A stretch of DNA of 64,000 nucleotides from Pleurocapsa sp. PCC 7319 (GTDB taxonomy: Bacteria > Cyanobacteriota > Cyanobacteriia > Cyanobacteriales > Xenococcaceae): positions 62,001 through 126,000 of the forward strand of contig NZ_KB235922.1 in assembly GCF_000332195.1 (NCBI RefSeq), read 5' to 3'. Shown in pieces: positions 1-64,000 of this stretch. The first letter of the stretch is position 1. Each line of letters opens with the position of its first letter. Position numbers and translations under genes: made by a program. Below the pieces are notes generated by a model that did not search any database, was not told the origin of the DNA, and saw only the letters and a program-made list of their open reading frames with translations.

Positions 1-538
1 GTTGCTCGCTTTTAGCAGAGGCAATTTGCACTAAGTTTTTCAACTCCAGCCAATTATCTACCATAATCGTACAGCCTACCTCTACCGCAAACTCTAATTC
101 GGTAACGGACTTGTTATTCCCATGAAAATAGATTTTATCTTTATCGACCCCAGCTTCCAGAGTAGTGTAGAGTTCTCCTCCCGATACCACATCAAAACCT
201 AAGTTCTCGCTGTCGATGATACGGCAGACTGCTAGGCAACTCCAGGCTTTAGAAGCGTAAATCACTTGGGATTCACCACTGTAATAGGTAGTAAAACTAT
301 CGCGATACTGACTACAAGCTGTTCTCAGGGTAAATTCATCTAAGATATATAGAGGAGAGCCATATTGCTCAACTAGTTTTCTGAGTTCACAGCCACCAAT
401 TTCTAGATTATCGCTGCTGTTGACCTTAGCAGTTAGAGGAAGTAACTCTTGATTAGGAGAAGGAGGAATGTCTAAACTTGTAATTTGGGGAACATAGCGA
501 TGTCCAGTATTTGGTAAACTGCGATCGGTCGAAAGCAT
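1..538 (-). CDS. lysA: Diaminopimelate decarboxylase, N-terminal part (runs off the left edge)
   Basis: Only the first 179 codons are present; the gene runs leftward past base 1. LysA is a PLP enzyme that decarboxylates meso-diaminopimelate to L-lysine, the last step of lysine synthesis. Translating the complement from the ATG at 536-538 gives a roughly 50-residue leader and then the alanine-racemase-like barrel: VIYASKA with the PLP lysine near residue 97, FDVVSGGEL and YFHGNNKS. These motifs are typical of LysA. It is divergent from rimI with 101 bp between the starts. The lysA-rimI-clpC order is, from memory, common in cyanobacteria. The C-terminal substrate-binding half cannot be checked here. 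Confidence 0.93.
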   Translation of the reverse strand, partial: MLSTDRSLPNTGHRYVPQITSLDIPPSPNQELLPLTAKVNSSDNLEIGGCELRKLVEQYGSPLYILDEFTLRTACSQYRDSFTTYYSGESQVIYASKAWSCLAVCRIIDSENLGFDVVSGGELYTTLEAGVDKDKIYFHGNNKSVTELEFAVEVGCTIMVDNWLELKNLVQIASAKSEQ

Positions 539-639
539 AATCTATAATTTTTTGGTTAATTGGTGAAGTTTTGTAATTACCTATTGTCTAGTTTACAGTT
601 AGGGACTGTCAAAAAATAGAAAATTATTCATCCTATTTC

Positions 640-1194
640 GTGAAAATTTTAGAGATCGAGCCTTTAATTGCCTCTCAAGTGAGGGAAGTCGTAGCTTTAG
701 ACCAAGTTTGTTTAGATGGCTTATGGACTGCTGAAGGCTATCTTCGAGAGCTTGATAGTCCTAACAGTAGTTTATTAACTTTATCTCTAGCTGACACTGC
801 ATCTGAAAGTTTTTCCGCTAAGATAATTGGGTTTGCTTGTTTATGGTCAATTGTTGAAGAAGCTCACATTACCTTGCTGGCAATTCATCCTGACTATCGT
901 CGACAAGGATTAGGACAATTACTTCTATTGACTTTACTACGAGATGCGATCGCTCGAAAATTAGAATGGGTCACATTAGAAGTTAATAATAATAACTCTA
1001 ATGCTATTAGCTTATATAAAAAATTTGGTTTTCAAGTTATAGGTACCAGAAAAGGATACTATCAAAAGACAGAAGAAGATGCTTTGATCCTCTGGCTAAA
1101 AGATATCCAAAAACCTGATTTTCAGCTCAATTTATCTCGGTGGCAGCAGAACACAGACAAGAACCTACGCAGTCAGTATTATTACTTAAAATGA
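640..1194 (+). CDS. rimI: Ribosomal-protein-alanine N-acetyltransferase (GNAT)
   Basis: A 184-residue GNAT enzyme of the RimI type, which transfers acetyl from acetyl-CoA to the N-terminal alanine of ribosomal protein S18 or similar targets in the cytosol. The acetyl-CoA loop is HPDYRRQGLGQLLL (about residues 88-101), followed by the RimI-like stretch WVTLEVNNNNSNAISLYKKF and GYYQKTEEDALIL. The start is GTG at 640; no better ATG gives the full beta-alpha start. The C-terminal tail beyond about residue 155 is low in recognisable motifs. It lies between lysA and clpC and may have its own promoter in the 101-bp divergent gap. Confidence 0.88.
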   Translation: MKILEIEPLIASQVREVVALDQVCLDGLWTAEGYLRELDSPNSSLLTLSLADTASESFSAKIIGFACLWSIVEEAHITLLAIHPDYRRQGLGQLLLLTLLRDAIARKLEWVTLEVNNNNSNAISLYKKFGFQVIGTRKGYYQKTEEDALILWLKDIQKPDFQLNLSRWQQNTDKNLRSQYYYLK

Positions 1195-1311
1195 TGTAAA
1201 AATTGTCAATTTTAATACCGTATTTCTACCACCTATAAGCGTAGTCAGCAAACTATTAGGCTGTGCTAGAATCACCATACAAGGGCAAGCAGCAGGTGGA
1301 TGGAATAAGAC

Positions 1312-3783
1312 ATGTTTGAACGCTTCACAGAGAAGGCAATAAAAGTAATTATGTTAGCCCAGGAGGAAGCACGCCGCCTGGGTCATAACTTCGTAGGAAC
1401 AGAGCAAATCCTCTTGGGTTTAATCGGAGAGGGTACAGGAGTCGCCGCCAAAGTTCTCAAATCGATGGGAGTCAATCTTAAAGATGCTCGCATTGAAGTA
1501 GAGAAAATCATCGGGCGCGGTTCTGGTTTTGTGGCAGTAGAAATTCCCTTTACCCCCAGAGCCAAAAGAGTTCTGGAATTATCTTTAGAGGAAGCACGCC
1601 AATTAGGTCATAACTATATTGGTACAGAACACCTTCTTTTAGGGTTAATTAGAGAAGGAGAAGGGGTTGCTGCCAGAGTCCTCGAAAACCTGGGCGTAGA
1701 CTTGTCGAAAGTCCGTACTCAAGTAATTAGAATGTTAGGTGAAACTGCGGAAGTAGCCGCAGGTTCTGGTGGCGGTCAAGGGAGAAATAAAACTCCTACC
1801 CTAGATGAATTCGGTTCTAACTTAACTCAGATGGCAGGAGAAGGAAAACTCGATCCTGTAGTTGGTAGACAAAAGGAAATTGAGCGTGTAATTCAGATTC
1901 TAGGTAGACGCACCAAAAATAACCCTGTTTTGATTGGTGAACCTGGAGTTGGTAAAACAGCGATCGCTGAAGGATTAGCTCAACGCATTGCCAATAAAGA
2001 TATTCCTGATATCCTCGAAGAAAAGCGAGTCGTTACTCTGGACATAGGTTTATTGGTGGCTGGTACCAAGTATCGTGGTGAATTTGAGGAACGCCTCAAA
2101 AAAATCATGGACGAAATTCGTCAAGCTGGAAACGTCATTCTCGTAATTGATGAGGTACACACTTTAATTGGTGCTGGTGCAGCTGAAGGTGCAATCGATG
2201 CTGCTAACATTCTCAAACCAGCTTTAGCTAGAGGAGAACTGCAGTGTATTGGTGCTACTACTCTAGATGAATATCGCAAGCACATCGAAAGAGATGCTGC
2301 TTTAGAGCGTCGTTTTCAGCCAGTACAGGTTGGTGAACCAACAGTCGAAGAAACTATTGAAATCCTCTATGGTTTGCGAGAACGTTATGAGCAACACCAT
2401 AAATTAAAAATATTAGATGAAGCTTTAGAAGCGGCAGCTAAGCTGTCAGATCGCTATATAAGCGATCGCTATTTACCAGATAAAGCGATTGATTTAATCG
2501 ATGAAGCTGGTTCTCGTGTGCGCTTGATTAACTCTCAACTTCCTCCAGCGGCTAAAGAGCTAGATAAAGAATTGCGGGAAATTCTCAAACAAAAAGATGA
2601 TGCGGTTCGTTCTCAAGACTTTGACCAAGCAGGAGAATTGCGCGATCGGGAAATGGAAATTAAAGAGCAGATCCGCACTATCGCTTCCAACAAGAAAAAT
2701 GAAGCCGACGGAGGAGAAGATTCTCCCTTTGTAGATGAAGAGGAAATTGCTCACATTGTTGCTTCTTGGACTGGAGTACCAGTTAACAAGATTACCGAAT
2801 CTGAGTCGGAGAAACTAATGCACATGGAGGATACTCTCCATCAACGTATTATCGGACAAGAAGACGCGGTAAAAGCGACATCAAGAGCTATTAGAAGAGC
2901 TAGGGTTGGTTTAAAAAATCCCAACCGTCCTATTGCTAGCTTTGTCTTCTCTGGACCTACTGGGGTAGGTAAAACTGAGCTAACTAAAGCTTTAGCAACC
3001 TATTTCTTTGGTTCTGAAGACGCGATGATTCGCCTCGATATGTCTGAATACATGGAACGCCACACAGTTTCCAAACTGATCGGTTCTCCTCCAGGGTATG
3101 TCGGCTACAACGAAGGTGGTCAGTTAACTGAAGCCGTGCGTCGTCGTCCCTATACCGTAGTCTTGTTCGATGAAATTGAGAAGGCTCACCCTGATATCTT
3201 CAATATGCTGTTACAGATACTTGAAGATGGTCGCTTAACTGATGCCAAAGGCAGAACAGTAGACTTCAAAAATACTCTACTAATTTTGACCTCTAACATT
3301 GGCTCTAAGGTCATTGAAAAAGGTGGTGGTGGTCTTGGCTTCGAGTTTGCTGATGACCAAGCAGAAGCGAAATACAACCGCATTCGTTCTTTGGTAAATG
3401 AAGAGCTGAAGAGCTACTTCCGCCCAGAATTTCTCAACCGTCTCGATGAAATCATTGTCTTCCGTCAGTTAACCAAAGAAGAAGTCAAAGAAATCAGCGA
3501 AATCCTACTCAAAGAGGTGTTCCAACGCTTAACCGAGAAGGAAATTACTCTAGAAGTAACTGAGAAGTTCAAAGAACGCCTGGTCGATGAAGGCTACAAT
3601 CCTGCTTACGGTGCACGACCCCTACGCCGGGCAATTATGCGTCTGTTGGAAGATGTCTTAGCAGAAGAAATTCTTTCTGGTCGTTTGAACGAGGGAGATA
3701 CAGCAACCGTGGATATTGACGAAGAAAATAAAGTCCAGATTACACCCCAAAAAGAAAAGGTAGAATTACTTCCTTCTTCGTAG
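1312..3783 (+). CDS. clpC: ATP-dependent Clp protease ATP-binding subunit ClpC
   Basis: An 823-residue Hsp100 chaperone, the usual length of cyanobacterial ClpC. It unfolds substrates and feeds them to the ClpP/ClpR core. Order: two N-terminal Clp_N repeats (about 2-145, both with GTEQ/[16 protein letters not shown]), AAA domain 1 with Walker [10 protein letters not shown] and Walker [10 protein letters not shown], a UVR-type middle region around residues 420-460 ([20 protein letters not shown]), AAA domain 2 with [10 protein letters not shown] and [12 protein letters not shown], and the C-terminal D2-small domain. The hydrophobic tripeptide that docks on ClpP is VGF-like in the region after GGGGLGFEF. 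It is followed by a clear terminator. The likely partners clpR-clpP lie at 40.9-42.2 kb. Confidence 0.98.
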
Positions 3784-3817
3784 TCTGCAAATAACAATTG
3801 AATAATTCGTTTACTTA

Positions 3818-3849
3818 GGGTAAAGATAATTTATGTCTTTACCTTTTTT
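3818..3849 (+). terminator. Rho-independent terminator after clpC
   Basis: GGTAAAGA pairs with TCTTTACC across a 9-nt loop and is followed by six T residues. It lies 35 bp after the clpC stop and fits as its transcription end. Confidence 0.75.
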
Positions 3850-3916
3850 ATGGAAAGATTTTTATAATCAAAATATAAAGTTCTGGCTTTTAAAAGATTT
3901 TTTGGCATTGTAGATA

Positions 3917-4018
3917 TAGCCGTACAAAGTTGTATTAGGGCAAGTTTATTTGGTTACTCGTAAGTAATCAGTAATCAGTAATCAGTAATCAGTGTTCTAA
4001 TGTAAGTCCGTATTGCTA
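3917..4018. mobile_element. MITE family A, copy 1 (about 102 bp, TA-flanked)
   Basis: The left end TAGCCGTACAAAGTTGTATT and the right end read on the complement (TAGCAATACGGACTTACATT) are imperfect inverted repeats of about 25 bp. Both sides carry TA, the target duplication expected of IS630/Tc1-mariner type elements. The core holds GTAATCA heptamers. There is no coding capacity. The same ends recur at 43870-44121 and 56868-56976. Together with the clpC terminator this is all that can be seen in the 311-bp gap 3784-4094. Confidence 0.75.
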
Positions 4019-4094
4019 TATGTGGGCTAATTTTAGATTTAGGAATAAACCCCCTAATTTTAGGTTTTATTGAACTTACCCTCCCTTACTTATC

Positions 4095-4775
4095 ATGCGG
4101 ATTCTTTTGGTTGAGGATGACCCAGAACAGTTAGAGCCATTGCAGATAGCCTTATCCCGTTCTGGTCATATTGTAGATGGTGTAGTAGATGGAGCAACGG
4201 CTCGCTGGTTGATGGGGGAAAAGGACTACGATCTGCTTATTCTTGACTGGATGTTACCCCAAGAGAGTGGGATCGATCTTTGCCAGTCCTTTCGCGCAGC
4301 AGGAGTCGCTACTCCAACCCTTCTACTCACTGCTAAAGATACTATTGCTGATAAAGTCACTGGCTTAGATGCAGGAGCGGATGATTACTTAGTTAAGCCA
4401 GTAGATTTAACCGAACTTTTAGCCAGGGTACGAGCCTTACGAAGGCGATCGCCTTTGTGGACAGGAGATCGACTCAAACTAGCAGACTTATGCTTGGAGC
4501 TAGATACAATGCGTGTTGAATGTCAGGAAATCTCTTTCAAGCTTTCCAGCAAAGATTTTCAACTTTTGGAATATATGATGCGTCATCCTCGGAAAATTCT
4601 GACTCACGATCAGATTGAGCAAGCATTGTGGGAATGGGGTTCAGAACCAGAGAGTAATGCTGTCGCTGCTAGAGTAAGACGCTTAAGAAAAAGTTTGCGA
4701 AAAATCGGTGTAGAAGACTGGGTTAAAAGTATTTACGGCGTAGGATATTGTTTTGAGCCACCCAAATCACCTTAG
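4095..4775 (+). CDS. rppA: OmpR/PhoB-type response regulator (RppA-like)
   Basis: A 226-residue two-domain response regulator. The receiver domain (1-115) has the acidic pair D8/D9, the phosphoacceptor D51 in LLILDWMLP, T79 in LLLTAKD and K101 in LVKPVD. The C-terminal winged helix (about 125-222) ends SIYGVGYCFEPP, a standard OmpR-type wing. The N-terminal sequence and the DWMLP signature match what cyanobacterial annotation calls RppA; the symbol is a family-level name, not proof of the redox/nickel role known for the Synechocystis protein. Eight bases separate it from the downstream kinase, so the two are very likely a co-transcribed cognate pair. Confidence 0.85.
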   Translation: MRILLVEDDPEQLEPLQIALSRSGHIVDGVVDGATARWLMGEKDYDLLILDWMLPQESGIDLCQSFRAAGVATPTLLLTAKDTIADKVTGLDAGADDYLVKPVDLTELLARVRALRRRSPLWTGDRLKLADLCLELDTMRVECQEISFKLSSKDFQLLEYMMRHPRKILTHDQIEQALWEWGSEPESNAVAARVRRLRKSLRKIGVEDWVKSIYGVGYCFEPPKSP

Positions 4776-4783
4776 TAACAGCA

Positions 4784-6235
4784 ATGTCTAATTGGATTAG
4801 ATTGAAGCAATGGAAAGCACTACCCGTTCGTCTGCGCGGTGGCATTATTATCGCCATTCCAGTTGTCTGCTTGTTTACGTCTCTTGGCGCTTTTGCCTGG
4901 TTAAAAGCTAGCTTGGAGGAAGAAGAAACAGTAATACAGCACACCAAACTAGTTAAGCTAGAAACTAAACGTCTGCTTACAGCCCTAGTGGATACAGAAA
5001 CGGGAGTGCGCGGTTATGGACTAACTCATCGTGAAGAATTTCTTGCTCCGTACAATCATTCCCGTGAGGTTATTCCCGTGTCATTGAATGAACTAGAGAG
5101 TCTGGTGCAGGACTATCCTCAGCAAAAACAAAGACTAGAAGAAATTCGGACTAAGGTTGATCGACATCTGGAGATTTTACAGCAAAAGTTAACTCTGCAA
5201 CAGGAACTTAAACAAACTCGTGAAGAAGCAGAACTATTGGTTAATACCGTTCTTCTGTACGACTGGCTAGAAGAGGGAAAGGACAAGATGAATGCCACTC
5301 GGATCGCGATCGATGACTTTACTACCAAACAAGAGGAATTATTGGAAGTTCGTCAACAACACCAGGCATTTTACCGTCAGATTACCTGGATTGTCCTCTG
5401 TTTATCAGCGATCGCAGGAACCATGGGGGCATTATTGGCTATTCTTCTATTCTTGCAACTGGAAAGAGAATTGAGAGAACGAGAAACTAGGCTGCAAAAT
5501 ACCAATCGAGAATTGGAGTTAGCTTGTGCTCAGTTAGATCGCTTCACTGCCAATGCTTCCCATGAACTACGCGCTCCTTTAGCTGCCGTATTGAGCAATG
5601 CTCAGGTGGGATTAATGGAACTTGAGGATTTGACAGAAGATACTACTTTCCTGGATCAACGTTTAGAGAAAATTGTCCATTTGACCAAGGGCATGAGTAC
5701 CCTCGTAGGTGACTTACTGTTTCTGGCACGACAGGAAAGCTTATTGTCTCTCGACTCCCTAGAGCCAATAAATGTAGTGGATTTGCTGCGTACTTTAACA
5801 TCTGATTGGAAGAGTAAAGCGCGATCGCAAGATCTTACTCTCACCGCTTATCTGCCAGATCAACTTGTGATGGTGAAGGCAGATGCTAATTTGCTGCGTC
5901 AAGCCATTGACAATCTCCTTAGTAATGCCTGTCGTTATACTCCAGCAGATGGTAGCATTTCCCTGCGACTCAATTCTGACAACGATAAAGTCTTTATTGA
6001 AGTAGAAGATACAGGAATTGGCATTTCTCCCCAGTCTTTGCCTCATATCTTCGAGCGGTTCTACCGAGTTAACCAGACGGGAACTAAAGCTAAGGGTAGC
6101 TTTGGCTTAGGATTGAACATTGCCCAACAAATTGTTCAGGCGCACGGCGGACAGATTACAGTTACCAGTAAAGTAGGTCAGGGGTCAACGTTTCGAGTTG
6201 TTTTGCCATCAAGGAATAGGACAATTGAAGATTAA
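4784..6235 (+). CDS. Membrane histidine kinase with CHASE3 sensor domain
   Basis: A 483-residue sensor kinase, probable partner of the regulator just upstream (8-bp gap). TM1 (about 19-41) and TM2 (about 200-225) enclose an extracytoplasmic CHASE3-like domain with its hallmark DTETGVRGYGLT (70-81). It is followed by a coiled linker, the HisKA H-box NASHELRAPLAAV (H260), the N-box DNLLSNACRYTP, G1 DTGIGISP, F-box FERFYRV and G2 GLGLNIAQQIVQAHGG. All catalytic boxes are intact. CHASE3 ligands are generally unknown. Unlike Synechocystis RppB, the sensor half is CHASE3, so the pair should not be assumed to sense the same signal. Confidence 0.93.
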   Translation: MSNWIRLKQWKALPVRLRGGIIIAIPVVCLFTSLGAFAWLKASLEEEETVIQHTKLVKLETKRLLTALVDTETGVRGYGLTHREEFLAPYNHSREVIPVSLNELESLVQDYPQQKQRLEEIRTKVDRHLEILQQKLTLQQELKQTREEAELLVNTVLLYDWLEEGKDKMNATRIAIDDFTTKQEELLEVRQQHQAFYRQITWIVLCLSAIAGTMGALLAILLFLQLERELRERETRLQNTNRELELACAQLDRFTANASHELRAPLAAVLSNAQVGLMELEDLTEDTTFLDQRLEKIVHLTKGMSTLVGDLLFLARQESLLSLDSLEPINVVDLLRTLTSDWKSKARSQDLTLTAYLPDQLVMVKADANLLRQAIDNLLSNACRYTPADGSISLRLNSDNDKVFIEVEDTGIGISPQSLPHIFERFYRVNQTGTKAKGSFGLGLNIAQQIVQAHGGQITVTSKVGQGSTFRVVLPSRNRTIED

Positions 6236-6408
6236 AGGGGTTGCTCATTAAATAATGTTCTACGGAAGCTTACTGTTCGTAGCTTTAAGCTATAAGCCAT
6301 AAGCTCTAAGCTTTTTAAATCCAGGTTTACTTCTTTAGAGATAGAAAACGCAGCGATAGCATTACGCATTCACCAACGCCAGATTAAATTTTAAACGGAC
6401 TTCATATC

Positions 6409-6552
6409 ATACTAAATTCGATTGACAGAGGTTATTTATGTAGGCTGAAGCTCTTGACTGGGAAACTAGGGGAGTAATCAATACTTATTACTCATTACTC
6501 AATACTTATTACTTCGTTTATTTAAGTAACCTACACCAACAAAATTTAGTAT
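6409..6552. mobile_element. MITE family B, copy 1 (about 144 bp)
   Basis: The left end ATACTAAATTCGATTGACAG and the right end on the complement (ATACTAAATTTTGTTGGTGT) are inverted repeats, with a second matching block AGGTTATTTA/AGGTTACTTA further in. The core carries ACTCATTACT-type heptamers. A second copy lies at 55953-56075. The element occupies the middle of the 390-bp gap 6236-6625. Left of it, 6283-6317 holds AAGCTATAAGCCATAAGCTC-like heptamers; nothing else was recognised. Confidence 0.65.
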
Positions 6553-6625
6553 CAGTGGTCATTTTTTGGTCATTTTTTTTATTTAACATCAATATCAAGA
6601 ACAAAACAAGAAAGGGAATTCAAAA

Positions 6626-6916
6626 ATGCTGGAATCATCACTCTCTATCAGCAATGAAGTTAATAGCAAGAGAAACCTAATAACAAATTTTTCTAGCAAT
6701 AGCCCGGAAAATTTTATTAGGGATGAAATTAACGAAATCCAAGCAGGGTTCGCCTATCATCGGCGGAATAACTTAGATACAAGCAATAACCAAGAATTTC
6801 AAAATTTTGTCAACCAAATGATTCTTAATCTGGTAGCAAAAACTGAGGCAGAGCTAAATATGATTTCGACTATAACTCAGCAATACAAAGAAGCCGCATC
6901 TTCAACAATTAATTAG
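6626..6916 (+). CDS. Small hypothetical protein
   Basis: I do not recognise this 96-residue protein. It is soluble, with no signal peptide or membrane segment. The N-terminal third is Ser/Asn-rich and probably disordered; the C-terminal half (about 58-92) looks helical, with a hydrophobic periodicity in FQNFVNQMILNLVAKTEAEL. AGAAAGGGAATTC upstream provides a plausible ribosome site (GAAAGGGA, about 9 nt before the ATG). It is 85 bp before another small gene. No function is proposed. Confidence 0.55.
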   Translation: MLESSLSISNEVNSKRNLITNFSSNSPENFIRDEINEIQAGFAYHRRNNLDTSNNQEFQNFVNQMILNLVAKTEAELNMISTITQQYKEAASSTIN

Positions 6917-7001
6917 AGAGAGCATTTTCGATTGCTCTAAGTGAATTACAACCAGACTTTTTATTCTGACCTATTACTTATCAAATTTAAAATTTAGCAA
7001 A

Positions 7002-7328
7002 ATGAAGACTATCAAGAAATTAACATTTGTCGGACTGACCTTTGCGGGTATAGCTATTCCTACTTTTTATTCAGCTGTCCATGCCCAAGGTAATACCTTC
7101 ACTGGTACGGTAGAACAAGTTTGGGAAGATGGCTTTCGTCTGAATACAGGCGATCGCACGTTTAGAGTAGATTCCTGGGATGTCTGTGGCGACAATACAA
7201 TGAATTATCTGTCAGCCAAGGATCCAGTTAAGGTATCAGGCGAATTTTCAGGACTAGAGTTTGATGCTTTCTCCATCACAGACAATCAAGAAACTCCAGT
7301 TTGTACTGCGTCTGAGTACAGAGAGTAA
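7002..7328 (+). CDS. Small secreted protein, possibly OB-fold-like
   Basis: A 108-residue exported protein. A signal peptide (about 1-29, KKLTFVGLTFAGIAIPTFYS followed by AVHAQG) leaves a mature domain of about 80 residues with alternating short strands: TFTGTVEQVWEDGFRLNTGDRTF and DPVKVSGEFSGLEFDAFSI. That pattern (GTV...dG..L..g.......V.G......f.A..I) resembles bacterial periplasmic OB-fold proteins, but this is inference. Two cysteines (in WDVCGD and PVCTAS) could form a disulphide. A strong hairpin follows the gene. Confidence 0.65.
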   Translation: MKTIKKLTFVGLTFAGIAIPTFYSAVHAQGNTFTGTVEQVWEDGFRLNTGDRTFRVDSWDVCGDNTMNYLSAKDPVKVSGEFSGLEFDAFSITDNQETPVCTASEYRE

Positions 7329-7390
7329 AGTATCTACAACCGATATTGTCTGACTTTAGCAACTACAACACTATCTTCTACTCTGACAAA

Positions 7391-7425
7391 GCCAATATTT
7401 TTTAAAGCCCTAGAAAAATATTGGC
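7391..7425. terminator. Hairpin after the small secreted protein
   Basis: GCCAATATTTTT pairs over 12 bp with AAAAATATTGGC around an 11-nt loop and is followed by AAATTTTAAC. It probably separates the small secreted gene from the BKACE operon, though the U-tract is weak. Confidence 0.5.
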
Positions 7426-7482
7426 AAATTTTAACTTGATTATAGATTTGAGTAATTTTGCTTTAATTGAGGTACTCTATCA

Positions 7483-8382
7483 ATGCTTTCAACACTACAA
7501 TCAACCCCTTGTATTATTACTTGTGCTATCAATGGCATAACATCTCGTCAGATGAACTCTCATGTTCCGATTACACCGAAAGAACAAGCTTGCGCTATCG
7601 AAGAAGCCTTTAAAGCTGGGGCAAGAGTCGCTCACGTACATCCAAGAGAGGATGATGGTAGTGAATCCCATCGCCCAGAAAGATATCAAGAAGTATTATA
7701 TGAAATTAAGTCGAGGTGTCCTGAAATTATAGTGGAAATTTCGACTCGTGCTACTAGCATCGAGGATGGAATTGATCGCGGTACTTGCGTCGAACTAACA
7801 TCAAAATTGTGGGGCAATGATGACAACCTTAAGCCCGATCTAGTTTCACTGAATGCGGGAACATTGAACCTTCGAGACCAAATTTTTCTCAATTCTCCCC
7901 TAGATATTGAATTACAAGCCCGACGAATTTACAATGCGGGAATTGTACCAGAGTTAGATATTTTTGAAATCGGACAGATGGAAAATGCCTTTGAGCTTCT
8001 CCGCAAGGGAATATTACAAAAGCCGCTTAATTTTCTGTTTGTACTTGGCAGTGGTGGTATATCGGCAGATCCAGCAAACTTGTTGCATTTAGTACGTGCT
8101 CTCCCCCCTGGAACTCATTGGACTGGATTGGGTGCGGGGCGATACAATTTGGCGATCGCTGCTCTGTCTATTCATTTAGGTGGTCATGTTCGGACAGGGC
8201 TAGAAGATACAACTTATATTCGCAAGGGGGTTAAAGCCGAGTCTAATGCGCAGTTGGTCGAGCAGGTAGCATCTTTGTGCGAAATCTATGGTAGACCAAT
8301 TGCTACACCTCAAGAAGCTCGTGAACTATTAGGATTAGCCTCCACCAAACCTGTATCTAATTTAAATCTGGTTTATGCTTAA
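7483..8382 (+). CDS. Beta-keto acid cleavage enzyme family (BKACE, DUF849)
   Basis: A 299-residue TIM-barrel metalloenzyme of the family founded by 3-keto-5-aminohexanoate cleavage enzyme (Kce). These enzymes condense a beta-keto acid with acetyl-CoA to give acetoacetate plus a CoA ester. Seen here: ACAINGITSRQMNSHVPITP at the N-terminus, the zinc-binding AHVHPRED motif near residues 45-52, SLNAGTLN, FEIGQMENA and the C-terminal GGHVRTGLEDTTYIRKGVKA. Family substrates vary widely, so the substrate is unknown. It is the first gene of a tight operon: its stop overlaps the start of the hexapeptide protein by 8 bp, and TauE follows 4 bp after that. Confidence 0.85.
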   Translation: MLSTLQSTPCIITCAINGITSRQMNSHVPITPKEQACAIEEAFKAGARVAHVHPREDDGSESHRPERYQEVLYEIKSRCPEIIVEISTRATSIEDGIDRGTCVELTSKLWGNDDNLKPDLVSLNAGTLNLRDQIFLNSPLDIELQARRIYNAGIVPELDIFEIGQMENAFELLRKGILQKPLNFLFVLGSGGISADPANLLHLVRALPPGTHWTGLGAGRYNLAIAALSIHLGGHVRTGLEDTTYIRKGVKAESNAQLVEQVASLCEIYGRPIATPQEARELLGLASTKPVSNLNLVYA

Positions 8383-8944
8383 CTATCAAACTGAAACTGA
8401 CACATCGACTGATAGAGTTTTTGGGGTTTTTGCTCTTGGAGATAAAGTTCCCAAAATCCACAAAAAAGCTTGGATTGCACCTACAGCTTTAGTTATTGGC
8501 GATGTCGAAATCTCCGAAGGTGCGTCAATCTGGTTTAATGCTGTACTACGAGGGGATAGAGCGCCTATTTACATTGGCAAGTACACCAATATTCAAGATA
8601 GCTGTGTGATTCACTCAGATGGAACACCTGTTTACGTGGGCGATCGCGTTAGTGTTGGGCATCGAGCTACTCTCCATGGATGCTCTATTGGAGCAGGATC
8701 TTTAATTGGCATCAACAGTGATGTTTTTGATCGCGTAACCATTGGCTGCAATTGTATTGTTAGTGCTGGCAGTCTGGTAACAAAATCTCCCACCCCTCCA
8801 GATGGCGTTGTTTTGCGGGGAGTACCCGCTAAGTTCTATCGGCAAACTCGACCAGAAGAAATCAAAGAAAACATGATCCGTTCCCAGAGATATGCAGAGA
8901 CAGCAGAGCTTTATCGGCATTCTCTAAGAAAAATTAAATTATAG
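8375..8944 (+). CDS. Gamma-carbonic-anhydrase-like hexapeptide protein
   Basis: A 189-residue left-handed beta-helix protein of the gamma-CA/YrdA group. Hexapeptide turns run through about 35-140. The three zinc-ligand histidines are present: H80 (SCVIHSDG), H96 (SVGHRATL) and H101 (LHGCSIG); R59/D61 in LRGDRAP also match the family. The C-terminal helix (EEIKENMIRSQRYAETAELY) is typical. It overlaps the upstream BKACE gene by 8 bp (ATGCTTAA), suggesting translational coupling. Carbonic anhydrase activity is not guaranteed, since many YrdA-type proteins lack the proton-shuttle residue. Confidence 0.85.
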   Translation: MLNYQTETDTSTDRVFGVFALGDKVPKIHKKAWIAPTALVIGDVEISEGASIWFNAVLRGDRAPIYIGKYTNIQDSCVIHSDGTPVYVGDRVSVGHRATLHGCSIGAGSLIGINSDVFDRVTIGCNCIVSAGSLVTKSPTPPDGVVLRGVPAKFYRQTRPEEIKENMIRSQRYAETAELYRHSLRKIKL

Positions 8945-8948
8945 TTAT

Positions 8949-9704
8949 ATGTTACATCTTTTAGGACTATTGCCCTTAGGAATTGTAGTTGGATTGGTTG
9001 CAGCCATATTAGGAATTGGGGGAGGCTTACTCTATGTCCCTGCTCTAACCTTAGTTGGGGCTACACCAATTCAAGCGACTGCCACTAGTTTACTGGGAAT
9101 CTCCCTGGGTGCAATCTCTAGCTCTTTTCAGAATTGGCGTTCAAAATATTTAAATACCAAATTAGTGATTTTACTTGCCATTCCTGCGATGTTGTCTGTG
9201 GGAATTGGGGTGGCGATCGCAAATCAAATTTCTGAGAATCATCTATTGTATGGCTTTGCTGGATTGCAGTTAGTGGCAATCTACCTAATTAACTTAAGAC
9301 GGAATTTAGCGCGCGCACATTCAGCAACAACAACTCAATCTGTCTCATTACCAAAAGTGACTTCCATTGGTTTATTGGCGGGAATTTTATCGGGCTTGTT
9401 CGGAGTTGGCGGTGGAATTGTCATGGTACCCTTGCAAAGGACATTTTTAGGGGAGTCGATTAAAGCATCCGTTAGAGCCAGCTTAGGGGCAATTGTTTTA
9501 ATATCTAGTGTGGGAGTGACTCAACATGCAATGGCAGGAAACGTGCTTTGGCTTCCTGGGCTACTTTTAGGTGTCGGCAGTTTAATTGGCGGACAACTGG
9601 GCGCACGGTTGTTACCCAAACTGCCAGAAATCTGGGTTCAATATCTATTTACCGGATTATTAATTTCTCTGGCTATTTATATGATTCAGACAGCAATGAG
9701 CTGA
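8949..9704 (+). CDS. TauE/SafE family transporter (operon copy)
   Basis: A 251-residue integral membrane protein of the TauE/SafE family, implicated in export of sulfite or small organic sulfonates/carboxylates. It shows the internal duplication of the family: AAILGIGGGLLYVPALTL near residue 20 and SGLFGVGGGIVMVPLQRT near residue 155, with about 7-8 hydrophobic helices. It starts 4 bp after the hexapeptide gene, so it closes a three-gene operon and may move the substrate or product of the BKACE enzyme (inference). A paralogue lies at 24759-25526. Confidence 0.87.
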   Translation: MLHLLGLLPLGIVVGLVAAILGIGGGLLYVPALTLVGATPIQATATSLLGISLGAISSSFQNWRSKYLNTKLVILLAIPAMLSVGIGVAIANQISENHLLYGFAGLQLVAIYLINLRRNLARAHSATTTQSVSLPKVTSIGLLAGILSGLFGVGGGIVMVPLQRTFLGESIKASVRASLGAIVLISSVGVTQHAMAGNVLWLPGLLLGVGSLIGGQLGARLLPKLPEIWVQYLFTGLLISLAIYMIQTAMS

Positions 9705-9768
9705 CGAGGTGACATTCTCAAGAACCTTCTCGTTTTGCTTCTCAACGTTATTCAGTTTTTGAGTCTTA

Positions 9769-9803
9769 GCGATTGGCTCTGCCAGTGCGCTTCGCGCAAT
9801 CGC
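9769..9803. repeat. Palindromic intergenic repeat
   Basis: GCGATTG pairs with CAATCGC, with GCGCTTCGCGC inside the loop, a motif seen in many cyanobacterial intergenic palindromes. It is the only structured item I see in the 326-bp gap 9705-10030. Downstream, TAATAT near 9940 could be a -10 for the pentapeptide gene. Confidence 0.45.
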
Positions 9804-10030
9804 CTTCAGCCTTTAATTATTCTGAGCTACTTAATTTGACCAGCAAGAATACCAAGGTGTTGAGCCGACTAATCTTAAGAAAATCTAAAATTCGGTTGTC
9901 CATTCGTTTATTACTACCTGATGTAGTTAATCTTGGGATAATATAGACTTATATAAAATAAATAAAAAAATAAGCAAGTGTGAACTAAATTACTCAGTCG
10001 AACAATAGTTAACGACGGAGGTAATAAATA

Positions 10031-10468
10031 ATGAAACTAAGTCTGATTATCACCTTGGGATTGCTAGTTAATCTGACTATGGCTACTCCCGTAACAGCAG
10101 CCAACCCTGTTCATGTTGAACAGCTACAAACGACAGGGGAATGTATGGGTTGCGATCTATCGGGTGCAGATTTGCGTGACGCACATTTAATTGGCGTTGA
10201 TTTGAGGAATGCAGATTTAAGAAAGGCTAATTTAACCGGTGCTAACTTGGAAGGAGCGGATTTGACAGGCGCCAACCTTAAGGGTGCAATTCTGAATTCT
10301 GCGTTTTTGACCAATGCTAGTCTTAATGACTCGAATCTAGATCGGGTTGACTTGACCGCAGCTACAATTATCGATGCTGATGTTACTGGGGCATCGATGG
10401 CTGATTTAAACTTAACTCATGCTCAAATTTTCAATACAGGAATTGCGATCGGCGGTAGTGATGAATAA
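10031..10468 (+). CDS. Secreted pentapeptide-repeat protein
   Basis: A 145-residue protein with a signal peptide (1-24, ending VTAANP) followed by about 18 A(D/N)LXX pentapeptides between residues 40 and 140, e.g. ADLRDAHLIGVDLRNADLRK. This builds a small right-handed quadrilateral beta-helix. A Cys pair in GECMGCDLSGADL just after the export signal is a recurring N-terminal motif of secreted cyanobacterial pentapeptide proteins and may bind metal or form a disulphide (inference). GACGGAGGT gives a strong ribosome site before the ATG. Function unknown; likely periplasmic or thylakoid lumen. Confidence 0.85.
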   Translation: MKLSLIITLGLLVNLTMATPVTAANPVHVEQLQTTGECMGCDLSGADLRDAHLIGVDLRNADLRKANLTGANLEGADLTGANLKGAILNSAFLTNASLNDSNLDRVDLTAATIIDADVTGASMADLNLTHAQIFNTGIAIGGSDE

Positions 10469-10627
10469 GAAAAGGGCAAGTAATTAGCTTCAGAGAAATC
10501 GTCAGGATATCCGACTTTTTCCTACTGAGCTACTACAGGAAACTCCCGACTTTTACCGACAGACAAATTACTGGAATTTACTTAAGCTGTTTTGTAATCA
10601 AACAAAATACAGTTTTCCAGTAGATTT

Positions 10628-11632
10628 ATGAACTATCAACCATCTATAGATTTAGCGGGAGAAGTTTGTTTCCGTCCCAACTTTTTCCAAACCAAAAATC
10701 GAATTAATTATTTAATTGACGAATATCTAAGCCTTGAGCAATTATGCGATCGCCTAGAAGATTTACCCCAGCAGTTTAGGAATCCTCAACCTCGGCAGTG
10801 GGAGCCCATAAATTGGCAAGATATTAATCTTGAACAAGTTATCGGCATCGAGCTGGATATTTTTTTATCTATTATTCAAGGGGCATTAGATACTGAAGCA
10901 CCGATCAGAGGCTACACTCAAACTAGTAGAAAGTACCTCCAACCAATTCATCCTTCCATGGCAAAATTTGTGGGAGGCGCAATTAGAGCAGATGGCACAA
11001 TAGTAGAGTTGGGTTTGTGGGAAAAAGAAGAGCGTCAACATACTCCAGCCTTAGCCAAAATTTATCAGCATTTAACTCAGAAAAAAATTACTCCTCAATT
11101 ACGGCAAGTTAAATCATATCAACCGAGAGAAAATCCTTATCAAGACTTATACGGTCATGGATTACACCGTGTAGTAACCGAATATAGTGCTGCTTGCTTA
11201 TATCTCTGGCTGATGTCCCATACTACTGGTACAACTCAGCAAGTAATTGCAGAAATATTACAGGATGAAATTAATCACATGACCAAGTTTTGGGGGATGG
11301 GAATGTGGTTATATCCTGACAGTGCTCAGCAGCTAATGAGATACATCCTTAGCCAAATTCACACCATCTTACCGTTATCCTATGAACTAAGTCCAAAACC
11401 TCAATCAAATTTAAAACCAACATTTCAACGTATGATGTCAGTTTTAAATTGGCAATCCTGGTCCATCTTATCTAGAGGGGAATTAATTTACACTTTTATT
11501 GGGATTTTGAAACGTATGTGGCAATGGAGTAGAAATTTAACCCCAGAATATTTACAATCTTGCTGTGCTTCACCAGACTTTTTTGTCAATAATAATCTTG
11601 AATCACATCAGTATTTAAAAAGCAATTTATAA
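10628..11632 (+). CDS. Diiron ferritin-like protein resembling acyl-ACP desaturases
   Basis: A 334-residue soluble helical protein. It carries a full set of candidate diiron ligands in the order found in acyl-ACP desaturases: ALDTEAPIRGY (first Glu), WEKEERQHTPAL (ExxH), RVVTEYSAA (Glu) and LQDEINHMTKFW (ExxH). Length and spacing fit that superfamily better than rubrerythrin. It has no membrane segment or signal peptide. It could desaturate or oxidise a carrier-bound substrate, but I do not recognise the subfamily. It lies 48 bp before the uppS start on the same strand, so co-transcription is possible. Confidence 0.7.
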   Translation: MNYQPSIDLAGEVCFRPNFFQTKNRINYLIDEYLSLEQLCDRLEDLPQQFRNPQPRQWEPINWQDINLEQVIGIELDIFLSIIQGALDTEAPIRGYTQTSRKYLQPIHPSMAKFVGGAIRADGTIVELGLWEKEERQHTPALAKIYQHLTQKKITPQLRQVKSYQPRENPYQDLYGHGLHRVVTEYSAACLYLWLMSHTTGTTQQVIAEILQDEINHMTKFWGMGMWLYPDSAQQLMRYILSQIHTILPLSYELSPKPQSNLKPTFQRMMSVLNWQSWSILSRGELIYTFIGILKRMWQWSRNLTPEYLQSCCASPDFFVNNNLESHQYLKSNL

Positions 11633-11680
11633 GCAATAATAGCCACTTTTTATTTGTACATTCCTATTTTAGATAATTCC

Positions 11681-12430
11681 ATGACAGCTCAATTAATACC
11701 AACTTTATCCAGTAATCTCAATCTAAATAAATTACCCCAACACGTAGCAGTAATCATGGATGGGAATGGTCGATGGGCAAAACAGAGAGGTTTACCCCGC
11801 ATTGAAGGACATCGTCGAGGAGCAAATACTCTCAAAGAAATGCTGCGCTATTGTAAAGATTTAAAGATAAAAACTTTAACTGCTTATGCCTTTTCGACAG
11901 AAAATTGGGGTCGTCCTACTGCCGAAGTTGATTTCTTGATGACATTATTTGAAAGACTTTTACAAAAAGAACTCAAAGAAATGGAAGCGGAGCGAGTTTG
12001 TATTAACTTCATTGGGGATTTATCTCCTTTGCCTCCATCTTTGCAACAAGAAATGCATCGCTCAATGGAACGTACTAAAAACAATCGAGACATATATTTT
12101 AACGTTGCTATTAATTATGGTAGTCGTCATGAAATGGTCAAAGCCTGTCGTAAAATTGCTGAAAAGGTGCAGCAAGGAAAAATATCTGCAACAGACATTG
12201 ATGAAAATATGATCGCGCAACATCTCTATACTTCTTCTAGTCCCGATCCTGATTTATTGATTCGTACTAGTGGCGAAATGCGTCTGAGTAACTTTTTGCT
12301 GTGGCAGCTAGCGTATACTGAAATATACGTTACAGATACACTGTGGCCTGATTTTAATCATGAGCAATTTGAGCAAGCTTTAGAATCCTTTCAACAACGC
12401 GATCGCCGTTTTGGGAAAAAAGTTGGCTAG
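11681..12430 (+). CDS. uppS: Isoprenyl (undecaprenyl) diphosphate synthase
   Basis: A cis-prenyltransferase that elongates FPP with IPP to make the C55 lipid carrier for cell-wall synthesis. Family signatures: [20 protein letters not shown] with the catalytic Asp, [26 protein letters not shown], and the C-terminal [20 protein letters not shown] with [15 protein letters not shown] chose the ATG at 11681; an in-frame TTG at 11654 adds nine residues without homology value. It gives 249 residues, the usual length. It follows the diiron-protein gene on the same strand. Confidence 0.95.
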
Positions 12431-12610
12431 TAACTTCGGTTGTTAGTGAAGACAAAAGTAATAGAGGGGTTTATTATGATTGTTTACTAAAGATAAATAG
12501 TAGTGGTGATGCGAAAAGAAATCTAAAGTAAGTCTCAAAAGCCGACATAAAGACATAAGTTAGATAGAGTTATAGCTATCCACAGTGCGATCGCGTGAGG
12601 ATTCAAACAG

Positions 12611-13798
12611 ATGAAGATTTTGGTGCTTGCTTGGGAATTCCCTCCTCGTCTTGTAGGAGGAATTGCCCGTCATGTGGCGGAATTGTATCCAGAGATCGTT
12701 AAATTTGGATACGAAGTTCACCTAATCACTGTCGAATTTGGTTCTGCTCCCAAATATGAAATAGTTGAAGGTATTCATGTTTATCGTTGTCCTGTTGCCC
12801 ATGGCAATGACTTTTTCCATTGGGTTGTCAACATGAATGACAGTATGGGCAGATTAGGTGGAGAAATCTTAGTCAAACATGGAGATTTTCATTTGATTCA
12901 TGCCCATGATTGGCTAGTAGGAGATGCGGCGATCGCGCTTAAAAATACTTTTAGATTACCCCTCGTTGCTACAATTCATGCTACAGAATATGGTCGCCAT
13001 AATGGTATCCATACAGTTGAACAGCAATATATCTATGGCAAAGAAAAGCTCTTAACTCACGAGGCGTGGCGGATAATTGTCTGTAGCCAATATATGCGTC
13101 AGGAAATCCAGCGTGTCTTCTCTTCGCCAGTAGACAAAATTGATGTTATTTACAATGGTATCCGTCCCGAAAAAAAACATCATGACCAAAAATTTGACCG
13201 GGTTAAATTTCGTCGTTACTTTGCTAACGATAAGGAGAAAATTGTCTATTATGTCGGACGAATGACCTACGAAAAAGGTGTTTCTGTCCTGCTTAATGCT
13301 GCTCCCAAAATACTCTGGGAAATGGAAGGCAATGTCAAATTTGTAATTATTGGTGGAGGCAATACTAACCACCTCAAACAACAGGCTGAAAATTTAGGAA
13401 TTTGGGAAAAGTGCTATTTTACTGGTTTTATGTCTGACGGAGACTTAGATAAGTTTCAGACAATTGCCGATTGTGCCGTATTTCCCAGTCTATATGAACC
13501 CTTCGGCATCGTGGCATTAGAGAGCTTTGCCGCTCGTGTACCTGTAGTGGTTTCCGATACGGGTGGTCTACCAGAAGTAGTACAACACAACTATACTGGT
13601 ATTGTTACCCGTGCTAATGATTGCCATTCTCTGACTTGGGGAATTTTAGAAGTTTTGAGGTTTTCGGCTCATGCTAAGTATCTGGTAGAGAATGCCTATA
13701 AATCTTTGGCTGAAAAATTTAGTTGGGATGATCTGGCTAAACAAACGGCTTTAGTTTATGGTCAAGTTGTCTATGAGCGATCGCAAGTAGAATGGTAG
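12611..13798 (+). CDS. GT4-family glycosyltransferase
   Basis: A 395-residue retaining glycosyltransferase with two Rossmann domains. The N-terminal KILVLAWEFPPRLVGGIARH is typical of GT4/GT5-like starch-synthase-related enzymes. The C-terminal domain has YVGRMTYEKGVSVLL (nucleotide-sugar lysine), FPSLYEPFGIVALESFAA (the E-x7-E motif) and GGLPEVV. Length is too short for full glycogen synthase GlgA (about 480), so a glucosyltransferase acting on a small acceptor or polysaccharide is more likely. It stands alone after a 180-bp gap. The acceptor is not predictable. Confidence 0.88.
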   Translation: MKILVLAWEFPPRLVGGIARHVAELYPEIVKFGYEVHLITVEFGSAPKYEIVEGIHVYRCPVAHGNDFFHWVVNMNDSMGRLGGEILVKHGDFHLIHAHDWLVGDAAIALKNTFRLPLVATIHATEYGRHNGIHTVEQQYIYGKEKLLTHEAWRIIVCSQYMRQEIQRVFSSPVDKIDVIYNGIRPEKKHHDQKFDRVKFRRYFANDKEKIVYYVGRMTYEKGVSVLLNAAPKILWEMEGNVKFVIIGGGNTNHLKQQAENLGIWEKCYFTGFMSDGDLDKFQTIADCAVFPSLYEPFGIVALESFAARVPVVVSDTGGLPEVVQHNYTGIVTRANDCHSLTWGILEVLRFSAHAKYLVENAYKSLAEKFSWDDLAKQTALVYGQVVYERSQVEW

Positions 13799-14283
13799 CT
13801 GGGCAAAATGGATTTTAGTTTCTCTTAAGAGAAAATTGCGAGTATGCTCTTGATTGAGGAAACTCTGTTGAATATTTAAAAAAGATGCCAAAAAAAATTT
13901 AAGGGCAGTAAATAGAAATGTAGTTAGCTTGTTAAATAGCTAGATTTATAGTCTTTTTAGTATAGACCTACTAATTTAAGAGTGTCAAATTGGCTTGTTC
14001 AACTGGAACTATTACTTATTGTCAAAGTTGATATTTTTTGCGATCGCAAGTCAATTATGTAAAGTAAAGACATAAAGTTGAAATACTTCTCAAGCTAATA
14101 ACAATATCAAAACAATTAATAGATATTCAGTTCCGAGTTTGTCACCTTATTGAATCTAAGCTTGAAATGAGATTTTAAAGATTTGATACGTCTTGAGAGT
14201 AAATTGTATATACCTTGAAAGTAGCATTTAATTTTTAACAATCTTTCCTATATTCAATAAATCGAGTCACTAAGTATCTATAA
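13799..14283. other. 485-bp intergenic region without a gene
   Basis: AT-rich. I see a palindrome TTTCTCTTAAGAGAAA near 13821, a HIP1 octamer near 14040, and no tRNA, terminator or open frame of note. It probably holds the promoter of the truncated kinase gene at 14284. Confidence 0.5.
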
Positions 14284-15153
14284 ATGTTTCTAACGACTAT
14301 TTCTACTCACTTTTTAAAATCAAGTTTTCCTAACTCATCAAGACGTTCAATCTCGCGTTCAATCTTGGTCTATTTAAGTGCTGCACTAGCTATCATAGGT
14401 CTTTCCGATTTATCCTCGTATTTTTTTATAATTCGTAATCTAGAACAGCAATCAAATCAAGAACTGCTAACTTTAGTAAAAGTAGCATCTCCCAGTTTAG
14501 ATATAGTTAAAACTGGAGGTATCAATGATTTGTCACAAGAAGTCCACTGGCAAGAATTATTTGCCAAGCAAGACCGAAGTATAGAGTGGTATGACCCTGA
14601 CGGTAAGTTGCTGGCAAGAGAGGGAAACAGATTTTTAGAATCAACCTTCAAGCAAAGCATTGCTGCTGGCAAAACCCAAGAAGACTTTCCTATTTTCAAA
14701 AAACAGGGTCAAGTGAGGAGCGCAAGTATTGCTGTGTATAGAGAAAGCCTTGACAGTGAAACTGTCGTATTAGAAGGCTATATTCGAGCCAGTGAATCCA
14801 CCGAGGAGTCGGATTGGCTCAACCATAAGTTGCGGTTGGGATTAAGATTAGGAGTGCTGCTCGCACTGATCTTAATGATTTTAATGAGTATCAGTAGTAC
14901 TTACCTGACTCAACAGAATGCAACGCCAGTAGATCAAGGCTTTATGAAGCTAAAAAGGTCGACTACCGACATTTCCCATTATTTACGCACTCCTCTAAGC
15001 AGAATTAGTATGGCAACAGAAATGATGCTGACAAATACCGATAAAATTCACGCCTCGGACACCCGAAAATTGAAAATCATCGAAGATGCAGTCGAGCAAC
15101 TCAGAAGCTCAATTGAGGATTTACTGCTTCTGATTCGCTTGGATCAAAAATAA
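14284..15153 (+). CDS. Truncated histidine-kinase-like membrane protein lacking the ATPase domain
   Basis: A 289-residue protein with two membrane segments (about 27-50 and 184-205) around an extracytoplasmic domain containing EWYDPDGKLLAREG, a motif I associate with RppB/NrsS-type sensors. A dimerisation helix follows, DISHYLRTPLSRISMATEMM (H232), and the protein ends about 57 residues later at LLLLIRLDQK. There is no N, G1 or G2 box here or in the 36 bp before the next gene. The usual SHE is SHY, removing the acid normally next to the histidine. It may be a degenerate kinase, or a phosphotransfer/dominant regulator of another kinase. Confidence 0.7.
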   Translation: MFLTTISTHFLKSSFPNSSRRSISRSILVYLSAALAIIGLSDLSSYFFIIRNLEQQSNQELLTLVKVASPSLDIVKTGGINDLSQEVHWQELFAKQDRSIEWYDPDGKLLAREGNRFLESTFKQSIAAGKTQEDFPIFKKQGQVRSASIAVYRESLDSETVVLEGYIRASESTEESDWLNHKLRLGLRLGVLLALILMILMSISSTYLTQQNATPVDQGFMKLKRSTTDISHYLRTPLSRISMATEMMLTNTDKIHASDTRKLKIIEDAVEQLRSSIEDLLLLIRLDQK

Positions 15154-15189
15154 TGAACAATAATTAATTGTTTGAGAATTGTTCCAGGT

Positions 15190-15585
15190 TCAAGGTAACT
15201 TGTAGCTAGCTACTCGGATAGTCAATTCTCCTTGTTGTGGGTCGTGGCTAAAAATAAATTCTCCCGATCTTTTTTCTTCGCGAGATAGGAAATCTATTTG
15301 CTGCCTGCCAGTTTCAGCTATTCGGTCTTTAAATAATAAATTAGCAACAATCTCAACAGATTCGGCAGTTTCTCCCCCATAGTTATTTACGGTAAAAGGT
15401 ATATAGTATTGCTGATTGACTTGTCTAATATTAGAATCCGTTGTTACTGATAAAATCGGCGGATTATTGTCTCCTGTTATCCAGGTATAACAAACCAAGG
15501 CAACAATAATACCTACAATTGATAAGGAGATACCAAAGCTAACTTTTTCAGCAAGAGATCGCCGCCAATAGTTTTTTTGCATCAC
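15190..15585 (-). CDS. TIGR02588 family single-pass membrane protein
   Basis: A 131-residue protein with one N-terminal membrane helix (about 15-36, VSFGISLSIVGIIVALVCYT) and an exported beta-sandwich-like domain, e.g. QQYYIPFTVNNYGGETAESV. This matches the TIGR02588 family as I remember it, which occurs next to TIGR02587 multi-pass proteins. Its ATG overlaps the stop of the upstream partner by 4 bp (15582-15585), so the two are translationally coupled. Function unknown; a small accessory subunit of the partner is the simplest reading. Confidence 0.75.
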   Translation of the reverse strand: MMQKNYWRRSLAEKVSFGISLSIVGIIVALVCYTWITGDNNPPILSVTTDSNIRQVNQQYYIPFTVNNYGGETAESVEIVANLLFKDRIAETGRQQIDFLSREEKRSGEFIFSHDPQQGELTIRVASYKLP

Positions 15586-16490
15586 ACTGTTAAACGCCCT
15601 GCCGCTCCTCCGATACTAGCAGGTAAGGCTAAAATTATACCGTAGCGCAACCAAACAAACCAAGGATCGCTAAAAGCTACTTTCTGAAAAAACCACAGCA
15701 TTAACATTCCAGCTATCAAAGATATTAAATAAGAGATGACGGTTTCACTTTGAGGAGTTTGAAATAATCCCTGTTGTTGGCGACGTTGCTGATAGTTGGT
15801 AATAGTGGAGGCGAACACAATTCCATAAGAAATCAATAAGGATGCGGCAATAATAATCAACAACCACAGAGGAGAAGCCGAGGCGGCTAATACAGTAACC
15901 TCATCTGTGGGAGAGATACTGAAGGCGATAAACAAGGCACCAATTAAAGTAGCAGTACAATCAGCTAATGTATCTCGCCAGATTAGACGATGACCTTTAT
16001 AAGATTGAGATGGTTGTGATTTATGAGCGTCTAAATCAACTTCCGCATGACCACTCAAAAGCGATCTCGAAAATGCCACTCCTAGAGAAAAAGGTACGCC
16101 TTCAAAAATAATTTTGCCTAGTGCTTCAACCAAAGAAGTTTGAAAATCGATGCGTCTTAAAATAATTAACATCAAAGTAGCACAGGCAAGCCCAATCGCT
16201 AGAGTTTCTATCGTTTCTGCGATCGCCCCTGGTAGAGTCTCACTTTCTTGGGTACGAAAACCTTCAATTCGGTTGAGCAACAAAATAAGAATAAAAGTAA
16301 TACCCAAAATACCTAGTAAAATTGGTGGTTGGACATAAGAACCAATAAACCAAACTTCCATCGTATATAGCAGAGGTATCCCGAAAAGAAAACCACCCGA
16401 AGCTCCACTAATGATTTCTGTGATTTCTTGTCGCCAATTGTCACCGTGCTGGTTATTCTGTTGGCGAGCAAGCGGTTTGGTTGGAGTCAT
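15582..16490 (-). CDS. TIGR02587 family multi-pass membrane protein
   Basis: A 302-residue integral membrane protein with about seven or eight hydrophobic helices, e.g. LLGILGITFILILLLNRIEG, IGLACATLMLIILRR and PLWLLIIIAASLLISYGIVF. It matches the TIGR02587 family (hypothetical, usually about 270-300 residues). The 4-bp overlap with TIGR02588 makes a two-gene operon read leftward. No transport or catalytic motif is obvious. It converges with the truncated kinase gene, and the acetyltransferase upstream lies on the same strand 65 bp away. Confidence 0.78.
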   Translation of the reverse strand: MTPTKPLARQQNNQHGDNWRQEITEIISGASGGFLFGIPLLYTMEVWFIGSYVQPPILLGILGITFILILLLNRIEGFRTQESETLPGAIAETIETLAIGLACATLMLIILRRIDFQTSLVEALGKIIFEGVPFSLGVAFSRSLLSGHAEVDLDAHKSQPSQSYKGHRLIWRDTLADCTATLIGALFIAFSISPTDEVTVLAASASPLWLLIIIAASLLISYGIVFASTITNYQQRRQQQGLFQTPQSETVISYLISLIAGMLMLWFFQKVAFSDPWFVWLRYGIILALPASIGGAAGRLTV

Positions 16491-16555
16491 TATACCACCG
16501 TAATTTTGGGATTCTTTTTTTTGAGCTGATCTATTCTTACTTTAACCGTATTTAT

Positions 16556-17488
16556 CTACCTTCTATCTTCAATTACATAAACATCGGGACGACTATAGCC
16601 CATGTGATTAGGTTTGTGCATTGAGACGGAAAGAGATTGAATCTTGAATCTTCGCGCTCTCATTCGGCGGTAAGCATCGACACAAGCCATATCCACCCCC
16701 GCCATCATTGAAGAGATTCCTAAGGTGATGGATAAGACTTCACATTCATCTACTAACTGCTCAAATGCTTGAGCTGATTTGGCTGCTGCCAACTTAATAT
16801 AAAAAGTGTCTTTTGCCGCTTCAGAACCAGCTCCATAATGACAAATAGCCAAGCCGATTAATTCCAGATCATCCCAAACCAACAAAGTATCTCCAAGAGA
16901 CTTTTGTTGTACCAGCAGAATTTCCGAACGCCAATCCAATCCTCCATAAATCTTGTCAGTTAGCTGGTAGCAAGCATTTAAGCTTTCTTTTTGCTGTTCA
17001 GGTGACAGATGAGAGTATCGCTGAGATTTGAGACGGGGTGGTTGAATTGGAAGCAGCGTTTTAGTACATAAAGCAATTAAAAATCGAGGTTCGGCACCAA
17101 ATTTTCCGTAAAAGTGTAAATGTTTGGGGCTGTTGGCATGGGTACAAAAAAGAATCTGTTGACTTTCCCATTCATAAAATTTTGACCATGAAGCATCGAT
17201 CAATTGAGAACCAATACCTCGATCCCAATAATCAGGATGGGTAACAATCGGTCCAAACCCAGCACAACTACCCCAATTAGCTACCATGCAGTGACCTACA
17301 AGTTTTCCATCTGCTTTGGCAGCGAAAGCTCCTAAAGACTCTCGATACCAACGGGACATATATTCTGCTCCATTGCCAAAGCTCATTGGCTCTTTTAGTC
17401 CCAAAAAAGTTCCAAAAGAAAGTTTTAAGAGTTTTGCTGCTTCTGGTAGCTGGCTTTCTTGTAGTAAACTAATCTCGACAGAATTCAT
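16556..17488 (-). CDS. GNAT-family acetyltransferase, two-domain
   Basis: A 310-residue acetyltransferase. The N-terminal GNAT fold has VTHPDYWDRGIGSQLIDASW (acetyl-CoA loop, about residues 82-101) and FYGKFGAEPRF. The second half (about 150-305) contains another GNAT-like region with SSMMAGVDMACVDAYRRMRARRF, seen in GNATs of about 300 residues with duplicated folds. The substrate is not predictable. It is the first gene on the leftward strand after a gap and may share transcription with the TIGR02587/88 pair. Confidence 0.75.
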   Translation of the reverse strand: MNSVEISLLQESQLPEAAKLLKLSFGTFLGLKEPMSFGNGAEYMSRWYRESLGAFAAKADGKLVGHCMVANWGSCAGFGPIVTHPDYWDRGIGSQLIDASWSKFYEWESQQILFCTHANSPKHLHFYGKFGAEPRFLIALCTKTLLPIQPPRLKSQRYSHLSPEQQKESLNACYQLTDKIYGGLDWRSEILLVQQKSLGDTLLVWDDLELIGLAICHYGAGSEAAKDTFYIKLAAAKSAQAFEQLVDECEVLSITLGISSMMAGVDMACVDAYRRMRARRFKIQSLSVSMHKPNHMGYSRPDVYVIEDRR

Positions 17489-17587
17489 TAGATTCGAGCA
17501 TATTAATGCTCTCGTTTACTACTATTGTTTCTAATATCATATTATCAATGATTTAGATGTAGCCACAGCTAGCACAATCAAAACGAA

Positions 17588-17770
17588 TCATAGAGCATCC
17601 AAGGAACTTTCTTCTAGTTCCAGGTTTTCCGCAATACGCTGTTGCTTATGAGTATGAATTAGACAAATTACTAGAGAGTAATAACTATATAGCCAAAATC
17701 CTGCATATATCAATAAAATCAGCCAGGATTCTGAACTATCTAAATTGAAATTAAGTTTATTAAACTGCAT
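17588..17770 (-). CDS. Possible small single-helix membrane protein
   Basis: A 60-residue reading frame with a clear hydrophobic helix (about 15-37, WLILLIYAGFWLYSYYSLVI), a basic patch HTHKQQR and an acidic C-terminus. No convincing ribosome site precedes the ATG and I do not recognise the family, so it may be chance, but no larger gene overlaps it on either strand. Confidence 0.35.
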   Translation of the reverse strand: MQFNKLNFNLDSSESWLILLIYAGFWLYSYYSLVICLIHTHKQQRIAENLELEESSLDAL

Positions 17771-17987
17771 TTTTTAAGATTATCTTGGAAATATATCTTA
17801 TTCAAAGTTAACCCATAGTTACAATCATCTATGTTTTGAGCAATACTAATTTGGCAACAATTTGAGTTCAATTAACATTTATTTTACTTATATTCGAGAT
17901 TTAGAGATTTATCGGGCACACTTCGGTTAGTTGAGGACAAATTTTCCTACACTAGAAAATAACAGAGATAAAATTTTGATAGTAAAT

Positions 17988-18641
17988 ATGACAGATAATA
18001 CTGCCCGCGATCGCTTTCGTGCTGCTTATGAAAATCGGTATACTTGGGATAGTAACTTCCCTGGTTACACCACCAAGTTGGAACTAAAACAAGGGGAGGA
18101 AGTATATACAGCCGAGATTAAAGTTGATAGTGATTTATCCGTAGAAGTCACTGGCATCGAAGACGAAAAAGTATCCGAAAGCGTCTATAACCATATGAGA
18201 GATGTAATTACTCATCGTAAGCGGAATACTTTTGAGAACGCCCACGGAAAAAATACCTTTTCCTTAGGAGAGCAAGATGCTTCCGGTGCAGTTGAAATTT
18301 TGGTAAAAGGAGACTCTATGGGGTCTAACTACAAAATTCGCGGTACCGAAATCTGTCAGGTAAGCCGTGTCATGGGTCCCATGGCATTTGTGATTAATAC
18401 GAACGAAAGTCTTGATACTGGCGAGGGTTATATTTCTACTGGTTATAATGCTGTTTTCCGTGACTCTAAAACCAATGATTTAAAAGCTAAACGGGAATTC
18501 AACGAAAGCTATGAAAAGTTGGGTAACTATTATCTGCCTAAGCATCAGATAATTGAATCTATTGATGCTGACAACGATAAAATTACAACTGAGTTCATTT
18601 TCTCTGAAACTAAGTTGTTAGAACCCGCAACAGTAGCTTAA
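17988..18641 (+). CDS. DUF3386 family protein
   Basis: A 217-residue soluble protein matching the cyanobacterial DUF3386 family: N-terminal MTDNTARDRFRAAYENRYTW, central HRKRNTFENAHGKNTFSLGE and C-terminal YYLPKHQIIESIDADND. The fold looks mainly beta. I use the ATG at 17988 because homology begins there; an in-frame TTG at 17931 would add 19 residues. Function is unknown in the family. It precedes nfu on the same strand with an 84-bp gap. Confidence 0.8.
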   Translation: MTDNTARDRFRAAYENRYTWDSNFPGYTTKLELKQGEEVYTAEIKVDSDLSVEVTGIEDEKVSESVYNHMRDVITHRKRNTFENAHGKNTFSLGEQDASGAVEILVKGDSMGSNYKIRGTEICQVSRVMGPMAFVINTNESLDTGEGYISTGYNAVFRDSKTNDLKAKREFNESYEKLGNYYLPKHQIIESIDADNDKITTEFIFSETKLLEPATVA

Positions 18642-18725
18642 TCAGAGCAATTTGCGAATTACCCCTAATAGGTTAATATCACGCTAGGATCGAGACAATA
18701 ATACAAACAAATCAAGATAATAATT

Positions 18726-18962
18726 ATGGCATTAGCATTAACTCAAGATAACGTAGAAACCGTCCTAGACGAACTACGTCCTTATCTTATGGCTGATGGC
18801 GGTAACGTCGAATTAGCTGAAATTGAAGGTCCAATTGTTAAATTAAAATTGCAAGGGGCTTGTGGTTCTTGCCCCAGTTCAGCAATGACTCTCAAAATGG
18901 GAATCGAACGACGTTTGCGAGAAAAAATTCCTGAAATCGCGGAAGTCGAACAAGTAATGTAG
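18726..18962 (+). CDS. nfu: NifU-like C-terminal domain Fe-S scaffold protein
   Basis: A 78-residue stand-alone Nfu domain, the main Fe-S cluster scaffold/carrier in cyanobacteria. The cluster-binding CxxC is C46-GS-C49 in [19 protein letters not shown], preceded by the usual [13 protein letters not shown]. It delivers 4Fe-4S clusters to targets such as photosystem I. Its stop codon lies only 12 bp from the right tip of a TnpB element, which may have displaced the original terminator. Confidence 0.95.
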
Positions 18963-18974
18963 TAATTTAACAGC

Positions 18975-19150
18975 TTGACACTCTCCCGCTAACCCTACGG
19001 GTTTAACGGGAGATTCTTGACTCATCGGCTGCCAACTAGATTGAACAACGAAAGTTGAACTATCCCCGTCGCATCGCCTCCGCAAGCATTTTTTACAGTT
19101 TTACCCTGCTTGACGGTATGCCCTACCGCCAACTCACCACGATGTTGAAT
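18975..19150 (-). ncRNA. Predicted omega-RNA (reRNA) at the TnpB right end
   Basis: In IS605-type elements the guide RNA for TnpB overlaps the 3' end of tnpB and the right-end hairpin and takes its guide from the flank. Here the RNA would run leftward through the tnpB end, the 18983-19012 hairpin and TGTCAA, with a guide beginning about GCTGTTAAATTACTAC (complement of bases just below 18975). This is inferred from family knowledge and the hairpin; the 5' end is a guess. Confidence 0.4.
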
Positions 19151-20272
19151 TACTTTAGCCGAGCAGGTGTCTCTCGACTCAGTGTGTAAACAAGCTGGAT
19201 TAGTACAGACGTGAATACGCTGTCCTAATTCTTTTTTACCAGTGTAAGCATGGCACTTACAACATTCTTGAGACGTGCCATTTTTATCTACTTTAAGATA
19301 AAATTTTCCCTGCTTCGAGGCTACATAAGGTAAGACAGTATTGATAAACCCACCAATACCAGAATCCAGAGATTGTTTGCAGAACAAGCCTTTTGACCAA
19401 GATTTAAAATCAATGTCTTCGACAAAAATATTATCTATATTTTGGGTGACTTGGTGCGCCAATTTAAAATGCCAATCACGTCTAGTATTAGCCACTTTTT
19501 CATGCAGCCTAGCTATTTTGTTTTGTAGCTTTTTCCAGTTATTTGAGCCTTTGGTTTTATGTTTCAATCGTCGCTGGAGCAATTTCAGCTTCCTAGCTTT
19601 ATGGTTTAAAAACCGAGGGCTTTTAATTAACTGCGTCGGAGTTGCCACAAAACTTTCAATCCCTGCATCTAATCCAATACTTTTATCTCCAGGAACAGCA
19701 TCAGGGACAGATTCAGATGACTCAAAATAAATCACTAAATAATAACCACTGGATTTTCTGACAATCTGTAGCTGTTTGGGTGTAAAACCAACTGGGTATG
19801 GTCGAGACTGCCTAATTTTAATCCAGCCAATACTAGGGAGCTTGACCCTACCAGCATCCAAACAAACTGTATTTGGTTTAGGAAATTTAAAGCTTCGATA
19901 CCTGTTGGCATTACGAAACCTGGGAAATCCTCTACTCGGCATTTTGAAAAAATCAATCCATGCTCTATCTAATCTCTTCAATACTTGCTGTAAGCATTGA
20001 GCATTTACCAATTTTAGGTGGGGTAATTTTTTCTTGGCTTCTGTTAACGCCTTTGCTTGAATGTTGTAATTAGGAAAAGGTTTTTCGGCAGGGATTATAT
20101 ATTCACTATTTATCGAGCAACGATCTACCTGACACTTACGAGATTCAATCCAAGCCTTACGTTCAGAATGAGCAAAATTGTAAACGCTTCTACAAATACT
20201 TAAATATTGCTCGAACTGTCTTATTTGGTTTGGTGTCGGCTTAATTTTGTATCGGTATGCGTAGGTAATCAT
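19022..20272 (-). CDS. tnpB: RNA-guided endonuclease TnpB
   Basis: A 416-residue TnpB counted from the ATG at 20272, where the family N-terminus MITYAYRYKIKPTPNQ begins; a longer frame from 20335 runs through the left-end hairpin. The RuvC residues are intact: D202 (IGLDAGIES), E285 (IFVEDIDF) and D368 (ESRDTCSA). The zinc ribbon has C337/C340 and C356/C361. TnpB proteins are omega-RNA-guided nucleases, ancestors of Cas12, that favour retention of IS605-type elements. The frame is unbroken, so it is probably active or recently so. Confidence 0.93.
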   Translation of the reverse strand: MITYAYRYKIKPTPNQIRQFEQYLSICRSVYNFAHSERKAWIESRKCQVDRCSINSEYIIPAEKPFPNYNIQAKALTEAKKKLPHLKLVNAQCLQQVLKRLDRAWIDFFKMPSRGFPRFRNANRYRSFKFPKPNTVCLDAGRVKLPSIGWIKIRQSRPYPVGFTPKQLQIVRKSSGYYLVIYFESSESVPDAVPGDKSIGLDAGIESFVATPTQLIKSPRFLNHKARKLKLLQRRLKHKTKGSNNWKKLQNKIARLHEKVANTRRDWHFKLAHQVTQNIDNIFVEDIDFKSWSKGLFCKQSLDSGIGGFINTVLPYVASKQGKFYLKVDKNGTSQECCKCHAYTGKKELGQRIHVCTNPACLHTESRDTCSAKVIQHRGELAVGHTVKQGKTVKNACGGDATGIVQLSLFNLVGSR

Positions 20273-20371
20273 TGCTGTAAACAGGCGACAGCGGAAGCCC
20301 AAATGCATTCGGGCTTCCGTGCGCCTCGACCTCAAATGATATTATTATGACAATATTTACGATGTGCAACT

Positions 20372-22534
20372 TTATCGTCCAACTCCCTGGATTACTGGGG
20401 TAATTTCATTGCTGTTAAAGGGTCGAGGATTACCTCGCCAATTAAAATCACTAATCCGTAAACTGATGGAACCAATTTCTAATACTGGATTGTAGCGCAG
20501 GGTAACATTATGAGTCCGACGACTATATTCAATCAGATAATCGGTATTAATTTCATCGCTATCATTTAAATCAAGAGAAGTTTGAACTCCCAAACGAATA
20601 GGACCATAAATTTGCTGGGTAACACCTAAGGAAAGAATTTGTCGATCTACCAAGCGATCAAATAAAAAGGGTGACTCATCGCCGCGAATATTTTGTGAGT
20701 AACTTATTTTAAATCCTGTATAGTCAAGCCAAGGACGAGAAAAGTGACCTAGTTGTCCTTGAATGCCGATATCTCCTTGTAAAGATAGTTGATTATCACT
20801 GTTGCTATAAAAACTACCAACCCCCGAAACTCCCGTAAATAATTGTAGGTAAGGCACAACTGGAACAGGTGTATAACGCAATCCTTGGTCTTTGGTGGGG
20901 GGCAATGCCTCTCCCGACCAGAGGGGAAAGGCTTTATTAAGAAAAATTGCTCCTTGGTAGCGAGTTAAGTTAACGCGATCATTATCTCTTGCTGCGCCTA
21001 ATAAATCTTGGCGATCAGTATCTGCATTGATGTTTTGAATTGAGGCCTGATAAGTTAGATTTATCCCAGTATCAGCGATCGCAATATTAGGTGAAGTTAC
21101 CACTGCACCGATACTGTTAAATACGGTCTGAAAACCCAGAGAACCATTGAATAGGCGATCGCGAAAATTATATTCAAGATCGAAGGTATAGGGATTATTT
21201 AGATTACCTACCCTTTGTTCAATTCCTACTTGGGCACGAAAATTATCTTCAAAGTCACCAAAATCAAAACTAGTTAAAGAAAAATCAGCTTCTGCTCTTG
21301 TTCTAGGGGAAAATTCTGTATTAAGCTCGCTTTTAAGACCAAAGACTGCTGGATCGAATACTCCTCCTTCATCTGAGTCACTAAACCGAAAGGTGGTCGG
21401 AAATAAAGCTCGTTCCAAAAAGTATTGGGGAGTAATCTCCCAGTTTACTCGCTCCCCATCAATAATATCAAAGCTCCGTTCAATAAAGAGGCCGCCTCGC
21501 TCGTCGCCGTCAAAACCAATATTGAACAGTCCGGGGCGGCGAGGGCGACCATCAAAGACAAATGAACGGGTTAAAAGGGGGACAGTAAAACTATCATCAA
21601 TTACTAGGCGAGAATTAGTAGTAGTTAATGTATTTGTCAGAGCATCAACCTGTTGAAAAGTTGCTGTCTTGGCTCTTAACTCTAGCTCAGGTGGAGAAAA
21701 CGGATCGTTAGTTAGACGTAAATTTTGTGCTTCCCAGGTTGAAGTTTCAAAATCTACTCGATCTGCTTGAAATCGAATTCGGTTAATATTGCCGCCAGTG
21801 GAGTTATCATCATTCAATAAATTAACATCCCTTGAACTACCTATAGTAGTCCCGATGCCTTCGTTGGCAGTGACTCCTGTTAGGGGTTGATTATTTGTCA
21901 GTCCCTGACTTAAAGTTTGGTCAAAAACCCTTTGTTCGGGTGCTAATTGTTGCTCTAAATCTAAGTCTTGACTTAGACTGGGTTGATAAATTTCTCCCCC
22001 CGCATTAAAAATGACTCCCCGATCAGTAACTAAATAATATTCAAATTTTTCTCCTCGCAGAATTTGTTCCCCTCTTGTCAGCACTACATTCCCCGTGGCT
22101 ACAGCCAGATTGTCCTTGAGATTTATCTCTAGGCGATCGCTAGTCATTACTGATTGAGCAAAGCGCATCACGACATTTCCTTCGGCAGTGATTACTTGTC
22201 TTTGTTCATCGAATTCTTGGCGATCGGCAATGACCTCTACTACTTCAATTTGGTCGATGGGAATCGAGGGATTAAATTCTGATTCATTATTTGCTGGTAT
22301 TTTATATTGTTGAACCTCTCCCTGACGCTCTTGGGTAATGAGATGGGTAGGAGATTTAAACTTAGTTAGGCTAGATAAATTATTTACAGGATTTTGGCGT
22401 GATGGGCGGGAATCATCATCAAAAACCAAGATTGTAGTCCCGTCTAATTTAGGTAACTCTGAGGCTAATAAAGATAGTTGAGATAAAAATGTCCATAACA
22501 ATATTCCAACCCAATACCTCAAAAAACTAACCAT
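20372..22534 (-). CDS. LptD/OstA-like outer-membrane protein (DUF3769)
   Basis: A 720-residue envelope protein. A signal peptide (1-24) and Ser/Asn-rich linker precede an OstA-type N-domain (about 83-180; ADRQEFDEQRQVITAEGNVV, SDRLEINLKDNLAVATGNVV). The rest is beta-barrel-like, with many alternating strands such as TRTRAEADF, YTFDLEYNFRDRLFNGSLGF and THNVTLRYNPVLEI. It is the cyanobacterial LptD counterpart, thought to insert lipopolysaccharide into the outer leaflet. It converges with nfu, the two now separated by the TnpB element. Confidence 0.87.
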   Translation of the reverse strand: MVSFLRYWVGILLWTFLSQLSLLASELPKLDGTTILVFDDDSRPSRQNPVNNLSSLTKFKSPTHLITQERQGEVQQYKIPANNESEFNPSIPIDQIEVVEVIADRQEFDEQRQVITAEGNVVMRFAQSVMTSDRLEINLKDNLAVATGNVVLTRGEQILRGEKFEYYLVTDRGVIFNAGGEIYQPSLSQDLDLEQQLAPEQRVFDQTLSQGLTNNQPLTGVTANEGIGTTIGSSRDVNLLNDDNSTGGNINRIRFQADRVDFETSTWEAQNLRLTNDPFSPPELELRAKTATFQQVDALTNTLTTTNSRLVIDDSFTVPLLTRSFVFDGRPRRPGLFNIGFDGDERGGLFIERSFDIIDGERVNWEITPQYFLERALFPTTFRFSDSDEGGVFDPAVFGLKSELNTEFSPRTRAEADFSLTSFDFGDFEDNFRAQVGIEQRVGNLNNPYTFDLEYNFRDRLFNGSLGFQTVFNSIGAVVTSPNIAIADTGINLTYQASIQNINADTDRQDLLGAARDNDRVNLTRYQGAIFLNKAFPLWSGEALPPTKDQGLRYTPVPVVPYLQLFTGVSGVGSFYSNSDNQLSLQGDIGIQGQLGHFSRPWLDYTGFKISYSQNIRGDESPFLFDRLVDRQILSLGVTQQIYGPIRLGVQTSLDLNDSDEINTDYLIEYSRRTHNVTLRYNPVLEIGSISLRISDFNWRGNPRPFNSNEITPVIQGVGR

Positions 22535-22706
22535 AGACTACTTTCGGCAACAATTCAGTAGTATAACTCTTCCTGCGCTAAAAATTGTCTAAACTCAATC
22601 GATCGAGATTCAACTTTTGGCAACATCTTACTAAAGCGATCGATAATCAAGAAGTACGACCATTTAAAATTTAAGACCTAAAACTATAGGCTCAAACTAA
22701 CAATCT

Positions 22707-24338
22707 GTGAATGTATTTCAAGAAGAACATCTTTTGTTTTCCCCCGCCAATCCAGAAGCTAATGCTATTCCGACAATCTTTGCTTTCCCCAATGAATATA
22801 CCATTGGTATAACTAGCTTAGGTTATCAAATAGTTTGGTCGACTTTAGCAATGCGTTCTGATGTGAATGTCAGTCGTTTATTTACCGACCTCAACGAACC
22901 TCTACCCAGAAATCCTGAACTACTAGGTTTTTCCGTATCTTGGGAATTAGATTATATTAATATTTTCGATTTACTAGAATCTTTAGCCATTCCTCTTCAT
23001 AGCGCTGATAGAGAGAATAATCACCCTCTGGTATTTGGTGGAGGAACTGTTTTAACTGCTAATCCTGAACCACTGGCAGATTTTTTTGATGTCATTCTGC
23101 TAGGAGATGGGGAAGATTTACTCGATAATTTTATTGATGCTTATCAACAGGTTAGAAACGCCGATCGCCAGACTAAATTACGCCAATTAGCACAGATTCC
23201 AGGGGTTTATATTCCCAGCTTATATGCAGTAACTTATCATAACCCTGATGGTGCAATCAAAGCGATCGCACCTATCGCTGAAGATATTCCCAAGCAAGTA
23301 CAAAAACAAACCTATCGTGGCAATACACTTTCTGCCTCTACCGTAGTCACGGAAAAAGCGGCCTGGTCAAATATTTTCATGGTCGAAGTTGTCCGTAGTT
23401 GTCCTGAGATGTGTCGCTTTTGTTTAGCCAGTTATTTAACCCTGCCATTTCGTACTGCTTCTTTATCAGGTTCTCTAATACCTGCGATCCAAAAAGGTTT
23501 ACAAGTTACTAACCGTCTTGGTTTATTAGGAGCATCAGTAACACAACATCCCGAATTTGAAGCAATTTTAGATTATTTATCCCAACCCCAATACCAAGAT
23601 GTCCGTCTTAGTATTGCTTCGGTAAGGACTAACACTGTTACCGAAAAACTGGCTGCTACCCTAGCTAATCGCGATACTCGTTCCATTACCATCGCCGTGG
23701 AGAGTGGTTCAGAAAAAGTAAGACAAATCGTCAACAAAAAGCTAACTAACGAAGAAATCATTCAGGCAGCAATTAATGCTAAAGCTGGAGGCTTAAAGGC
23801 CTTAAAACTTTATGGGATGGTCGGTATTCCCGGAGAATCGATGGCGGATGTAGAAGAAACTGTTGCTATGATGTCAGCTATTAAAAAAGCTGCCCCTGGA
23901 TTACGCTTAACTCTGGGATGCAGTACTTTTGTGCCTAAATCTCATACTCCATTTCAATGGTTTGGGGTTAATTCCGAGGCCAAAAAAAGACTAAAATATC
24001 TGGAGAAAAACCTCAGAAAACAGGGGATTGATTTTCGCCCCGAAAGTTATAACTGGTCAGTTATTCAGGCTTTAATTTCTCGTGGCGATCGCCGATTAGG
24101 TAAATTACTGCAATTAACCAGAGAATATGGAGACTCTGTTGGTAGCTATAAAAGGGCATTTAAACAGTTAAGAGGACAAATTCCCCCACTAGATTACTAT
24201 GTTCACTCTCAATGGGACTGGAACGAGCAAATTCTTCCCTGGCAACATATACAAGGAGCATTACCTCAAAAAACTTTAGTGAAACACTTAAACGATGCTA
24301 TGGCAATTAATAATGAAAAACTAGTAATTAGGAATTAA
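22707..24338 (+). CDS. Radical SAM protein with B12-binding-like N-domain
   Basis: A 543-residue radical SAM enzyme. The N-terminal 180 residues resemble a Rossmann/B12-binding-like domain (LLGFSVSWELDYINIFDLL; VFGGGTVLTANPEP). The 4Fe-4S site is CPEMCRFC (CxxxCxxC, near residue 235), followed by SAM-barrel motifs such as ITIAVESGSEKVRQIVNKKL and KLYGMVGIPGE. It matches the large cyanobacterial/TIGR03960-type radical SAM group, whose reaction is unknown to me. The start is GTG at 22707. Confidence 0.85.
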   Translation: MNVFQEEHLLFSPANPEANAIPTIFAFPNEYTIGITSLGYQIVWSTLAMRSDVNVSRLFTDLNEPLPRNPELLGFSVSWELDYINIFDLLESLAIPLHSADRENNHPLVFGGGTVLTANPEPLADFFDVILLGDGEDLLDNFIDAYQQVRNADRQTKLRQLAQIPGVYIPSLYAVTYHNPDGAIKAIAPIAEDIPKQVQKQTYRGNTLSASTVVTEKAAWSNIFMVEVVRSCPEMCRFCLASYLTLPFRTASLSGSLIPAIQKGLQVTNRLGLLGASVTQHPEFEAILDYLSQPQYQDVRLSIASVRTNTVTEKLAATLANRDTRSITIAVESGSEKVRQIVNKKLTNEEIIQAAINAKAGGLKALKLYGMVGIPGESMADVEETVAMMSAIKKAAPGLRLTLGCSTFVPKSHTPFQWFGVNSEAKKRLKYLEKNLRKQGIDFRPESYNWSVIQALISRGDRRLGKLLQLTREYGDSVGSYKRAFKQLRGQIPPLDYYVHSQWDWNEQILPWQHIQGALPQKTLVKHLNDAMAINNEKLVIRN

Positions 24339-24387
24339 GCTTTTGTTTCAGTTTATTTGTCCCTGGTCAACTATTAAGTAAGAAAAT

Positions 24388-24576
24388 ATGCAAACTACTG
24401 CTGAATATTACTGCGCTTTTTGTGGCGAAACCAATAGTACTTTTGTCGATATTAGTGCAGGAATGCAACAGTCCTATACCGAAGATTGTCAGGTATGTTG
24501 TCGTCCAAACGTTTTATACGTTTATGTTGATGAAGATACTCTAGAGGTTCAAATCAACAGTGACTATGAGGAGTAA
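24388..24576 (+). CDS. CPXCG-motif cysteine-rich small protein
   Basis: A 62-residue zinc-ribbon-like protein: YYCAFCGETN and EDCQVCCRPN give two CxxC pairs about 27 residues apart, then an acidic tail (YVYVDEDTLEVQINSDYEE). This matches the small CPXCG family; the first motif is CAFCG. It is 49 bp after the radical SAM gene and probably in the same transcript. Function unknown. Confidence 0.85.
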   Translation: MQTTAEYYCAFCGETNSTFVDISAGMQQSYTEDCQVCCRPNVLYVYVDEDTLEVQINSDYEE

Positions 24577-24758
24577 ATTTTTGGTACAAGAAGAAATTAA
24601 ATAGTTGATTAAGACAAGATAGACAAGGAAAATAAGTAAAGAAATTGATTCCACTTCGTTTTGAGGAAATCTTAAAAGCATAAAAAATATTGAATTGCCA
24701 ATTTTATTTTTGCGAGAAGTCTAGTAAATACTCAATATTTAGAGATTAATATTTAATT

Positions 24759-25526
24759 ATGGAAAGTTGGCTAATTTTTGGTATTGGTGGCATATTTTCG
24801 GGTATTTTAGCGGGATTACTAGGAATAGGTGGCGGATTTGTAATTGTTTCTTTACTGGTGACATTAGGTTATCCTCCCATTCAAGCTGTGGCAACTAGTA
24901 GCTTTGTCATTATTATGAGTTCGTCTACTGGTAGTTTCTATAATTGGCGCATGGGCTATTTGGATTTGCAAAGAGTGGTTTATCTTGCCTTGCCAGCTAT
25001 AATTACCGCCCAATTAGGGGTTCTTGTGGGGGTAAATATACCAGAATATATTTTATTAACAATATTCAGTATCTTTTTACTGGTAAATCTGTTTTTGATT
25101 AGGCTGCGAAAAAAGTTAGCAGTACAAGAACAACAGTCAACAAAGTTATTTACTCCAATAACAGCCAAGATTACGACAGGAGGAATTGCTGGTTTTTTGT
25201 CGGGTTTATTGGGAATCGGTGGCGGTACAATTATGGTTCCTTTGCAAATGTTACTGCTGAACGAAGAAATTAAAGTAGCAATTCAGACCAGTTTGGGAGT
25301 AATCGTCACAGCGACAATTTCTTCTTGTATAGTTCATGCAACTCAGGGTAATATTTTGTTTTTTCAAGGAATAATGTTGGGTATTGGTGGGATGTTAGGC
25401 AGTCAAGTAGGTACGAGAGTATTACCTAAGTTACCAGATTCGGTGGTCAGGAAAATTTTTAGTTTGTTTATAGTAATGATGGCTGTGCTGAACTTTTGGC
25501 AAGCATGGAAAAGTTATTCGAGTTAA
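24759..25526 (+). CDS. TauE/SafE family transporter (second copy)
   Basis: A 255-residue membrane protein, paralogue of the one at 8949. It shows the two signature repeats AGLLGIGGGFVIVSLLVTLG (about 19-38) and SGLLGIGGGTIMVPLQMLLL (about 147-166) and about eight hydrophobic helices. Unlike the first copy it is a single gene with no catabolic neighbour. The substrate may be sulfite, a sulfonate or another small anion. Confidence 0.87.
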   Translation: MESWLIFGIGGIFSGILAGLLGIGGGFVIVSLLVTLGYPPIQAVATSSFVIIMSSSTGSFYNWRMGYLDLQRVVYLALPAIITAQLGVLVGVNIPEYILLTIFSIFLLVNLFLIRLRKKLAVQEQQSTKLFTPITAKITTGGIAGFLSGLLGIGGGTIMVPLQMLLLNEEIKVAIQTSLGVIVTATISSCIVHATQGNILFFQGIMLGIGGMLGSQVGTRVLPKLPDSVVRKIFSLFIVMMAVLNFWQAWKSYSS

Positions 25527-25553
25527 GTTGAAATTAACCACGCCCTTCGGGCT

Positions 25554-25652
25554 AAAGTAATGAGTAATAAGTAATGAGTAATGAATATAAAAGCCCCAAG
25601 TTGGTCTCAACACATGGGGATTAAGCCTTTGTTACTCATTACTCGTGACTAG
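25554..25652. repeat. Inverted repeat with heptamers and CCCCA hairpin
   Basis: AAGTAATGAGTAATAAGTAA on the left and TTACTCATTACTCGTGACTA on the right are inverted relative to each other and enclose CCCCAAG...CATGGGG. This resembles the heptamer-bearing MITE cores elsewhere in the window but with different ends. It lies just after tauE. Confidence 0.5.
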
Positions 25653-25762
25653 ATTTTGATTTTTATTAAAGATATTTTATTTCAGTTTAAGAGATAGGTT
25701 TTTTAACTTCAGAAAGCATTATGATCGTGGTTAGTAAACAAAACAAATGTTCTAAATTTTTA

Positions 25763-26155
25763 ATGCCGACTACGATTAATACCAATCATTTAAAAGCTAT
25801 AGATGATCAGCTTTCTAAACGTCCGATTGCTCTAGATCCTGGTGGCTATTACATCATTTATGTGGATCGAGAAGCAGAATTAATCTGTGCCAAACACTAT
25901 ACCAATATCATCAACGAAAAAGGTTTGGCAGTAGACCCCAATACAGGAAAGGTAATTGCCTGCGGGGGTGAAAAAGTAGAGCGTGTTGCAGAGACACTCT
26001 ATACAGCTAGAACGGCTAAAGAACTTTGTGTCAAGGTAATTGAAGAACCTCAACCCTGCCCGATTACAATGTTAGATCATGCTGCCTATTTAGGTCGAGA
26101 ATTTACCAGGGCTGAGTATGCTTTAGTTAACGGTACTGAGTATATTCAGGATTAA
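25763..26155 (+). CDS. DUF4346 family protein
   Basis: A 130-residue soluble protein matching DUF4346: ALDPGGYYIIYVDREAELIC, CAKHYTNIINEKGLAVDP, and TMLDHAAYLGREFTRAEYAL at the C-terminus. The ATG at 25763 fits the family start; an upstream ATG at 25721 adds 14 residues. Function unknown; the domain is also found fused to pterin-binding proteins in some organisms (from memory). Its stop overlaps the convergent psb32 stop: TTAA at 26152-26155 serves both genes. Confidence 0.78.
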   Translation: MPTTINTNHLKAIDDQLSKRPIALDPGGYYIIYVDREAELICAKHYTNIINEKGLAVDPNTGKVIACGGEKVERVAETLYTARTAKELCVKVIEEPQPCPITMLDHAAYLGREFTRAEYALVNGTEYIQD

Positions 26156-26883
26156 TTACCAAATCCGACGTACCAATAGTAGGTTGCCATAGGGATAATG
26201 GTAGCAACTATCAAAAAACCTACTACCCAAATAGTTGCACTACCTTGGTCAGTATCTTCCGCTGTGGTAAATGTACCCTCGATTTGAATTTCATCTTCCA
26301 TAACTGGAGGACCTGGATCTTCTTGACCAGAAAGTACAGCTACTAAGCGATCGCCTGCATCAATAAAGGCTTGGTTGTATTTATCCCCTTTGCGGATATT
26401 GTAGCCCACAGTTTCATCAACAATACTGGTAGCAATATCTGCATTGACCAATTCTTGAGCTGATTCTCCAGTGCGGATAGCAACGTTGTTAGTTAAGGTA
26501 TCTAATACCAGTAAAGTTTGGTTAGCTTGGGCTTCAGTACTAGGATACCAATCTTTAAATATTTCCTCTGCTAGACTATCTACAGTTTCTCCATAGTCTA
26601 AGCGACGGATTGCTACCATTCTGATCTCTTGACCCGTTTCGTTAGCAAATTGTTTGAAAGTTTTACTTAGCTTACCTTCGTTAGAAGCACTAATAGCATC
26701 AGCCGTGTCAACCACCCAAACTCTTTCTGCATCAAAATTGGGTAAATCAAATAAGCCAGTAGCGATCGCTGGTGCTGCTAAACAGGAAATCGCCAATACC
26801 ATCAATAAGCTGGAAACAATCCAGGTCTTTAGACGCAGACTAGCCTGTTTAATGGGCATCAGGGATAGTTTATATGGTTTCAT
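26152..26883 (-). CDS. psb32: TPM-domain protein, Psb32 homologue
   Basis: A 243-residue thylakoid/envelope protein with a TPM (DUF477) domain. It has a signal/TM segment (about 18-40), a lumenal TPM domain with VWVVDTADAISASNEGKLSK, NETGQEIRMVAIRRLDYGET and ANQTLLVLDTLTNNVAIRTG, and a C-terminal membrane helix (about 217-237). The layout matches Psb32, linked to protection and repair of photosystem II. It reads leftward, converges with DUF4346 by a 4-bp stop overlap, and lies downstream of psaL on the same strand. Confidence 0.85.
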   Translation of the reverse strand: MKPYKLSLMPIKQASLRLKTWIVSSLLMVLAISCLAAPAIATGLFDLPNFDAERVWVVDTADAISASNEGKLSKTFKQFANETGQEIRMVAIRRLDYGETVDSLAEEIFKDWYPSTEAQANQTLLVLDTLTNNVAIRTGESAQELVNADIATSIVDETVGYNIRKGDKYNQAFIDAGDRLVAVLSGQEDPGPPVMEDEIQIEGTFTTAEDTDQGSATIWVVGFLIVATIIPMATYYWYVGFGN

Positions 26884-26947
26884 GGTGTCTTTCTCAAATA
26901 CTTACTTATTTTATACTTTTAGCTGAATACCTTTATAAATAATAAAG

Positions 26948-26965
26948 CCCAGAGTTCCCTCTGGG
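26948..26965 (-). terminator. Terminator for psaL (leftward)
   Basis: CCCAGAG pairs with CTCTGGG around a 4-nt loop; read leftward it is followed by CTTTATTATTTAT. It lies about 100 bp past the psaL stop and would separate psaL from psb32. Confidence 0.6.
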
Positions 26966-27063
26966 TTGTAATCTATGTGATTATTAGATAAATTTTTTAA
27001 GCTATCTCAAACTTAACCATCCTAGTACTTCAGACAATCTAGAAAAATTAAAATCTAGAAAAA

Positions 27064-27537
27064 TTAAAGACCCATGAGTGATTTGATATCTCCTAAATAA
27101 GCTGAGGAGAGCAAGAAATAAGCGAAGAATGCTCCACCAGTACCGCCAAGAAAGAAACCAGTACCAAATTCGCTCCAGCCTTCTTTAGAGGCAAATGCAG
27201 CAGGAACTTTAGGAGCAGTTAGAGTTTCACTCGGTTTACCACCCATTGCACTAGCATAGAGAGACAAACATAAGGTCAAAATTGCTACCAGACCAATAGA
27301 AGCTAGTAAAGCTGCAATGTCTGCATTTTCAGTGTTACGTAATGGACCTAATACCAGAAAAGGACCGTATAACAAATATCCATGCGCCATTCCTACTTCT
27401 AACCCACGACGAAGTGGTGCTAAACCTTCGCGGTAAGCAGGTAAATTGCGGATTAAAGATGTACTAAAATCAGACGAATTTAGGGGAGTAGCCAAATTTC
27501 CTACTTGAGGATCTCCACCAGATGTGATTGCATCCAT
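27064..27537 (-). CDS. psaL: Photosystem I subunit XI
   Basis: A 157-residue thylakoid protein, normal PsaL length. It holds photosystem I trimers or tetramers together. Typical motifs: GDPQVGNLATPLNSSDFSTS at the N-terminus, LPAYREGLAPLRRGLEVGMA, HGYLLYGPF and the C-terminal GFFLGGTGGAFFAYFLL helix. AAGGAGAAC upstream is a strong ribosome site. It is divergent from psaI with 176 bp between the starts, so both may share a light-responsive control region. Confidence 0.97.
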   Translation of the reverse strand: MDAITSGGDPQVGNLATPLNSSDFSTSLIRNLPAYREGLAPLRRGLEVGMAHGYLLYGPFLVLGPLRNTENADIAALLASIGLVAILTLCLSLYASAMGGKPSETLTAPKVPAAFASKEGWSEFGTGFFLGGTGGAFFAYFLLSSAYLGDIKSLMGL

Positions 27538-27713
27538 AAAATTGAGTTCTCCTTAAAATTTACAAGATTCAATGAATCCTTTAAATAGCATTACTCTAAC
27601 TTGGTTTAAGTTCGCTTTTTGTTAAGAATCTTTATAACTCAACCTATTCGGGTTTCTGTTCGCAGTAATATCCATGTTGTCAACGTTTTAATCCAAAATA
27701 GGGAAATTAACAT

Positions 27714-27836
27714 ATGATTGGCGATTACGCAGCTTCCTGGTTACCAGTTGCTATGGTTCCTCTTGTGGGCATAGTAGGTGCAGCAGTTTCTATGGCACTT
27801 TTATTTATCTATATTGAAGGTGAAGCCGAGGCTTAA
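27714..27836 (+). CDS. psaI: Photosystem I subunit VIII (40 residues)
   Basis: A 40-residue single-helix protein beginning MIGDYAASWLPVAMVPLVG and ending LLFIYIEGEAEA. The FIYIE motif and overall pattern match PsaI, which sits beside PsaL in the trimer interface. The start is the ATG at 27714 with weak GGGAAAT upstream. In many cyanobacteria psaI and psaL are co-transcribed; here they are back to back. Confidence 0.93.
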   Translation: MIGDYAASWLPVAMVPLVGIVGAAVSMALLFIYIEGEAEA

Positions 27837-27964
27837 TGATTCTGCAAGGTTTATCTTGATAAGTAACTTGTTTTTACTTATTAAATGTTAATACTCTACC
27901 TAATCGGTGGGGTATTTCCGTGTAATATGGCTTTTGGCTTTTATCTTGGATCTGATTTCAATGA

Positions 27965-28783
27965 TTATTTTACAGGTCGGCTGACGCGATCGCAAATAAA
28001 CAATGTTCCAGAAGCGACACACAAAGGAATAGTAATTAAGTTAACCAAAGGAATACTAATTAACCCCAAACATACTAAGCCAAAACTGCCAGTAGCAGGT
28101 AAATTTTTGAAGACAATAGCTAACTTCCGACGAAAAGGTAGTCGCCTTCTTTCTAGGTAAGAATCAAGAAAATCGAGACAGACAATCGTGGTAGTCAGGG
28201 TGAATGAACCTACAGTAGAAACTAGCGTACCTACCCCAGGAAAGAGATTAATGAATAGTAACGGAATTCCGACCACAGCGATCAATACTAACTTCTTTAA
28301 CTCATATAAAATTGCCCGACCCAAATCACTAATTATATTTAATTCAACTAGTTCCACTTTACCTGTGCGGAGTTTTTCTAGTTGTTCAGAAAGTTGACCA
28401 TACCAAGGTGCCCCCAACAATACGCCAAATTGAGTTAGCAAAAAACCCGTGGCAATCAGGAGAATTACGATTAGGCATAAACGTATTAAAGCTATTAAAC
28501 CTGAAACAATATAGCTTAAAAATCCTAACCACTGAGGTAGGTTAGCAATGAGTTGATTTAACCATAAAGTGAGATCACTTTGTACTCCATCAACAATTTG
28601 CCAACCAAAATAAAGTAATCCGCTGTAAAGCGCGATCGCAACTATAATATTCACCAGAATCGGTATGGCAATATATTTGAATAATCCAGGATTTTTGATA
28701 AAAGTTATTAAGGCTTTTAAGGGATAAGTCGCACCATCAAGGGTTCCAAATCCACCTAATATTTTCTTTAACGTCTTTAGCAT
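27965..28783 (-). CDS. EI24-domain (CysZ-like) membrane protein
   Basis: A 272-residue integral membrane protein of the EI24/CysZ (DUF540) group. It begins with an amphipathic region (FIKNPGLFKYIAIPILVNII), then has long hydrophobic hairpins (GLIALIRLCLIVILLIATGF; LVLIAVVGIPLLFINLFPGV) and the ERRRLPFRRKLAIVF motif near residue 212. CysZ imports sulfate in E. coli; cyanobacterial members are uncharacterised. It converges with psaI. Confidence 0.82.
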   Translation of the reverse strand: MLKTLKKILGGFGTLDGATYPLKALITFIKNPGLFKYIAIPILVNIIVAIALYSGLLYFGWQIVDGVQSDLTLWLNQLIANLPQWLGFLSYIVSGLIALIRLCLIVILLIATGFLLTQFGVLLGAPWYGQLSEQLEKLRTGKVELVELNIISDLGRAILYELKKLVLIAVVGIPLLFINLFPGVGTLVSTVGSFTLTTTIVCLDFLDSYLERRRLPFRRKLAIVFKNLPATGSFGLVCLGLISIPLVNLITIPLCVASGTLFICDRVSRPVK

Positions 28784-28939
28784 TTAATGTTTTAACGAAA
28801 ATTTTTTTGCTCATCTCTGATCTTACAAATTTCAAATTTCTAAATATCCGTATAATTACAGATGAATAGCACAACAATCTATAGATATCGGTTTTCTGCG
28901 ATCTAGGTAGATCATGTTTTGAATTTTTGAGCTAGTCTT

Positions 28940-30367
28940 ATGCTTAATCGTATTCTTCGCCAAAGATACAAAATTATTCAAAAAATAGGTAGTGGAGCTT
29001 TTGGAGATACCTATCTGGCGATTGACCTAGACTATGTTCCTCAACGTCAATGTGTGGTTAAACATCTTTCTCCGAAAAATCCCGATCCTCAAGCAATAGC
29101 GATCGCCAAAAGACTATTTAAAGAGGAAGCAAAGTCTTTATCAAGCTTAGGGAAACACGATCAAATACCTCAGCTCTATTCTTACTTTGAAGAAAATGGA
29201 CAATTTTATTTAGTACAGGAATTTATCGGCGGGCACAACTTAGCTTCAGAACTTGAGTCTGGAAAAAGATGGAATGAAGCTCAAACCGTTAATCTTATGC
29301 AAGAATTGCTACAACTTTTAACTTTGGTGCATCATGAAGACAAAATTCATCGAGATATTAAACCTACCAATATCATGCGTCGCGATCGCGATGGAAAATT
29401 AGTTTTAATTGATTTTGGAGCAGTCAAAGAAATTTTAACTGTTGATCGACAGGAAAAAACGGTTGGTATTGGTACAGGTTCTTATATGGCTCCCGAACAG
29501 GCACAGGGCTATCCTGGAAAATACAGTGATGTATATGCAGTCGGAATATTGGCTATCAAAGCTCTTACAGGTTTGGCATCTCCAGAATTGCCTCATAATT
29601 CAGATCGATTAAAACAAACTTTAGCTGAATTACAAATAAAGATTGACCCTGAACTAGAATCTGTTTTGAGTAAGATGATTAGCTTTCAACCCCAGAATCG
29701 ATTTCCTGATGCTAGTTCAGCACTTAAAGCACTCGTTAACACCGGTCTTGTCGAATCTGAACCAGCAGCTTCCCCCACTGTTACTCAAACCACTATTGAA
29801 AAAGTCAAAACTCAGTCTAGAAAATCTAATTCACCTCAAAAATTATTATTAACTTTATTGGGTGCGATCGCTCTATTGGGAACAGGAGTTTACACTTCGC
29901 GAATTTTAAATCAGCCTAACTATAATCAACTAGAAGCATATTTGCAAAATAAACAATGGCAAAAAGCTGACGAAGAGACAGATCAAATCCTGTTGAAAAT
30001 TGCTGGTGACGATAGTGCCTTAAACCTAAAATCAATTAACAAATTTCCCTGTGAATCGTTACGTAAAATCAATCAACTATGGACAGAGCATAGTGATGGG
30101 CGTTTCGGATTTAGTCCTCAAAAGCAAGTCTATGTAGAAACAGGAAATACCCCAGGTGATTACATAGAAGCAACTTATCAAGCCTTTGGTGATCGAGTTG
30201 GGTGGAGAACTTTTGGCTCTTGGAGTTTATCTGGCGATCTTATGTATACCGATATTGCTCCATTGGGACATCTTCCTAGTCCCGGAAAAGAGATTGCTGA
30301 CAAGCCAAATTTGCGCTGGAGGGAAAGGCAACTTCTACTATCACGAGTCGATCAATGTGAATTATAG
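28940..30367 (+). CDS. Ser/Thr protein kinase fused to a GUN4 domain
   Basis: A 475-residue membrane-anchored Hanks-type kinase. Kinase domain (about 9-265): GSGAFGDTYLA (P-loop), VVKHL (ATP lysine), HRDIKPTNIM (catalytic loop), DFGAVKE and MAPEQAQGY. A Ser/Thr-rich linker and one helix (about 293-312) follow. The outer C-terminal domain (about 330-440) is GUN4-like: KQWQKADEETDQILLKIAGD, FPCESLRKINQLW, DGRFGFSPQKQVY and VGWRTFG. GUN4 domains bind porphyrins in chlorophyll synthesis; on a kinase it may act as a tetrapyrrole or other ligand sensor (inference). It converges with an FHA regulator 12 bp away. Confidence 0.92.
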   Translation: MLNRILRQRYKIIQKIGSGAFGDTYLAIDLDYVPQRQCVVKHLSPKNPDPQAIAIAKRLFKEEAKSLSSLGKHDQIPQLYSYFEENGQFYLVQEFIGGHNLASELESGKRWNEAQTVNLMQELLQLLTLVHHEDKIHRDIKPTNIMRRDRDGKLVLIDFGAVKEILTVDRQEKTVGIGTGSYMAPEQAQGYPGKYSDVYAVGILAIKALTGLASPELPHNSDRLKQTLAELQIKIDPELESVLSKMISFQPQNRFPDASSALKALVNTGLVESEPAASPTVTQTTIEKVKTQSRKSNSPQKLLLTLLGAIALLGTGVYTSRILNQPNYNQLEAYLQNKQWQKADEETDQILLKIAGDDSALNLKSINKFPCESLRKINQLWTEHSDGRFGFSPQKQVYVETGNTPGDYIEATYQAFGDRVGWRTFGSWSLSGDLMYTDIAPLGHLPSPGKEIADKPNLRWRERQLLLSRVDQCEL

Positions 30368-30379
30368 TGTGTCACAAAT

Positions 30380-31132
30380 TCAATCAATGATTTTGATATC
30401 TAAACAATAACCTCTACCTTTGATAGTTTTTAGAAATTGAGGTTCACCTGAGTCCAACTCGATTTTGTCTCTAATGCGCCAAACTAAATGATTAATGGCT
30501 TTTCTATCCCTACCAAAAGTGTCATCCTGCCATACTGCTTGAATTAATTCATCGTATTCACAAATTGCTGGGTGATTCTGATGATAGTGATTTTTACGGC
30601 TCATATAGTCTATTAAACAGCGTTCTTGTTCTCCCAAGGATATAGAATCTCGACGACGAACAATATTACGGTATAACATTTGGCGACTAAGACTATATTC
30701 TAAAGTGTGAATAGCTTGCATACTGGTCACTTGGTTAGTTTCTCCCGGATCGATAAATTCTAGTCGCCAGAATATCGGTTGATTTGTTGAACTTAATGCT
30801 CCTAAAATCAAAATATAATCACCGCTCCTAAGTGCGATCGCATCTTCAGAACGGACATCAATTTCTGGTTGATCTATTTCTCGTTGTAGAAAAGTACCAT
30901 TAGCACTACCGTTATCTACAATCCACCATCGATTATTTTGGTATTGCAAAGAACAATGATGTCGAGATATTTTCTTTTGCGGATCGTTCAGAACAATATG
31001 ATTATTGCTTTGTCGCCCGATGGAAATATAAACATTTTCGGTTGTTTGCTGAGGGATAAAATTTTCAAGAGTGACAGCATACTGCATTCCATCGGGTTTA
31101 GTAACTTCTAAATACGGATATTCTCCAATCAT
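30380..31132 (-). CDS. FHA domain-winged helix regulator
   Basis: A 250-residue protein with an N-terminal FHA domain (about 20-110: ISIGRQSNNHIVLNDP, ISRHHCSLQ, DNGSANGTF) that binds phosphothreonine. The C-terminal winged helix (about 165-247) resembles OmpR DNA-binding domains, ending FLKTIKGRGYCLDIKII. It has no receiver domain, so a Ser/Thr kinase rather than a histidine kinase would signal to it. The kinase-GUN4 gene ends 12 bp away on the opposite strand, making it the obvious candidate partner (inference). Confidence 0.87.
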   Translation of the reverse strand: MIGEYPYLEVTKPDGMQYAVTLENFIPQQTTENVYISIGRQSNNHIVLNDPQKKISRHHCSLQYQNNRWWIVDNGSANGTFLQREIDQPEIDVRSEDAIALRSGDYILILGALSSTNQPIFWRLEFIDPGETNQVTSMQAIHTLEYSLSRQMLYRNIVRRRDSISLGEQERCLIDYMSRKNHYHQNHPAICEYDELIQAVWQDDTFGRDRKAINHLVWRIRDKIELDSGEPQFLKTIKGRGYCLDIKIID

Positions 31133-31366
31133 TAAAGTAAAAATAAACTTCTTAAATTCTTAATCAAAAAAGTTTTAGGATACACGAAATAGTTTGAAAG
31201 TATATTTTTACTCTAGCAATTATTGTCTAACTATTAGATTTAAGTAATATTTAATTTCAATTGAATCAAATTTAAATATTTAGTAAATATCTATAAATAT
31301 TGCTTAATTCTTTTAAGATTATCGTAGTGGGAGTTAGAAAAATTTCTATCTAGTTAGGTTAAAAAG

Positions 31367-32071
31367 ATGATTTCTGCTCATAGATCGATCACCACATTAA
31401 TTAGTACATTGCTATTAGTTAGTTGTAGTAGTCTTCCCAACATTACTATAACTATTGGGAGCGAGCCAAGTAAGGTTGAATCGCAACCAACTACCACAGA
31501 TTCTTCGTCTATATCTCAATCAGAAGAATCAGAAGCAGTAGAATTAGAAGATCGAAGTACTCGCACTGATGACTCTGAAACGATAGCTCAGTCAAAATCA
31601 AGTTCGACATCTCCTTGCCCAACCACAAACATCACCGAGTCCAACAGAATAAGTCTCTTAAAATTATCAGAGGGTGGCGAATCAGTGAGTTGTTCTGGGA
31701 CTATATGCACGGGAGGAGCAACTCAAATCGATGTACTTGATGGTGTTGATGAGTATCTTGATGATCCTCTATTCGCAGGTAAAGAAGTAGTTTACAGATT
31801 TAAGGACGGTAAATGTGCTGCGTTTGACACTTTTTCGGTTATGGCTTCTCAAAAGATGAACCTTAAAGATTTTGAATTTGAACTGTTAGTTGGTAATGAA
31901 TCTCCTTCGGGTAAGTTTGAATCTATTGGTGAATTTACAATGGACGGACAAACGAATACTCAAACATTCAATTTTGAGCCAAAGGTAGGTCAATATTTTA
32001 AAGTCAAAAAACTTACCAGGGAAAATTTGGATTCATCATATACGCTTCAACTTTGGGGCGCACTCGAATAA
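31367..32071 (+). CDS. Lipoprotein with Ser/Thr/Glu-rich linker and C-terminal beta domain
   Basis: A 234-residue exported lipoprotein; lipobox LLLVSC with C20. Residues about 35-85 are a low-complexity Ser/Thr/Glu linker. The C-terminal domain (about 90-234) reads as a jelly-roll: GATQIDVLDGVDEYLDDP, EVVYRFKDGKCAAFDTFSVM, NLKDFEFELLVGNESPSGKF and YTLQLWGALE. That pattern resembles discoidin/F5-8C-type carbohydrate-binding folds, but I am not certain. It sits 234 bp from the divergent FHA regulator, whose binding site could lie between. Confidence 0.7.
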   Translation: MISAHRSITTLISTLLLVSCSSLPNITITIGSEPSKVESQPTTTDSSSISQSEESEAVELEDRSTRTDDSETIAQSKSSSTSPCPTTNITESNRISLLKLSEGGESVSCSGTICTGGATQIDVLDGVDEYLDDPLFAGKEVVYRFKDGKCAAFDTFSVMASQKMNLKDFEFELLVGNESPSGKFESIGEFTMDGQTNTQTFNFEPKVGQYFKVKKLTRENLDSSYTLQLWGALE

Positions 32072-32076
32072 TATTC

Positions 32077-32191
32077 TTAAGTAGGTGGGTGTAATTAAAT
32101 ATAAAATGCCTACGGCAAGAGAATAGGGAACAGGGAATAGAGAAACAGCTTAATTGTATGGTTTTATCAATTATTCTGCCTACCTACTTAA
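32077..32191. mobile_element. MITE-like element, family C (about 115 bp)
   Basis: The left end TTAAGTAGGTGGGTGTAATT and the right end on the complement (TTAAGTAGGTAGGCAGAATA) are inverted repeats of about 28 bp with a few mismatches; there is no coding frame. It starts 6 bp after the lipoprotein stop. In the rest of the gap up to 32631 I see AGCTATAAACCATAAGCCAT-type heptamers near 32402 and a hairpin CTCCTTAAAAGGAG near 32469. Confidence 0.55.
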
Positions 32192-32631
32192 CTTCAACAT
32201 ATAGGTATTAATTCTTGTTTCTAACTAAAAAGCTAAAAGATATAAAAACTATTATTTAAATAATATTTAATTTTGCTTTAGTTAGATTGAAAATAATTGA
32301 AATTAATCTATAAAAGTCATAGCATTATAATAGCTAATTCTATTTATATTGTTTTGATTTTATAGCGTTTTTCTAGTTGCCGATCTATATTCCAAGTCAA
32401 TTAGCTATAAACCATAAGCCATAGGCTATTTATTACAAAAGAGCTTGAACTTTTCCTTGATAATAGTCTCCTTAAAAGGAGAGGCAATCAAATCCTTCTT
32501 TAGCTTAGAGCTTACAGCTTTTTAACCATCATCCATTAAAAGGCAACCTGAATAAAGGTTATTAAGTATGCCTTATTGAAATGAGAGCCGCTATATGTAC
32601 TAACGACTTGTTTAAAAGACAATTTAACATT

Positions 32632-33261
32632 ATGAATACCAAACTTTATACCCCAATAACTTTAACTTTAATAATTTTTGGTTGTATTTCTACTTCACTA
32701 TTATTAAGTCTGTCAGGTAATGCAGAGATTAAGGTTAAAGAATCGCAAACAGAGTATGACATTCCCAAGACAGGAAAAGTTGAACCAACCAAGGATCGCG
32801 TCACTTTTTCTTGCGGTGAAACTGTCAATCGCGCGAGTGGCGAAAATATTCCAGCCACAGTAGCCTATGTTCCCCAAAGACAAATCACAATCCCCATTAT
32901 TGCCTGGGAATCAAATTATATTCCAGTATGGGATGCTCAAAGAAGATGTGAAACTGTATCGTCTAAGTTTCAGACCTTTTATGAAGATGGACGTTTGAAC
33001 TATTTAACTAACGGAGTCAATCAAGGATATCCCATAATTTGCGCGGTGCTTGAAAAAGGACAACTCTGTAAAGGGGAAGATCAATTATTTCAAGTCAAAC
33101 CTAGTAGCAATCCGAGAGAGATTTTACTTAGTTTAAATGAATTGTTAGAAGGGAAAACTTCTCAACCCCTGTATCAAATTGGAGATAAGCAGGTATATGT
33201 TTCGATTGAAGATTTGTTGAACAATACATCCACTGTTGATGAAAAAAACAGCGGGGGATGA
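32632..33261 (+). CDS. COP23-domain protein
   Basis: A 209-residue exported protein of the cyanobacterial COP23 family (named after a 23-kDa circadian-oscillating polypeptide). An N-terminal hydrophobic export segment (about 8-28) precedes the domain: FSCGETVNRASGENIPATVA, PIIAWESNYI, QRRCETVSSKFQTFYEDGRL, YLTNGVNQGYPIICAV. The three cysteines are the conserved ones. The ATG at 32632 is preferred; an ATG at 32581 adds 17 residues without an export signal. It precedes the protease-TPR gene by 96 bp on the same strand. Confidence 0.82.
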   Translation: MNTKLYTPITLTLIIFGCISTSLLLSLSGNAEIKVKESQTEYDIPKTGKVEPTKDRVTFSCGETVNRASGENIPATVAYVPQRQITIPIIAWESNYIPVWDAQRRCETVSSKFQTFYEDGRLNYLTNGVNQGYPIICAVLEKGQLCKGEDQLFQVKPSSNPREILLSLNELLEGKTSQPLYQIGDKQVYVSIEDLLNNTSTVDEKNSGG

Positions 33262-33357
33262 TCGGGCGGATTGAAGAGAGTTATTTCTAACCGAAAAAGT
33301 CTGCAATTTAGCTACTCAACTAATTAGTAATTTGACCAATATTACTCATCGAAAAAC

Positions 33358-36300
33358 ATGAAATGCTATCTATCCCTAATCGCTTCTCTCGTTCTATTCC
33401 CCACTGTTTTTATACCCACATCCATTACTGCTAAAAGCGAATTAATTGCCCAGGACATCTCCCCTGGATTAAAGCAATATACTCGTTCAATCTCGGTTAA
33501 AATTTCCACTGCGGATAATGGTGGTTCTGGTGTCATCATCGGCAAACAGGGGAATAATTATTTAGTGCTGACCAACCACCACGTCATTAGCGGTAATGAA
33601 AATAAAATTACGCTTAAAACTCCTGATGACACAAACCATCAAGCAACTCTATTAACTAATTTTCAATCTGAAGATGATATCGCCTTACTGCAATTTAGCA
33701 GCGATCGCACCTATAACTTAGCTGATATCGGGAAAGTAACGCCGATAGTCGAGCAAAAGATGATTGCGGTAGGTTACTCAGGTGAAACAGGAGAATTTGT
33801 TACTCAGCCGGGAAGAGTGGAAAATCTACTAGAGCGATCGCTTCAAGAAGGTTATCAACTAGGCTACAGCAGCGATATTTTGTCAGGAATGAGTGGTGGT
33901 GCGATCGTTAATATTGAAGGAGAGTTAATTGGTATTAATGGTATTAGTGCTTTTCCTATTTTAAATACGGGATACCAATATGAAGATGGCACTACACCCA
34001 GCCCCTCAGAAATCGAACAATTAAGACAACTTAGTTGGGGTATTCCCATCAATAGCTTGTTGGCTAAAATCAATCCCGAAATTATTACAGCCTACAATTT
34101 ACCCCTACCCGAAACGGTAGCCGATCTCGGTAATACTCAGTTAACGGGATGGTTAGGAGAATTAGAGAATAAAGCCAAACAAATTACAGTCAGAATCGAT
34201 AGTAGCAGCGGAGCAAATGGTTCGGGGATAATTGTAGCTAAGGAAGGAAATACTTATGCTGTTATAACTGCCGATCATGTAGTTTGTGAACAAGACGATG
34301 GGAATAAGTGTATTAATTACAACTACGAAATAATTGCTCCTGATGGCAATAAATATCCTCTAGATGCTAGCAAGATTGAGAGACAAGAGGGTGTAGATTT
34401 AGCGGTAGTTAGGTTTAATAGCCCTGAGAATTATCAAATTGCTCAATTAGCCAACTATCCCTTAACCAAAGATGATGCGGTATTTGTTGCAGGATATCCT
34501 CAGCTAAGTAGAAATACACCACCCCAATGGCGATTTAGTCTCGGATATGGTTTGGAGAGAGAGCAAGGATTGTTAAATATTAAAGATAGTTCTTTATCTA
34601 CTGATAGTTCTGGTTTAACACAAAGTCAGGGGAGTTTAGCGGGTGGATACGAAATGGTTTACACCAGTATCACCTATGGGGGGATGAGTGGCGGTGCTGT
34701 ATTAGATTTAGCAGGAAGAGTGATTGGTATTCATGGGTTAGCAGAGGGAGAAACCGCTTTAGACAGTCAAAGTGGCTCGGCAAAACAAATCCAGTTGGGC
34801 TATAGTTTGGGAATTCCGATTAATACTTTTATTGGATTAGCAGATAGATTTAAGCTTAATTCCCCATTACCGATAGAAAATAAGCGATCGCCAGAATTAA
34901 ATCCAGCGAAAAAAGAAGCTTTTGAAGCAGCAATTCTCAGTACAGAAATACCTCAAAGTAACGCAGGGGCAGAAAGATGGTTAGTAAGAGGTAATCAACT
35001 GTGGCGACTAAAACGTTATGAAGAAGCAGTACAAGCTTTCGATAAAGCCATTACCCTAAATCCTGAATTTATCCACTTGGCTCATTATGGTAAAGGTTTG
35101 GCTTTATCTGCTGAAGAAAAAGACGAATCTGCATTAGCAAGTATAGAAAAAGCAGTGGAGATGAGATCGGATTTTGTACCTGCTTTTCTCACTAAGAGTG
35201 TAATTTTAAGGGAATCAAATCGCTTTGATGAAGCTTTAGTTAATATCGAGCGAGCTATCTCGTTGCCACAAAATGATACTAGTAGAGCTAATTTATACAA
35301 CGAAAAAGGTATTATTCTAGCAGACTTAAAACGATATGCAGAAGCCGACGCTGCTTATCAACAAGCTATTAAGCTTAATCCCCTCTCTAGTTTCTATCTC
35401 AATCGGGGTAATCTTTACTCTGACCAAGGAAAAACCGAATTAGCTTTAGCTGACTACAATCGGGCAATTAAAATTAATCCTAACCATGCTCATAGTTACT
35501 ACAATCGGGGTGTTGTTTATCAAGACCAAGGAAAAACCGAATTAGCTCTCGCTGAGTATAATCAGGTGATTAAAGTTAATCCTAACTTGGCTCTTGCTTA
35601 CAACAATCGAGGTCTTATTTACAACGACCAAGGAGAAACCGAATTAGCTCTCGCTGACTATAACCAGGCAATTAAACTCGATCCTGAATTTGCTCTAGCT
35701 TATAGCAATCGGGGTGGGTTTTACGACGATCAAGGAAAACCAGAATTAGCCTTGGCTGACTTTAACCAGGCGATTAAAGTTGATCCTGAATTTGCTCTAG
35801 CTTATAGCAATCGGGGTGTATTTTACGATGACCGAGGAAAAACTGAATTAGCCCTAGCTGACTTGAACCGAGCCATTAAACTCGATCCTAACTATGCTCC
35901 TGCTTATAGTAATCGAGGTGGGCTTTACACCGAACAAAAAAAAGTAGAATTAGCCCTCTCTGACTTGAACCGAGCCATTGAACTCGATCCTAACTATGCT
36001 CCTGCTTATATTAATCGGGGTTTGCTATACGCAAGGCAAAAAAAAGTAGAATTAGCCCTCTCTAACTATAACCGAGCCATTGAACTCGATCCTCAATCTG
36101 CATTAGCTTACAGTAATCGAGGTACGCTTTACGAACAACAAGAAAAAGATGATAAAGATGATTTAGCTCTCTCTGATTACAACCTGGCAATTAAACTCGA
36201 TCCTAACTATGCTACTGCTTACTACAATCGGGGAAGTTTTTACTCGGATCGCGGAAAATTAGAATTAGCTCTAGCTGATTTCAATCGAGCCATCAAAATT

Positions 36301-38406
36301 AATCCTGAATATGCATTAGCTTACGATAATCGGGGTTTGCTCTACAATGATCGGGGAAAAACCGAATTAGCTCTGGCTGATTATAATCAGGCAATCAAAC
36401 TCGCTCCTGAATCTGCGTTGACATATAACAATCGGGGTGTGCTTTATGAACAACAAGGAAAAGATGATTTAGCCCTGGCTGATTTGAACCAGGCAATTAA
36501 ACTCGCTCCTGAATATGCCAATGCTTACGTTAATCGAGGTAATCTCTACAAAGAGCAAGGAGAAGTAGAAACAGCTCTAGCTGACTACGATCGAGCCATT
36601 AAACTCGATCCTGAGAATGCTAATGCATATAACAGTCGAGGTGTGCTTTATGAACAACAAGGAAAAGATGATTTAGCCCTGCCTGATTTGAACCAGGCAA
36701 TCAAACTCGCTCCTGAATATGCCAATGCTTATAGCAATCGAGGTGTGCTTTACCACGATCGAGAAGAAATCGAATTAGCTCTGGCTGACTACGATCGAGC
36801 TATTGAAATTAATCCTAACTATGCCGATGCTCACTTTAATCGAGGTAATCTCTACCAAGAGCAAGGGAAGGTAGAATTAGCCCTAGCTGACTATAAAAAG
36901 GCGATTAAAATCGATCCTAACTTGGCTCAAGCTTACTACAATCGGGGTCTTCTTTACTCTGACCAAGGAAAAGTAGAATTAGCCCTGGCTGACTTCAACC
37001 AAGCTATTCAACTAAATCCTAAATATGCTGATGCTTATAACAATCGGAGTGTACTTTACGCCAACCAAGGAAAAATAGACTTAGCTCTCTCCGACTTAAA
37101 CCAAGCTATTCAATTTAATCCCAACTTGGCGAATGCCTACGGCAATCGAGGTACTATTTACTTCGAGGATGGAAAAACTGAATTAGCTCTCTCTGATTAC
37201 AATCGAGCTATTAAAATTAATCCTGAATCTGTTGAGGCTCACTTTAATCGAGGTAATCTCTACAAAGAGCAAGGAGAAATCGAATTAGCTCTTTCTGATT
37301 ACGATCGAGCCATCGAAATTAATCCTAACTTGGCTCAAGCTTACCTTACTCGAGGCGCACTTTATGCCAACCAAGGAAAAAGCGAATTAGCTCTCTCTGA
37401 CTATGATCGAGCCATCGAAATTAATCCTAAATATGCCGATGCTTATATCAATCGGGGTAACTTTTACTATAACCAAGGAGAAGTAGAAACAGCTCTGACT
37501 GACTATGGTCGAGCAATTAAAATTAATCCTAATCTGGCTTTAGCTTATAACAATCGGGGTAATCTCTACAAAGAGCAAGGAAAAATCGAATTAGCTCTCT
37601 CTGACTACGATCGAGCCATCGAAATTAATCCTAACTATGCCGCTGCTCACTTTAATCGAGGTAATCTCTACAAAGAGCAAGGAAAAATCGAATTAGCTCT
37701 CTCTGACTACGATCAAGCCATCGAAATTAATCCTAACTTGGCTCAAGTTTACCTCAATCGGGGTATCGTTTACTATAACCAAGGAGAACTAGAAACAGCC
37801 CTGGCTGACTACGATCAAGCAATTAAAATTAATCCTAATTTGGCTTTAGCTTATAGCAATCGGGGTGTGCTTTACCATGATCGAGAAGAAATCGAATTAG
37901 CTCTGGCTGACTACGATCAAGCTATTGAAATTAATCCTAACTATGCCAATGCTCACTTTAATCGAGGTAATCTCTACAAAGAGCAAGGAGAAGTAGAAAC
38001 AGCTCTAGCTGACTACGATCGAGCTATTAAAATTAATCCTAGCTTTGCTTCAGCTTACAATAATCGGGGTCATGTTTACTTCGATCAAGGAAAAACCGAA
38101 TTAGCCCTCTCTGATTACAATCGGGCAATTCAACTCGATCCTGACCTTCCTAATCCCTATTTCCTTCGGGGAGAACTTTATACCAAGCAAGGAAAAACCG
38201 AATTAGCCCTAGCTGATTATAACCAAGCAATTAAACTCAATCCTGAATTTGCTGAAGCCTATGCTGGTTTAGGTAAGCTACAGATGAGCATGGGAAATAA
38301 GGAAACAGCGCGATCAAATTTGCAAAAAGCAGAACAGTTATTTATTTCTCAAGATAAAACTGCCGAGGCGGAAAAAGTGAATAATATTTTGAAAAAAATA
38401 CCGTAA
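33358..38406 (+). CDS. Giant double trypsin-like protease with 33 TPR repeats
   Basis: A 1682-residue exported protein. A signal peptide (about 1-26) is followed by two trypsin-like domains. Domain 1: H75 (VLTNHHVI), D107 (EDDIALLQF), S179 (SGMSGGAIV). Domain 2 (about 275-500): ITADHVV, GVDLAVVRF, GGMSGGAVLDLAG. Both triads look complete. From about residue 540 there are four divergent and then 29 tightly conserved TPR units (AYxNRGxLYxxQGKxELAL), 34 residues each, with one insertion (QEKDDKDD). Some units are nearly identical in DNA. It is probably a periplasmic protease/scaffold. truB follows 31 bp downstream. Confidence 0.92.
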   Translation: MKCYLSLIASLVLFPTVFIPTSITAKSELIAQDISPGLKQYTRSISVKISTADNGGSGVIIGKQGNNYLVLTNHHVISGNENKITLKTPDDTNHQATLLTNFQSEDDIALLQFSSDRTYNLADIGKVTPIVEQKMIAVGYSGETGEFVTQPGRVENLLERSLQEGYQLGYSSDILSGMSGGAIVNIEGELIGINGISAFPILNTGYQYEDGTTPSPSEIEQLRQLSWGIPINSLLAKINPEIITAYNLPLPETVADLGNTQLTGWLGELENKAKQITVRIDSSSGANGSGIIVAKEGNTYAVITADHVVCEQDDGNKCINYNYEIIAPDGNKYPLDASKIERQEGVDLAVVRFNSPENYQIAQLANYPLTKDDAVFVAGYPQLSRNTPPQWRFSLGYGLEREQGLLNIKDSSLSTDSSGLTQSQGSLAGGYEMVYTSITYGGMSGGAVLDLAGRVIGIHGLAEGETALDSQSGSAKQIQLGYSLGIPINTFIGLADRFKLNSPLPIENKRSPELNPAKKEAFEAAILSTEIPQSNAGAERWLVRGNQLWRLKRYEEAVQAFDKAITLNPEFIHLAHYGKGLALSAEEKDESALASIEKAVEMRSDFVPAFLTKSVILRESNRFDEALVNIERAISLPQNDTSRANLYNEKGIILADLKRYAEADAAYQQAIKLNPLSSFYLNRGNLYSDQGKTELALADYNRAIKINPNHAHSYYNRGVVYQDQGKTELALAEYNQVIKVNPNLALAYNNRGLIYNDQGETELALADYNQAIKLDPEFALAYSNRGGFYDDQGKPELALADFNQAIKVDPEFALAYSNRGVFYDDRGKTELALADLNRAIKLDPNYAPAYSNRGGLYTEQKKVELALSDLNRAIELDPNYAPAYINRGLLYARQKKVELALSNYNRAIELDPQSALAYSNRGTLYEQQEKDDKDDLALSDYNLAIKLDPNYATAYYNRGSFYSDRGKLELALADFNRAIKINPEYALAYDNRGLLYNDRGKTELALADYNQAIKLAPESALTYNNRGVLYEQQGKDDLALADLNQAIKLAPEYANAYVNRGNLYKEQGEVETALADYDRAIKLDPENANAYNSRGVLYEQQGKDDLALPDLNQAIKLAPEYANAYSNRGVLYHDREEIELALADYDRAIEINPNYADAHFNRGNLYQEQGKVELALADYKKAIKIDPNLAQAYYNRGLLYSDQGKVELALADFNQAIQLNPKYADAYNNRSVLYANQGKIDLALSDLNQAIQFNPNLANAYGNRGTIYFEDGKTELALSDYNRAIKINPESVEAHFNRGNLYKEQGEIELALSDYDRAIEINPNLAQAYLTRGALYANQGKSELALSDYDRAIEINPKYADAYINRGNFYYNQGEVETALTDYGRAIKINPNLALAYNNRGNLYKEQGKIELALSDYDRAIEINPNYAAAHFNRGNLYKEQGKIELALSDYDQAIEINPNLAQVYLNRGIVYYNQGELETALADYDQAIKINPNLALAYSNRGVLYHDREEIELALADYDQAIEINPNYANAHFNRGNLYKEQGEVETALADYDRAIKINPSFASAYNNRGHVYFDQGKTELALSDYNRAIQLDPDLPNPYFLRGELYTKQGKTELALADYNQAIKLNPEFAEAYAGLGKLQMSMGNKETARSNLQKAEQLFISQDKTAEAEKVNNILKKIP

Positions 38407-38437
38407 TATCTAGGCAATCGCTAAATAATAAATATAG

Positions 38438-39352
38438 ATGTTTGGTTTTATCAATTTAAATAAACCTGCTGGCTTTACTTCTCATGATTGCATCGCCAAA
38501 TTACGTAAGTTTTTAAATACTAGAAAAATTGGTCACGGAGGGACTCTCGATCCTGCGGCAACTGGAGTGTTACCTGTGGCAGTGGGGAAAGCAACTCGAT
38601 TATTACAGTTTTTACCTGAGCCAAAAGCCTATCGCGCTCTGATTCGTTTGGGAGTGACAACAACTACAGATGATCTAGAAGGAGAAGTGATTAAAAGTGT
38701 AGCTGAAGTAAATCTAGAACCTGAAGAGATAACTGCTGCCTTAAATAATTTCGTGGGCACAATTGAACAGGTACCACCGATTTATAGTGCTATCAAACAA
38801 AAAGGAAAAAAACTATATGAGCTAGCTAGAAAAGGCGAGGATATCGCAGTAGAACCCAGAATAATTACCATCACTAAAATCGAATTACTCAATATTTATC
38901 GTGCAGATTTTTATGAATTAGAGGTAAAAATTCACTGTGGTTCTGGTACATACATTAGAGCGATCGCCCGTGACTTAGGGCAAATGTTAGGAGTTGGGGG
39001 GACGCTAGCTAATTTGGTACGTACTGAAAGTTGTGGGATGCAGCTAGAGAATAGTATTACTTTGGAGCAAATTGCAAGCCAACTGCAACAGCAGACTTTT
39101 GCTCTAATTTCACCCAGCCTAGTCTTCAATCATCTTGAGCGCGTAACTTTAGCAGAAGAGGAATCGATTCGGTGGTGTCAGGGTCAGTTAATAGATTTAG
39201 CGGCAGCCACAACCTGTATGCAACCATACCCGATCAAGGAAAATAGTTATCTCGTTACCTATCGAGCAGACCAAGCCTTTTTGGGCATCAGTATTTTAAT
39301 TCAGCGCGATAACATTTTTAAACTTAAGCCAAAAATAGTCTTGCATCAGTAA
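38438..39352 (+). CDS. truB: tRNA pseudouridine(55) synthase
   Basis: A 304-residue enzyme that converts U55 to pseudouridine in tRNA. Signature motifs are present: NLNKPAGFTSHDCIAKLR, KIGHGGTLDPAATGVLPVAV with the catalytic Asp, QVPPIYSAIKQKGKKLYELA and CGSGTYIRAIARDLG. The C-terminal region is of the shorter cyanobacterial type. It is 31 bp after the protease-TPR gene and may be read through from it. It converges with the MGS-lipid kinase gene with an 11-bp gap. Confidence 0.95.
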   Translation: MFGFINLNKPAGFTSHDCIAKLRKFLNTRKIGHGGTLDPAATGVLPVAVGKATRLLQFLPEPKAYRALIRLGVTTTTDDLEGEVIKSVAEVNLEPEEITAALNNFVGTIEQVPPIYSAIKQKGKKLYELARKGEDIAVEPRIITITKIELLNIYRADFYELEVKIHCGSGTYIRAIARDLGQMLGVGGTLANLVRTESCGMQLENSITLEQIASQLQQQTFALISPSLVFNHLERVTLAEEESIRWCQGQLIDLAAATTCMQPYPIKENSYLVTYRADQAFLGISILIQRDNIFKLKPKIVLHQ

Positions 39353-39363
39353 CTAATTTTCTT

Positions 39364-40638
39364 TTACTCAATAGGAGGTGCAAATACAGTCAAGCTTTGG
39401 GGCATACATTCGACTTCAACTGGAGTGTTGCCGATAATCTCGCCATCGAGCACAACTTTTTGGGAGGGACTAGCAGAAATTTTCACTTTTTTGGCTCGCA
39501 GATGAACTATATTATCTAATTCGGCACTAGTCTTAATTAAGGCGGCTCCTAACATACTTAAAATTGTGGTAACAGCTTGTAACTTATTCTCTACGGTAGC
39601 GATCGTAATATCTAGTAAGCCATCGTCAGCCAACACTTCACCAATTCCCTGAGCCAAAACCGAGGTGGGAGGAGCAGCATTAGCGATCGTAATCGCCCCA
39701 GCTTGAAAAGTTCTCATTTCTCCTTCAACTTCAATTTCTGCTTCAAATAATTTTTGCTCATCTAATTGTTCCCAACCAGCCATAATATAAGCCAATGAAC
39801 CCCAACGGTTTTTAGTTTCGCGATCGGCTTTTTCGATGGTTTCCGCTTCGTAACCAATTCCCGCCAATAAGATTAACGGTAAATTATTGCACCGTGCGGC
39901 ATCAACTACCCTCGTTTTCCCTGCCAAAATTATTTCGCAAGCTCTTCGTAATTGACTAATTTGCTGGGTAATCCCCAACGCCATACCGAAAGCATTAGCT
40001 GTTCCCCGAGGAATAATTCCTAAAGGTATTTGAGTATCAATTACCGCCCCTGCGACAGCAGAAACAGTACCATCCCCACCTGATGCAATGATCAGATCTG
40101 CATCCTGAGAAATCGCCTGTTGGGCTAATTCCTGGGGACTAATATCGGGACTAGTTAAATGAACCTCTAGATGTAAATGAGGTTCTAACATCTGTTTAAT
40201 AAAGTCAAGATCCTGTTGACCATTACCACCACCAGATACAGGGTTAAAGATCAGGTGAGCTACCAGACTCTGAGCAAAACTAGTGGCGATCGCTTCAGCC
40301 GTCCCCAAATTAGTGGCTAGAGGTACTAGATGAAGATTACAGATACGAAGCAGTGACTGGATATCAGGTTCATGAGGTTGGGCATTTATTGAATCAATTA
40401 AAAAAATAACAGCAATCATTTCTCCTGTTACGACTCTGGCGGCAATTTGAGCATCTCCCCCCAATCGTCCTGATGCCACACGCTCAATTTCAAGAGAGGT
40501 AGCTTCTTCAATTCTTTTACCTGTTGTTCCTGTGGCAATGAGATGATACCGAGATAACAGAGGTTGATGGCGCAGGGCAAAATCTACCAGATCGTCTTTT
40601 TTTTGGTCGTGGGCAATTAAAGCAATAGTTCTAGCCAT
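39364..40638 (-). CDS. Methylglyoxal synthase-diacylglycerol kinase-like fusion
   Basis: A 424-residue two-domain protein. Residues 1-125 are MgsA-like with the catalytic set: LIAHDQKK (His), GRLGGDAQIAA (Asp) and NAQPHEPDIQSLLR (His). Residues about 128-424 are a YegS/DgkB-type lipid kinase: FNPVSGGGNGQQDLDFIKQM, IIASGGDGTVSAVAGAV and IPRGTANAFG. One half would make methylglyoxal from dihydroxyacetone phosphate, the other phosphorylate a lipid. All catalytic residues I can check are intact. I recall this fusion from other cyanobacteria. Confidence 0.9.
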   Translation of the reverse strand: MARTIALIAHDQKKDDLVDFALRHQPLLSRYHLIATGTTGKRIEEATSLEIERVASGRLGGDAQIAARVVTGEMIAVIFLIDSINAQPHEPDIQSLLRICNLHLVPLATNLGTAEAIATSFAQSLVAHLIFNPVSGGGNGQQDLDFIKQMLEPHLHLEVHLTSPDISPQELAQQAISQDADLIIASGGDGTVSAVAGAVIDTQIPLGIIPRGTANAFGMALGITQQISQLRRACEIILAGKTRVVDAARCNNLPLILLAGIGYEAETIEKADRETKNRWGSLAYIMAGWEQLDEQKLFEAEIEVEGEMRTFQAGAITIANAAPPTSVLAQGIGEVLADDGLLDITIATVENKLQAVTTILSMLGAALIKTSAELDNIVHLRAKKVKISASPSQKVVLDGEIIGNTPVEVECMPQSLTVFAPPIE

Positions 40639-40859
40639 AGTTATCGATCGTTATTAACAAATATAGTAATTAAAACACCGATGGTTCGGTTGTAGTTCGG
40701 TTTTATAGATTAAAACTAGCTAAATCCTGGTAGATAGATGCGTTAAAATCATTTTACTAACCTTGGAATAAAAGCATAATTTAAGCTTATTAGTTGTTTC
40801 TCCGCCAATTTGTCGAGCAGATAACAATCAAACGTAAGAGGTAAATTAACTTAAAAACT

Positions 40860-41549
40860 ATGGACTCACCAATTCAGGCAGTGCAAGCACCTTATAGAGG
40901 AGGCGGTGGTAACTATCGTACTCCACCCCCAGATTTACCTTCTCTACTACTCAAAGAACGCATTATCTATTTAGGACTTCCCTTAGTATCTCCTGATGAA
41001 TATAAAGATCAGATTGGGATTGATGTTACAGAACTAATTGTGGCTCAATTGCTGTTCCTGCAATTTGATGACCCAGACAAACCAATCACTATGTACATTA
41101 ATTCTACTGGTACTTCCTGGTATGGTGGGGATTCAATTGGCTTTGAAACCGAAGCTTTTGCGATTTGTGACACTATGGACTACATTAAGCCCCCAGTCCA
41201 TACTATTTGTATCGGTCAGGCAATGGGAACTGCTGCGATGATCCTCTCTTCAGGAACTAAAGGCTATCGCGCTAGTTTGCCTAATGCCACAATCATCCTA
41301 CATCAAGCCCGTCAGGGTGCTCAGGGTCAAGCCACAGATATTCAAATCCGTGCTAAAGAAGTATTAGAAAATAAACGGGCAGTACTGGAAATATTTAGTC
41401 GAAATACCGGTCAAGCAATCGATAAATTGGAGAAAGATACAGATCGAATGTTGTATATGACCCCCCAAGAAGCCAAAGAATACGGTTTGATTGATAAGGT
41501 TTTAGAAAGCACTAGCGATTTGCCCACTCCAGTTTCCACTCTGACTTAA
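40860..41549 (+). CDS. clpR: ClpR: ClpP-like subunit without catalytic serine
   Basis: A 229-residue ClpP homologue. Where ClpP has GLAASMGA, this has [11 protein letters not shown], so the nucleophile serine is replaced by glycine; the His (ILHQARQG) is kept. The Tyr-rich loop ([20 protein letters not shown]) is also ClpR-like. ClpR forms a mixed ring with ClpP3, which docks ClpC. It is followed 29 bp later by an active-type ClpP on the same strand, the standard cyanobacterial clpR-clpP3 operon. Confidence 0.93.
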
Positions 41550-41578
41550 AACAAAAATATATTAAGGTAAAAAATCCC

Positions 41579-42178
41579 ATGCCCATTGGTATTCCTAAAG
41601 TTCCCTATCAACTCCCAGGTCAGCAATATAGCGACTGGATTAGCATTTACGATCGCTTGTATCGTGAGCGTATTATCTTCCTGGGAAGAGGCGTTAACGA
41701 TGGTTTAGCGAATCAAATCATTGCCATTATGTTGTATCTGGATTCTGAAGATCCTGGTAAGCCAATTTATCTTTATATCAATTCTCCCGGTGGTTCGGTA
41801 ACTGCTGGATTGGCGATTTATGACACGATGCGCCACCTAAAATCCGAAGTTGTCACTATCTGCGTTGGTCTAGCTGCATCCATGGGAGCATTTCTGCTCT
41901 GTGGTGGTACCAAAGGTAAACGTCTGGCTTTACCTCATTCTCGAATTATGATTCACCAACCATTAGGGGGAATTCAAGGTCGTAGACAAGCAACAGATAT
42001 TGATATTGAAGCCAAAGAAATTCTGCGTATTCGCGATCAGCTTAACCAAATGATGGCTGATAATACTGGACAACCCATTGAAAAAATCAAAAAAGATACT
42101 GACCGCGATTATTTTATGTCGGCTTACGAAGCCAAAGAATATGGTCTAATCGATCAAGTAATTGAAGATAAACAGTAA
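41579..42178 (+). CDS. clpP: ClpP protease subunit (ClpP3 type)
   Basis: A 199-residue serine peptidase with a full triad: Ser in [16 protein letters not shown], His in [11 protein letters not shown] and Asp in [19 protein letters not shown]. Its place after clpR and its [21 protein letters not shown]-terminus fit the ClpP3 paralogue. It forms the mixed ClpP3/ClpR core fed by ClpC. A strong terminator follows. Confidence 0.95.
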
Positions 42179-42237
42179 AACAATAACTTCATTATTGGCA
42201 AAATTGGCAAATATTAGCCATTGTTTTCATTCTCAAG

Positions 42238-42282
42238 CTGGCAAGTTAGTGATTATATTTAATAACTTGCCAGTCTTTTTTT
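42238..42282 (+). terminator. Rho-independent terminator after clpR-clpP
   Basis: CTGGCAAGTTA pairs perfectly over 11 bp with TAACTTGCCAG, followed by TCTTTTTTT. It ends the clpR-clpP transcript. Confidence 0.88.
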
Positions 42283-42334
42283 GGCAAAGCTCTTAGCTTC
42301 TCACAACAATCGCTAAGGAGGAACAGGTATTGTG

Positions 42335-42364
42335 TTGGATTTGGCGCGACAACTCTGGTATAAT
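42335..42364 (+). promoter_or_regulatory. Candidate sigma-70 promoter
   Basis: TTGGAT (42335-42340) and TATAAT (42359-42364) are separated by 18 bp. Transcription would start near 42371, about 420 bp before the ppk2 start, giving either a long leader or a separate small RNA. Otherwise the gap 42283-42793 shows no frame or tRNA. Confidence 0.5.
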
Positions 42365-42793
42365 TGGCATAAATCGAATAAGGCTCTATTGCCTTCCAGA
42401 TAAAGCTTCTGAGCTTCAAGGTGGATACTAAAACTGTTTAACAAAAATACAACTTAACTTGTAACTCCAAGTATCGCCGATTGGCTCAAATCAAGGGCTT
42501 AATTAGGAGTTGGCATCAAAATTAAATTTCATCAGCCTGTGTGCAGAAATAAGGTAAATTGCTGCTAGGGCTAAATGCAAGGAGCTGTGTGTGGAGATTG
42601 TCTTTGCAATTTATATTTTCTGTCCTGGCATAGGCGAAGATAAGATCTGCTTGGAATAACTGTAGCTGCTAATACCCTAAAGTTCTGGAGAGAGAAACTG
42701 CATTCTAATCGTTCGCTTAAATTGCAGTAGTATTCATCTAATAGTACTTCCACAATTTAAATTTGGCACTAATTAAAATTATTGGAAATCGAT

Positions 42794-43732
42794 ATGTCAG
42801 AAAGCACTGCTGAATCCAAAAGTAAAGTCGATTCTGCCCTAAGGTCTGAGGAGGAAAGGGCAAGGCAGATGTCCCATGAAGATCTGATCGCAGAATTTGC
42901 ACGATTGAATCTAGCGAACAAGGATCTTCTCAAGGAGAAGAAAAAGGCTATAATGCGTCGTCGTCAAGAAGTGTCGCTCAAGCCCTACCAAGCTGAGTTG
43001 ATCAAGATGCAGCAGCAACTGGAGCTGGAGTCTCGTCGCATGATCATTATCTTTGAAGGTCGTGATGCGGCAGGCAAAGGTGGCACGATTCGCCGTGTGA
43101 CCAGATACATGAACGAAAAGCACTACCGTGTGGTGGCATTAGGAAAACCGTCCGACGTGCAAAAAACCCAGTGGTACTTTCAGCGCTACGTTGAGCAGTT
43201 TCCGCGCGGTGGAGAGATCGTGTTATTCGACCGCAGCTGGTACAATCGTGCCATGGTTGAACCAGTGTTCGGTTTCTGTAGCCCAAAGGAATATGAAAAT
43301 TTCATGATAGGGGTCACTAAGTTCGAGGAAGAACTAGTCCGCCAAGAAACTGTTCTGCTCAAGCTCTACTTTTCTGTGACCAAAGAAGAACAAGCGCGCC
43401 GATTCGAACGTCGCCAGAATGATGTGCTGCGCCAGTGGAAATTGTCTGAAGTGGATGTACAGGCTCAGGAACGCTGGGACGACTTTACAGACGTCAAGTA
43501 CAAAATGTTTCGTCAGACTCATACGGCATTTGCTCCTTGGACTGTAATCCGCTCCAATGAAAAGCACCTGGCGCGTTTGAATGCCTTGCGCGTCATCCTC
43601 AACGCTATGGACTATTCGCATCGCTCAACGGAGTTGGATTTTGTGCCAGATTCCGACATAGTGGTTTCTGGTTCTCGAGAACTTGAGAACATGGAGGCCG
43701 AGCGAATTCGCGACGGGAAATTTCTCGGATAA
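42794..43732 (+). CDS. ppk2: Polyphosphate kinase 2
   Basis: A 312-residue PPK2-family kinase, which transfers phosphate between polyphosphate and nucleotides. Motifs: Walker A FEGRDAAGKGGTIRRVTRYM, the lid and PPK2 motifs WYFQRYVEQFPRGGEIVLFD, RSWYNRAMVEPVFGF and YFSVTKEEQARRFERR, and the C-terminal PWTVIRSNEKHLARLNALRV. I use the ATG at 42794; a TTG at 42782 adds four residues. The gene is visibly richer in G and C, with more CGC/CTG codons, than its neighbours, which suggests transfer from another lineage. Confidence 0.93.
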   Translation: MSESTAESKSKVDSALRSEEERARQMSHEDLIAEFARLNLANKDLLKEKKKAIMRRRQEVSLKPYQAELIKMQQQLELESRRMIIIFEGRDAAGKGGTIRRVTRYMNEKHYRVVALGKPSDVQKTQWYFQRYVEQFPRGGEIVLFDRSWYNRAMVEPVFGFCSPKEYENFMIGVTKFEEELVRQETVLLKLYFSVTKEEQARRFERRQNDVLRQWKLSEVDVQAQERWDDFTDVKYKMFRQTHTAFAPWTVIRSNEKHLARLNALRVILNAMDYSHRSTELDFVPDSDIVVSGSRELENMEAERIRDGKFLG

Positions 43733-43869
43733 TCGGTTAAGTCACATGACCTTCTGTTAACAATAATGCTCTGCTATGGATTCTTAATTCTTCATTCGCT
43801 TTTTAGAGGATTTTCTAGTTTCGAGTTAAAATTGCTCACTGTTTCATCTTGAGGATAAGAGGACATTTA

Positions 43870-44121
43870 TAGCCGTACTAAAGTTTATTAGGACAAGTTT
43901 ATTTGATTTCTCGTAAGTAAAGGTGCGACCCCCTAAAGGATTCAGCAGTTGCTCATGGGGGAAACCCCCAAGACCGCACTGCTTCACCGCGTCGACGTAA
44001 GGCGTTTACCCAGGAGCGTTATCTGGGCAAGGGAATGCGCGACCGAAGGAAGTCCTTTAGGGCACCTCCCGAAGGGTGAGTAATGAGTAATAAGTGTCCT
44101 AATGATAAGTCTGTACTGCTA
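43870..44121. mobile_element. MITE family A, copy 2, with a nested insertion
   Basis: Left end TAGCCGTACTAAAGTTTATT; the right end on the complement, TAGCAGTACAGACTTATCAT, matches as an inverted repeat. TA precedes the left end; the right flank is TG. It is about 150 bp longer than copies 1 and 3 because another repeat sits in its core (43921-44067). Confidence 0.72.
43921..44067. repeat. GC-rich palindromic repeat nested in the MITE
   Basis: AGGTGC...CCTAAAGGA at the left mirrors TCCTTTAGGGCACCT at the right. Inside are smaller hairpins (ATGGGGGAAACCCCC; CCCAG...CTGGG). Its GC content stands out sharply from the surrounding AT-rich DNA. It resembles the palindromic intergenic repeats of many cyanobacteria. 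Confidence 0.6.
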
Positions 44122-44160
44122 TGTAACTCTAGATATTATTTATAACAGACTTAAAGTTAC

Positions 44161-45174
44161 ATGAAAAAAGCAATTTTTCGTATTTTGGATGCCAATCTTG
44201 ACCGAGCTAGAGAAGGAATGAGGATCATTGAAGAGTGGTGTCGACTTGGTTTAAACCATCAGCCATTAGCTGAAGAATGTAAGCAAATACGTCAAGAACT
44301 AGCCCAATGGCACAGTTGGGAATTACGTCAGGCTAGAGATACACCTGGAGATGTGGGAACTGATTTGTCTCATCCCCAGGAAGAAGTGAGAGAGACGATT
44401 AAACAGTTACTTCAGGCAAATTTCTGTCGTTCACAGGAAGCCCTAAGAGTTCTTGAAGAATATAGTAAGCTCTATGACCCTCAGATGGCAGCAGCTTGCA
44501 AACAGATGCGTTACCGTGTCTATACTATTGAGAGTAGCTTATTAAATAGTTACCGACATCAGCAATTGTATAATGCTCAATTGTATTTAGTTACTTCCCC
44601 CAAACCAGAGCTACTCAAAGTGGTTGAATCTGCTCTCAAGGGAGGGCTAACATTACTACAGTATCGGGATAAGGATGCTTCAGATGGTAATCGTATCGAA
44701 AAAGCTCACCAGCTATGTCAATTATGCCATCGCTATAACGCCCTCTTCATTGTCAACGATCGCGTCGATATTGCTTTAGCAGTTGACGCAGATGGTGTTC
44801 ATCTAGGACAAAAAGATGCACCAGTAGCCTTTGCTAGAGAGATTCTAGGAACCCATAAAATTATCGGTCGTTCTACCACTAACAAACAAGAATTAAATAG
44901 GGCGATCGCTGAACGGGCGGATTATGTCGGAGTGGGACCATTTTATGAAACCCCTACCAAACCAGGTAAAGCAGCCGCAAGTGTTGAATACATTGAATAT
45001 GTAAAAGCTAAATGTCCTGTTCCTTGGTTTGCCATTGGTGGGATCGATCTCAAGAATCTGAATGGGGTTCTCGCCAAAGGCGCACAACGGGTAGCGGTAG
45101 TTCGCGCTATCATGCAAGCAGAACAACCAACCCTAATTACCCGTCAGTTTTTATCTCAATTGATGAGTCGGTAA
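44161..45174 (+). CDS. thiE: Thiamine phosphate synthase with N-terminal ThiD2-like domain
   Basis: A 337-residue protein, longer than plain ThiE (about 210). Residues 1-125 form the helical cyanobacterial N-terminal domain (ILDANLDRAREGMRIIEEWC; ANFCRSQEALRVLEEYSKLY). Residues about 135-337 are the TIM-barrel ThiE, which joins HMP-PP and thiazole phosphate: LTLLQYRDKDASD, FIVNDRVDIALAVDADGVHL, GRSTTNKQE, DYVGVGPFYETPTKPGK and WFAIGGIDLKN. thiS follows 23 bp downstream. I see no TPP riboswitch core; the upstream region is the MITE. Confidence 0.95.
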   Translation: MKKAIFRILDANLDRAREGMRIIEEWCRLGLNHQPLAEECKQIRQELAQWHSWELRQARDTPGDVGTDLSHPQEEVRETIKQLLQANFCRSQEALRVLEEYSKLYDPQMAAACKQMRYRVYTIESSLLNSYRHQQLYNAQLYLVTSPKPELLKVVESALKGGLTLLQYRDKDASDGNRIEKAHQLCQLCHRYNALFIVNDRVDIALAVDADGVHLGQKDAPVAFAREILGTHKIIGRSTTNKQELNRAIAERADYVGVGPFYETPTKPGKAAASVEYIEYVKAKCPVPWFAIGGIDLKNLNGVLAKGAQRVAVVRAIMQAEQPTLITRQFLSQLMSR

Positions 45175-45197
45175 TTACTCCCTTCTAAGCTAGATTT

Positions 45198-45419
45198 ATG
45201 TTGAACGCAACTAATACAATTAATATACAGGTCAATGGAGAACCTCAAACCTGTCCTGAGTTGATTTCTCTATCTAAATTATTAACCATATTAGAACTTA
45301 ACCCTCGTTTGATTGCCGTAGAATACAACGGAGAAATCTTACATCGTCAATATTGGGATCAAACCCGAATGCAATTAGGCGATTGCTTGGAAATTGTCAC
45401 CATTGTTGGTGGTGGTTAA
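45198..45419 (+). CDS. thiS: Thiamine sulfur carrier protein
   Basis: A 73-residue ubiquitin-fold protein ending VGGG, where the C-terminal Gly-Gly is adenylated and thiocarboxylated to carry sulfur for the thiazole ring. Other ThiS marks: INIQVNGEPQTCPE, IAVEYNGEILHRQYW and LEIVTIVGGG. It is 23 bp after thiE, so co-transcribed; thiG is not in the window. Confidence 0.93.
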   Translation: MLNATNTINIQVNGEPQTCPELISLSKLLTILELNPRLIAVEYNGEILHRQYWDQTRMQLGDCLEIVTIVGGG

Positions 45420-45453
45420 TTTTTGTAGATAGTTAACACATAATTAATAACTT

Positions 45454-46413
45454 ATGAAAATGATTTTTAAACGGAAATTTTGGCTTAAATCTGTTTTAGC
45501 ACTGGGGCTAATCTGCATCCTAGTGTTTGGCAATGCCAGCGCAGCAATGGCTGCCCGCACCGGTGGTAGAATCGGCGGCGGTTCATTTCGGGCTCCTTCC
45601 CGTAGTTACTCTACTCCCCGTAGTGGCGGTTATGGCGGTGGATATGCCTCCCCTGGTTATGGTTATGGTGGCGGTGGTTTTGGTTTTCCATTTCTCCTCC
45701 CCTTCGTCGGCTTTGGTGGCATGGGCGGTATCTTCTCAATCCTAATTTTTATTGCTATTGCTAACTTTTTGGTTCGCAGCTTCCGCAATGCAGGAGTAGG
45801 CGGTGACTTAGGCTATAGCGGCAGTCCCAAAGTAGCCGTCGCTCAGGTTCAAGTCGGTTTATTGGCTAATGCCCGTGAATTACAACCTGAACTCAATCGT
45901 CTCGCTTTAACTGCTGATACTAGTTCTGCTTCTGGGCGAGCTACTGTAGTTCAAGAGGCAACTTTAGCTCTGTTACGTCATCCTGAATATTGGGTATACG
46001 GAGCGACAGACTCACAAAAAGCCGATATTGACGCAGCTGAAGCTAAATTTAATCAGTTAGCTTTAACTGAACGCAGTAAATTTACCTCAGAGACTTTAAC
46101 TAACGTCGATAGTGTAATTAGTAATGCAGCTCAAAAAACCCTAGGCGGTAATTCAGAAGAGGGGGCAATTCAAACTCAAGAAGAAGATTCTGGAGAATAT
46201 ATAATTGCCACAGTCATTGTGGGTGTAACTGGTGAGCTAAACTTACCGAAAATTAACGGCTCTGATGATTTGCGTCAGGCACTACAACAGGTAGGTAGCG
46301 TTGGCAGCGATCGCCTCTTAGCGGTAGAAATCCTTTGGACACCACAAGCAGAAGGAGATACTTTATCCTCTGATGATATTTTGGCATACTATCCTAATCT
46401 CAAATTAGTTTAA
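45454..46413 (+). CDS. DUF1517 membrane protein with Gly-rich N-terminus
   Basis: A 319-residue protein. A signal segment (about 10-33), a Gly/Tyr/Ser-rich stretch (GGRIGGGSFRAPSRSYSTPR, YGGGYASPGYGYGGGG) and a hydrophobic helix (about 86-108, GGIFSILIFIAIANFLV) precede the DUF1517 domain (about 125-318; VAVAQVQVGLLANARELQPE, LRHPEYWVYG, EILWTPQAEGDTLSSDDI). Members are found in cyanobacteria and chloroplasts and are of unknown function; thylakoid or inner-membrane location is likely. A bulged hairpin with a T-tract follows. Confidence 0.85.
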   Translation: MKMIFKRKFWLKSVLALGLICILVFGNASAAMAARTGGRIGGGSFRAPSRSYSTPRSGGYGGGYASPGYGYGGGGFGFPFLLPFVGFGGMGGIFSILIFIAIANFLVRSFRNAGVGGDLGYSGSPKVAVAQVQVGLLANARELQPELNRLALTADTSSASGRATVVQEATLALLRHPEYWVYGATDSQKADIDAAEAKFNQLALTERSKFTSETLTNVDSVISNAAQKTLGGNSEEGAIQTQEEDSGEYIIATVIVGVTGELNLPKINGSDDLRQALQQVGSVGSDRLLAVEILWTPQAEGDTLSSDDILAYYPNLKLV

Positions 46414-46479
46414 TAGCCATAATTTGGAGAGTCGAGTCGACATTCTTAATTAAAAGTCTAAAAGTCGTTAATTTATTAT

Positions 46480-46518
46480 ATCGGGTGAAGTAGAACTAAA
46501 TACTTGCCCGATTTTTTT
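46480..46518 (+). terminator. Terminator after the DUF1517 gene
   Basis: ATCGGGTGAAGTA pairs, with one bulge, with TACTTGCCCGAT, followed by TTTTTTT. It separates the DUF1517 gene from psbY. Confidence 0.75.
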
Positions 46519-46631
46519 CTACAATATAGATAAATGGCTAGGAAAACTGGTACATTTGAGTATGGTAATGTGCGGTTTTACGTTAATAAGCCTTTTAAAT
46601 AAATTAGAAATTGTAAAGGAGAGGTTGAATT

Positions 46632-46751
46632 ATGGATTGGCGTGTATTGATAGTATTGGCTCCTTTAGCGATCGCCGCTGGTTGGGCTATATTTAATATT
46701 GGCACTGCTGCTTTAGCACAAGTGCAAAAATACTTTAGCAATGAAAGTTAA
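46632..46751 (+). CDS. psbY: Photosystem II protein Y (39 residues)
   Basis: A single-helix protein beginning [20 protein letters not shown], then [19 protein letters not shown], the AAGW helix and the basic C-terminal QVQK match PsbY, a peripheral photosystem II subunit near cytochrome b559. AAAGGAGAGG upstream is a strong ribosome site. A terminator follows at 46783-46819. Confidence 0.92.
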
Positions 46752-46782
46752 ATAAAATCTAAAACAACGTAGAAAAATTGAG

Positions 46783-46819
46783 CCAACTAAACTCTAAATT
46801 GATTTTAGTTGGTTTTTTT
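46783..46819 (+). terminator. Rho-independent terminator after psbY
   Basis: CCAACTAAA pairs with TTTAGTTGG, followed by seven T residues, 31 bp after the psbY stop. Confidence 0.87.
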
Positions 46820-46883
46820 ATTGCTAATATTGCTGAAATTTATAACTTAAAAAACAAATTGAAGAGAGTTTTTTGAGATTAAT

Positions 46884-47032
46884 AAACAACAACACCCAAG
46901 CTATACTAACCGAGAGACTTCCTCTTATAATCACTTCAATTTGGAGGTTTACTGATAATAAGCTTCTGTAAACTATCTCCCTAATTCCTAAGTGAGGAAA
47001 TTTCAGCTTTCTAGATGGGTGTTGTTGTTTTT
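46884..47032 (+). ncRNA. Candidate rod-shaped structured RNA (about 149 nt)
   Basis: The ends form a perfect 15-bp stem (46884-46898 with 47016-47030, AAACAACAACACCCA) closing on TTTTT. Inside, AGCT pairs with AGCT, TTCCTC (46919-46924) with GAGGAA (46994-46999), ACTT with AAGT, and GGAG-GTTTAC (46943-46952) with GTAAAC-TAT-CTCC (46968-46980) around a 15-nt loop. The result is one long interrupted rod, the general shape of 6S RNA, though I cannot match the sequence. A single-copy MITE is the alternative. There is no coding frame in the 650-bp gap 46752-47401. Confidence 0.45.
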
Positions 47033-47401
47033 ATGAAACGAGACAGATAATAAACTAGTCAGGTTTTTACCTCCTTTATTAAATGTGGATCAACCTGTAT
47101 GTCTGTCAGGGAAGCTAACTAAGCTTCAATTACTAATTTATCACTTTCTCTTTTTATTCTCAGTAAATGATACATAAGTTAACTTTTTTCCTAAATTAGT
47201 CATAGTGATTTATCCAGAATATTGAGAAAATAATTAGCCAACTAAGTCTTGATTTGCTCAAGAGTTAATAGGTGAAAATTAAATATCAAAGCCAAGAATT
47301 TCCTCACTAATATATGGACAAGTTAAATAATACGGTAAACATTATTTATGTTTATTAGCTCTAAGGCGATCGCATTAGTAGAGAGGAAAGACTTGAAAGT
47401 A

Positions 47402-47755
47402 TTAGCCAAAAGTAGACTCATTCCAGCCCCACATATATCCTTTGGCATCAGCAAACTCAATATAGATACGATTAGCAGGGACATCTAGTTTTTGGCTAAT
47501 CTGACTACAAAAATCTTGACTCATTGCTTTGGTCTGAGATGAACTCATGTTACCAACGCTTTTAATTTCTACATAGCAAACAGGATCGAATGTACCAGAA
47601 AAGGTCATGGGGACATCAGACTCAAAAGCAGTCATGACATAAGACTCTGGTTTACCCAGGTGCTTAGCTAAGTTAGCAGACAAGCTTGTAAGCAAACTTT
47701 CAACTTGTTCCTTTTTCGGTTGAGAGACAGAAGATTGAACTTTGATCAAAGGCAT
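47402..47755 (-). CDS. MIF-family tautomerase
   Basis: A 117-residue protein of the macrophage migration inhibitory factor/tautomerase superfamily. It begins MPLIKVQSSV, placing the catalytic Pro at the mature N-terminus, and has KHLGKPESYVMTAFESDVPM, CYVEIKSVGNM and the C-terminal RIYIEFADAKGYMWGWN. These match MIF homologues known from marine cyanobacteria. It would be a trimer with keto-enol tautomerase activity; the natural substrate is unknown. It is divergent from the phosphohexomutase with 131 bp between the starts. Confidence 0.9.
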   Translation of the reverse strand: MPLIKVQSSVSQPKKEQVESLLTSLSANLAKHLGKPESYVMTAFESDVPMTFSGTFDPVCYVEIKSVGNMSSSQTKAMSQDFCSQISQKLDVPANRIYIEFADAKGYMWGWNESTFG

Positions 47756-47886
47756 AATTACTTTTTAATTTTGATACTAGATTTTATTTGGGCTGTATCT
47801 ATTAATATATTGTTTTAGCGTGCCAATTATCTCTCATTACAGCCTGTCAAGTTTAATTTTTAACGACGTTATCCGGAATAGAAGCA

Positions 47887-49419
47887 ATGAATAGTATCGA
47901 CTGGAAGAAGCTACAAAATGGCTCTGATATACGAGGAGTGGCTCTGGAGGGAGTTACCGATGAAACAGTTAATCTAACTCCTAATGTAGCTAAAACTTTA
48001 GGCAATGCTTTTGCCCAGTGGCTTAGTCAACAAGCCAAAAAATCTACCACAGAATTAACTATTGCTATTGGACGAGATAGTCGCTTATCGGGAGAAACCT
48101 TAAGCCAGTCAGTAATTGAAGGAATTGCGATCGCTGGTTGCCAAGTCTACAATTTTGAAATTGCTTCGACTCCTGCCATGTTTATGAGTACAGTTACCTC
48201 AGGGTTTATGTGTGACGGAGCAATTATGCTTACTGCCAGTCATTTACCCTTTAATCGGAATGGCTTAAAGTTTTTTACACCCCAAGGAGGTCTAGGCAAA
48301 CCAGACATTACAAACATTTTGTCTATAGCTGAGGCAGGAAACTTAAAAACTAGTGATACTGAGGGAGAAAGCAGCAATCACAATTTTATTGCTATCTATG
48401 CCGCCAAATTAGTCGAAACTATTCGCCAAGGGGTTAATCATCCCGATAACTTTGAGCAACCCTTAACAGGTTTAAAAATAGTGGTCGATGCGGGAAATGG
48501 TGCTGGGGGCTTTTATGTTGATCAGGTTCTTAAGCCATTGGGTGCAGATACTACAGGTAGTCAATTTCTCGATCCTGACGGAATGTTCCCCAATCATATT
48601 CCCAACCCGGAAAATAAAGAGGCAATGGCTTCAATTTGCCAGGCAGTTATTGAGCATCAAGCTGATTTTGGCATTATTTTTGATACTGATGTTGATCGTG
48701 TTGCAGCAGTCGATCATCAAGGTCATGAACTAAATCGTAACCGCATGATTGCTCTAATTTCGGCAATAGTTTTACAAGAACATCCAGGCTCTACTATCGT
48801 TACAGACTCGATTACTTCCGATGGTTTAACCCAATTTATTGAGCAAAATTTAGGGGGTAAACATCATCGCTTTAAACGAGGTTATAAAAATGTCATCAAT
48901 GAATCTATCAGACTGAATAATGCTGGGTCAGAATCTTGGCTGGCGATCGAAACCTCTGGACATGGAGCAATGAAGGAAAATTATTTTCTGGATGATGGAG
49001 CTTATTTAGCAACCAAGTTATTAGCTGAATTGGCTAAATCCAAATTACAGGGGAAGTTGTTGACGGATCTCATCAGTGATTTGCAAGAGCCAGTGGAAAG
49101 CGAAGAATTTCGATTAAAAATCCAGGTAGAAGATTTTAAAGCATACGGCAATGATGTTATTGCCGAGTTAGAAACTTTTGCTCGTAGCCAAGATGATTGG
49201 CAAATTGTTCCTAATAATTATGAAGGGGTGAGAATCTCTTGTCAGTCGTCCACAGAAGATGGCTGGTTTCTATTGCGTTTGTCCCTTCACGATCCAGTAA
49301 TTCCGTTAAATATTGAGTCTAATGTTAATCAGGGGGTCAGTAAAATAGTTCAGAGGTTACTGGCGTTTTTTCGAGATTTTGAAGCTTTGGATTTATCATC
49401 TTTAAATTGCTCTGATTGA
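47887..49419 (+). CDS. Phosphohexomutase (phosphomannomutase/phosphoglucomutase)
   Basis: A 510-residue alpha-D-phosphohexomutase with four domains: SDIRGVA at the start, the phosphoserine loop MLTASHLPFNRNG (S118), metal loop DTDVDRVAA, sugar loop SWLAIETSGHGAMKENYFLD (with the GEXSG-like ETSGH) and the C-terminal phosphate loop NNYEGVRISC. It interconverts hexose-1- and hexose-6-phosphates for polysaccharide and glycogen precursors. The loop variant ETSGH does not clearly separate mannose from glucose specificity. Confidence 0.87.
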   Translation: MNSIDWKKLQNGSDIRGVALEGVTDETVNLTPNVAKTLGNAFAQWLSQQAKKSTTELTIAIGRDSRLSGETLSQSVIEGIAIAGCQVYNFEIASTPAMFMSTVTSGFMCDGAIMLTASHLPFNRNGLKFFTPQGGLGKPDITNILSIAEAGNLKTSDTEGESSNHNFIAIYAAKLVETIRQGVNHPDNFEQPLTGLKIVVDAGNGAGGFYVDQVLKPLGADTTGSQFLDPDGMFPNHIPNPENKEAMASICQAVIEHQADFGIIFDTDVDRVAAVDHQGHELNRNRMIALISAIVLQEHPGSTIVTDSITSDGLTQFIEQNLGGKHHRFKRGYKNVINESIRLNNAGSESWLAIETSGHGAMKENYFLDDGAYLATKLLAELAKSKLQGKLLTDLISDLQEPVESEEFRLKIQVEDFKAYGNDVIAELETFARSQDDWQIVPNNYEGVRISCQSSTEDGWFLLRLSLHDPVIPLNIESNVNQGVSKIVQRLLAFFRDFEALDLSSLNCSD

Positions 49420-49435
49420 GGTCAATCAAGAAACG

Positions 49436-49548
49436 GCTACGCCGTAGCTCTTAGCTCTTAGCTTCAATCAAATAGAGTCTTAAACTCAATTACGCTTTTA
49501 GCAGTCAAACCAAGGCTAAAAGCTAAAGGCTAAAGGCTAAAAGCTTTA
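49436..49548. repeat. Short tandem heptamer repeats
   Basis: AGCTCTTAGCTCTTAGCTTC near 49446 and CTAAAAGCTAAAGGCTAAAG near 49517 are tandem, roughly 7-bp, partly mirror-image units. A hairpin (TCAGGACG...ACGCCCTGA) follows at about 49559. Such STRR-type arrays are common between cyanobacterial genes. Confidence 0.6.
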
Positions 49549-49656
49549 AGATAAAGAATCAGGACGCTGGTAACAACGCCCTGACATTAGCTAATATCAA
49601 CGATTTAATTTTGTGAGCGGGAAGTCCCTATACTCAAAGCATTAGCGAGTAGTTGT

Positions 49657-50511
49657 TTATGCTGTTTCCCACATTTCTCGAATTGTTCCTGGTAAAAATT
49701 CGGCAACTTTTTTAATCTTGTCTTCAGATAATTCTTCTTTCGTAGCAGAAAAAACAGCGTTAATTACTTTTTTGCCAGTCGTACCACGGGGAAGACCTCC
49801 CTCTTTTTCAATGCGAAAAATAAAAGTATCGGCATCAAATTTTAAAGGGGGACGAATATCGCTTAACCATGCAACTAAAGGATTATCATCACGCCAGAGA
49901 TCAGCGATTGAATCTTGTAATCTCTTATTTTTGGCATCTTCTTCAGCCTCCTTCTTTAGTTCCGATTCAACTTCCTTAGATGTTTCGGTATTCATCAAAT
50001 CGCGCATGGTGCGATAGACAATGGTAGTTAAATCTCTAGCATCGAAAATATCTGGTAATTCCGCCTTGAGAGCTACCTTTTCTAAAAATGGTGTATAGCT
50101 ATCAATGATAGGAGTAGAAACACCTTCCCTTAAAGCAGCAGGGGGATTTTCCTCCATTCTCTCTAGCATTTTCTTACCCTTTTCAGTTAACTCTGCCCTT
50201 TTAAACTTGATTAAGTGGGGTAAAGGACCATTAGGTGCACCCAAGGTATTGGCAACGCGAAAGTCTACTGCTTCTGCATCGACTAAATCGGGAACATCTT
50301 CTTGATTGGCATAGGCATTACCAGAAAAGTCTGCATTAATATATTGCTTTTGATTGAGATAGTCTAAATGACCTAAAAAGCTTGAGACGGTCATATTTCT
50401 CCCAGTAAAATCAGTAGCTTGAAAATCAACTGAATGTTTACCTTTACCATCTTCCTCATTAATCTTTTTGAGCAAGATGTACATAACATCATCTCTTAAA
50501 GCTATAGTCAT
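49657..50511 (-). CDS. DUF2267-type helical protein
   Basis: A 284-residue soluble protein. The N-terminal part (about 1-110) is unrecognised. The C-terminal half contains DUF2267-like helices, FLEKVALKAELPDIFDARDL and TFIFRIEKEGGLPRGTTGKK followed by VAEFLPGTIREMW, separated by a charged coiled segment (EVESELKKEAEEDAKNKRLQ). DUF2267 proteins are linked to stress or envelope functions without a firm role. It reads leftward, monocistronic by spacing. Confidence 0.6.
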   Translation of the reverse strand: MTIALRDDVMYILLKKINEEDGKGKHSVDFQATDFTGRNMTVSSFLGHLDYLNQKQYINADFSGNAYANQEDVPDLVDAEAVDFRVANTLGAPNGPLPHLIKFKRAELTEKGKKMLERMEENPPAALREGVSTPIIDSYTPFLEKVALKAELPDIFDARDLTTIVYRTMRDLMNTETSKEVESELKKEAEEDAKNKRLQDSIADLWRDDNPLVAWLSDIRPPLKFDADTFIFRIEKEGGLPRGTTGKKVINAVFSATKEELSEDKIKKVAEFLPGTIREMWETA

Positions 50512-50654
50512 ATGTTTAATTATTATTAGTTTCTACGTAATAAATCTTAATAAAAATTTATTGATCGATGTATCTATCCTAAGGAGAATATTTGATAGTA
50601 TCCAATACACAACTCTGGATAGATTCAAAGTTAGATTCGATAGTTCACTGTAGA

Positions 50655-50972
50655 TCAAACCAATGTACTCAAATGTTGAATTAGCTGTGGTGCTTGTAGT
50701 ACACCTTCAATTCTTTCGGCTGGCTCGCCATTTTTGAATAAGACTAAGGTTGGTAAAGCTTCGATTTGATACTTAGAAGCGATATTAGGATACTTATCAG
50801 TGTCAATTTTGACTACTTGGAGGCGATCGCGTAAATTAGCTCCTACCTGCTCTAGAATTGGGGTCATCATCTGACAAGGTCCACACCAGGTTGCATAAAA
50901 ATCAACTAAAACAGGGATTTCGGTACTTTCTAACAAATCTTGAAAACTGGAGAATTGCTTTTTAACTGCCAT
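50655..50972 (-). CDS. Thioredoxin (y-type)
   Basis: A 105-residue thioredoxin with the active site WCGPC (C30, C33), the cis-Pro in ALPTLVLFKNG and DFYATWCGPCQMMTPILEQ. The N-terminal FSSFQDLLESTEIPVLVDF is what I associate with the y-type thioredoxins of cyanobacteria, which reduce peroxiredoxins; the subtype is less certain than the family. It is divergent from fabG. Confidence 0.93.
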   Translation of the reverse strand: MAVKKQFSSFQDLLESTEIPVLVDFYATWCGPCQMMTPILEQVGANLRDRLQVVKIDTDKYPNIASKYQIEALPTLVLFKNGEPAERIEGVLQAPQLIQHLSTLV

Positions 50973-51091
50973 AGCGATCGCTGTATAAGTAAGTGATTAA
51001 GTCACTAAGAGAAAATTAGTGCGAGGTACTAGTTAGCTTATATGATAACTAAGTCAACCAGAAATTTAGCTAATTTTATTTAGTTTCTTAA

Positions 51092-51877
<786 letters not shown>

Positions 51878-51883
51878 ACAACT

Positions 51884-51918
51884 TAAGTTCGAAGTTCGGA
51901 GTTCGGAGTTCGGAGTTA
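51884..51918. repeat. Tandem GGAGTTC heptamers
   Basis: AGTTCGAAGTTCGGAGTTCG and its continuation make about four and a half copies of a 7-bp unit seven bases after the fabG stop. It is a short tandem repeat of the STRR type. Confidence 0.7.
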
Positions 51919-51987
51919 TCGCTTGTTCCTATAAAGATATAAATGGTTTAAACCACGATCAGTCAATAATCTAAGGTTGAAAACTTA

Positions 51988-52461
51988 TCAATTGTCAATT
52001 GTTACGGGGAGTTGTTCTTTGATTCGTCGGGCTAAATCTTCACTTGAATCGGAGTTATGCAACACCATGGTTGTGGTTTCATTGCGCTCAAAACCAATGC
52101 GTTCATAAAAACTTTGTTGATGGGTAGTAGTAAGGTAGACTCTCTCTACTTTGCTCACTAAAGGATGAGATAAAACAGTTTGTACTAGCTTTCGTCCTAA
52201 ACCTACTCCCTGATAATCGGGGTCAATAACTACATCCCAAATAGCAGCACGATAAATACCGTCTGAAGTTGCCCTAGCAAAACCAATCAGACGTTGTTTA
52301 TCCCAGACAGTTACTACAGGATTACTATTAGCGATCGCAATTTGCAGTTCATCAATATTTCGTTCTCGTGCCCAAAAAGCTGTTTTCGCCAATAAGCGTT
52401 GCAATTGTACGAAATCTAAGTTTAATTTGTCGGCACAAAACTGAATATGACTACAATCCAT
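51988..52461 (-). CDS. GNAT-family acetyltransferase
   Basis: A 157-residue single-domain GNAT. The acetyl-CoA loop is VIDPDYQGVGLGRKLVQTVL (about residues 97-116), with TTTHQQSFYERIGFERNETT as the C-terminal motif and a helical N-terminus rich in Ala/Arg (LLAKTAFWARERN). This matches a cyanobacterial group related to plastid GNATs. The substrate is unknown. It converges with fabG. Confidence 0.83.
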   Translation of the reverse strand: MDCSHIQFCADKLNLDFVQLQRLLAKTAFWARERNIDELQIAIANSNPVVTVWDKQRLIGFARATSDGIYRAAIWDVVIDPDYQGVGLGRKLVQTVLSHPLVSKVERVYLTTTHQQSFYERIGFERNETTTMVLHNSDSSEDLARRIKEQLPVTIDN

Positions 52462-52697
52462 TACGGTTAATACCTCTTATGATTATTAAAGGGAAATCTC
52501 CTGATCAGTACTTTAGGACTTGCCCTAACTAAATTACTTTAGTTAGATCAAGCATTTTCTCATCTTACAGTTATAATTGCAGATTTTTGTGGATCTAGGC
52601 ACGATCTGTGTGTGTATTTCCTGACATTCAGATCACTGCTAATTAAACGTGAATTTGATAAGTATCAAAATTAAAATGTATTTTTAAAGGTCAGCAT

Positions 52698-53123
52698 TCA
52701 ATTTACTTCTGGAATATCATAAAACACCATATCCTCGTAGGGATTTTGTTTAGTTGCTACGAGACGAGTTTGCCAGTTACCGACATGAAGTTCTAATTTA
52801 TGATTGTCGGGATCGAGAATATAGATAGAGTCACCTTCGCTAGTATTTTCTTTCCATAGCTTGAGATTTAATCTAACAATATTCTGACGATAATGATTCA
52901 AGGATTCTGGAGAAACGCTAAAAGCAATATGAGTATATTCAGAAGAAATTTTATTCTTGGTATTAGCATCTAAGGAAAGACATAGCCAAAAATCACCAGC
53001 TAACAAATACGCACCTCGTTTCCATTTAGCCAAAGGCTTACAACCTAAAGTTTGAGTATAAAAATTAAAGGATATTTCTAAACAAGAAACTGATAAAGTA
53101 AGGTGATTTAATCCTGTTAGCAT
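52698..53123 (-). CDS. FosA-like glyoxalase/VOC metalloenzyme
   Basis: A 141-residue VOC-fold protein closely resembling FosA glutathione transferases. Metal ligands: H7 (GLNHLTLSV), His in SEYTHIAFSV and Glu in KLELHVGNW. Fosfomycin-site residues also look kept: WKENTSEGDSIYILDPDNHK and the Arg in WQTRLVA. The ATG at 53123 matches the family start; a longer frame overlaps hisG. True FosA inactivates fosfomycin; chromosomal cyanobacterial copies may have another native substrate. Only 22 bp separate its start codon from that of divergent hisG. Confidence 0.85.
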   Translation of the reverse strand: MLTGLNHLTLSVSCLEISFNFYTQTLGCKPLAKWKRGAYLLAGDFWLCLSLDANTKNKISSEYTHIAFSVSPESLNHYRQNIVRLNLKLWKENTSEGDSIYILDPDNHKLELHVGNWQTRLVATKQNPYEDMVFYDIPEVN

Positions 53124-53145
53124 GATTTTTGCCGAATAATTTTTT

Positions 53146-53781
53146 ATGATTACAATTGCCTTACCAAAGGGCGCATTATTAAAAGACAGTATCAATTTAT
53201 TTCTTCAATTGGGATTAGATTTTAGTGCTTTTTTGGATAAATCTAATCGCCAACTGCAAATTACCGATCCAACTGACACAGCTAGGGCATTATTAGTCAG
53301 AGCTCAGGATGTGCCTGTATACGTTGAATACGGACAAGCACAATTAGGCATAGTTGGTTATGATGTTTTGCGCGAGAAACAACCAGAAGTTGCCAATTTG
53401 ATCGATCTCGAATTTGGCTATTGTCGTCTCTCAGTAGCAGTGCCTGCCAGTAGTTCATATCGACGTTCAGTTGAATTGCCTCCTCATGGGAGAGTTGCTT
53501 CTAAGTTTGTCAATTGTGCCAAAGAACATTTTGATAGTATTGATTTGCCAGTGGAAATTGTCCCCCTATCTGGTTCTGTAGAATTGGGTCCCATTACAGG
53601 AATGTCTGAGGCGATCGTCGACCTAGTCTCTACAGGCAAAACTCTCAAAGAAAATGGCTTAGTTGAAATCGACATACTTTATGAAAGTAGTGCTAGATTA
53701 ATAGCCCACCCTCTAAGCTATCGTTTAAATCGCGATAACCTTAACGATTTAGTAGCTAAATTTAAAAACTTAAAGCCCTAG
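53146..53781 (+). CDS. hisG: ATP phosphoribosyltransferase, short form
   Basis: A 211-residue short-form HisG, first enzyme of histidine synthesis (ATP + PRPP). Motifs: [54 protein letters not shown] and [20 protein letters not shown]. Short forms lack the regulatory C-terminal domain and need HisZ, not in this window. The start codon lies 22 bp from that of the FosA-like gene, so the promoter must overlap that gene. Confidence 0.96.
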
Positions 53782-53888
53782 AGGATGACGAGCATCAAGT
53801 TGAAAAACCGATGATACGTAGCGGGCAAATTGCTACTTACTACTTGCTACTTGAACATCTAGATAAATCCCCACAATGATACCCTTCC

Positions 53889-55739
53889 ATGACCATTGCT
53901 TCTCCGAATCCCAAAACCAAGAGTCAAAATCGAGAAAATGATTGGCGGTTATTTCTTAAACTTATTCCCTACACAAGAAAAAGCAGGGGAACTTTAGTAA
54001 TTTGTTTAATCCTGCTAGTACCTTTAGCTATAGCGGGCTCAGTTCAGCCGCTAATTATTGGTCAAGCCATATCCTTAATGCGGGAAGAACCAACCTGGTT
54101 TTTTTTAAATGGAGTATCTCTTGCTCAAGGAATTAATCTCCTAGCAGGACTATTGCTATTAACTATATTAATCAGGTTAATGTTTGCTTCGGTTCAAGGT
54201 TACTTAGTGCAAAAAATTGGACAGGAAATTACTGCTGAAGTTAGACAAGATTTGTTTACCCATGTTACTTCCCTGGCTTCGAGCTTTTTTGACCGTACTC
54301 CTGTCGGCAAACTAATCACTCGTATTGCTAGTGATGTAGAAGCTTTAGGTAATGTCTTTGCCAGTGGTGCGATTGGGGTGGTTAGCGACTTTGTTTCCAT
54401 TGTGGCGATCGTGGTGACGATTTACCTAGTGAACTGGAAACTAGCCTCGATTCTGGTCTTTATGTTGATTCCTGTTACGGCACTGATTATTTATTTCCAG
54501 CAGCAGTATCGTAAAGCTAACTACAAAGCTAGGGAAGAACTTTCTAAGCTCAATTCCATGCTGCAAGAAAATATTGCAGGAATTAATATCGTTCAGCTAT
54601 TTCGTCGTGAAAAATACAATAGTGAGATGTATCGCTCGATTAATGAACGCTATCGCTTAGAAATTGACAAAACTATCTTTCACGATTCGGCAGTGTCGGC
54701 GACATTAGAGTGGATTGCCCTAGTGGCGATCGCAGCGGTTCTTTGGCTAGGAGGTATTTTAGTGCTGCAAGACAGTATGACTTATGGAGCATTGTCCGCG
54801 TTTATTCTCTATTCCCAAAGGTTATTTAATCCACTTCGTCAGTTTGCCGATAAGTTTACTATGTTTCAGTCTGGGTTTACGGCAATCGAGAGGATTACAG
54901 AACTATTGAGTGAACCAATCGAAATCAGAGACAAAGTCATTTCTGTAGCTGACGGTCATCGCAGTTTATTAACAGAGCAAGTAGATAACTCAGTAACGGC
55001 TAAGGCGCAAACTGGTGAAATTCGCTTTGAAGATGTTTGGTTTGGTTATAAACCCGATGAGTACGTGCTCAAAGCATTAGACTTTACAATTAATCCTGGG
55101 GAAAAAGTGGCATTAGTTGGTCCTACAGGTGCTGGAAAAAGCTCGATTATTCGTTTACTTTGCCGTCTTTATGAACCCAGCAAGGGCAGAATTTTGGTAG
55201 ATGGTATTGATATCAGAGAAATTCCCCAGGCAGATTTACGTCGCTATATTGGCGTAATTTTACAAGAAAGTTTCTTGTTTGCGGGAGATGTTAAACGCAA
55301 TATTACTCTAGGTGATGGTTATTCCCTCGAAGAAGTTAAACAGGCAGCTAAACTAGTTAATATTGAGCGCTTTATCGAAGATTTGCCCAGTGGTTACAAT
55401 ACAGTGTTGCGAGAAAGAGGGACAAACCTTTCCGGGGGACAAAAACAACTTTTGGCTTTTGCCCGAGTAGCTATTCGTAATCCCCATATTTTAGTTTTAG
55501 ATGAAGCTACTTCTAGTTTGGATGTTGCCACTGAAGCATTAATTCAAGACGCTTTAGAACAGTTATTGATCAATCGCTCAGCAATTATTATTGCTCACCG
55601 TCTCTCTACTATCCGTAACGTAGATAAAATTTTGGTGCTTAAGCGTGGGGAATTAGTGGAATCTGGTAGTCATGATGAATTGCTGGCTGCTAAAGGACTC
55701 TATGCCAATTTATATAAATTACAAATGCTTGGTACTTGA
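53889..55739 (+). CDS. ABC exporter, fused permease-ATPase (MsbA-like)
   Basis: A 616-residue half-transporter. The membrane domain (about 20-340) has six helices, including GTLVICLILLVPLAIAGSVQ, ASILVFMLIPVTALIIYFQQ and ATLEWIALVAIAAVLWLGGI. The nucleotide-binding domain (about 375-612) has Walker A GPTGAGKSSI, Q-loop GVILQESFLF, signature LSGGQKQLLAFAR, Walker B ILVLDEATSSLD and the H-loop IIIAHRLST. It works as a dimer, flipping lipids or exporting an unknown compound. It is 107 bp after hisG and probably separate. Confidence 0.92.
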   Translation: MTIASPNPKTKSQNRENDWRLFLKLIPYTRKSRGTLVICLILLVPLAIAGSVQPLIIGQAISLMREEPTWFFLNGVSLAQGINLLAGLLLLTILIRLMFASVQGYLVQKIGQEITAEVRQDLFTHVTSLASSFFDRTPVGKLITRIASDVEALGNVFASGAIGVVSDFVSIVAIVVTIYLVNWKLASILVFMLIPVTALIIYFQQQYRKANYKAREELSKLNSMLQENIAGINIVQLFRREKYNSEMYRSINERYRLEIDKTIFHDSAVSATLEWIALVAIAAVLWLGGILVLQDSMTYGALSAFILYSQRLFNPLRQFADKFTMFQSGFTAIERITELLSEPIEIRDKVISVADGHRSLLTEQVDNSVTAKAQTGEIRFEDVWFGYKPDEYVLKALDFTINPGEKVALVGPTGAGKSSIIRLLCRLYEPSKGRILVDGIDIREIPQADLRRYIGVILQESFLFAGDVKRNITLGDGYSLEEVKQAAKLVNIERFIEDLPSGYNTVLRERGTNLSGGQKQLLAFARVAIRNPHILVLDEATSSLDVATEALIQDALEQLLINRSAIIIAHRLSTIRNVDKILVLKRGELVESGSHDELLAAKGLYANLYKLQMLGT

Positions 55740-55952
55740 ATGCTTTGATGTAGATATCAACGACTAGTCGAGCAAACTAATGAAGCTTGGTTCCCAAATC
55801 TATCCCATTGTAATATTTCACCACCTAAAATATTAACCAGAAAGTTTATTTTGCAATCAATATTGCCAATTTGATTTTGAGCGATTATGATTGTGCTTGA
55901 AAACAACTTACGTGTATTTTCTTAAATGATTTTACGGAATTAAACTAACCTG

Positions 55953-56075
55953 TATACTAAATCCGATTGACATGAGGTTATTTATGTAGACTAACTGGAA
56001 TACTGGAGGAGTAATTATTACTCATTGCTCATTACTTCGTTTATTTAAATAACCTACACCAACAGGATTTAATAC
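55953..56075. mobile_element. MITE family B, copy 2 (about 123 bp)
   Basis: Left end ATACTAAATCCGATTGACAT; right end on the complement GTATTAAATCCTGTTGGTGT; inner blocks AGGTTATTTA on both sides. It matches copy 1 at 6409-6552 in ends and heptamer core. In the long gap 55740-56792 the other items are a 27-bp tandem repeat (56690-56765) and short inverted repeats; no intact gene was found. Confidence 0.65.
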
Positions 56076-56689
56076 CAGCTAGCATTTGTAAATTTTGAGA
56101 TGTTTAAGCAACAAAAACTTTTCCCATAAATCAATTGGAGAATAAGGCAACCAATTATCAATTCAATGTTGATTAGATTTTGGCGCAGTAATGCTAAGCA
56201 AGCTGGCGAACTTGTCGTCATTTAATCGTCATGTAAATTTAGTATTTACTTCAAAGGTTTGCAAAGGTTTTCTTGGATTACTAGATAGCAAAATAGCCAA
56301 AATACTAGAATTTTGGGAAATAATTAAGTTTAAAAATAGCGAACATCTTAATTGATCGGGCAATTAATTAGAGAAACATTTCGTTGTGCTATAAAAAGAT
56401 TTCTTTTTAACAACGATTTAATTTCTTAAGTGTGTTGATATAGCCCTACATTTTGCTGCCAATAAATGATTAACGTCTGAACTGTATGCAGACATCAGAC
56501 TGTCATGCCAAATAAGTTGACTCCTCACCATCATAAATGGACGGTGAAGAGTAGGTTAAAAGGAAAAGAGAAAAGGGAAAACGGAAAAAAATTAATCCTT
56601 TCCCCCTTAACCTTAACCCTTTCCCAATTGTCATAAATGACGGGGCTTTGAAGCCATTTATTAAATGGTCATGACTAAGTATCACCCTC

Positions 56690-56765
56690 CCGACTTAATG
56701 TTACTCAATTGCTTTTCCGACTTAATGTTACTCAGTTGCTTTTCCGGCTTAATGTTACTCAAGCG
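56690..56765. repeat. Three tandem 27-bp repeats
   Basis: CCGACTTAATGTTACTCA begins three consecutive units: 56690-56716, 56717-56743 and a truncated third to 56765 (CCGGCTTAATGTTACTCA). Units differ at only one or two bases. They stand just before the glycosyltransferase pseudogene. They could be transposon-end binding sites or an operator array; I cannot decide. Confidence 0.75.
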
Positions 56766-56792
56766 TATTATTAATGGTTCATTGATTTACCC

Positions 56793-57113
56793 ATGGAGAT
56801 TGCCGTCATAGGCGTTAAAGGAATTCTCACTAAACAGGAGGAAATAGAACACTATTGCCAAGAATTATAGCCGTACAAAGTTGTATTAGGACAAGTTTAT
56901 TTGATTGCTCGTAAGTAACGAGTAATGAGTAATTAGTAATGAGTAATAAGTGTTCTAATAAAAGTCCGTATTGCTATATATCCCACAATTATTGCGCGAG
57001 GATATCAGGTGGACCTATTTGTTCAAGCGAAATACCTTCGACAGCCTTGGTTTTCTATCTACTATATGGAGTTTTTAATAACTAATTTTAGAGTGTTGTT
57101 TACAAATACATGA
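56793..57113 (+). pseudogene. GT4 glycosyltransferase remnant split by a MITE
   Basis: ATG at 56793 starts MEIAVIGVKGILTKQEEIEH then YCQEL, the N-terminus of a GT4 glycosyltransferase (the family usually reads KGLPxKQGGIEHYCxELYP). The next codon is interrupted by the MITE at 56868-56976. Directly after it the frame resumes as YPTIIARGYQVDLFVQAKYL then RQPWFS, as expected for that family, before degenerating to a TGA at 57111. Removing the MITE plus one TA restores QELYP exactly. The rest of the enzyme is missing, so the gene is dead by deletion as well as insertion. Confidence 0.82.
56868..56976. mobile_element. MITE family A, copy 3 (109 bp), inside a pseudogene
   Basis: Ends TAGCCGTAC...GTATTGCTA with TA duplicated at 56866-56867 and 56977-56978. 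The reading frame on either side fixes the boundary and the TA duplication, making this the best-defined copy of the family. Confidence 0.85.
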
Positions 57114-57150
57114 AAACCACTCAATTGCTTTAGCCATAAGAGTTACAGCT

Positions 57151-58254
57151 ATGAAATCACCAAGAGTTTCCATCATTATTTCTGCTTACAATGCAATGAA
57201 GTATTTGCCAGCTACGGTAAATAGTGTTCGGCAACAAACTTTTTCTAATTTTGAAGTCTTAATTTTTAATAATGGCAGTATTTTTAATAATGGCAGTTCC
57301 GACCATATCAATAAGTCGTTTCAATGTTTGAGAGATCTGCGTTTTAAGTTAATCTCTTATCCCTCTTTGAGAATTTCGGAAACTCTTAATTTAGGGATTA
57401 CCAAAGCAAGAGGAGAGTATGTGGCTTTTTTAGATGCTGATGACTTATGGCATCCTCGTAAGCTGCAAAAACAGGTGTCTTGTTTTGACCGTTATCCTGA
57501 AATTGGCTTGGTACATTCTTGGTTAAAGTTAATTGATAACTGGGGCAACTTTACAGGTAGAGTCTTAAAAAATAATCTTTCTGGATGGGTGGAACCAAAA
57601 ATTCTAGAACGCAACCAGATCAGCTCTCCGTCGGTGATGATTCGTCGTCGTTGTTTTGATTCTGTAGGATTGTTTGATCCACAGCTTCGGACTGCACAAT
57701 ATTGGGATATGTGGATTCGGCTTAGCCGTCGCTATCCATTTATGGCGATCGCTGAACCTTTAACTTATTGTCGACAATATCAAGACCGCATCAGTAAAAA
57801 TTGGCTAGTGATGGAAACCAGTTTTCAGGCAACTATTGAAAAAGCCTATGCTGTTGTACCATCAGAGCGCCTTTACCTCAAAAATCTTAGTTACGCTTAT
57901 CTCAGTCTTCATTTAGCTGAGAAAGTACTGCAAAGTAAAAACCCAGATTCAGTAATTGCCCATAATTATTGTCGTCAAGCTCTAGAACATTCACCCCATA
58001 TCGGGTTCTCTACCGAATTTTTACAACTTAGTTTGGCAGTGATGATGCTGCACTACTTGAAAAGCGATCGCTATAAACAACTGGTGTTATGGATTCAGAC
58101 TACTCGAGTTTTTTTTCAGGCGATCGCCAAGAAAGGCAAATTCCAGATCCGTAGTTTTTGGACTTGGATGATGGAGGAAGTAGAACCTCTCAGTTTTTGC
58201 TACCGCCGAAAAATCAAACATCTGAAAAGACTGTTCACTGACTCTAATTACTGA
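57151..58254 (+). CDS. GT2-family glycosyltransferase with an 18-bp in-frame duplication
   Basis: A 367-residue inverting glycosyltransferase: VSIIISAYNAMKYLPATVNS, VRQQTFSNFEVLIFNNGS, the DXD motif AFLDADDLWHPRKLQKQV and SSPSVMIRRRCFDSVGLFD. Residues 38-43 and 44-49 are both IFNNGS, from an exact 18-bp tandem repeat at 57262-57297, in the loop where GT2 enzymes normally have VDDGS; the acids are Asn here. The last codons and stop lie in a heptamer array (58245-58274). It is probably part of a cell-surface glycan locus with the next gene. Confidence 0.88.
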   Translation: MKSPRVSIIISAYNAMKYLPATVNSVRQQTFSNFEVLIFNNGSIFNNGSSDHINKSFQCLRDLRFKLISYPSLRISETLNLGITKARGEYVAFLDADDLWHPRKLQKQVSCFDRYPEIGLVHSWLKLIDNWGNFTGRVLKNNLSGWVEPKILERNQISSPSVMIRRRCFDSVGLFDPQLRTAQYWDMWIRLSRRYPFMAIAEPLTYCRQYQDRISKNWLVMETSFQATIEKAYAVVPSERLYLKNLSYAYLSLHLAEKVLQSKNPDSVIAHNYCRQALEHSPHIGFSTEFLQLSLAVMMLHYLKSDRYKQLVLWIQTTRVFFQAIAKKGKFQIRSFWTWMMEEVEPLSFCYRRKIKHLKRLFTDSNY

Positions 58255-58274
58255 TTACTAATTACTGATTACTA
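58245..58274. repeat. Tandem ATTACTG/ATTACTA heptamers overlapping a stop codon
   Basis: Four 7-bp units (AATTACTGATTACTAATTAC then TGATTACT) overlap the end of the GT2 gene and supply its TAC TGA end. Confidence 0.65.
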
Positions 58275-58300
58275 GAAATCTGATAGTAAGGAGCAAAGCA

Positions 58301-59443
58301 TTGCCTAAAATTGTCTTAATTCATCCTAGCGCCGGAGTTAACTGGAACGGTAATTCGGCAACTTTTGCCCTCGAATTAGCTCGTCGTCTTGATAACTACT
58401 TTGAAGTAGAATTGCTCAGTGGGGCAGAATGTGGTTCTTTTAGTCGTCCGATTAAATCAATTACTCGCAGTGATGTGTCTAATTTAGCTTGCCACCCGAT
58501 AATTTCTGCTATCTTACACAAGTGGTTTGCTCATCCCGAAGTCGCGGTCGAACACCTAACTAGTTTTTTACCCTGTGTAGCCTATCTGCTTAAACATCCA
58601 GCAGATTTAATTTTTCCGCAAAATGATTATGGCGGTTTATTCGTCGCTAATTGTGTTCGGGCAATTAAAGGTACTCCTATTCTGTTTACAGAACACAATA
58701 GCTTATTAGATAACGGCAAGTATTTAAAGCGCAATTTGTCACTCCAGCCAGATCGCTTGATTGTGCTTAACCCCGAAGTTGCTGACTATGTTCGTTTTCT
58801 GGCTCCTGAGCAATTGTTAAATGTTATTCCTCAAGGAGTAAATACAGAAGAATTTTCACCCATAGGTAAAGCTATCCCTACAGGTCTATCTAAACCAACT
58901 GTATTATGTGTTGCTCCTTTAAATCGTGATGGAAATCAAAGAATTGAACTAACTATTAAAGCTGTCTCTCGCTTACCCCGGGCTAGCCTCTTAATTTGTG
59001 GTAATGGCGCAGATCGTGATTATTTTCAAGCTTTAGGCGATCGCCTTTTAGGTGCAGATCGGTTTCAAATTAGATTCTTTGCCTATGCTCAAATGCCCCA
59101 AGTTTATCGTAGTGCTAATGTTTTTACTCTGGCATCCAAGGAAGAACCCCGGGGACTTGCCTATCTTGAGGCTATGGCTTGTGGTTTACCCGTTGTCGCT
59201 ACTGATGACTCTGTTCGCCGTTATCTCATTGGCAATGGTGGCATTACCTGCAATGTTAATAATCTTGATGCCTATACTAAGTCTTTACAGATGGCGATAG
59301 ACAGACATTGGCATTGGCAACAAAAACCTAGACAAAATGCTCTACGTTTCAGTTGGCAAGAAACTACAATGCTCTACCGCAAAGCAGTTTTACAAACTTG
59401 TTCACAACCACGCTTAACCGCTCGATATGCAAGGATTACATAG
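58301..59443 (+). CDS. GT4-family glycosyltransferase (TTG start)
   Basis: A 380-residue GT4 enzyme. It begins at TTG 58301 with AAGGAGCAAAGCA upstream as a good ribosome site; the first strand KIVLIHPSAGVNWNGNSATF needs this start. C-terminal domain: LCVAPLNRDGNQRIELTIKA, LLICGNGADRDYFQALGDRL, FTLASKEEPRGLAYLEAMAC (E-x7-E, here EEPRGLAYLE) and GLPVVATDDS. It likely retains anomeric configuration and acts with the upstream GT2 in a surface polysaccharide or glycolipid. Acceptor unknown. Confidence 0.87.
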   Translation: MPKIVLIHPSAGVNWNGNSATFALELARRLDNYFEVELLSGAECGSFSRPIKSITRSDVSNLACHPIISAILHKWFAHPEVAVEHLTSFLPCVAYLLKHPADLIFPQNDYGGLFVANCVRAIKGTPILFTEHNSLLDNGKYLKRNLSLQPDRLIVLNPEVADYVRFLAPEQLLNVIPQGVNTEEFSPIGKAIPTGLSKPTVLCVAPLNRDGNQRIELTIKAVSRLPRASLLICGNGADRDYFQALGDRLLGADRFQIRFFAYAQMPQVYRSANVFTLASKEEPRGLAYLEAMACGLPVVATDDSVRRYLIGNGGITCNVNNLDAYTKSLQMAIDRHWHWQQKPRQNALRFSWQETTMLYRKAVLQTCSQPRLTARYARIT

Positions 59444-59469
59444 CTTGCTGTTTTTGTACTGTTCTTAAA

Positions 59470-59505
59470 TTGATCTAATAAATTATGTTGATCTAATAAA
59501 TTATG
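59470..59505 (+). repeat. 18-bp tandem duplication containing a start codon
   Basis: TTGATCTAATAAATTATG occurs twice in a row (59470-59487, 59488-59505). The second copy ends with the ATG of the next gene; the first copy's ATG runs into TAA after two codons. Confidence 0.85.
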
Positions 59506-59859
59506 GATATTATAAACTGTGGACCATTGGAATTGCTATCGCCACCTAAAGATTGCTGTCAGGAATGCGCTATTAAACATCATCCCTCCCAGCCACATAA
59601 TCCACGAACTTTTTATTATCAATATAATTTTTTGATAAAACATAAACGCCCTGCTACCTGGGCTGATGCGATGGCACATTGTAACCAACAAGTAAAGGAT
59701 AAATGGTTGTCTAAATTGAAAAAACTAAACATTGATGTAAGTAGCACTAACATAACTGGCAATATAAAATCAGAACAGGAAGTACGAGATCGCGATTCAA
59801 TTATGAATTTGAGTTTATTTGCAAAACGTAAAGCATCACCGGCACGCGAGAAAACTTGA
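59503..59859 (+). CDS. Small protein with a phage-type HN..YYQY..AMAHC motif
   Basis: A 118-residue soluble protein. CCQECAIKHHPSQPHNPRTF, FYYQYNFLIKHKRPATWADA and MAHCNQQVKDKW resemble a motif family I remember from Firmicutes prophages (HNxxSLYYQYxFxxxHGRWPTWxDAMAHC). The conserved Cys and His residues suggest a zinc site. The C-terminal 40 residues are unrelated and polar. Function unknown even in phages. It stands alone; its start codon is inside an 18-bp tandem duplication. Confidence 0.7.
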   Translation: MDIINCGPLELLSPPKDCCQECAIKHHPSQPHNPRTFYYQYNFLIKHKRPATWADAMAHCNQQVKDKWLSKLKKLNIDVSSTNITGNIKSEQEVRDRDSIMNLSLFAKRKASPAREKT

Positions 59860-60242
59860 AGAAAAAATAGTAGTCCTAAAAAGGAATGGATAAGGGAAAA
59901 TAGCAAGTAGTTTTCTCTTGGAAGTTGATTCATTATTACAACGTTTCTTTACCTGTTTGTTCTTCCTTCTGTTTTTGGGACTACCGAAAATCTATTTCAC
60001 TTTTAGATATCTTGATGATAAATAATTTGTTTAAATCAAAAATAAGCAGCGACATAAGATATTTAAATTTAAAATGGCACTAGAACAGAATTGAATCTAG
60101 CTCTAATGCCACTTAGTATTTATTATGTTTTCGTTATAGTTAAGGTCTTTATATTTGCTGACCTCATTTAAATCTATATATATAATCCCAGGTATTTCAG
60201 ACGTTTCTTTGTTTCGTAATATTTTCTTTATATTTAGCTAGG
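59860..60242. other. 383-bp convergent gap
   Basis: AT-rich. One hairpin is visible near 60075-60112 (TGGCACTAGA with TCTAATGCCA), possibly a shared terminator for the converging genes. No frame, tRNA or MITE ends were seen. Confidence 0.4.
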
Positions 60243-60797
60243 TCAAGAGTTATTACTTTTTGTTGCGTCATCAGATTCTGCTATCAAAGATACTCCTATT
60301 TGCTTTGAGAACCAGATTTCAAAATCCCGAATTGGATGAGAACGAAAGGCAATCAAAGGATCGATTATTGGTTCTACCAAAATCGTAAACATTCCTAAAC
60401 GATTACCAGCTAAGACATCTGTAAATAAGCGATCGCCCACCATTGCCACCTTTTCCACGGGTAAGCTCATTGCCGCAGCAGCGGCTCTTAGTTTGCGACG
60501 AGAAGGTTTTTTCGCGGCTGAAATAAAAGGTAAATCAACAGATTCAGCAATATTGCCAATACGAGATTGACTAATATTGTTGCTAACTAGCCAAATAGGA
60601 GTAGTTTGTCTGATTTCTGCAATCCACTGCTGCAGTTCTAAAGAAGCTTCTCGTTGATTAAACGGAACTAATGTTTCGTCGACATCTAATATCAGCCCGC
60701 TAATCGAGTTTTCCTTAAGTATTTGAGGTGTTAAAGCAAAAATAGTACCTCCTAGAACCAAATTCGGCTGTAGCAAGGTAATAATGGGCGTAAACAT
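60243..60797 (-). CDS. YqeG-family HAD phosphatase
   Basis: A 184-residue HAD subclass IIIA phosphatase. Motif I is LILDVDETLVPFN, motif II WLVSNNISQSR, motif III AAKKPSRRKLRAA and motif IV VAMVGDRLFTDVLAGN. This set matches YqeG; plant relatives are phosphatidylglycerophosphate phosphatases, so a role in phosphatidylglycerol synthesis is possible (inference). It is divergent from hemH with 226 bp between the starts. Confidence 0.88.
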   Translation of the reverse strand: MFTPIITLLQPNLVLGGTIFALTPQILKENSISGLILDVDETLVPFNQREASLELQQWIAEIRQTTPIWLVSNNISQSRIGNIAESVDLPFISAAKKPSRRKLRAAAAAMSLPVEKVAMVGDRLFTDVLAGNRLGMFTILVEPIIDPLIAFRSHPIRDFEIWFSKQIGVSLIAESDDATKSNNS

Positions 60798-61023
60798 GGG
60801 ATTAGAAATAACAAATTACTACTCAACGGAGTTTATCTTACCGATTCTAGAGAGAATTTGGCTTAATAGTTCGCAAATTCATAGCTAAATTTTCGACAAA
60901 ATGCCACCAAACATATAAATTTGGTCAGTTAAGTTCTGTGTACAGTGAACAGCGAAACCTAAAGAAAAGATATATTGTTAAAATTAGTAAAGAAACTGAA
61001 AATTTAAATAAGCTATTAGAACT

Positions 61024-62187
61024 ATGGGTCGTATTGGAGTTTTACTACTTAACTTAGGCGGACCCGACAAAATCGAAGATGTCCGTCCCTTTCTGTACAA
61101 TTTATTTTCTGATCCAGAGATTATTCGCCTGCCAGTTAAAGCCTTACAGAAGCCGCTGGCTTGGTTGATTTCGACTTTAAGAGCCAAAACATCTCAAGAA
61201 AACTATTTAGAAATTGGTGGAGGCTCTCCTCTACGAGAAATAACAGAAGCACAGGCAGAAGCTCTCGAAATTAAGCTGAAAGAAATGGGGCAGGATGCCA
61301 AAATTTACATTGGTATGCGCTATTGGCATCCTTTTACAGAAGAAGCGATCGCTCAAATCAAAAATGATGGTATTAGAGAGGTAGTTATTTTACCGCTTTA
61401 TCCTCAATTCTCAATTAGCACTAGTGGCTCAAGTTTCCGGGTATTAGAGGAAATGTGGTCAACAGACCAAGCTTTACAAGAAGTCAAATATACTTTAATT
61501 CCCTCTTGGTATGAACATTCTGGCTATCTGCAATCTATGGCAGATTTAATTAGACAAGAACTAGATAAGTTTCCCAATCCAGACAAAGCTCATGTCTTTT
61601 TTAGTGCCCATGGCGTTCCAGTCAGTTATGTTGAAGAGGCGGGAGATCCCTATCAGAAAGAGATTGAAGAATGTACTCGTCTAATTATGCAAACTTTGGG
61701 ACGATCAAATCAGTACACTTTAGCCTATCAAAGTAAAGTAGGTCCAGTAGAGTGGTTACAACCTTATACTGATGATGCCCTCGAAAAATTAGGGGAAAAG
61801 GGAGTAGAAGATTTGGCTGTCGTACCCATCAGCTTCGTTTCTGAGCATATTGAGACTCTCCAAGAAATAGATATCGAATACCGTGAAGTAGCTGAAGAGG
61901 CTGGAATCAAAAATTTCCGTCGCGTTCCTGCCTTAAATGTTCATCCCGGTTTTATTGACTCTTTGGCTGATTTAGTCGTTGATTCTTTGGATTCTAATCC
62001 TTGTACTTTTGCAGGGGTAACTCATCCCAAAGAAAATATGAAAATGTATCCTCAAGAGAAGTGGCAGTGGGGCTTAACTACCGCAGCTGAAGTTTGGAAT
62101 GGTCGTTTAGCTATGTTGGGCTTTATTGGTTTGTTAGTAGAATTAATTAGTGGTAGCGGTCCTTTACATATGGTAGGTATACTTTAG
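61024..62187 (+). CDS. hemH: Ferrochelatase with C-terminal chlorophyll-binding (CAB) domain
   Basis: A 387-residue enzyme inserting Fe2+ into protoporphyrin IX. Signatures: [75 protein letters not shown] (catalytic His), [17 protein letters not shown] and [20 protein letters not shown] (catalytic Glu). A Pro/charged linker leads to a tail (about 350-385) with [20 protein letters not shown], the Hlip/CAB motif ExxNGRxAMxGF. This is typical of cyanobacterial and plastid type II ferrochelatase. Confidence 0.97.
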
Positions 62188-62263
62188 TGTAGTATAGCTC
62201 CAATACAACTGTTAAAAATAGCTGTTTAAAATCAGATTATTCCCATACATTCCCATACAAAAT

Positions 62264-62298
62264 AAAAAAGATTCATCAATAGTAATGAATCTTTTTTT
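62264..62298. terminator. Bidirectional terminator between hemH and rpe
   Basis: AAAAAGATTCAT pairs with ATGAATCTTTTT around an 8-nt loop, with A-tract on one side and T-tract on the other, so it can end both the rightward hemH and the leftward rpe transcripts. Confidence 0.87.
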
Positions 62299-62348
62299 AG
62301 TAACTTATTAACAACAATCAAATTTTAGCAATGTAGATTGATTAAATT

Positions 62349-63044
62349 TTAAGCAGTTGCCAACTCAGGCTGAGAGCTTTTACTATTACGAATGCCTTCA
62401 ATAGCTTCGGCATAGTCAGGTGCTTTGAATACTGCAGAACCAGCAACAATGGCATTTGCACCAGCTTCTAGAACCTGCCAAGTATTATTGGGTTTTAGTC
62501 CACCGTCAACTTCAATCCAAGGATCTAGTCCTTTTTCGTCGCACATTTTGCGTAGTCTAGCTACTTTATCTACCATTTCAGGAATGAAGCTTTGACCACC
62601 AAAACCAGGGTTAACGCTCATGATCAAGATCAGGTCGCACAGAGGTAAAACGTGTTCAATTAGAGATAGTGGAGTGCCAGGATTTAGTACAACCCCTGCT
62701 TGCTTACCTAGCTCGCGAATTTGACCTAAAGTACGGTGTAAATGAGGAGAAGCGTTATGTTCTGCATGGACAGAGATAATGTCTGCACCAGCTTTAGCAA
62801 AATCTTCGACGTACTTTTCTGGTTCAACAATCATTAAATGAACATCTAAAGGCTTTTTCGTGTGAGGACGAACTGCTTTAACAATCATCGGACCAATAGT
62901 AATGTTAGGCACAAATCTACCATCCATTACATCAATATGAATCCAATCTGCACCAGCTTTATCTACCGCTTCTATTTCTTCGCCCAAGCGACTAAAATCT
63001 GCTGATAAAATTGAGGGGGAAATAACAGTTTTCTTACTAGTCAT
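62349..63044 (-). CDS. rpe: Ribulose-phosphate 3-epimerase
   Basis: A 231-residue TIM-barrel enzyme interconverting ribulose-5-phosphate and xylulose-5-phosphate in the Calvin and pentose phosphate cycles. Motifs: [36 protein letters not shown] (metal Asp and His), [32 protein letters not shown] and [20 protein letters not shown] then [11 protein letters not shown]. It ends at the bidirectional terminator shared with hemH. Confidence 0.97.
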
Positions 63045-63220
63045 AAATTTTATTTCTCTGAGTTTTGTATCGAGTGTAACAAAAATTTATCTATTTACTC
63101 AATACGATATCATGTTTTTTCCTTTTAATGACTGTTACTAGAGGTATATATTTATTTATCTAGATTATGAGTTTAATTGTGTTGATAATATCTCTGATAA
63201 ATTGAACCCCAAAAATTTAT

Positions 63221-63901
63221 TTAAAACTCAACTTGTGCCAATCGTTTTTGTAACATCCCTGGGAAAGCACGATAGTATTTTTGATTGAGAGGAGAAGGAT
63301 GAGGTAAAGGTAATAAAGTAATTGCTTTTTGCTGAGCCATACCCAAATCATCTGAAGCACTAATGTTAACAGTCAATTGATTTTCATAGCGATCGCTAGT
63401 ACGAAAGAAACTATCAACTTCCCCTTTCTCACCATAGGGAGAAAACCATTTAAAAGCTTCTGTACCCAAAGTAATAATTTGATTACCTTGCCAGTGAAAT
63501 ACAAATAGTTGCTCCAAAAAAGGACGAAATCTTTGTTTGACTTTCATTAAATAAGCTTTATTTCCTGGTGGCTTATAAGGAACTGTATTAGATAGCAAAA
63601 CCCTCTCAATTATTGTCGTGTCTAAATCTTTTCTGGCTGGGGCTTTTTGTTGATGAATCGCATAATAAAAACCTTTTCTGACTAACGTTCCCGCAGCACC
63701 AATTAATGGTTGACGAGCATGAACCTCATCTTTACCTAAATCGCGACCAAAAAAACAAAGGGGACTGAGTAAATTCCCCGCATAGAGAATTGGTTTTGTC
63801 GGTTCAAGATGAGCAGATTTATATACGGGAATATCTATCGGAAATTCCTCTCGTTGTGCTTCTTGTTGTACCTGGTCAATTAAGGTCGCAATATCGGACA
63901 T
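63221..63901 (-). CDS. Uracil-DNA glycosylase superfamily protein
   Basis: A 226-residue UDG-fold protein. LCFFGRDLGKDEVHARQPLI resembles motif A of family 4/5-like UDGs (GxxPG/GRDLG variant), followed by LIGAAGTLV, VLLSNTVPYKPPGN (motif with Asn) and the C-terminal LLPLPHPSPLNQKYY (motif B, HPSPLN). It could be a base-excision glycosylase or a nucleic-acid-binding relative; lack of the Cys cluster argues against classic family 4. It is the last complete gene and reads leftward. Confidence 0.8.
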   Translation of the reverse strand: MSDIATLIDQVQQEAQREEFPIDIPVYKSAHLEPTKPILYAGNLLSPLCFFGRDLGKDEVHARQPLIGAAGTLVRKGFYYAIHQQKAPARKDLDTTIIERVLLSNTVPYKPPGNKAYLMKVKQRFRPFLEQLFVFHWQGNQIITLGTEAFKWFSPYGEKGEVDSFFRTSDRYENQLTVNISASDDLGMAQQKAITLLPLPHPSPLNQKYYRAFPGMLQKRLAQVEF

Positions 63902-63986
63902 GAATTAATATTGTTAATTATCAGTTGTCAGTTTTTAGTTGGTAATCAGAAATTGCAATTATCTCATCTTTTTAGGAGGTAAAGAA

Positions 63987-64000
63987 GTGAAGACTGCTAA
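63987..64000 (+). CDS. Possible start of a further gene (cut by the window edge)
   Basis: AGGAGGT at 63974-63980 is a near-perfect ribosome site six bases before GTG at 63987 (GTG AAG ACT GCT). Only four and a half codons are visible, so the product cannot be named. Confidence 0.35.

Follow-up and report, generated by a model that had tools for sequence, protein, structure and literature searches.

The five-gene cluster described here, from the 64-kb stretch of Pleurocapsa sp. PCC 7319 DNA that was analysed (the window), probably encodes a phosphothreonine counterpart of a two-component system, in which, judging from sequence, a Ser/Thr kinase would act through an FHA-winged-helix (FHA-wHTH) protein on a four-box TTKAR element upstream of genes for exported proteins. 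All five ORFs are intact, lie where the initial annotation had placed them and carry the domains given there (Pfam; Table 1). It had also put the end of the kinase gene 12 bp from the FHA gene; the distance is right, but the two genes are convergent and are thus not co-transcribed in the window. The FHA and lipoprotein genes diverge. For COP23, the internal ATG is more likely to be the true start than the opening of the ORF. Scans of the window for promoter consensus sequences (24 found, shuffle mean 30.2) and terminators (five found, shuffle mean 7.4) did no better than on shuffled sequence, and RNA families at gathering score as well as tRNAs numbered 0.

Table 1. Features of the cluster, in coordinates of the window.
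Feature	Position	Strand	Basis
Membrane Ser/Thr kinase, 475 aa	28940..30367	+	Pfam Pkinase and GUN4
FHA-winged-helix regulator, 250 aa	30380..31132	-	Pfam FHA and Trans_reg_C
Operator-like element 1, four TTKAR boxes	31239..31275	+	Exact match, between the divergent FHA and lipoprotein genes
Predicted lipoprotein, 234 aa	31367..32071	+	Lipobox in sequence; no Pfam or NCBIfam family
Operator-like element 2	32255..32291	+	Exact pattern match, upstream of COP23
COP23 protein	32632..33261	+	PF14218; ORF opens at 32581
Predicted exported protease-TPR protein, 1682 aa	33358..38406	+	Pfam, hydrophobic N-terminus, triad motifs

The kinase consists of a Pkinase domain (aa 10-255, nucleotides 28967-29704) and a C-terminal GUN4 domain (aa 325-447, nucleotides 29912-30280, E 2e-31). 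A hydrophobic stretch of 19 residues (aa 302-320, about 29843-29899) follows a K/R-rich sequence between them, and this hydropathy prediction agrees with the earlier placement of GUN4 outside the cytoplasm. The regulator has an FHA domain at aa 36-101 (nucleotides 30830-31027) and an OmpR-type winged helix at aa 185-244 (nucleotides 30401-30580), and as first described it has no receiver domain among its Pfam matches. The residues that we take to be relevant to activity in the kinase, FHA and trypsin domains are all present: VVK 39-41, HRD 137 and DFG 158 in the kinase, GR 39-40, SRxH 56-59 and NG 78-79 at the phosphothreonine site of FHA, and the His, Asp and GxSGG of the triad in both trypsin-like domains. 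In a 13-row alignment of FHA-wHTH proteins G39, R40 and H59 are invariant, while R57, N78 and G79 are nearly so.

The three remaining proteins are predicted from their N-termini to be exported. The lipoprotein, with the lipobox LLVSC at its start, is matched in three of 27 genomes of the family, counting its own. The COP23 protein (E 4.6e-34) has an N-terminal hydrophobic segment and four cysteines, C61, C106, C137 and C146, that are invariant among 59 sequences. The protease-TPR protein has a signal-like N-terminus (hydrophobic aa 5-23), two Trypsin_2 stretches and about 29 TPRs. An AlphaFold model of COP23 reached a mean pLDDT of 77 (with 101 of its 209 residues scoring at least 90), and neither Foldseek (best E 0.15) nor VIA-align (best Z 4.2 over 54 residues) gave a convincing match to it in the PDB.

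When it comes to relatives, 29 FHA-wHTH loci were found in 25 of the 340 genomes of the order. A Ser/Thr kinase gene lies within 5.3 kb in 26 of these and within 2.3 kb in 25, and 18 of the pairs have no intervening gene of 100 aa or more. Control stretches of 14 kb contained a kinase gene in one of 40 cases, unchanged at both E-value limits (25/29 against 1/40, Fisher p 1.4e-13, where the FHA loci include those of the profile-building proteins and mostly come from genomes other than those of the controls). No kinase is in view at L211, where the contig ends at the gene, at L215, or at L264, where the gene is broken, and the same is true of L219, an FHA locus outside the order. Conservation of the neighbourhood, which the initial annotation had proposed as a check, is thus seen: kinase and FHA genes are paired repeatedly within the order, and several relatives have the genes of the cluster side by side.

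The COP23 gene was sampled at 40 places in 35 genomes, among the 150 matches listed, one place per genome plus five; the sample is non-random, being taken from long contigs, and G154, G048 and G144 had been viewed earlier. Of the COP23 loci, 27/40 have a gene for a trypsin-like protease within 7 kb, against 0/40 controls placed on the same contigs at a distance of 100 kb (p 1.6e-11), and 12/40 have a kinase gene, against 1/40 (p 0.0015); these counts include L281, L295, L300, L306 and L307, where the single-sequence search left the COP23 gene unlabelled. The grouping of the cluster is not due to chance. The FHA-wHTH gene was found in 0/40 of the sampled COP23 loci, and the COP23 module therefore does not need it. 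We know of no test of the role of COP23. The available text on UCYN-A describes a strong day/night swing of its transcript (PMC6315102), and what is accessible of the literature found under COP23 contains no link to neighbouring proteases, kinases or FHA regulators. Trypsin-like proteases are now tied to COP23.

The TTKAR boxes follow each other in steps of 11, 11 and 10 bp, and these tandem direct repeats at ~11-bp steps upstream of candidate target genes give the element an operator-like character. Element 1 falls within 31133-31366, the stretch earlier suggested as the regulatory region, and has a counterpart at the same place in two Stanieria plasmids (L151, L152). There are two exact matches in the window against 0.00 expected from 100 shuffles, with a pattern that was drawn after viewing element 1 and its Stanieria counterpart, when the repeats around element 2 were already listed; the only site predicted by the pattern is element 2. 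Each of the two elements is followed, 16 or 17 bases on, by a TATAAA hexamer. Among 188 upstream regions from 20 loci, a score of 20/20 was reached only in regions of this cluster. Of 343 box spacings compared in 160 loci, some of them overlapping, 11/11/10 gave six matches and 14/14/14 gave 18, all others giving three or fewer. All of the 14/14/14 matches come from L329 and L331, where steps of 7 and 14 bp predominate.

A search of 2.26 Mb of loci, duplicates included, returned eight exact matches, in L151, L152, L202, L231-L233 and L308. Those in L231-L233 repeat L151, L152, L202 or the window itself. The match in L202 stands before COP23 in a genome (G026) whose assembly has no FHA-wHTH gene, and is probably an orthologous promoter rather than an independent site; eight residues there, GEYPFLEA, match the start of the FHA protein at the right place and in the right orientation, a match not significant on its own (BLAST E 1.4) that hints at a deletion. 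The match in L308, a COP23 locus without FHA-wHTH, lies at 1924-1960 inside a 1069-aa ORF of the other strand, 4.8 kb from COP23, and is taken as chance. One-mismatch matches occur in L229, also a COP23 locus without FHA-wHTH (two, overlapping, in a repeated stretch), and in the FHA locus L218 (about 3 kb from the FHA gene). Scores of 18/20 were seen before COP23 in L208, between FHA and kinase in L209, and equally at an unrelated gene in L193. The element is thus kept in Stanieria and one further relative, other FHA loci being without it; in L210 it is absent from the 610 bp scanned before the FHA gene (best 15/20). As L210 and G026 illustrate, element and FHA gene do not always go together.

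These last observations suit an explanation by two separate units, an export module of COP23, trypsin and TPR genes that stands alone and a kinase-FHA pair whose targets lie elsewhere; the element would then be the site of a different regulator, perhaps an OmpR-family one. COP23-trypsin loci are, as the sample indicates, common without FHA-wHTH, and an Aulosira plasmid carries the COP23/trypsin/TPR module with neither kinase nor FHA within 16 kb. However, the FHA, kinase, trypsin, two COP23 and trypsin-TPR genes of L210 share a strand, as do COP23, protease-TPR, TPR and FHA of L208, where the kinase is convergent. In the Stanieria plasmids the order kinase, FHA, protease, COP23 and protease-TPR is conserved apart from two extra genes that follow the kinase, and their FHA proteins share 76-77% identity with that of the window. 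Moreover, L153, L203 and L205, module loci without FHA, have no element within two mismatches. Separate units are accordingly considered less likely, and a circuit joining kinase, FHA regulator and element is preferred.

The role first given to GUN4, that of a porphyrin sensor, is not supported. The fold is kept: a model of the ectodomain (pLDDT 92.9) has a GUN4 fold, with TM-scores of 0.68-0.77 of the query against solved GUN4 structures (0.77 for 4xkb). In known GUN4 proteins, tetrapyrrole binding involves the bilin motif LxNxLR with the porphyrin residue Arg214 (PMC10156173), Phe196 (PMC8967248) and Trp192 (PMC10156173; PMC8967248). The window GUN4 has SPGKEI where the motif aligns and Met or Leu, by alignment, at the position of Phe196, whereas the genome's own GUN4 ortholog (L201) keeps LSNQLR and Phe. 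The Ser at the position of Trp192 says little, because the ortholog also differs there (Tyr). Most of the known tetrapyrrole-binding residues are thus absent, an outcome that the initial annotation had named among those that would refute its proposal. A path in which the kinase reports tetrapyrrole, a role suggested in the available texts for kinase-GUN4 fusions (PMC1262709) and for GUN4 fusions in general (PMC7159879), agrees with the retained fold, but given these replacements and the lack of GUN4 in several FHA-paired kinases it is very unlikely.

Those kinases have other C-terminal domains, or none recognised, in place of GUN4, and the sensor-like parts of the FHA-paired kinases include GUN4-like, PsbP-like, sulfatase-modifying-factor, TPR and multi-pass membrane ones. 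GUN4 matches at E <= 1e-14 occur in 280 of 330 genomes. GUN4 as the constant part was rejected, since none of 20 GUN4-paralog loci, picked among the matches listed and checked to about 6 kb or the contig end, had trypsin, COP23 or FHA-wHTH neighbours. An outer GUN4 as the rule was also rejected; the FHA-nearest kinase-GUN4 genes of the distant L214 and L216 lack a membrane segment. The outer-sensor reading, predicted from topology, is therefore confined to the window, Stanieria and close relatives.

Least probable of all is anti-phage defence by a PD-T4-6-like kinase with the proteases as effectors: the PADLOC PD-T4-6 model PDLC04062 does cover the whole kinase (aa 5-474, E 1.2e-106), the protease has matches to LmuA (E 9.4e-31) and RT-Protease_XI (E 1.5e-22) in its N-terminal 531 aa, and the Stanieria plasmids are typed as conjugative, but the PD-T4-6 label is non-specific (at least 20 different PD-T4-6 models match the kinase), no PADLOC model recognises the FHA protein, the lipoprotein or COP23, and COP23, lipoprotein and protease are predicted to be exported.

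From the domains with their key residues, the predicted topology, the recurring neighbourhood and the element, we infer the following course for the preferred circuit. A signal would engage the exchangeable sensor-like part of the receptor-like kinase, here a GUN4-like fold outside the membrane, and lead to autophosphorylation. The FHA domain would then dock on a phosphothreonine of the kinase, or the FHA-wHTH protein would itself be phosphorylated, or both, and its OmpR-type winged helix would bind elements 1 and 2, activating or repressing its own gene, the lipoprotein gene and the COP23/protease-TPR genes. The products would act outside the cytoplasm and might feed back on the outer domain of the kinase. 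A wider reading is offered tentatively: kinase/FHA-wHTH pairs with interchangeable sensor-like parts may form a modular system in cyanobacteria of this order, controlling in this lineage, through the element, an exported COP23/trypsin/TPR module that might in turn act back, by proteolysis, on the ectodomain. The signal path originally proposed thus retains the kinase-FHA pairing, the neighbourhood and the operator-like element, and loses porphyrin sensing.

Like OmpR/PhoB two-component systems, the window has a sensor kinase, a neighbouring winged-helix regulator and direct repeats at ~11-bp steps, presumably resembling PhoB boxes, but a Ser/Thr kinase replaces the histidine kinase and FHA the receiver. 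The earlier statement that no such pathway is known was too strong, as mycobacterial PknH-EmbR is a close functional precedent, where, in the accessible part of the source, FHA is needed for the interaction with the kinase and cell-envelope genes are controlled (PMC4601284). Both systems have a Ser/Thr kinase with an extracellular domain (predicted in the window) and an OmpR-type DNA-binding domain joined with FHA, and by analogy the circuit of the window may work in the same way. The domain order differs, however: EmbR, of the SARP family, is arranged winged helix-BTA-FHA (PMC4601284, same part), while the window regulator is FHA-first and lacks BTA (Pfam). The outer domain is GUN4-like, unlike that of PknH, and GUN4 would be only one of several exchangeable sensor-like domains. 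Kinase-GUN4 fusions resembling the window kinase are described from Anabaena PCC 7120 (alr4949, with C-terminal GUN4; PMC2176072) and Nostoc PCC 7120 (PMC1262709), in the available text of both without an FHA partner, operator or protease module.

The cluster resembles a compact, testable signalling circuit. For bacterial Ser/Thr kinases, partner and output have rarely been assigned. A 2007 survey of cyanobacteria, in its accessible part, says of a complete signalling pathway with a bacterial kinase that it "remains..." (PMC2176072). Here a kinase, a gene-adjacent FHA reader and a short candidate operator could be assayed together.

The kinase and the FHA-wHTH regulator (an FHA domain and an OmpR-type winged helix, with no receiver domain) are the constant element, and GUN4 is one among several sensor-like parts, since the paired kinases vary outside the kinase domain. 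A 13-row FHA profile (A1; E <= 1e-25), with rows picked by FHA similarity and not by neighbours, gave 29 matches in 25 of the 340 genomes of the order. Kinase domains near these loci were found by single-sequence search. A kinase gene lies within 5.3 kb of the FHA-wHTH gene at 26 of the 29 loci and within 2.3 kb at 25, counts that were the same on repeat, and at 18 loci no gene of at least 100 aa intervenes. In control stretches of 14 kb placed 100 kb from COP23 genes, a kinase was found in 1/40. No kinase is in view at L211 (a 3.9-kb contig), L215 and L264 (broken gene), nor at L219, an FHA locus outside the order. GUN4 is found in the paired kinases of the window, Stanieria, L209, L214 and L216. 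Others carry a PsbP-like part (L208, where the C-terminal part matches PsbP_2), a sulfatase-modifying-factor domain (L217, L267), TPR (L272) or several membrane segments (L213, L262, L270). The kinase-FHA unit proposed in the initial annotation thus recurs, but without GUN4 as a fixed component.

ORF calling and Pfam confirmed the gene positions and domain names first assigned to the window cluster, in an assembly of 7.39 Mb. The kinase and FHA genes are convergent with ends 12 bp apart, while the FHA and lipoprotein genes diverge from a shared region (31133-31366). The residues expected for activity are present in the kinase and both trypsin domains, as are those of the phosphothreonine site in the FHA domain. 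The kinase has a single hydrophobic segment (aa 302-320) preceded by basic residues, and GUN4 is therefore predicted to lie outside, as originally suggested. COP23 (PF14218) has a hydrophobic N-terminal segment and four cysteines invariant across a 59-row alignment, and hydropathy gives the protease-TPR protein a signal-like N-terminus. These features are consistent with an extracytoplasmic site for COP23, the protease and the outer part of the kinase.

Coordinates of features at the compared loci
Feature	Locus and position	Remark
Trypsin-GUN4 fusion protein	L308:5455-6735	directly adjoins COP23 gene; hydrophobic segment at start
Trypsin-GUN4 fusion protein	L198:8229-10034	
Uma2-type and TnpB-type genes, kinase-FHA interval	L151:9800-11669	Stanieria
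S1C protease gene of cluster, split by transposase genes	L152:11766-13882	Stanieria NIES-3757

Conservation of the neighbourhood, proposed initially as a check, is seen on the Stanieria plasmids NC_019765.1 and AP017376.1. Both keep the order kinase-GUN4 (+), FHA-wHTH (-), S1C protease, COP23 and protease-TPR (+), with two genes, one Uma2-type and one TnpB-type, inserted between kinase and FHA. Their regulators are 76-77% identical to that of the window. At L210 (genome G003) the FHA, kinase, trypsin, two COP23 and trypsin-TPR genes share one strand; at L208 (G013) COP23, trypsin-TPR, TPR and FHA do so, and the kinase is convergent. The FHA gene of G023 (L009) is interrupted by stops, and a 185-aa ORF equal in length to the Uma2-type one lies beside it at the Uma2 place (2775-3332). 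In G026 (L202) an FHA gene was looked for and not found. Full-length-type matches (E <= 1e-50) place FHA orthologs in 7 of 27 family genomes. The lipoprotein, matched in 3 of the 27 with its own genome counted, is not a constant part of the cluster.

PF14218 is present in 97/292 genomes of the phylum and has 13 matches in the Pleurocapsa genome. Among 40 COP23 places sampled from 35 genomes, a trypsin-like gene lies within 7 kb in 27 and a kinase in 12; the figures for 40 control stretches of equal size are 0 and 1. An FHA-wHTH gene was found near none of the 40 places, and the COP23-protease module is therefore widespread without that regulator. On a second contig (69.6 kb) of the Pleurocapsa genome, L191 (G000:C3:12000-31999) holds a run of kinase genes adjoining GUN4, trypsin-TPR, COP23 and another kinase gene, possibly a paralogous cluster. 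At L205 the kinase next to COP23 and trypsin-TPR (1710-3206) matches PPC, weakly and below the Pfam cut-off, where GUN4 would be; the 14 kb in view hold no FHA-wHTH. Trypsin-GUN4 fusions have been mentioned before (PMC7159879).

The predicted structure of the window GUN4 domain (pLDDT 92.9) matches solved GUN4 structures. Aligned with 1y6i, as far as residue 209, the domain has other residues in place of Trp192 and Phe196. The LxNxLR stretch including Arg214 aligns to SPGKEI when compared with the GUN4 ortholog of the same genome (L201), which keeps LSNQLR. Roles have been described for Phe196, Arg214 and Trp192 (PMC8967248) and for LxNxLR, together with its loss in cyanobacterial paralogs (PMC10156173). 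The loss of Trp192 is not telling, because L201 has Tyr there. Since Phe196 and LxNxLR with Arg214 are replaced, a tetrapyrrole is an unlikely signal, and the porphyrin-binding sensor of the initial annotation is not upheld. One guess is that the ligand might be a protein or peptide outside the membrane. Another protein of this genome (L199:6497-9037) matches CHAT, an NB-ARC/STAND-type ATPase and, at its C-terminus, GUN4.

An operator-like element, in which four TTKAR boxes follow one another in steps of 11, 11 and 10 bp, was seen by eye in an alignment of the window FHA upstream region with two Stanieria loci. In the 64-kb window the pattern matches exactly only at 31239-31275 and at 32255-32291, before COP23, with none at one mismatch; shuffles gave 0.00 exact matches and 0.03 with one mismatch allowed. 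The second match was not used in drawing the pattern, and repeats of its region had been listed beforehand. A TATAAA hexamer, read by eye, starts 16 and 17 bases past these elements (31292 and 32309). Short arrays of the heptamer AGTAATC/AGTAATG are scattered at 3963-3993, 25556-25584 and 56914-56951. Stanieria L151 has one element match, between FHA and protease, and L202 has one before COP23. Among 188 upstream regions of 20 loci, a score of 20 of 20 occurs only in regions of this cluster. When 343 spacings were compared across 2.44 Mb (mean 0.18 matches per spacing), 11/11/10 had six matches and was exceeded only by 14/14/14, whose 18 matches are confined to L329 and L331 and mostly fall at 7- and 14-bp steps, like a short tandem repeat. 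Action of FHA-wHTH at the element is only a prediction, because L210, where the FHA gene and 610 bp upstream are in view, lacks the element (highest score 15 of 20), G026 keeps the element with no FHA gene found, L308, a COP23 locus, has an exact match inside an ORF, and L229 has two one-mismatch matches in a repeated stretch. In G026 a short match to the FHA protein start, in the expected place and orientation (BLAST E 1.4), weakly suggests a deletion scar.

Published listings of kinase-GUN4 fusions go back to 2005 (PMC2176072; PMC1262709). The portions of open-licence papers covered by our literature search gave no description of a cyanobacterial FHA-wHTH/kinase pair or of a COP23-protease link. 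Mycobacterial PknH-EmbR is a working precedent for the pair (PMC4601284; PMC6213207). The window regulator differs from the EmbR family in domain order and has no BTA domain, which speaks against membership of that family, but not against a similar mode of action. The intact domains, the gene neighbourhood and the element can be read from the sequence, and we infer all biochemical steps of the proposed mechanism. Once its ectodomain is engaged the kinase would autophosphorylate, the FHA domain would dock on the phosphothreonine, and the winged helix would then act on the four-box element. The regulator may in this way control its own gene, the lipoprotein and COP23/protease-TPR, by either activation or repression.
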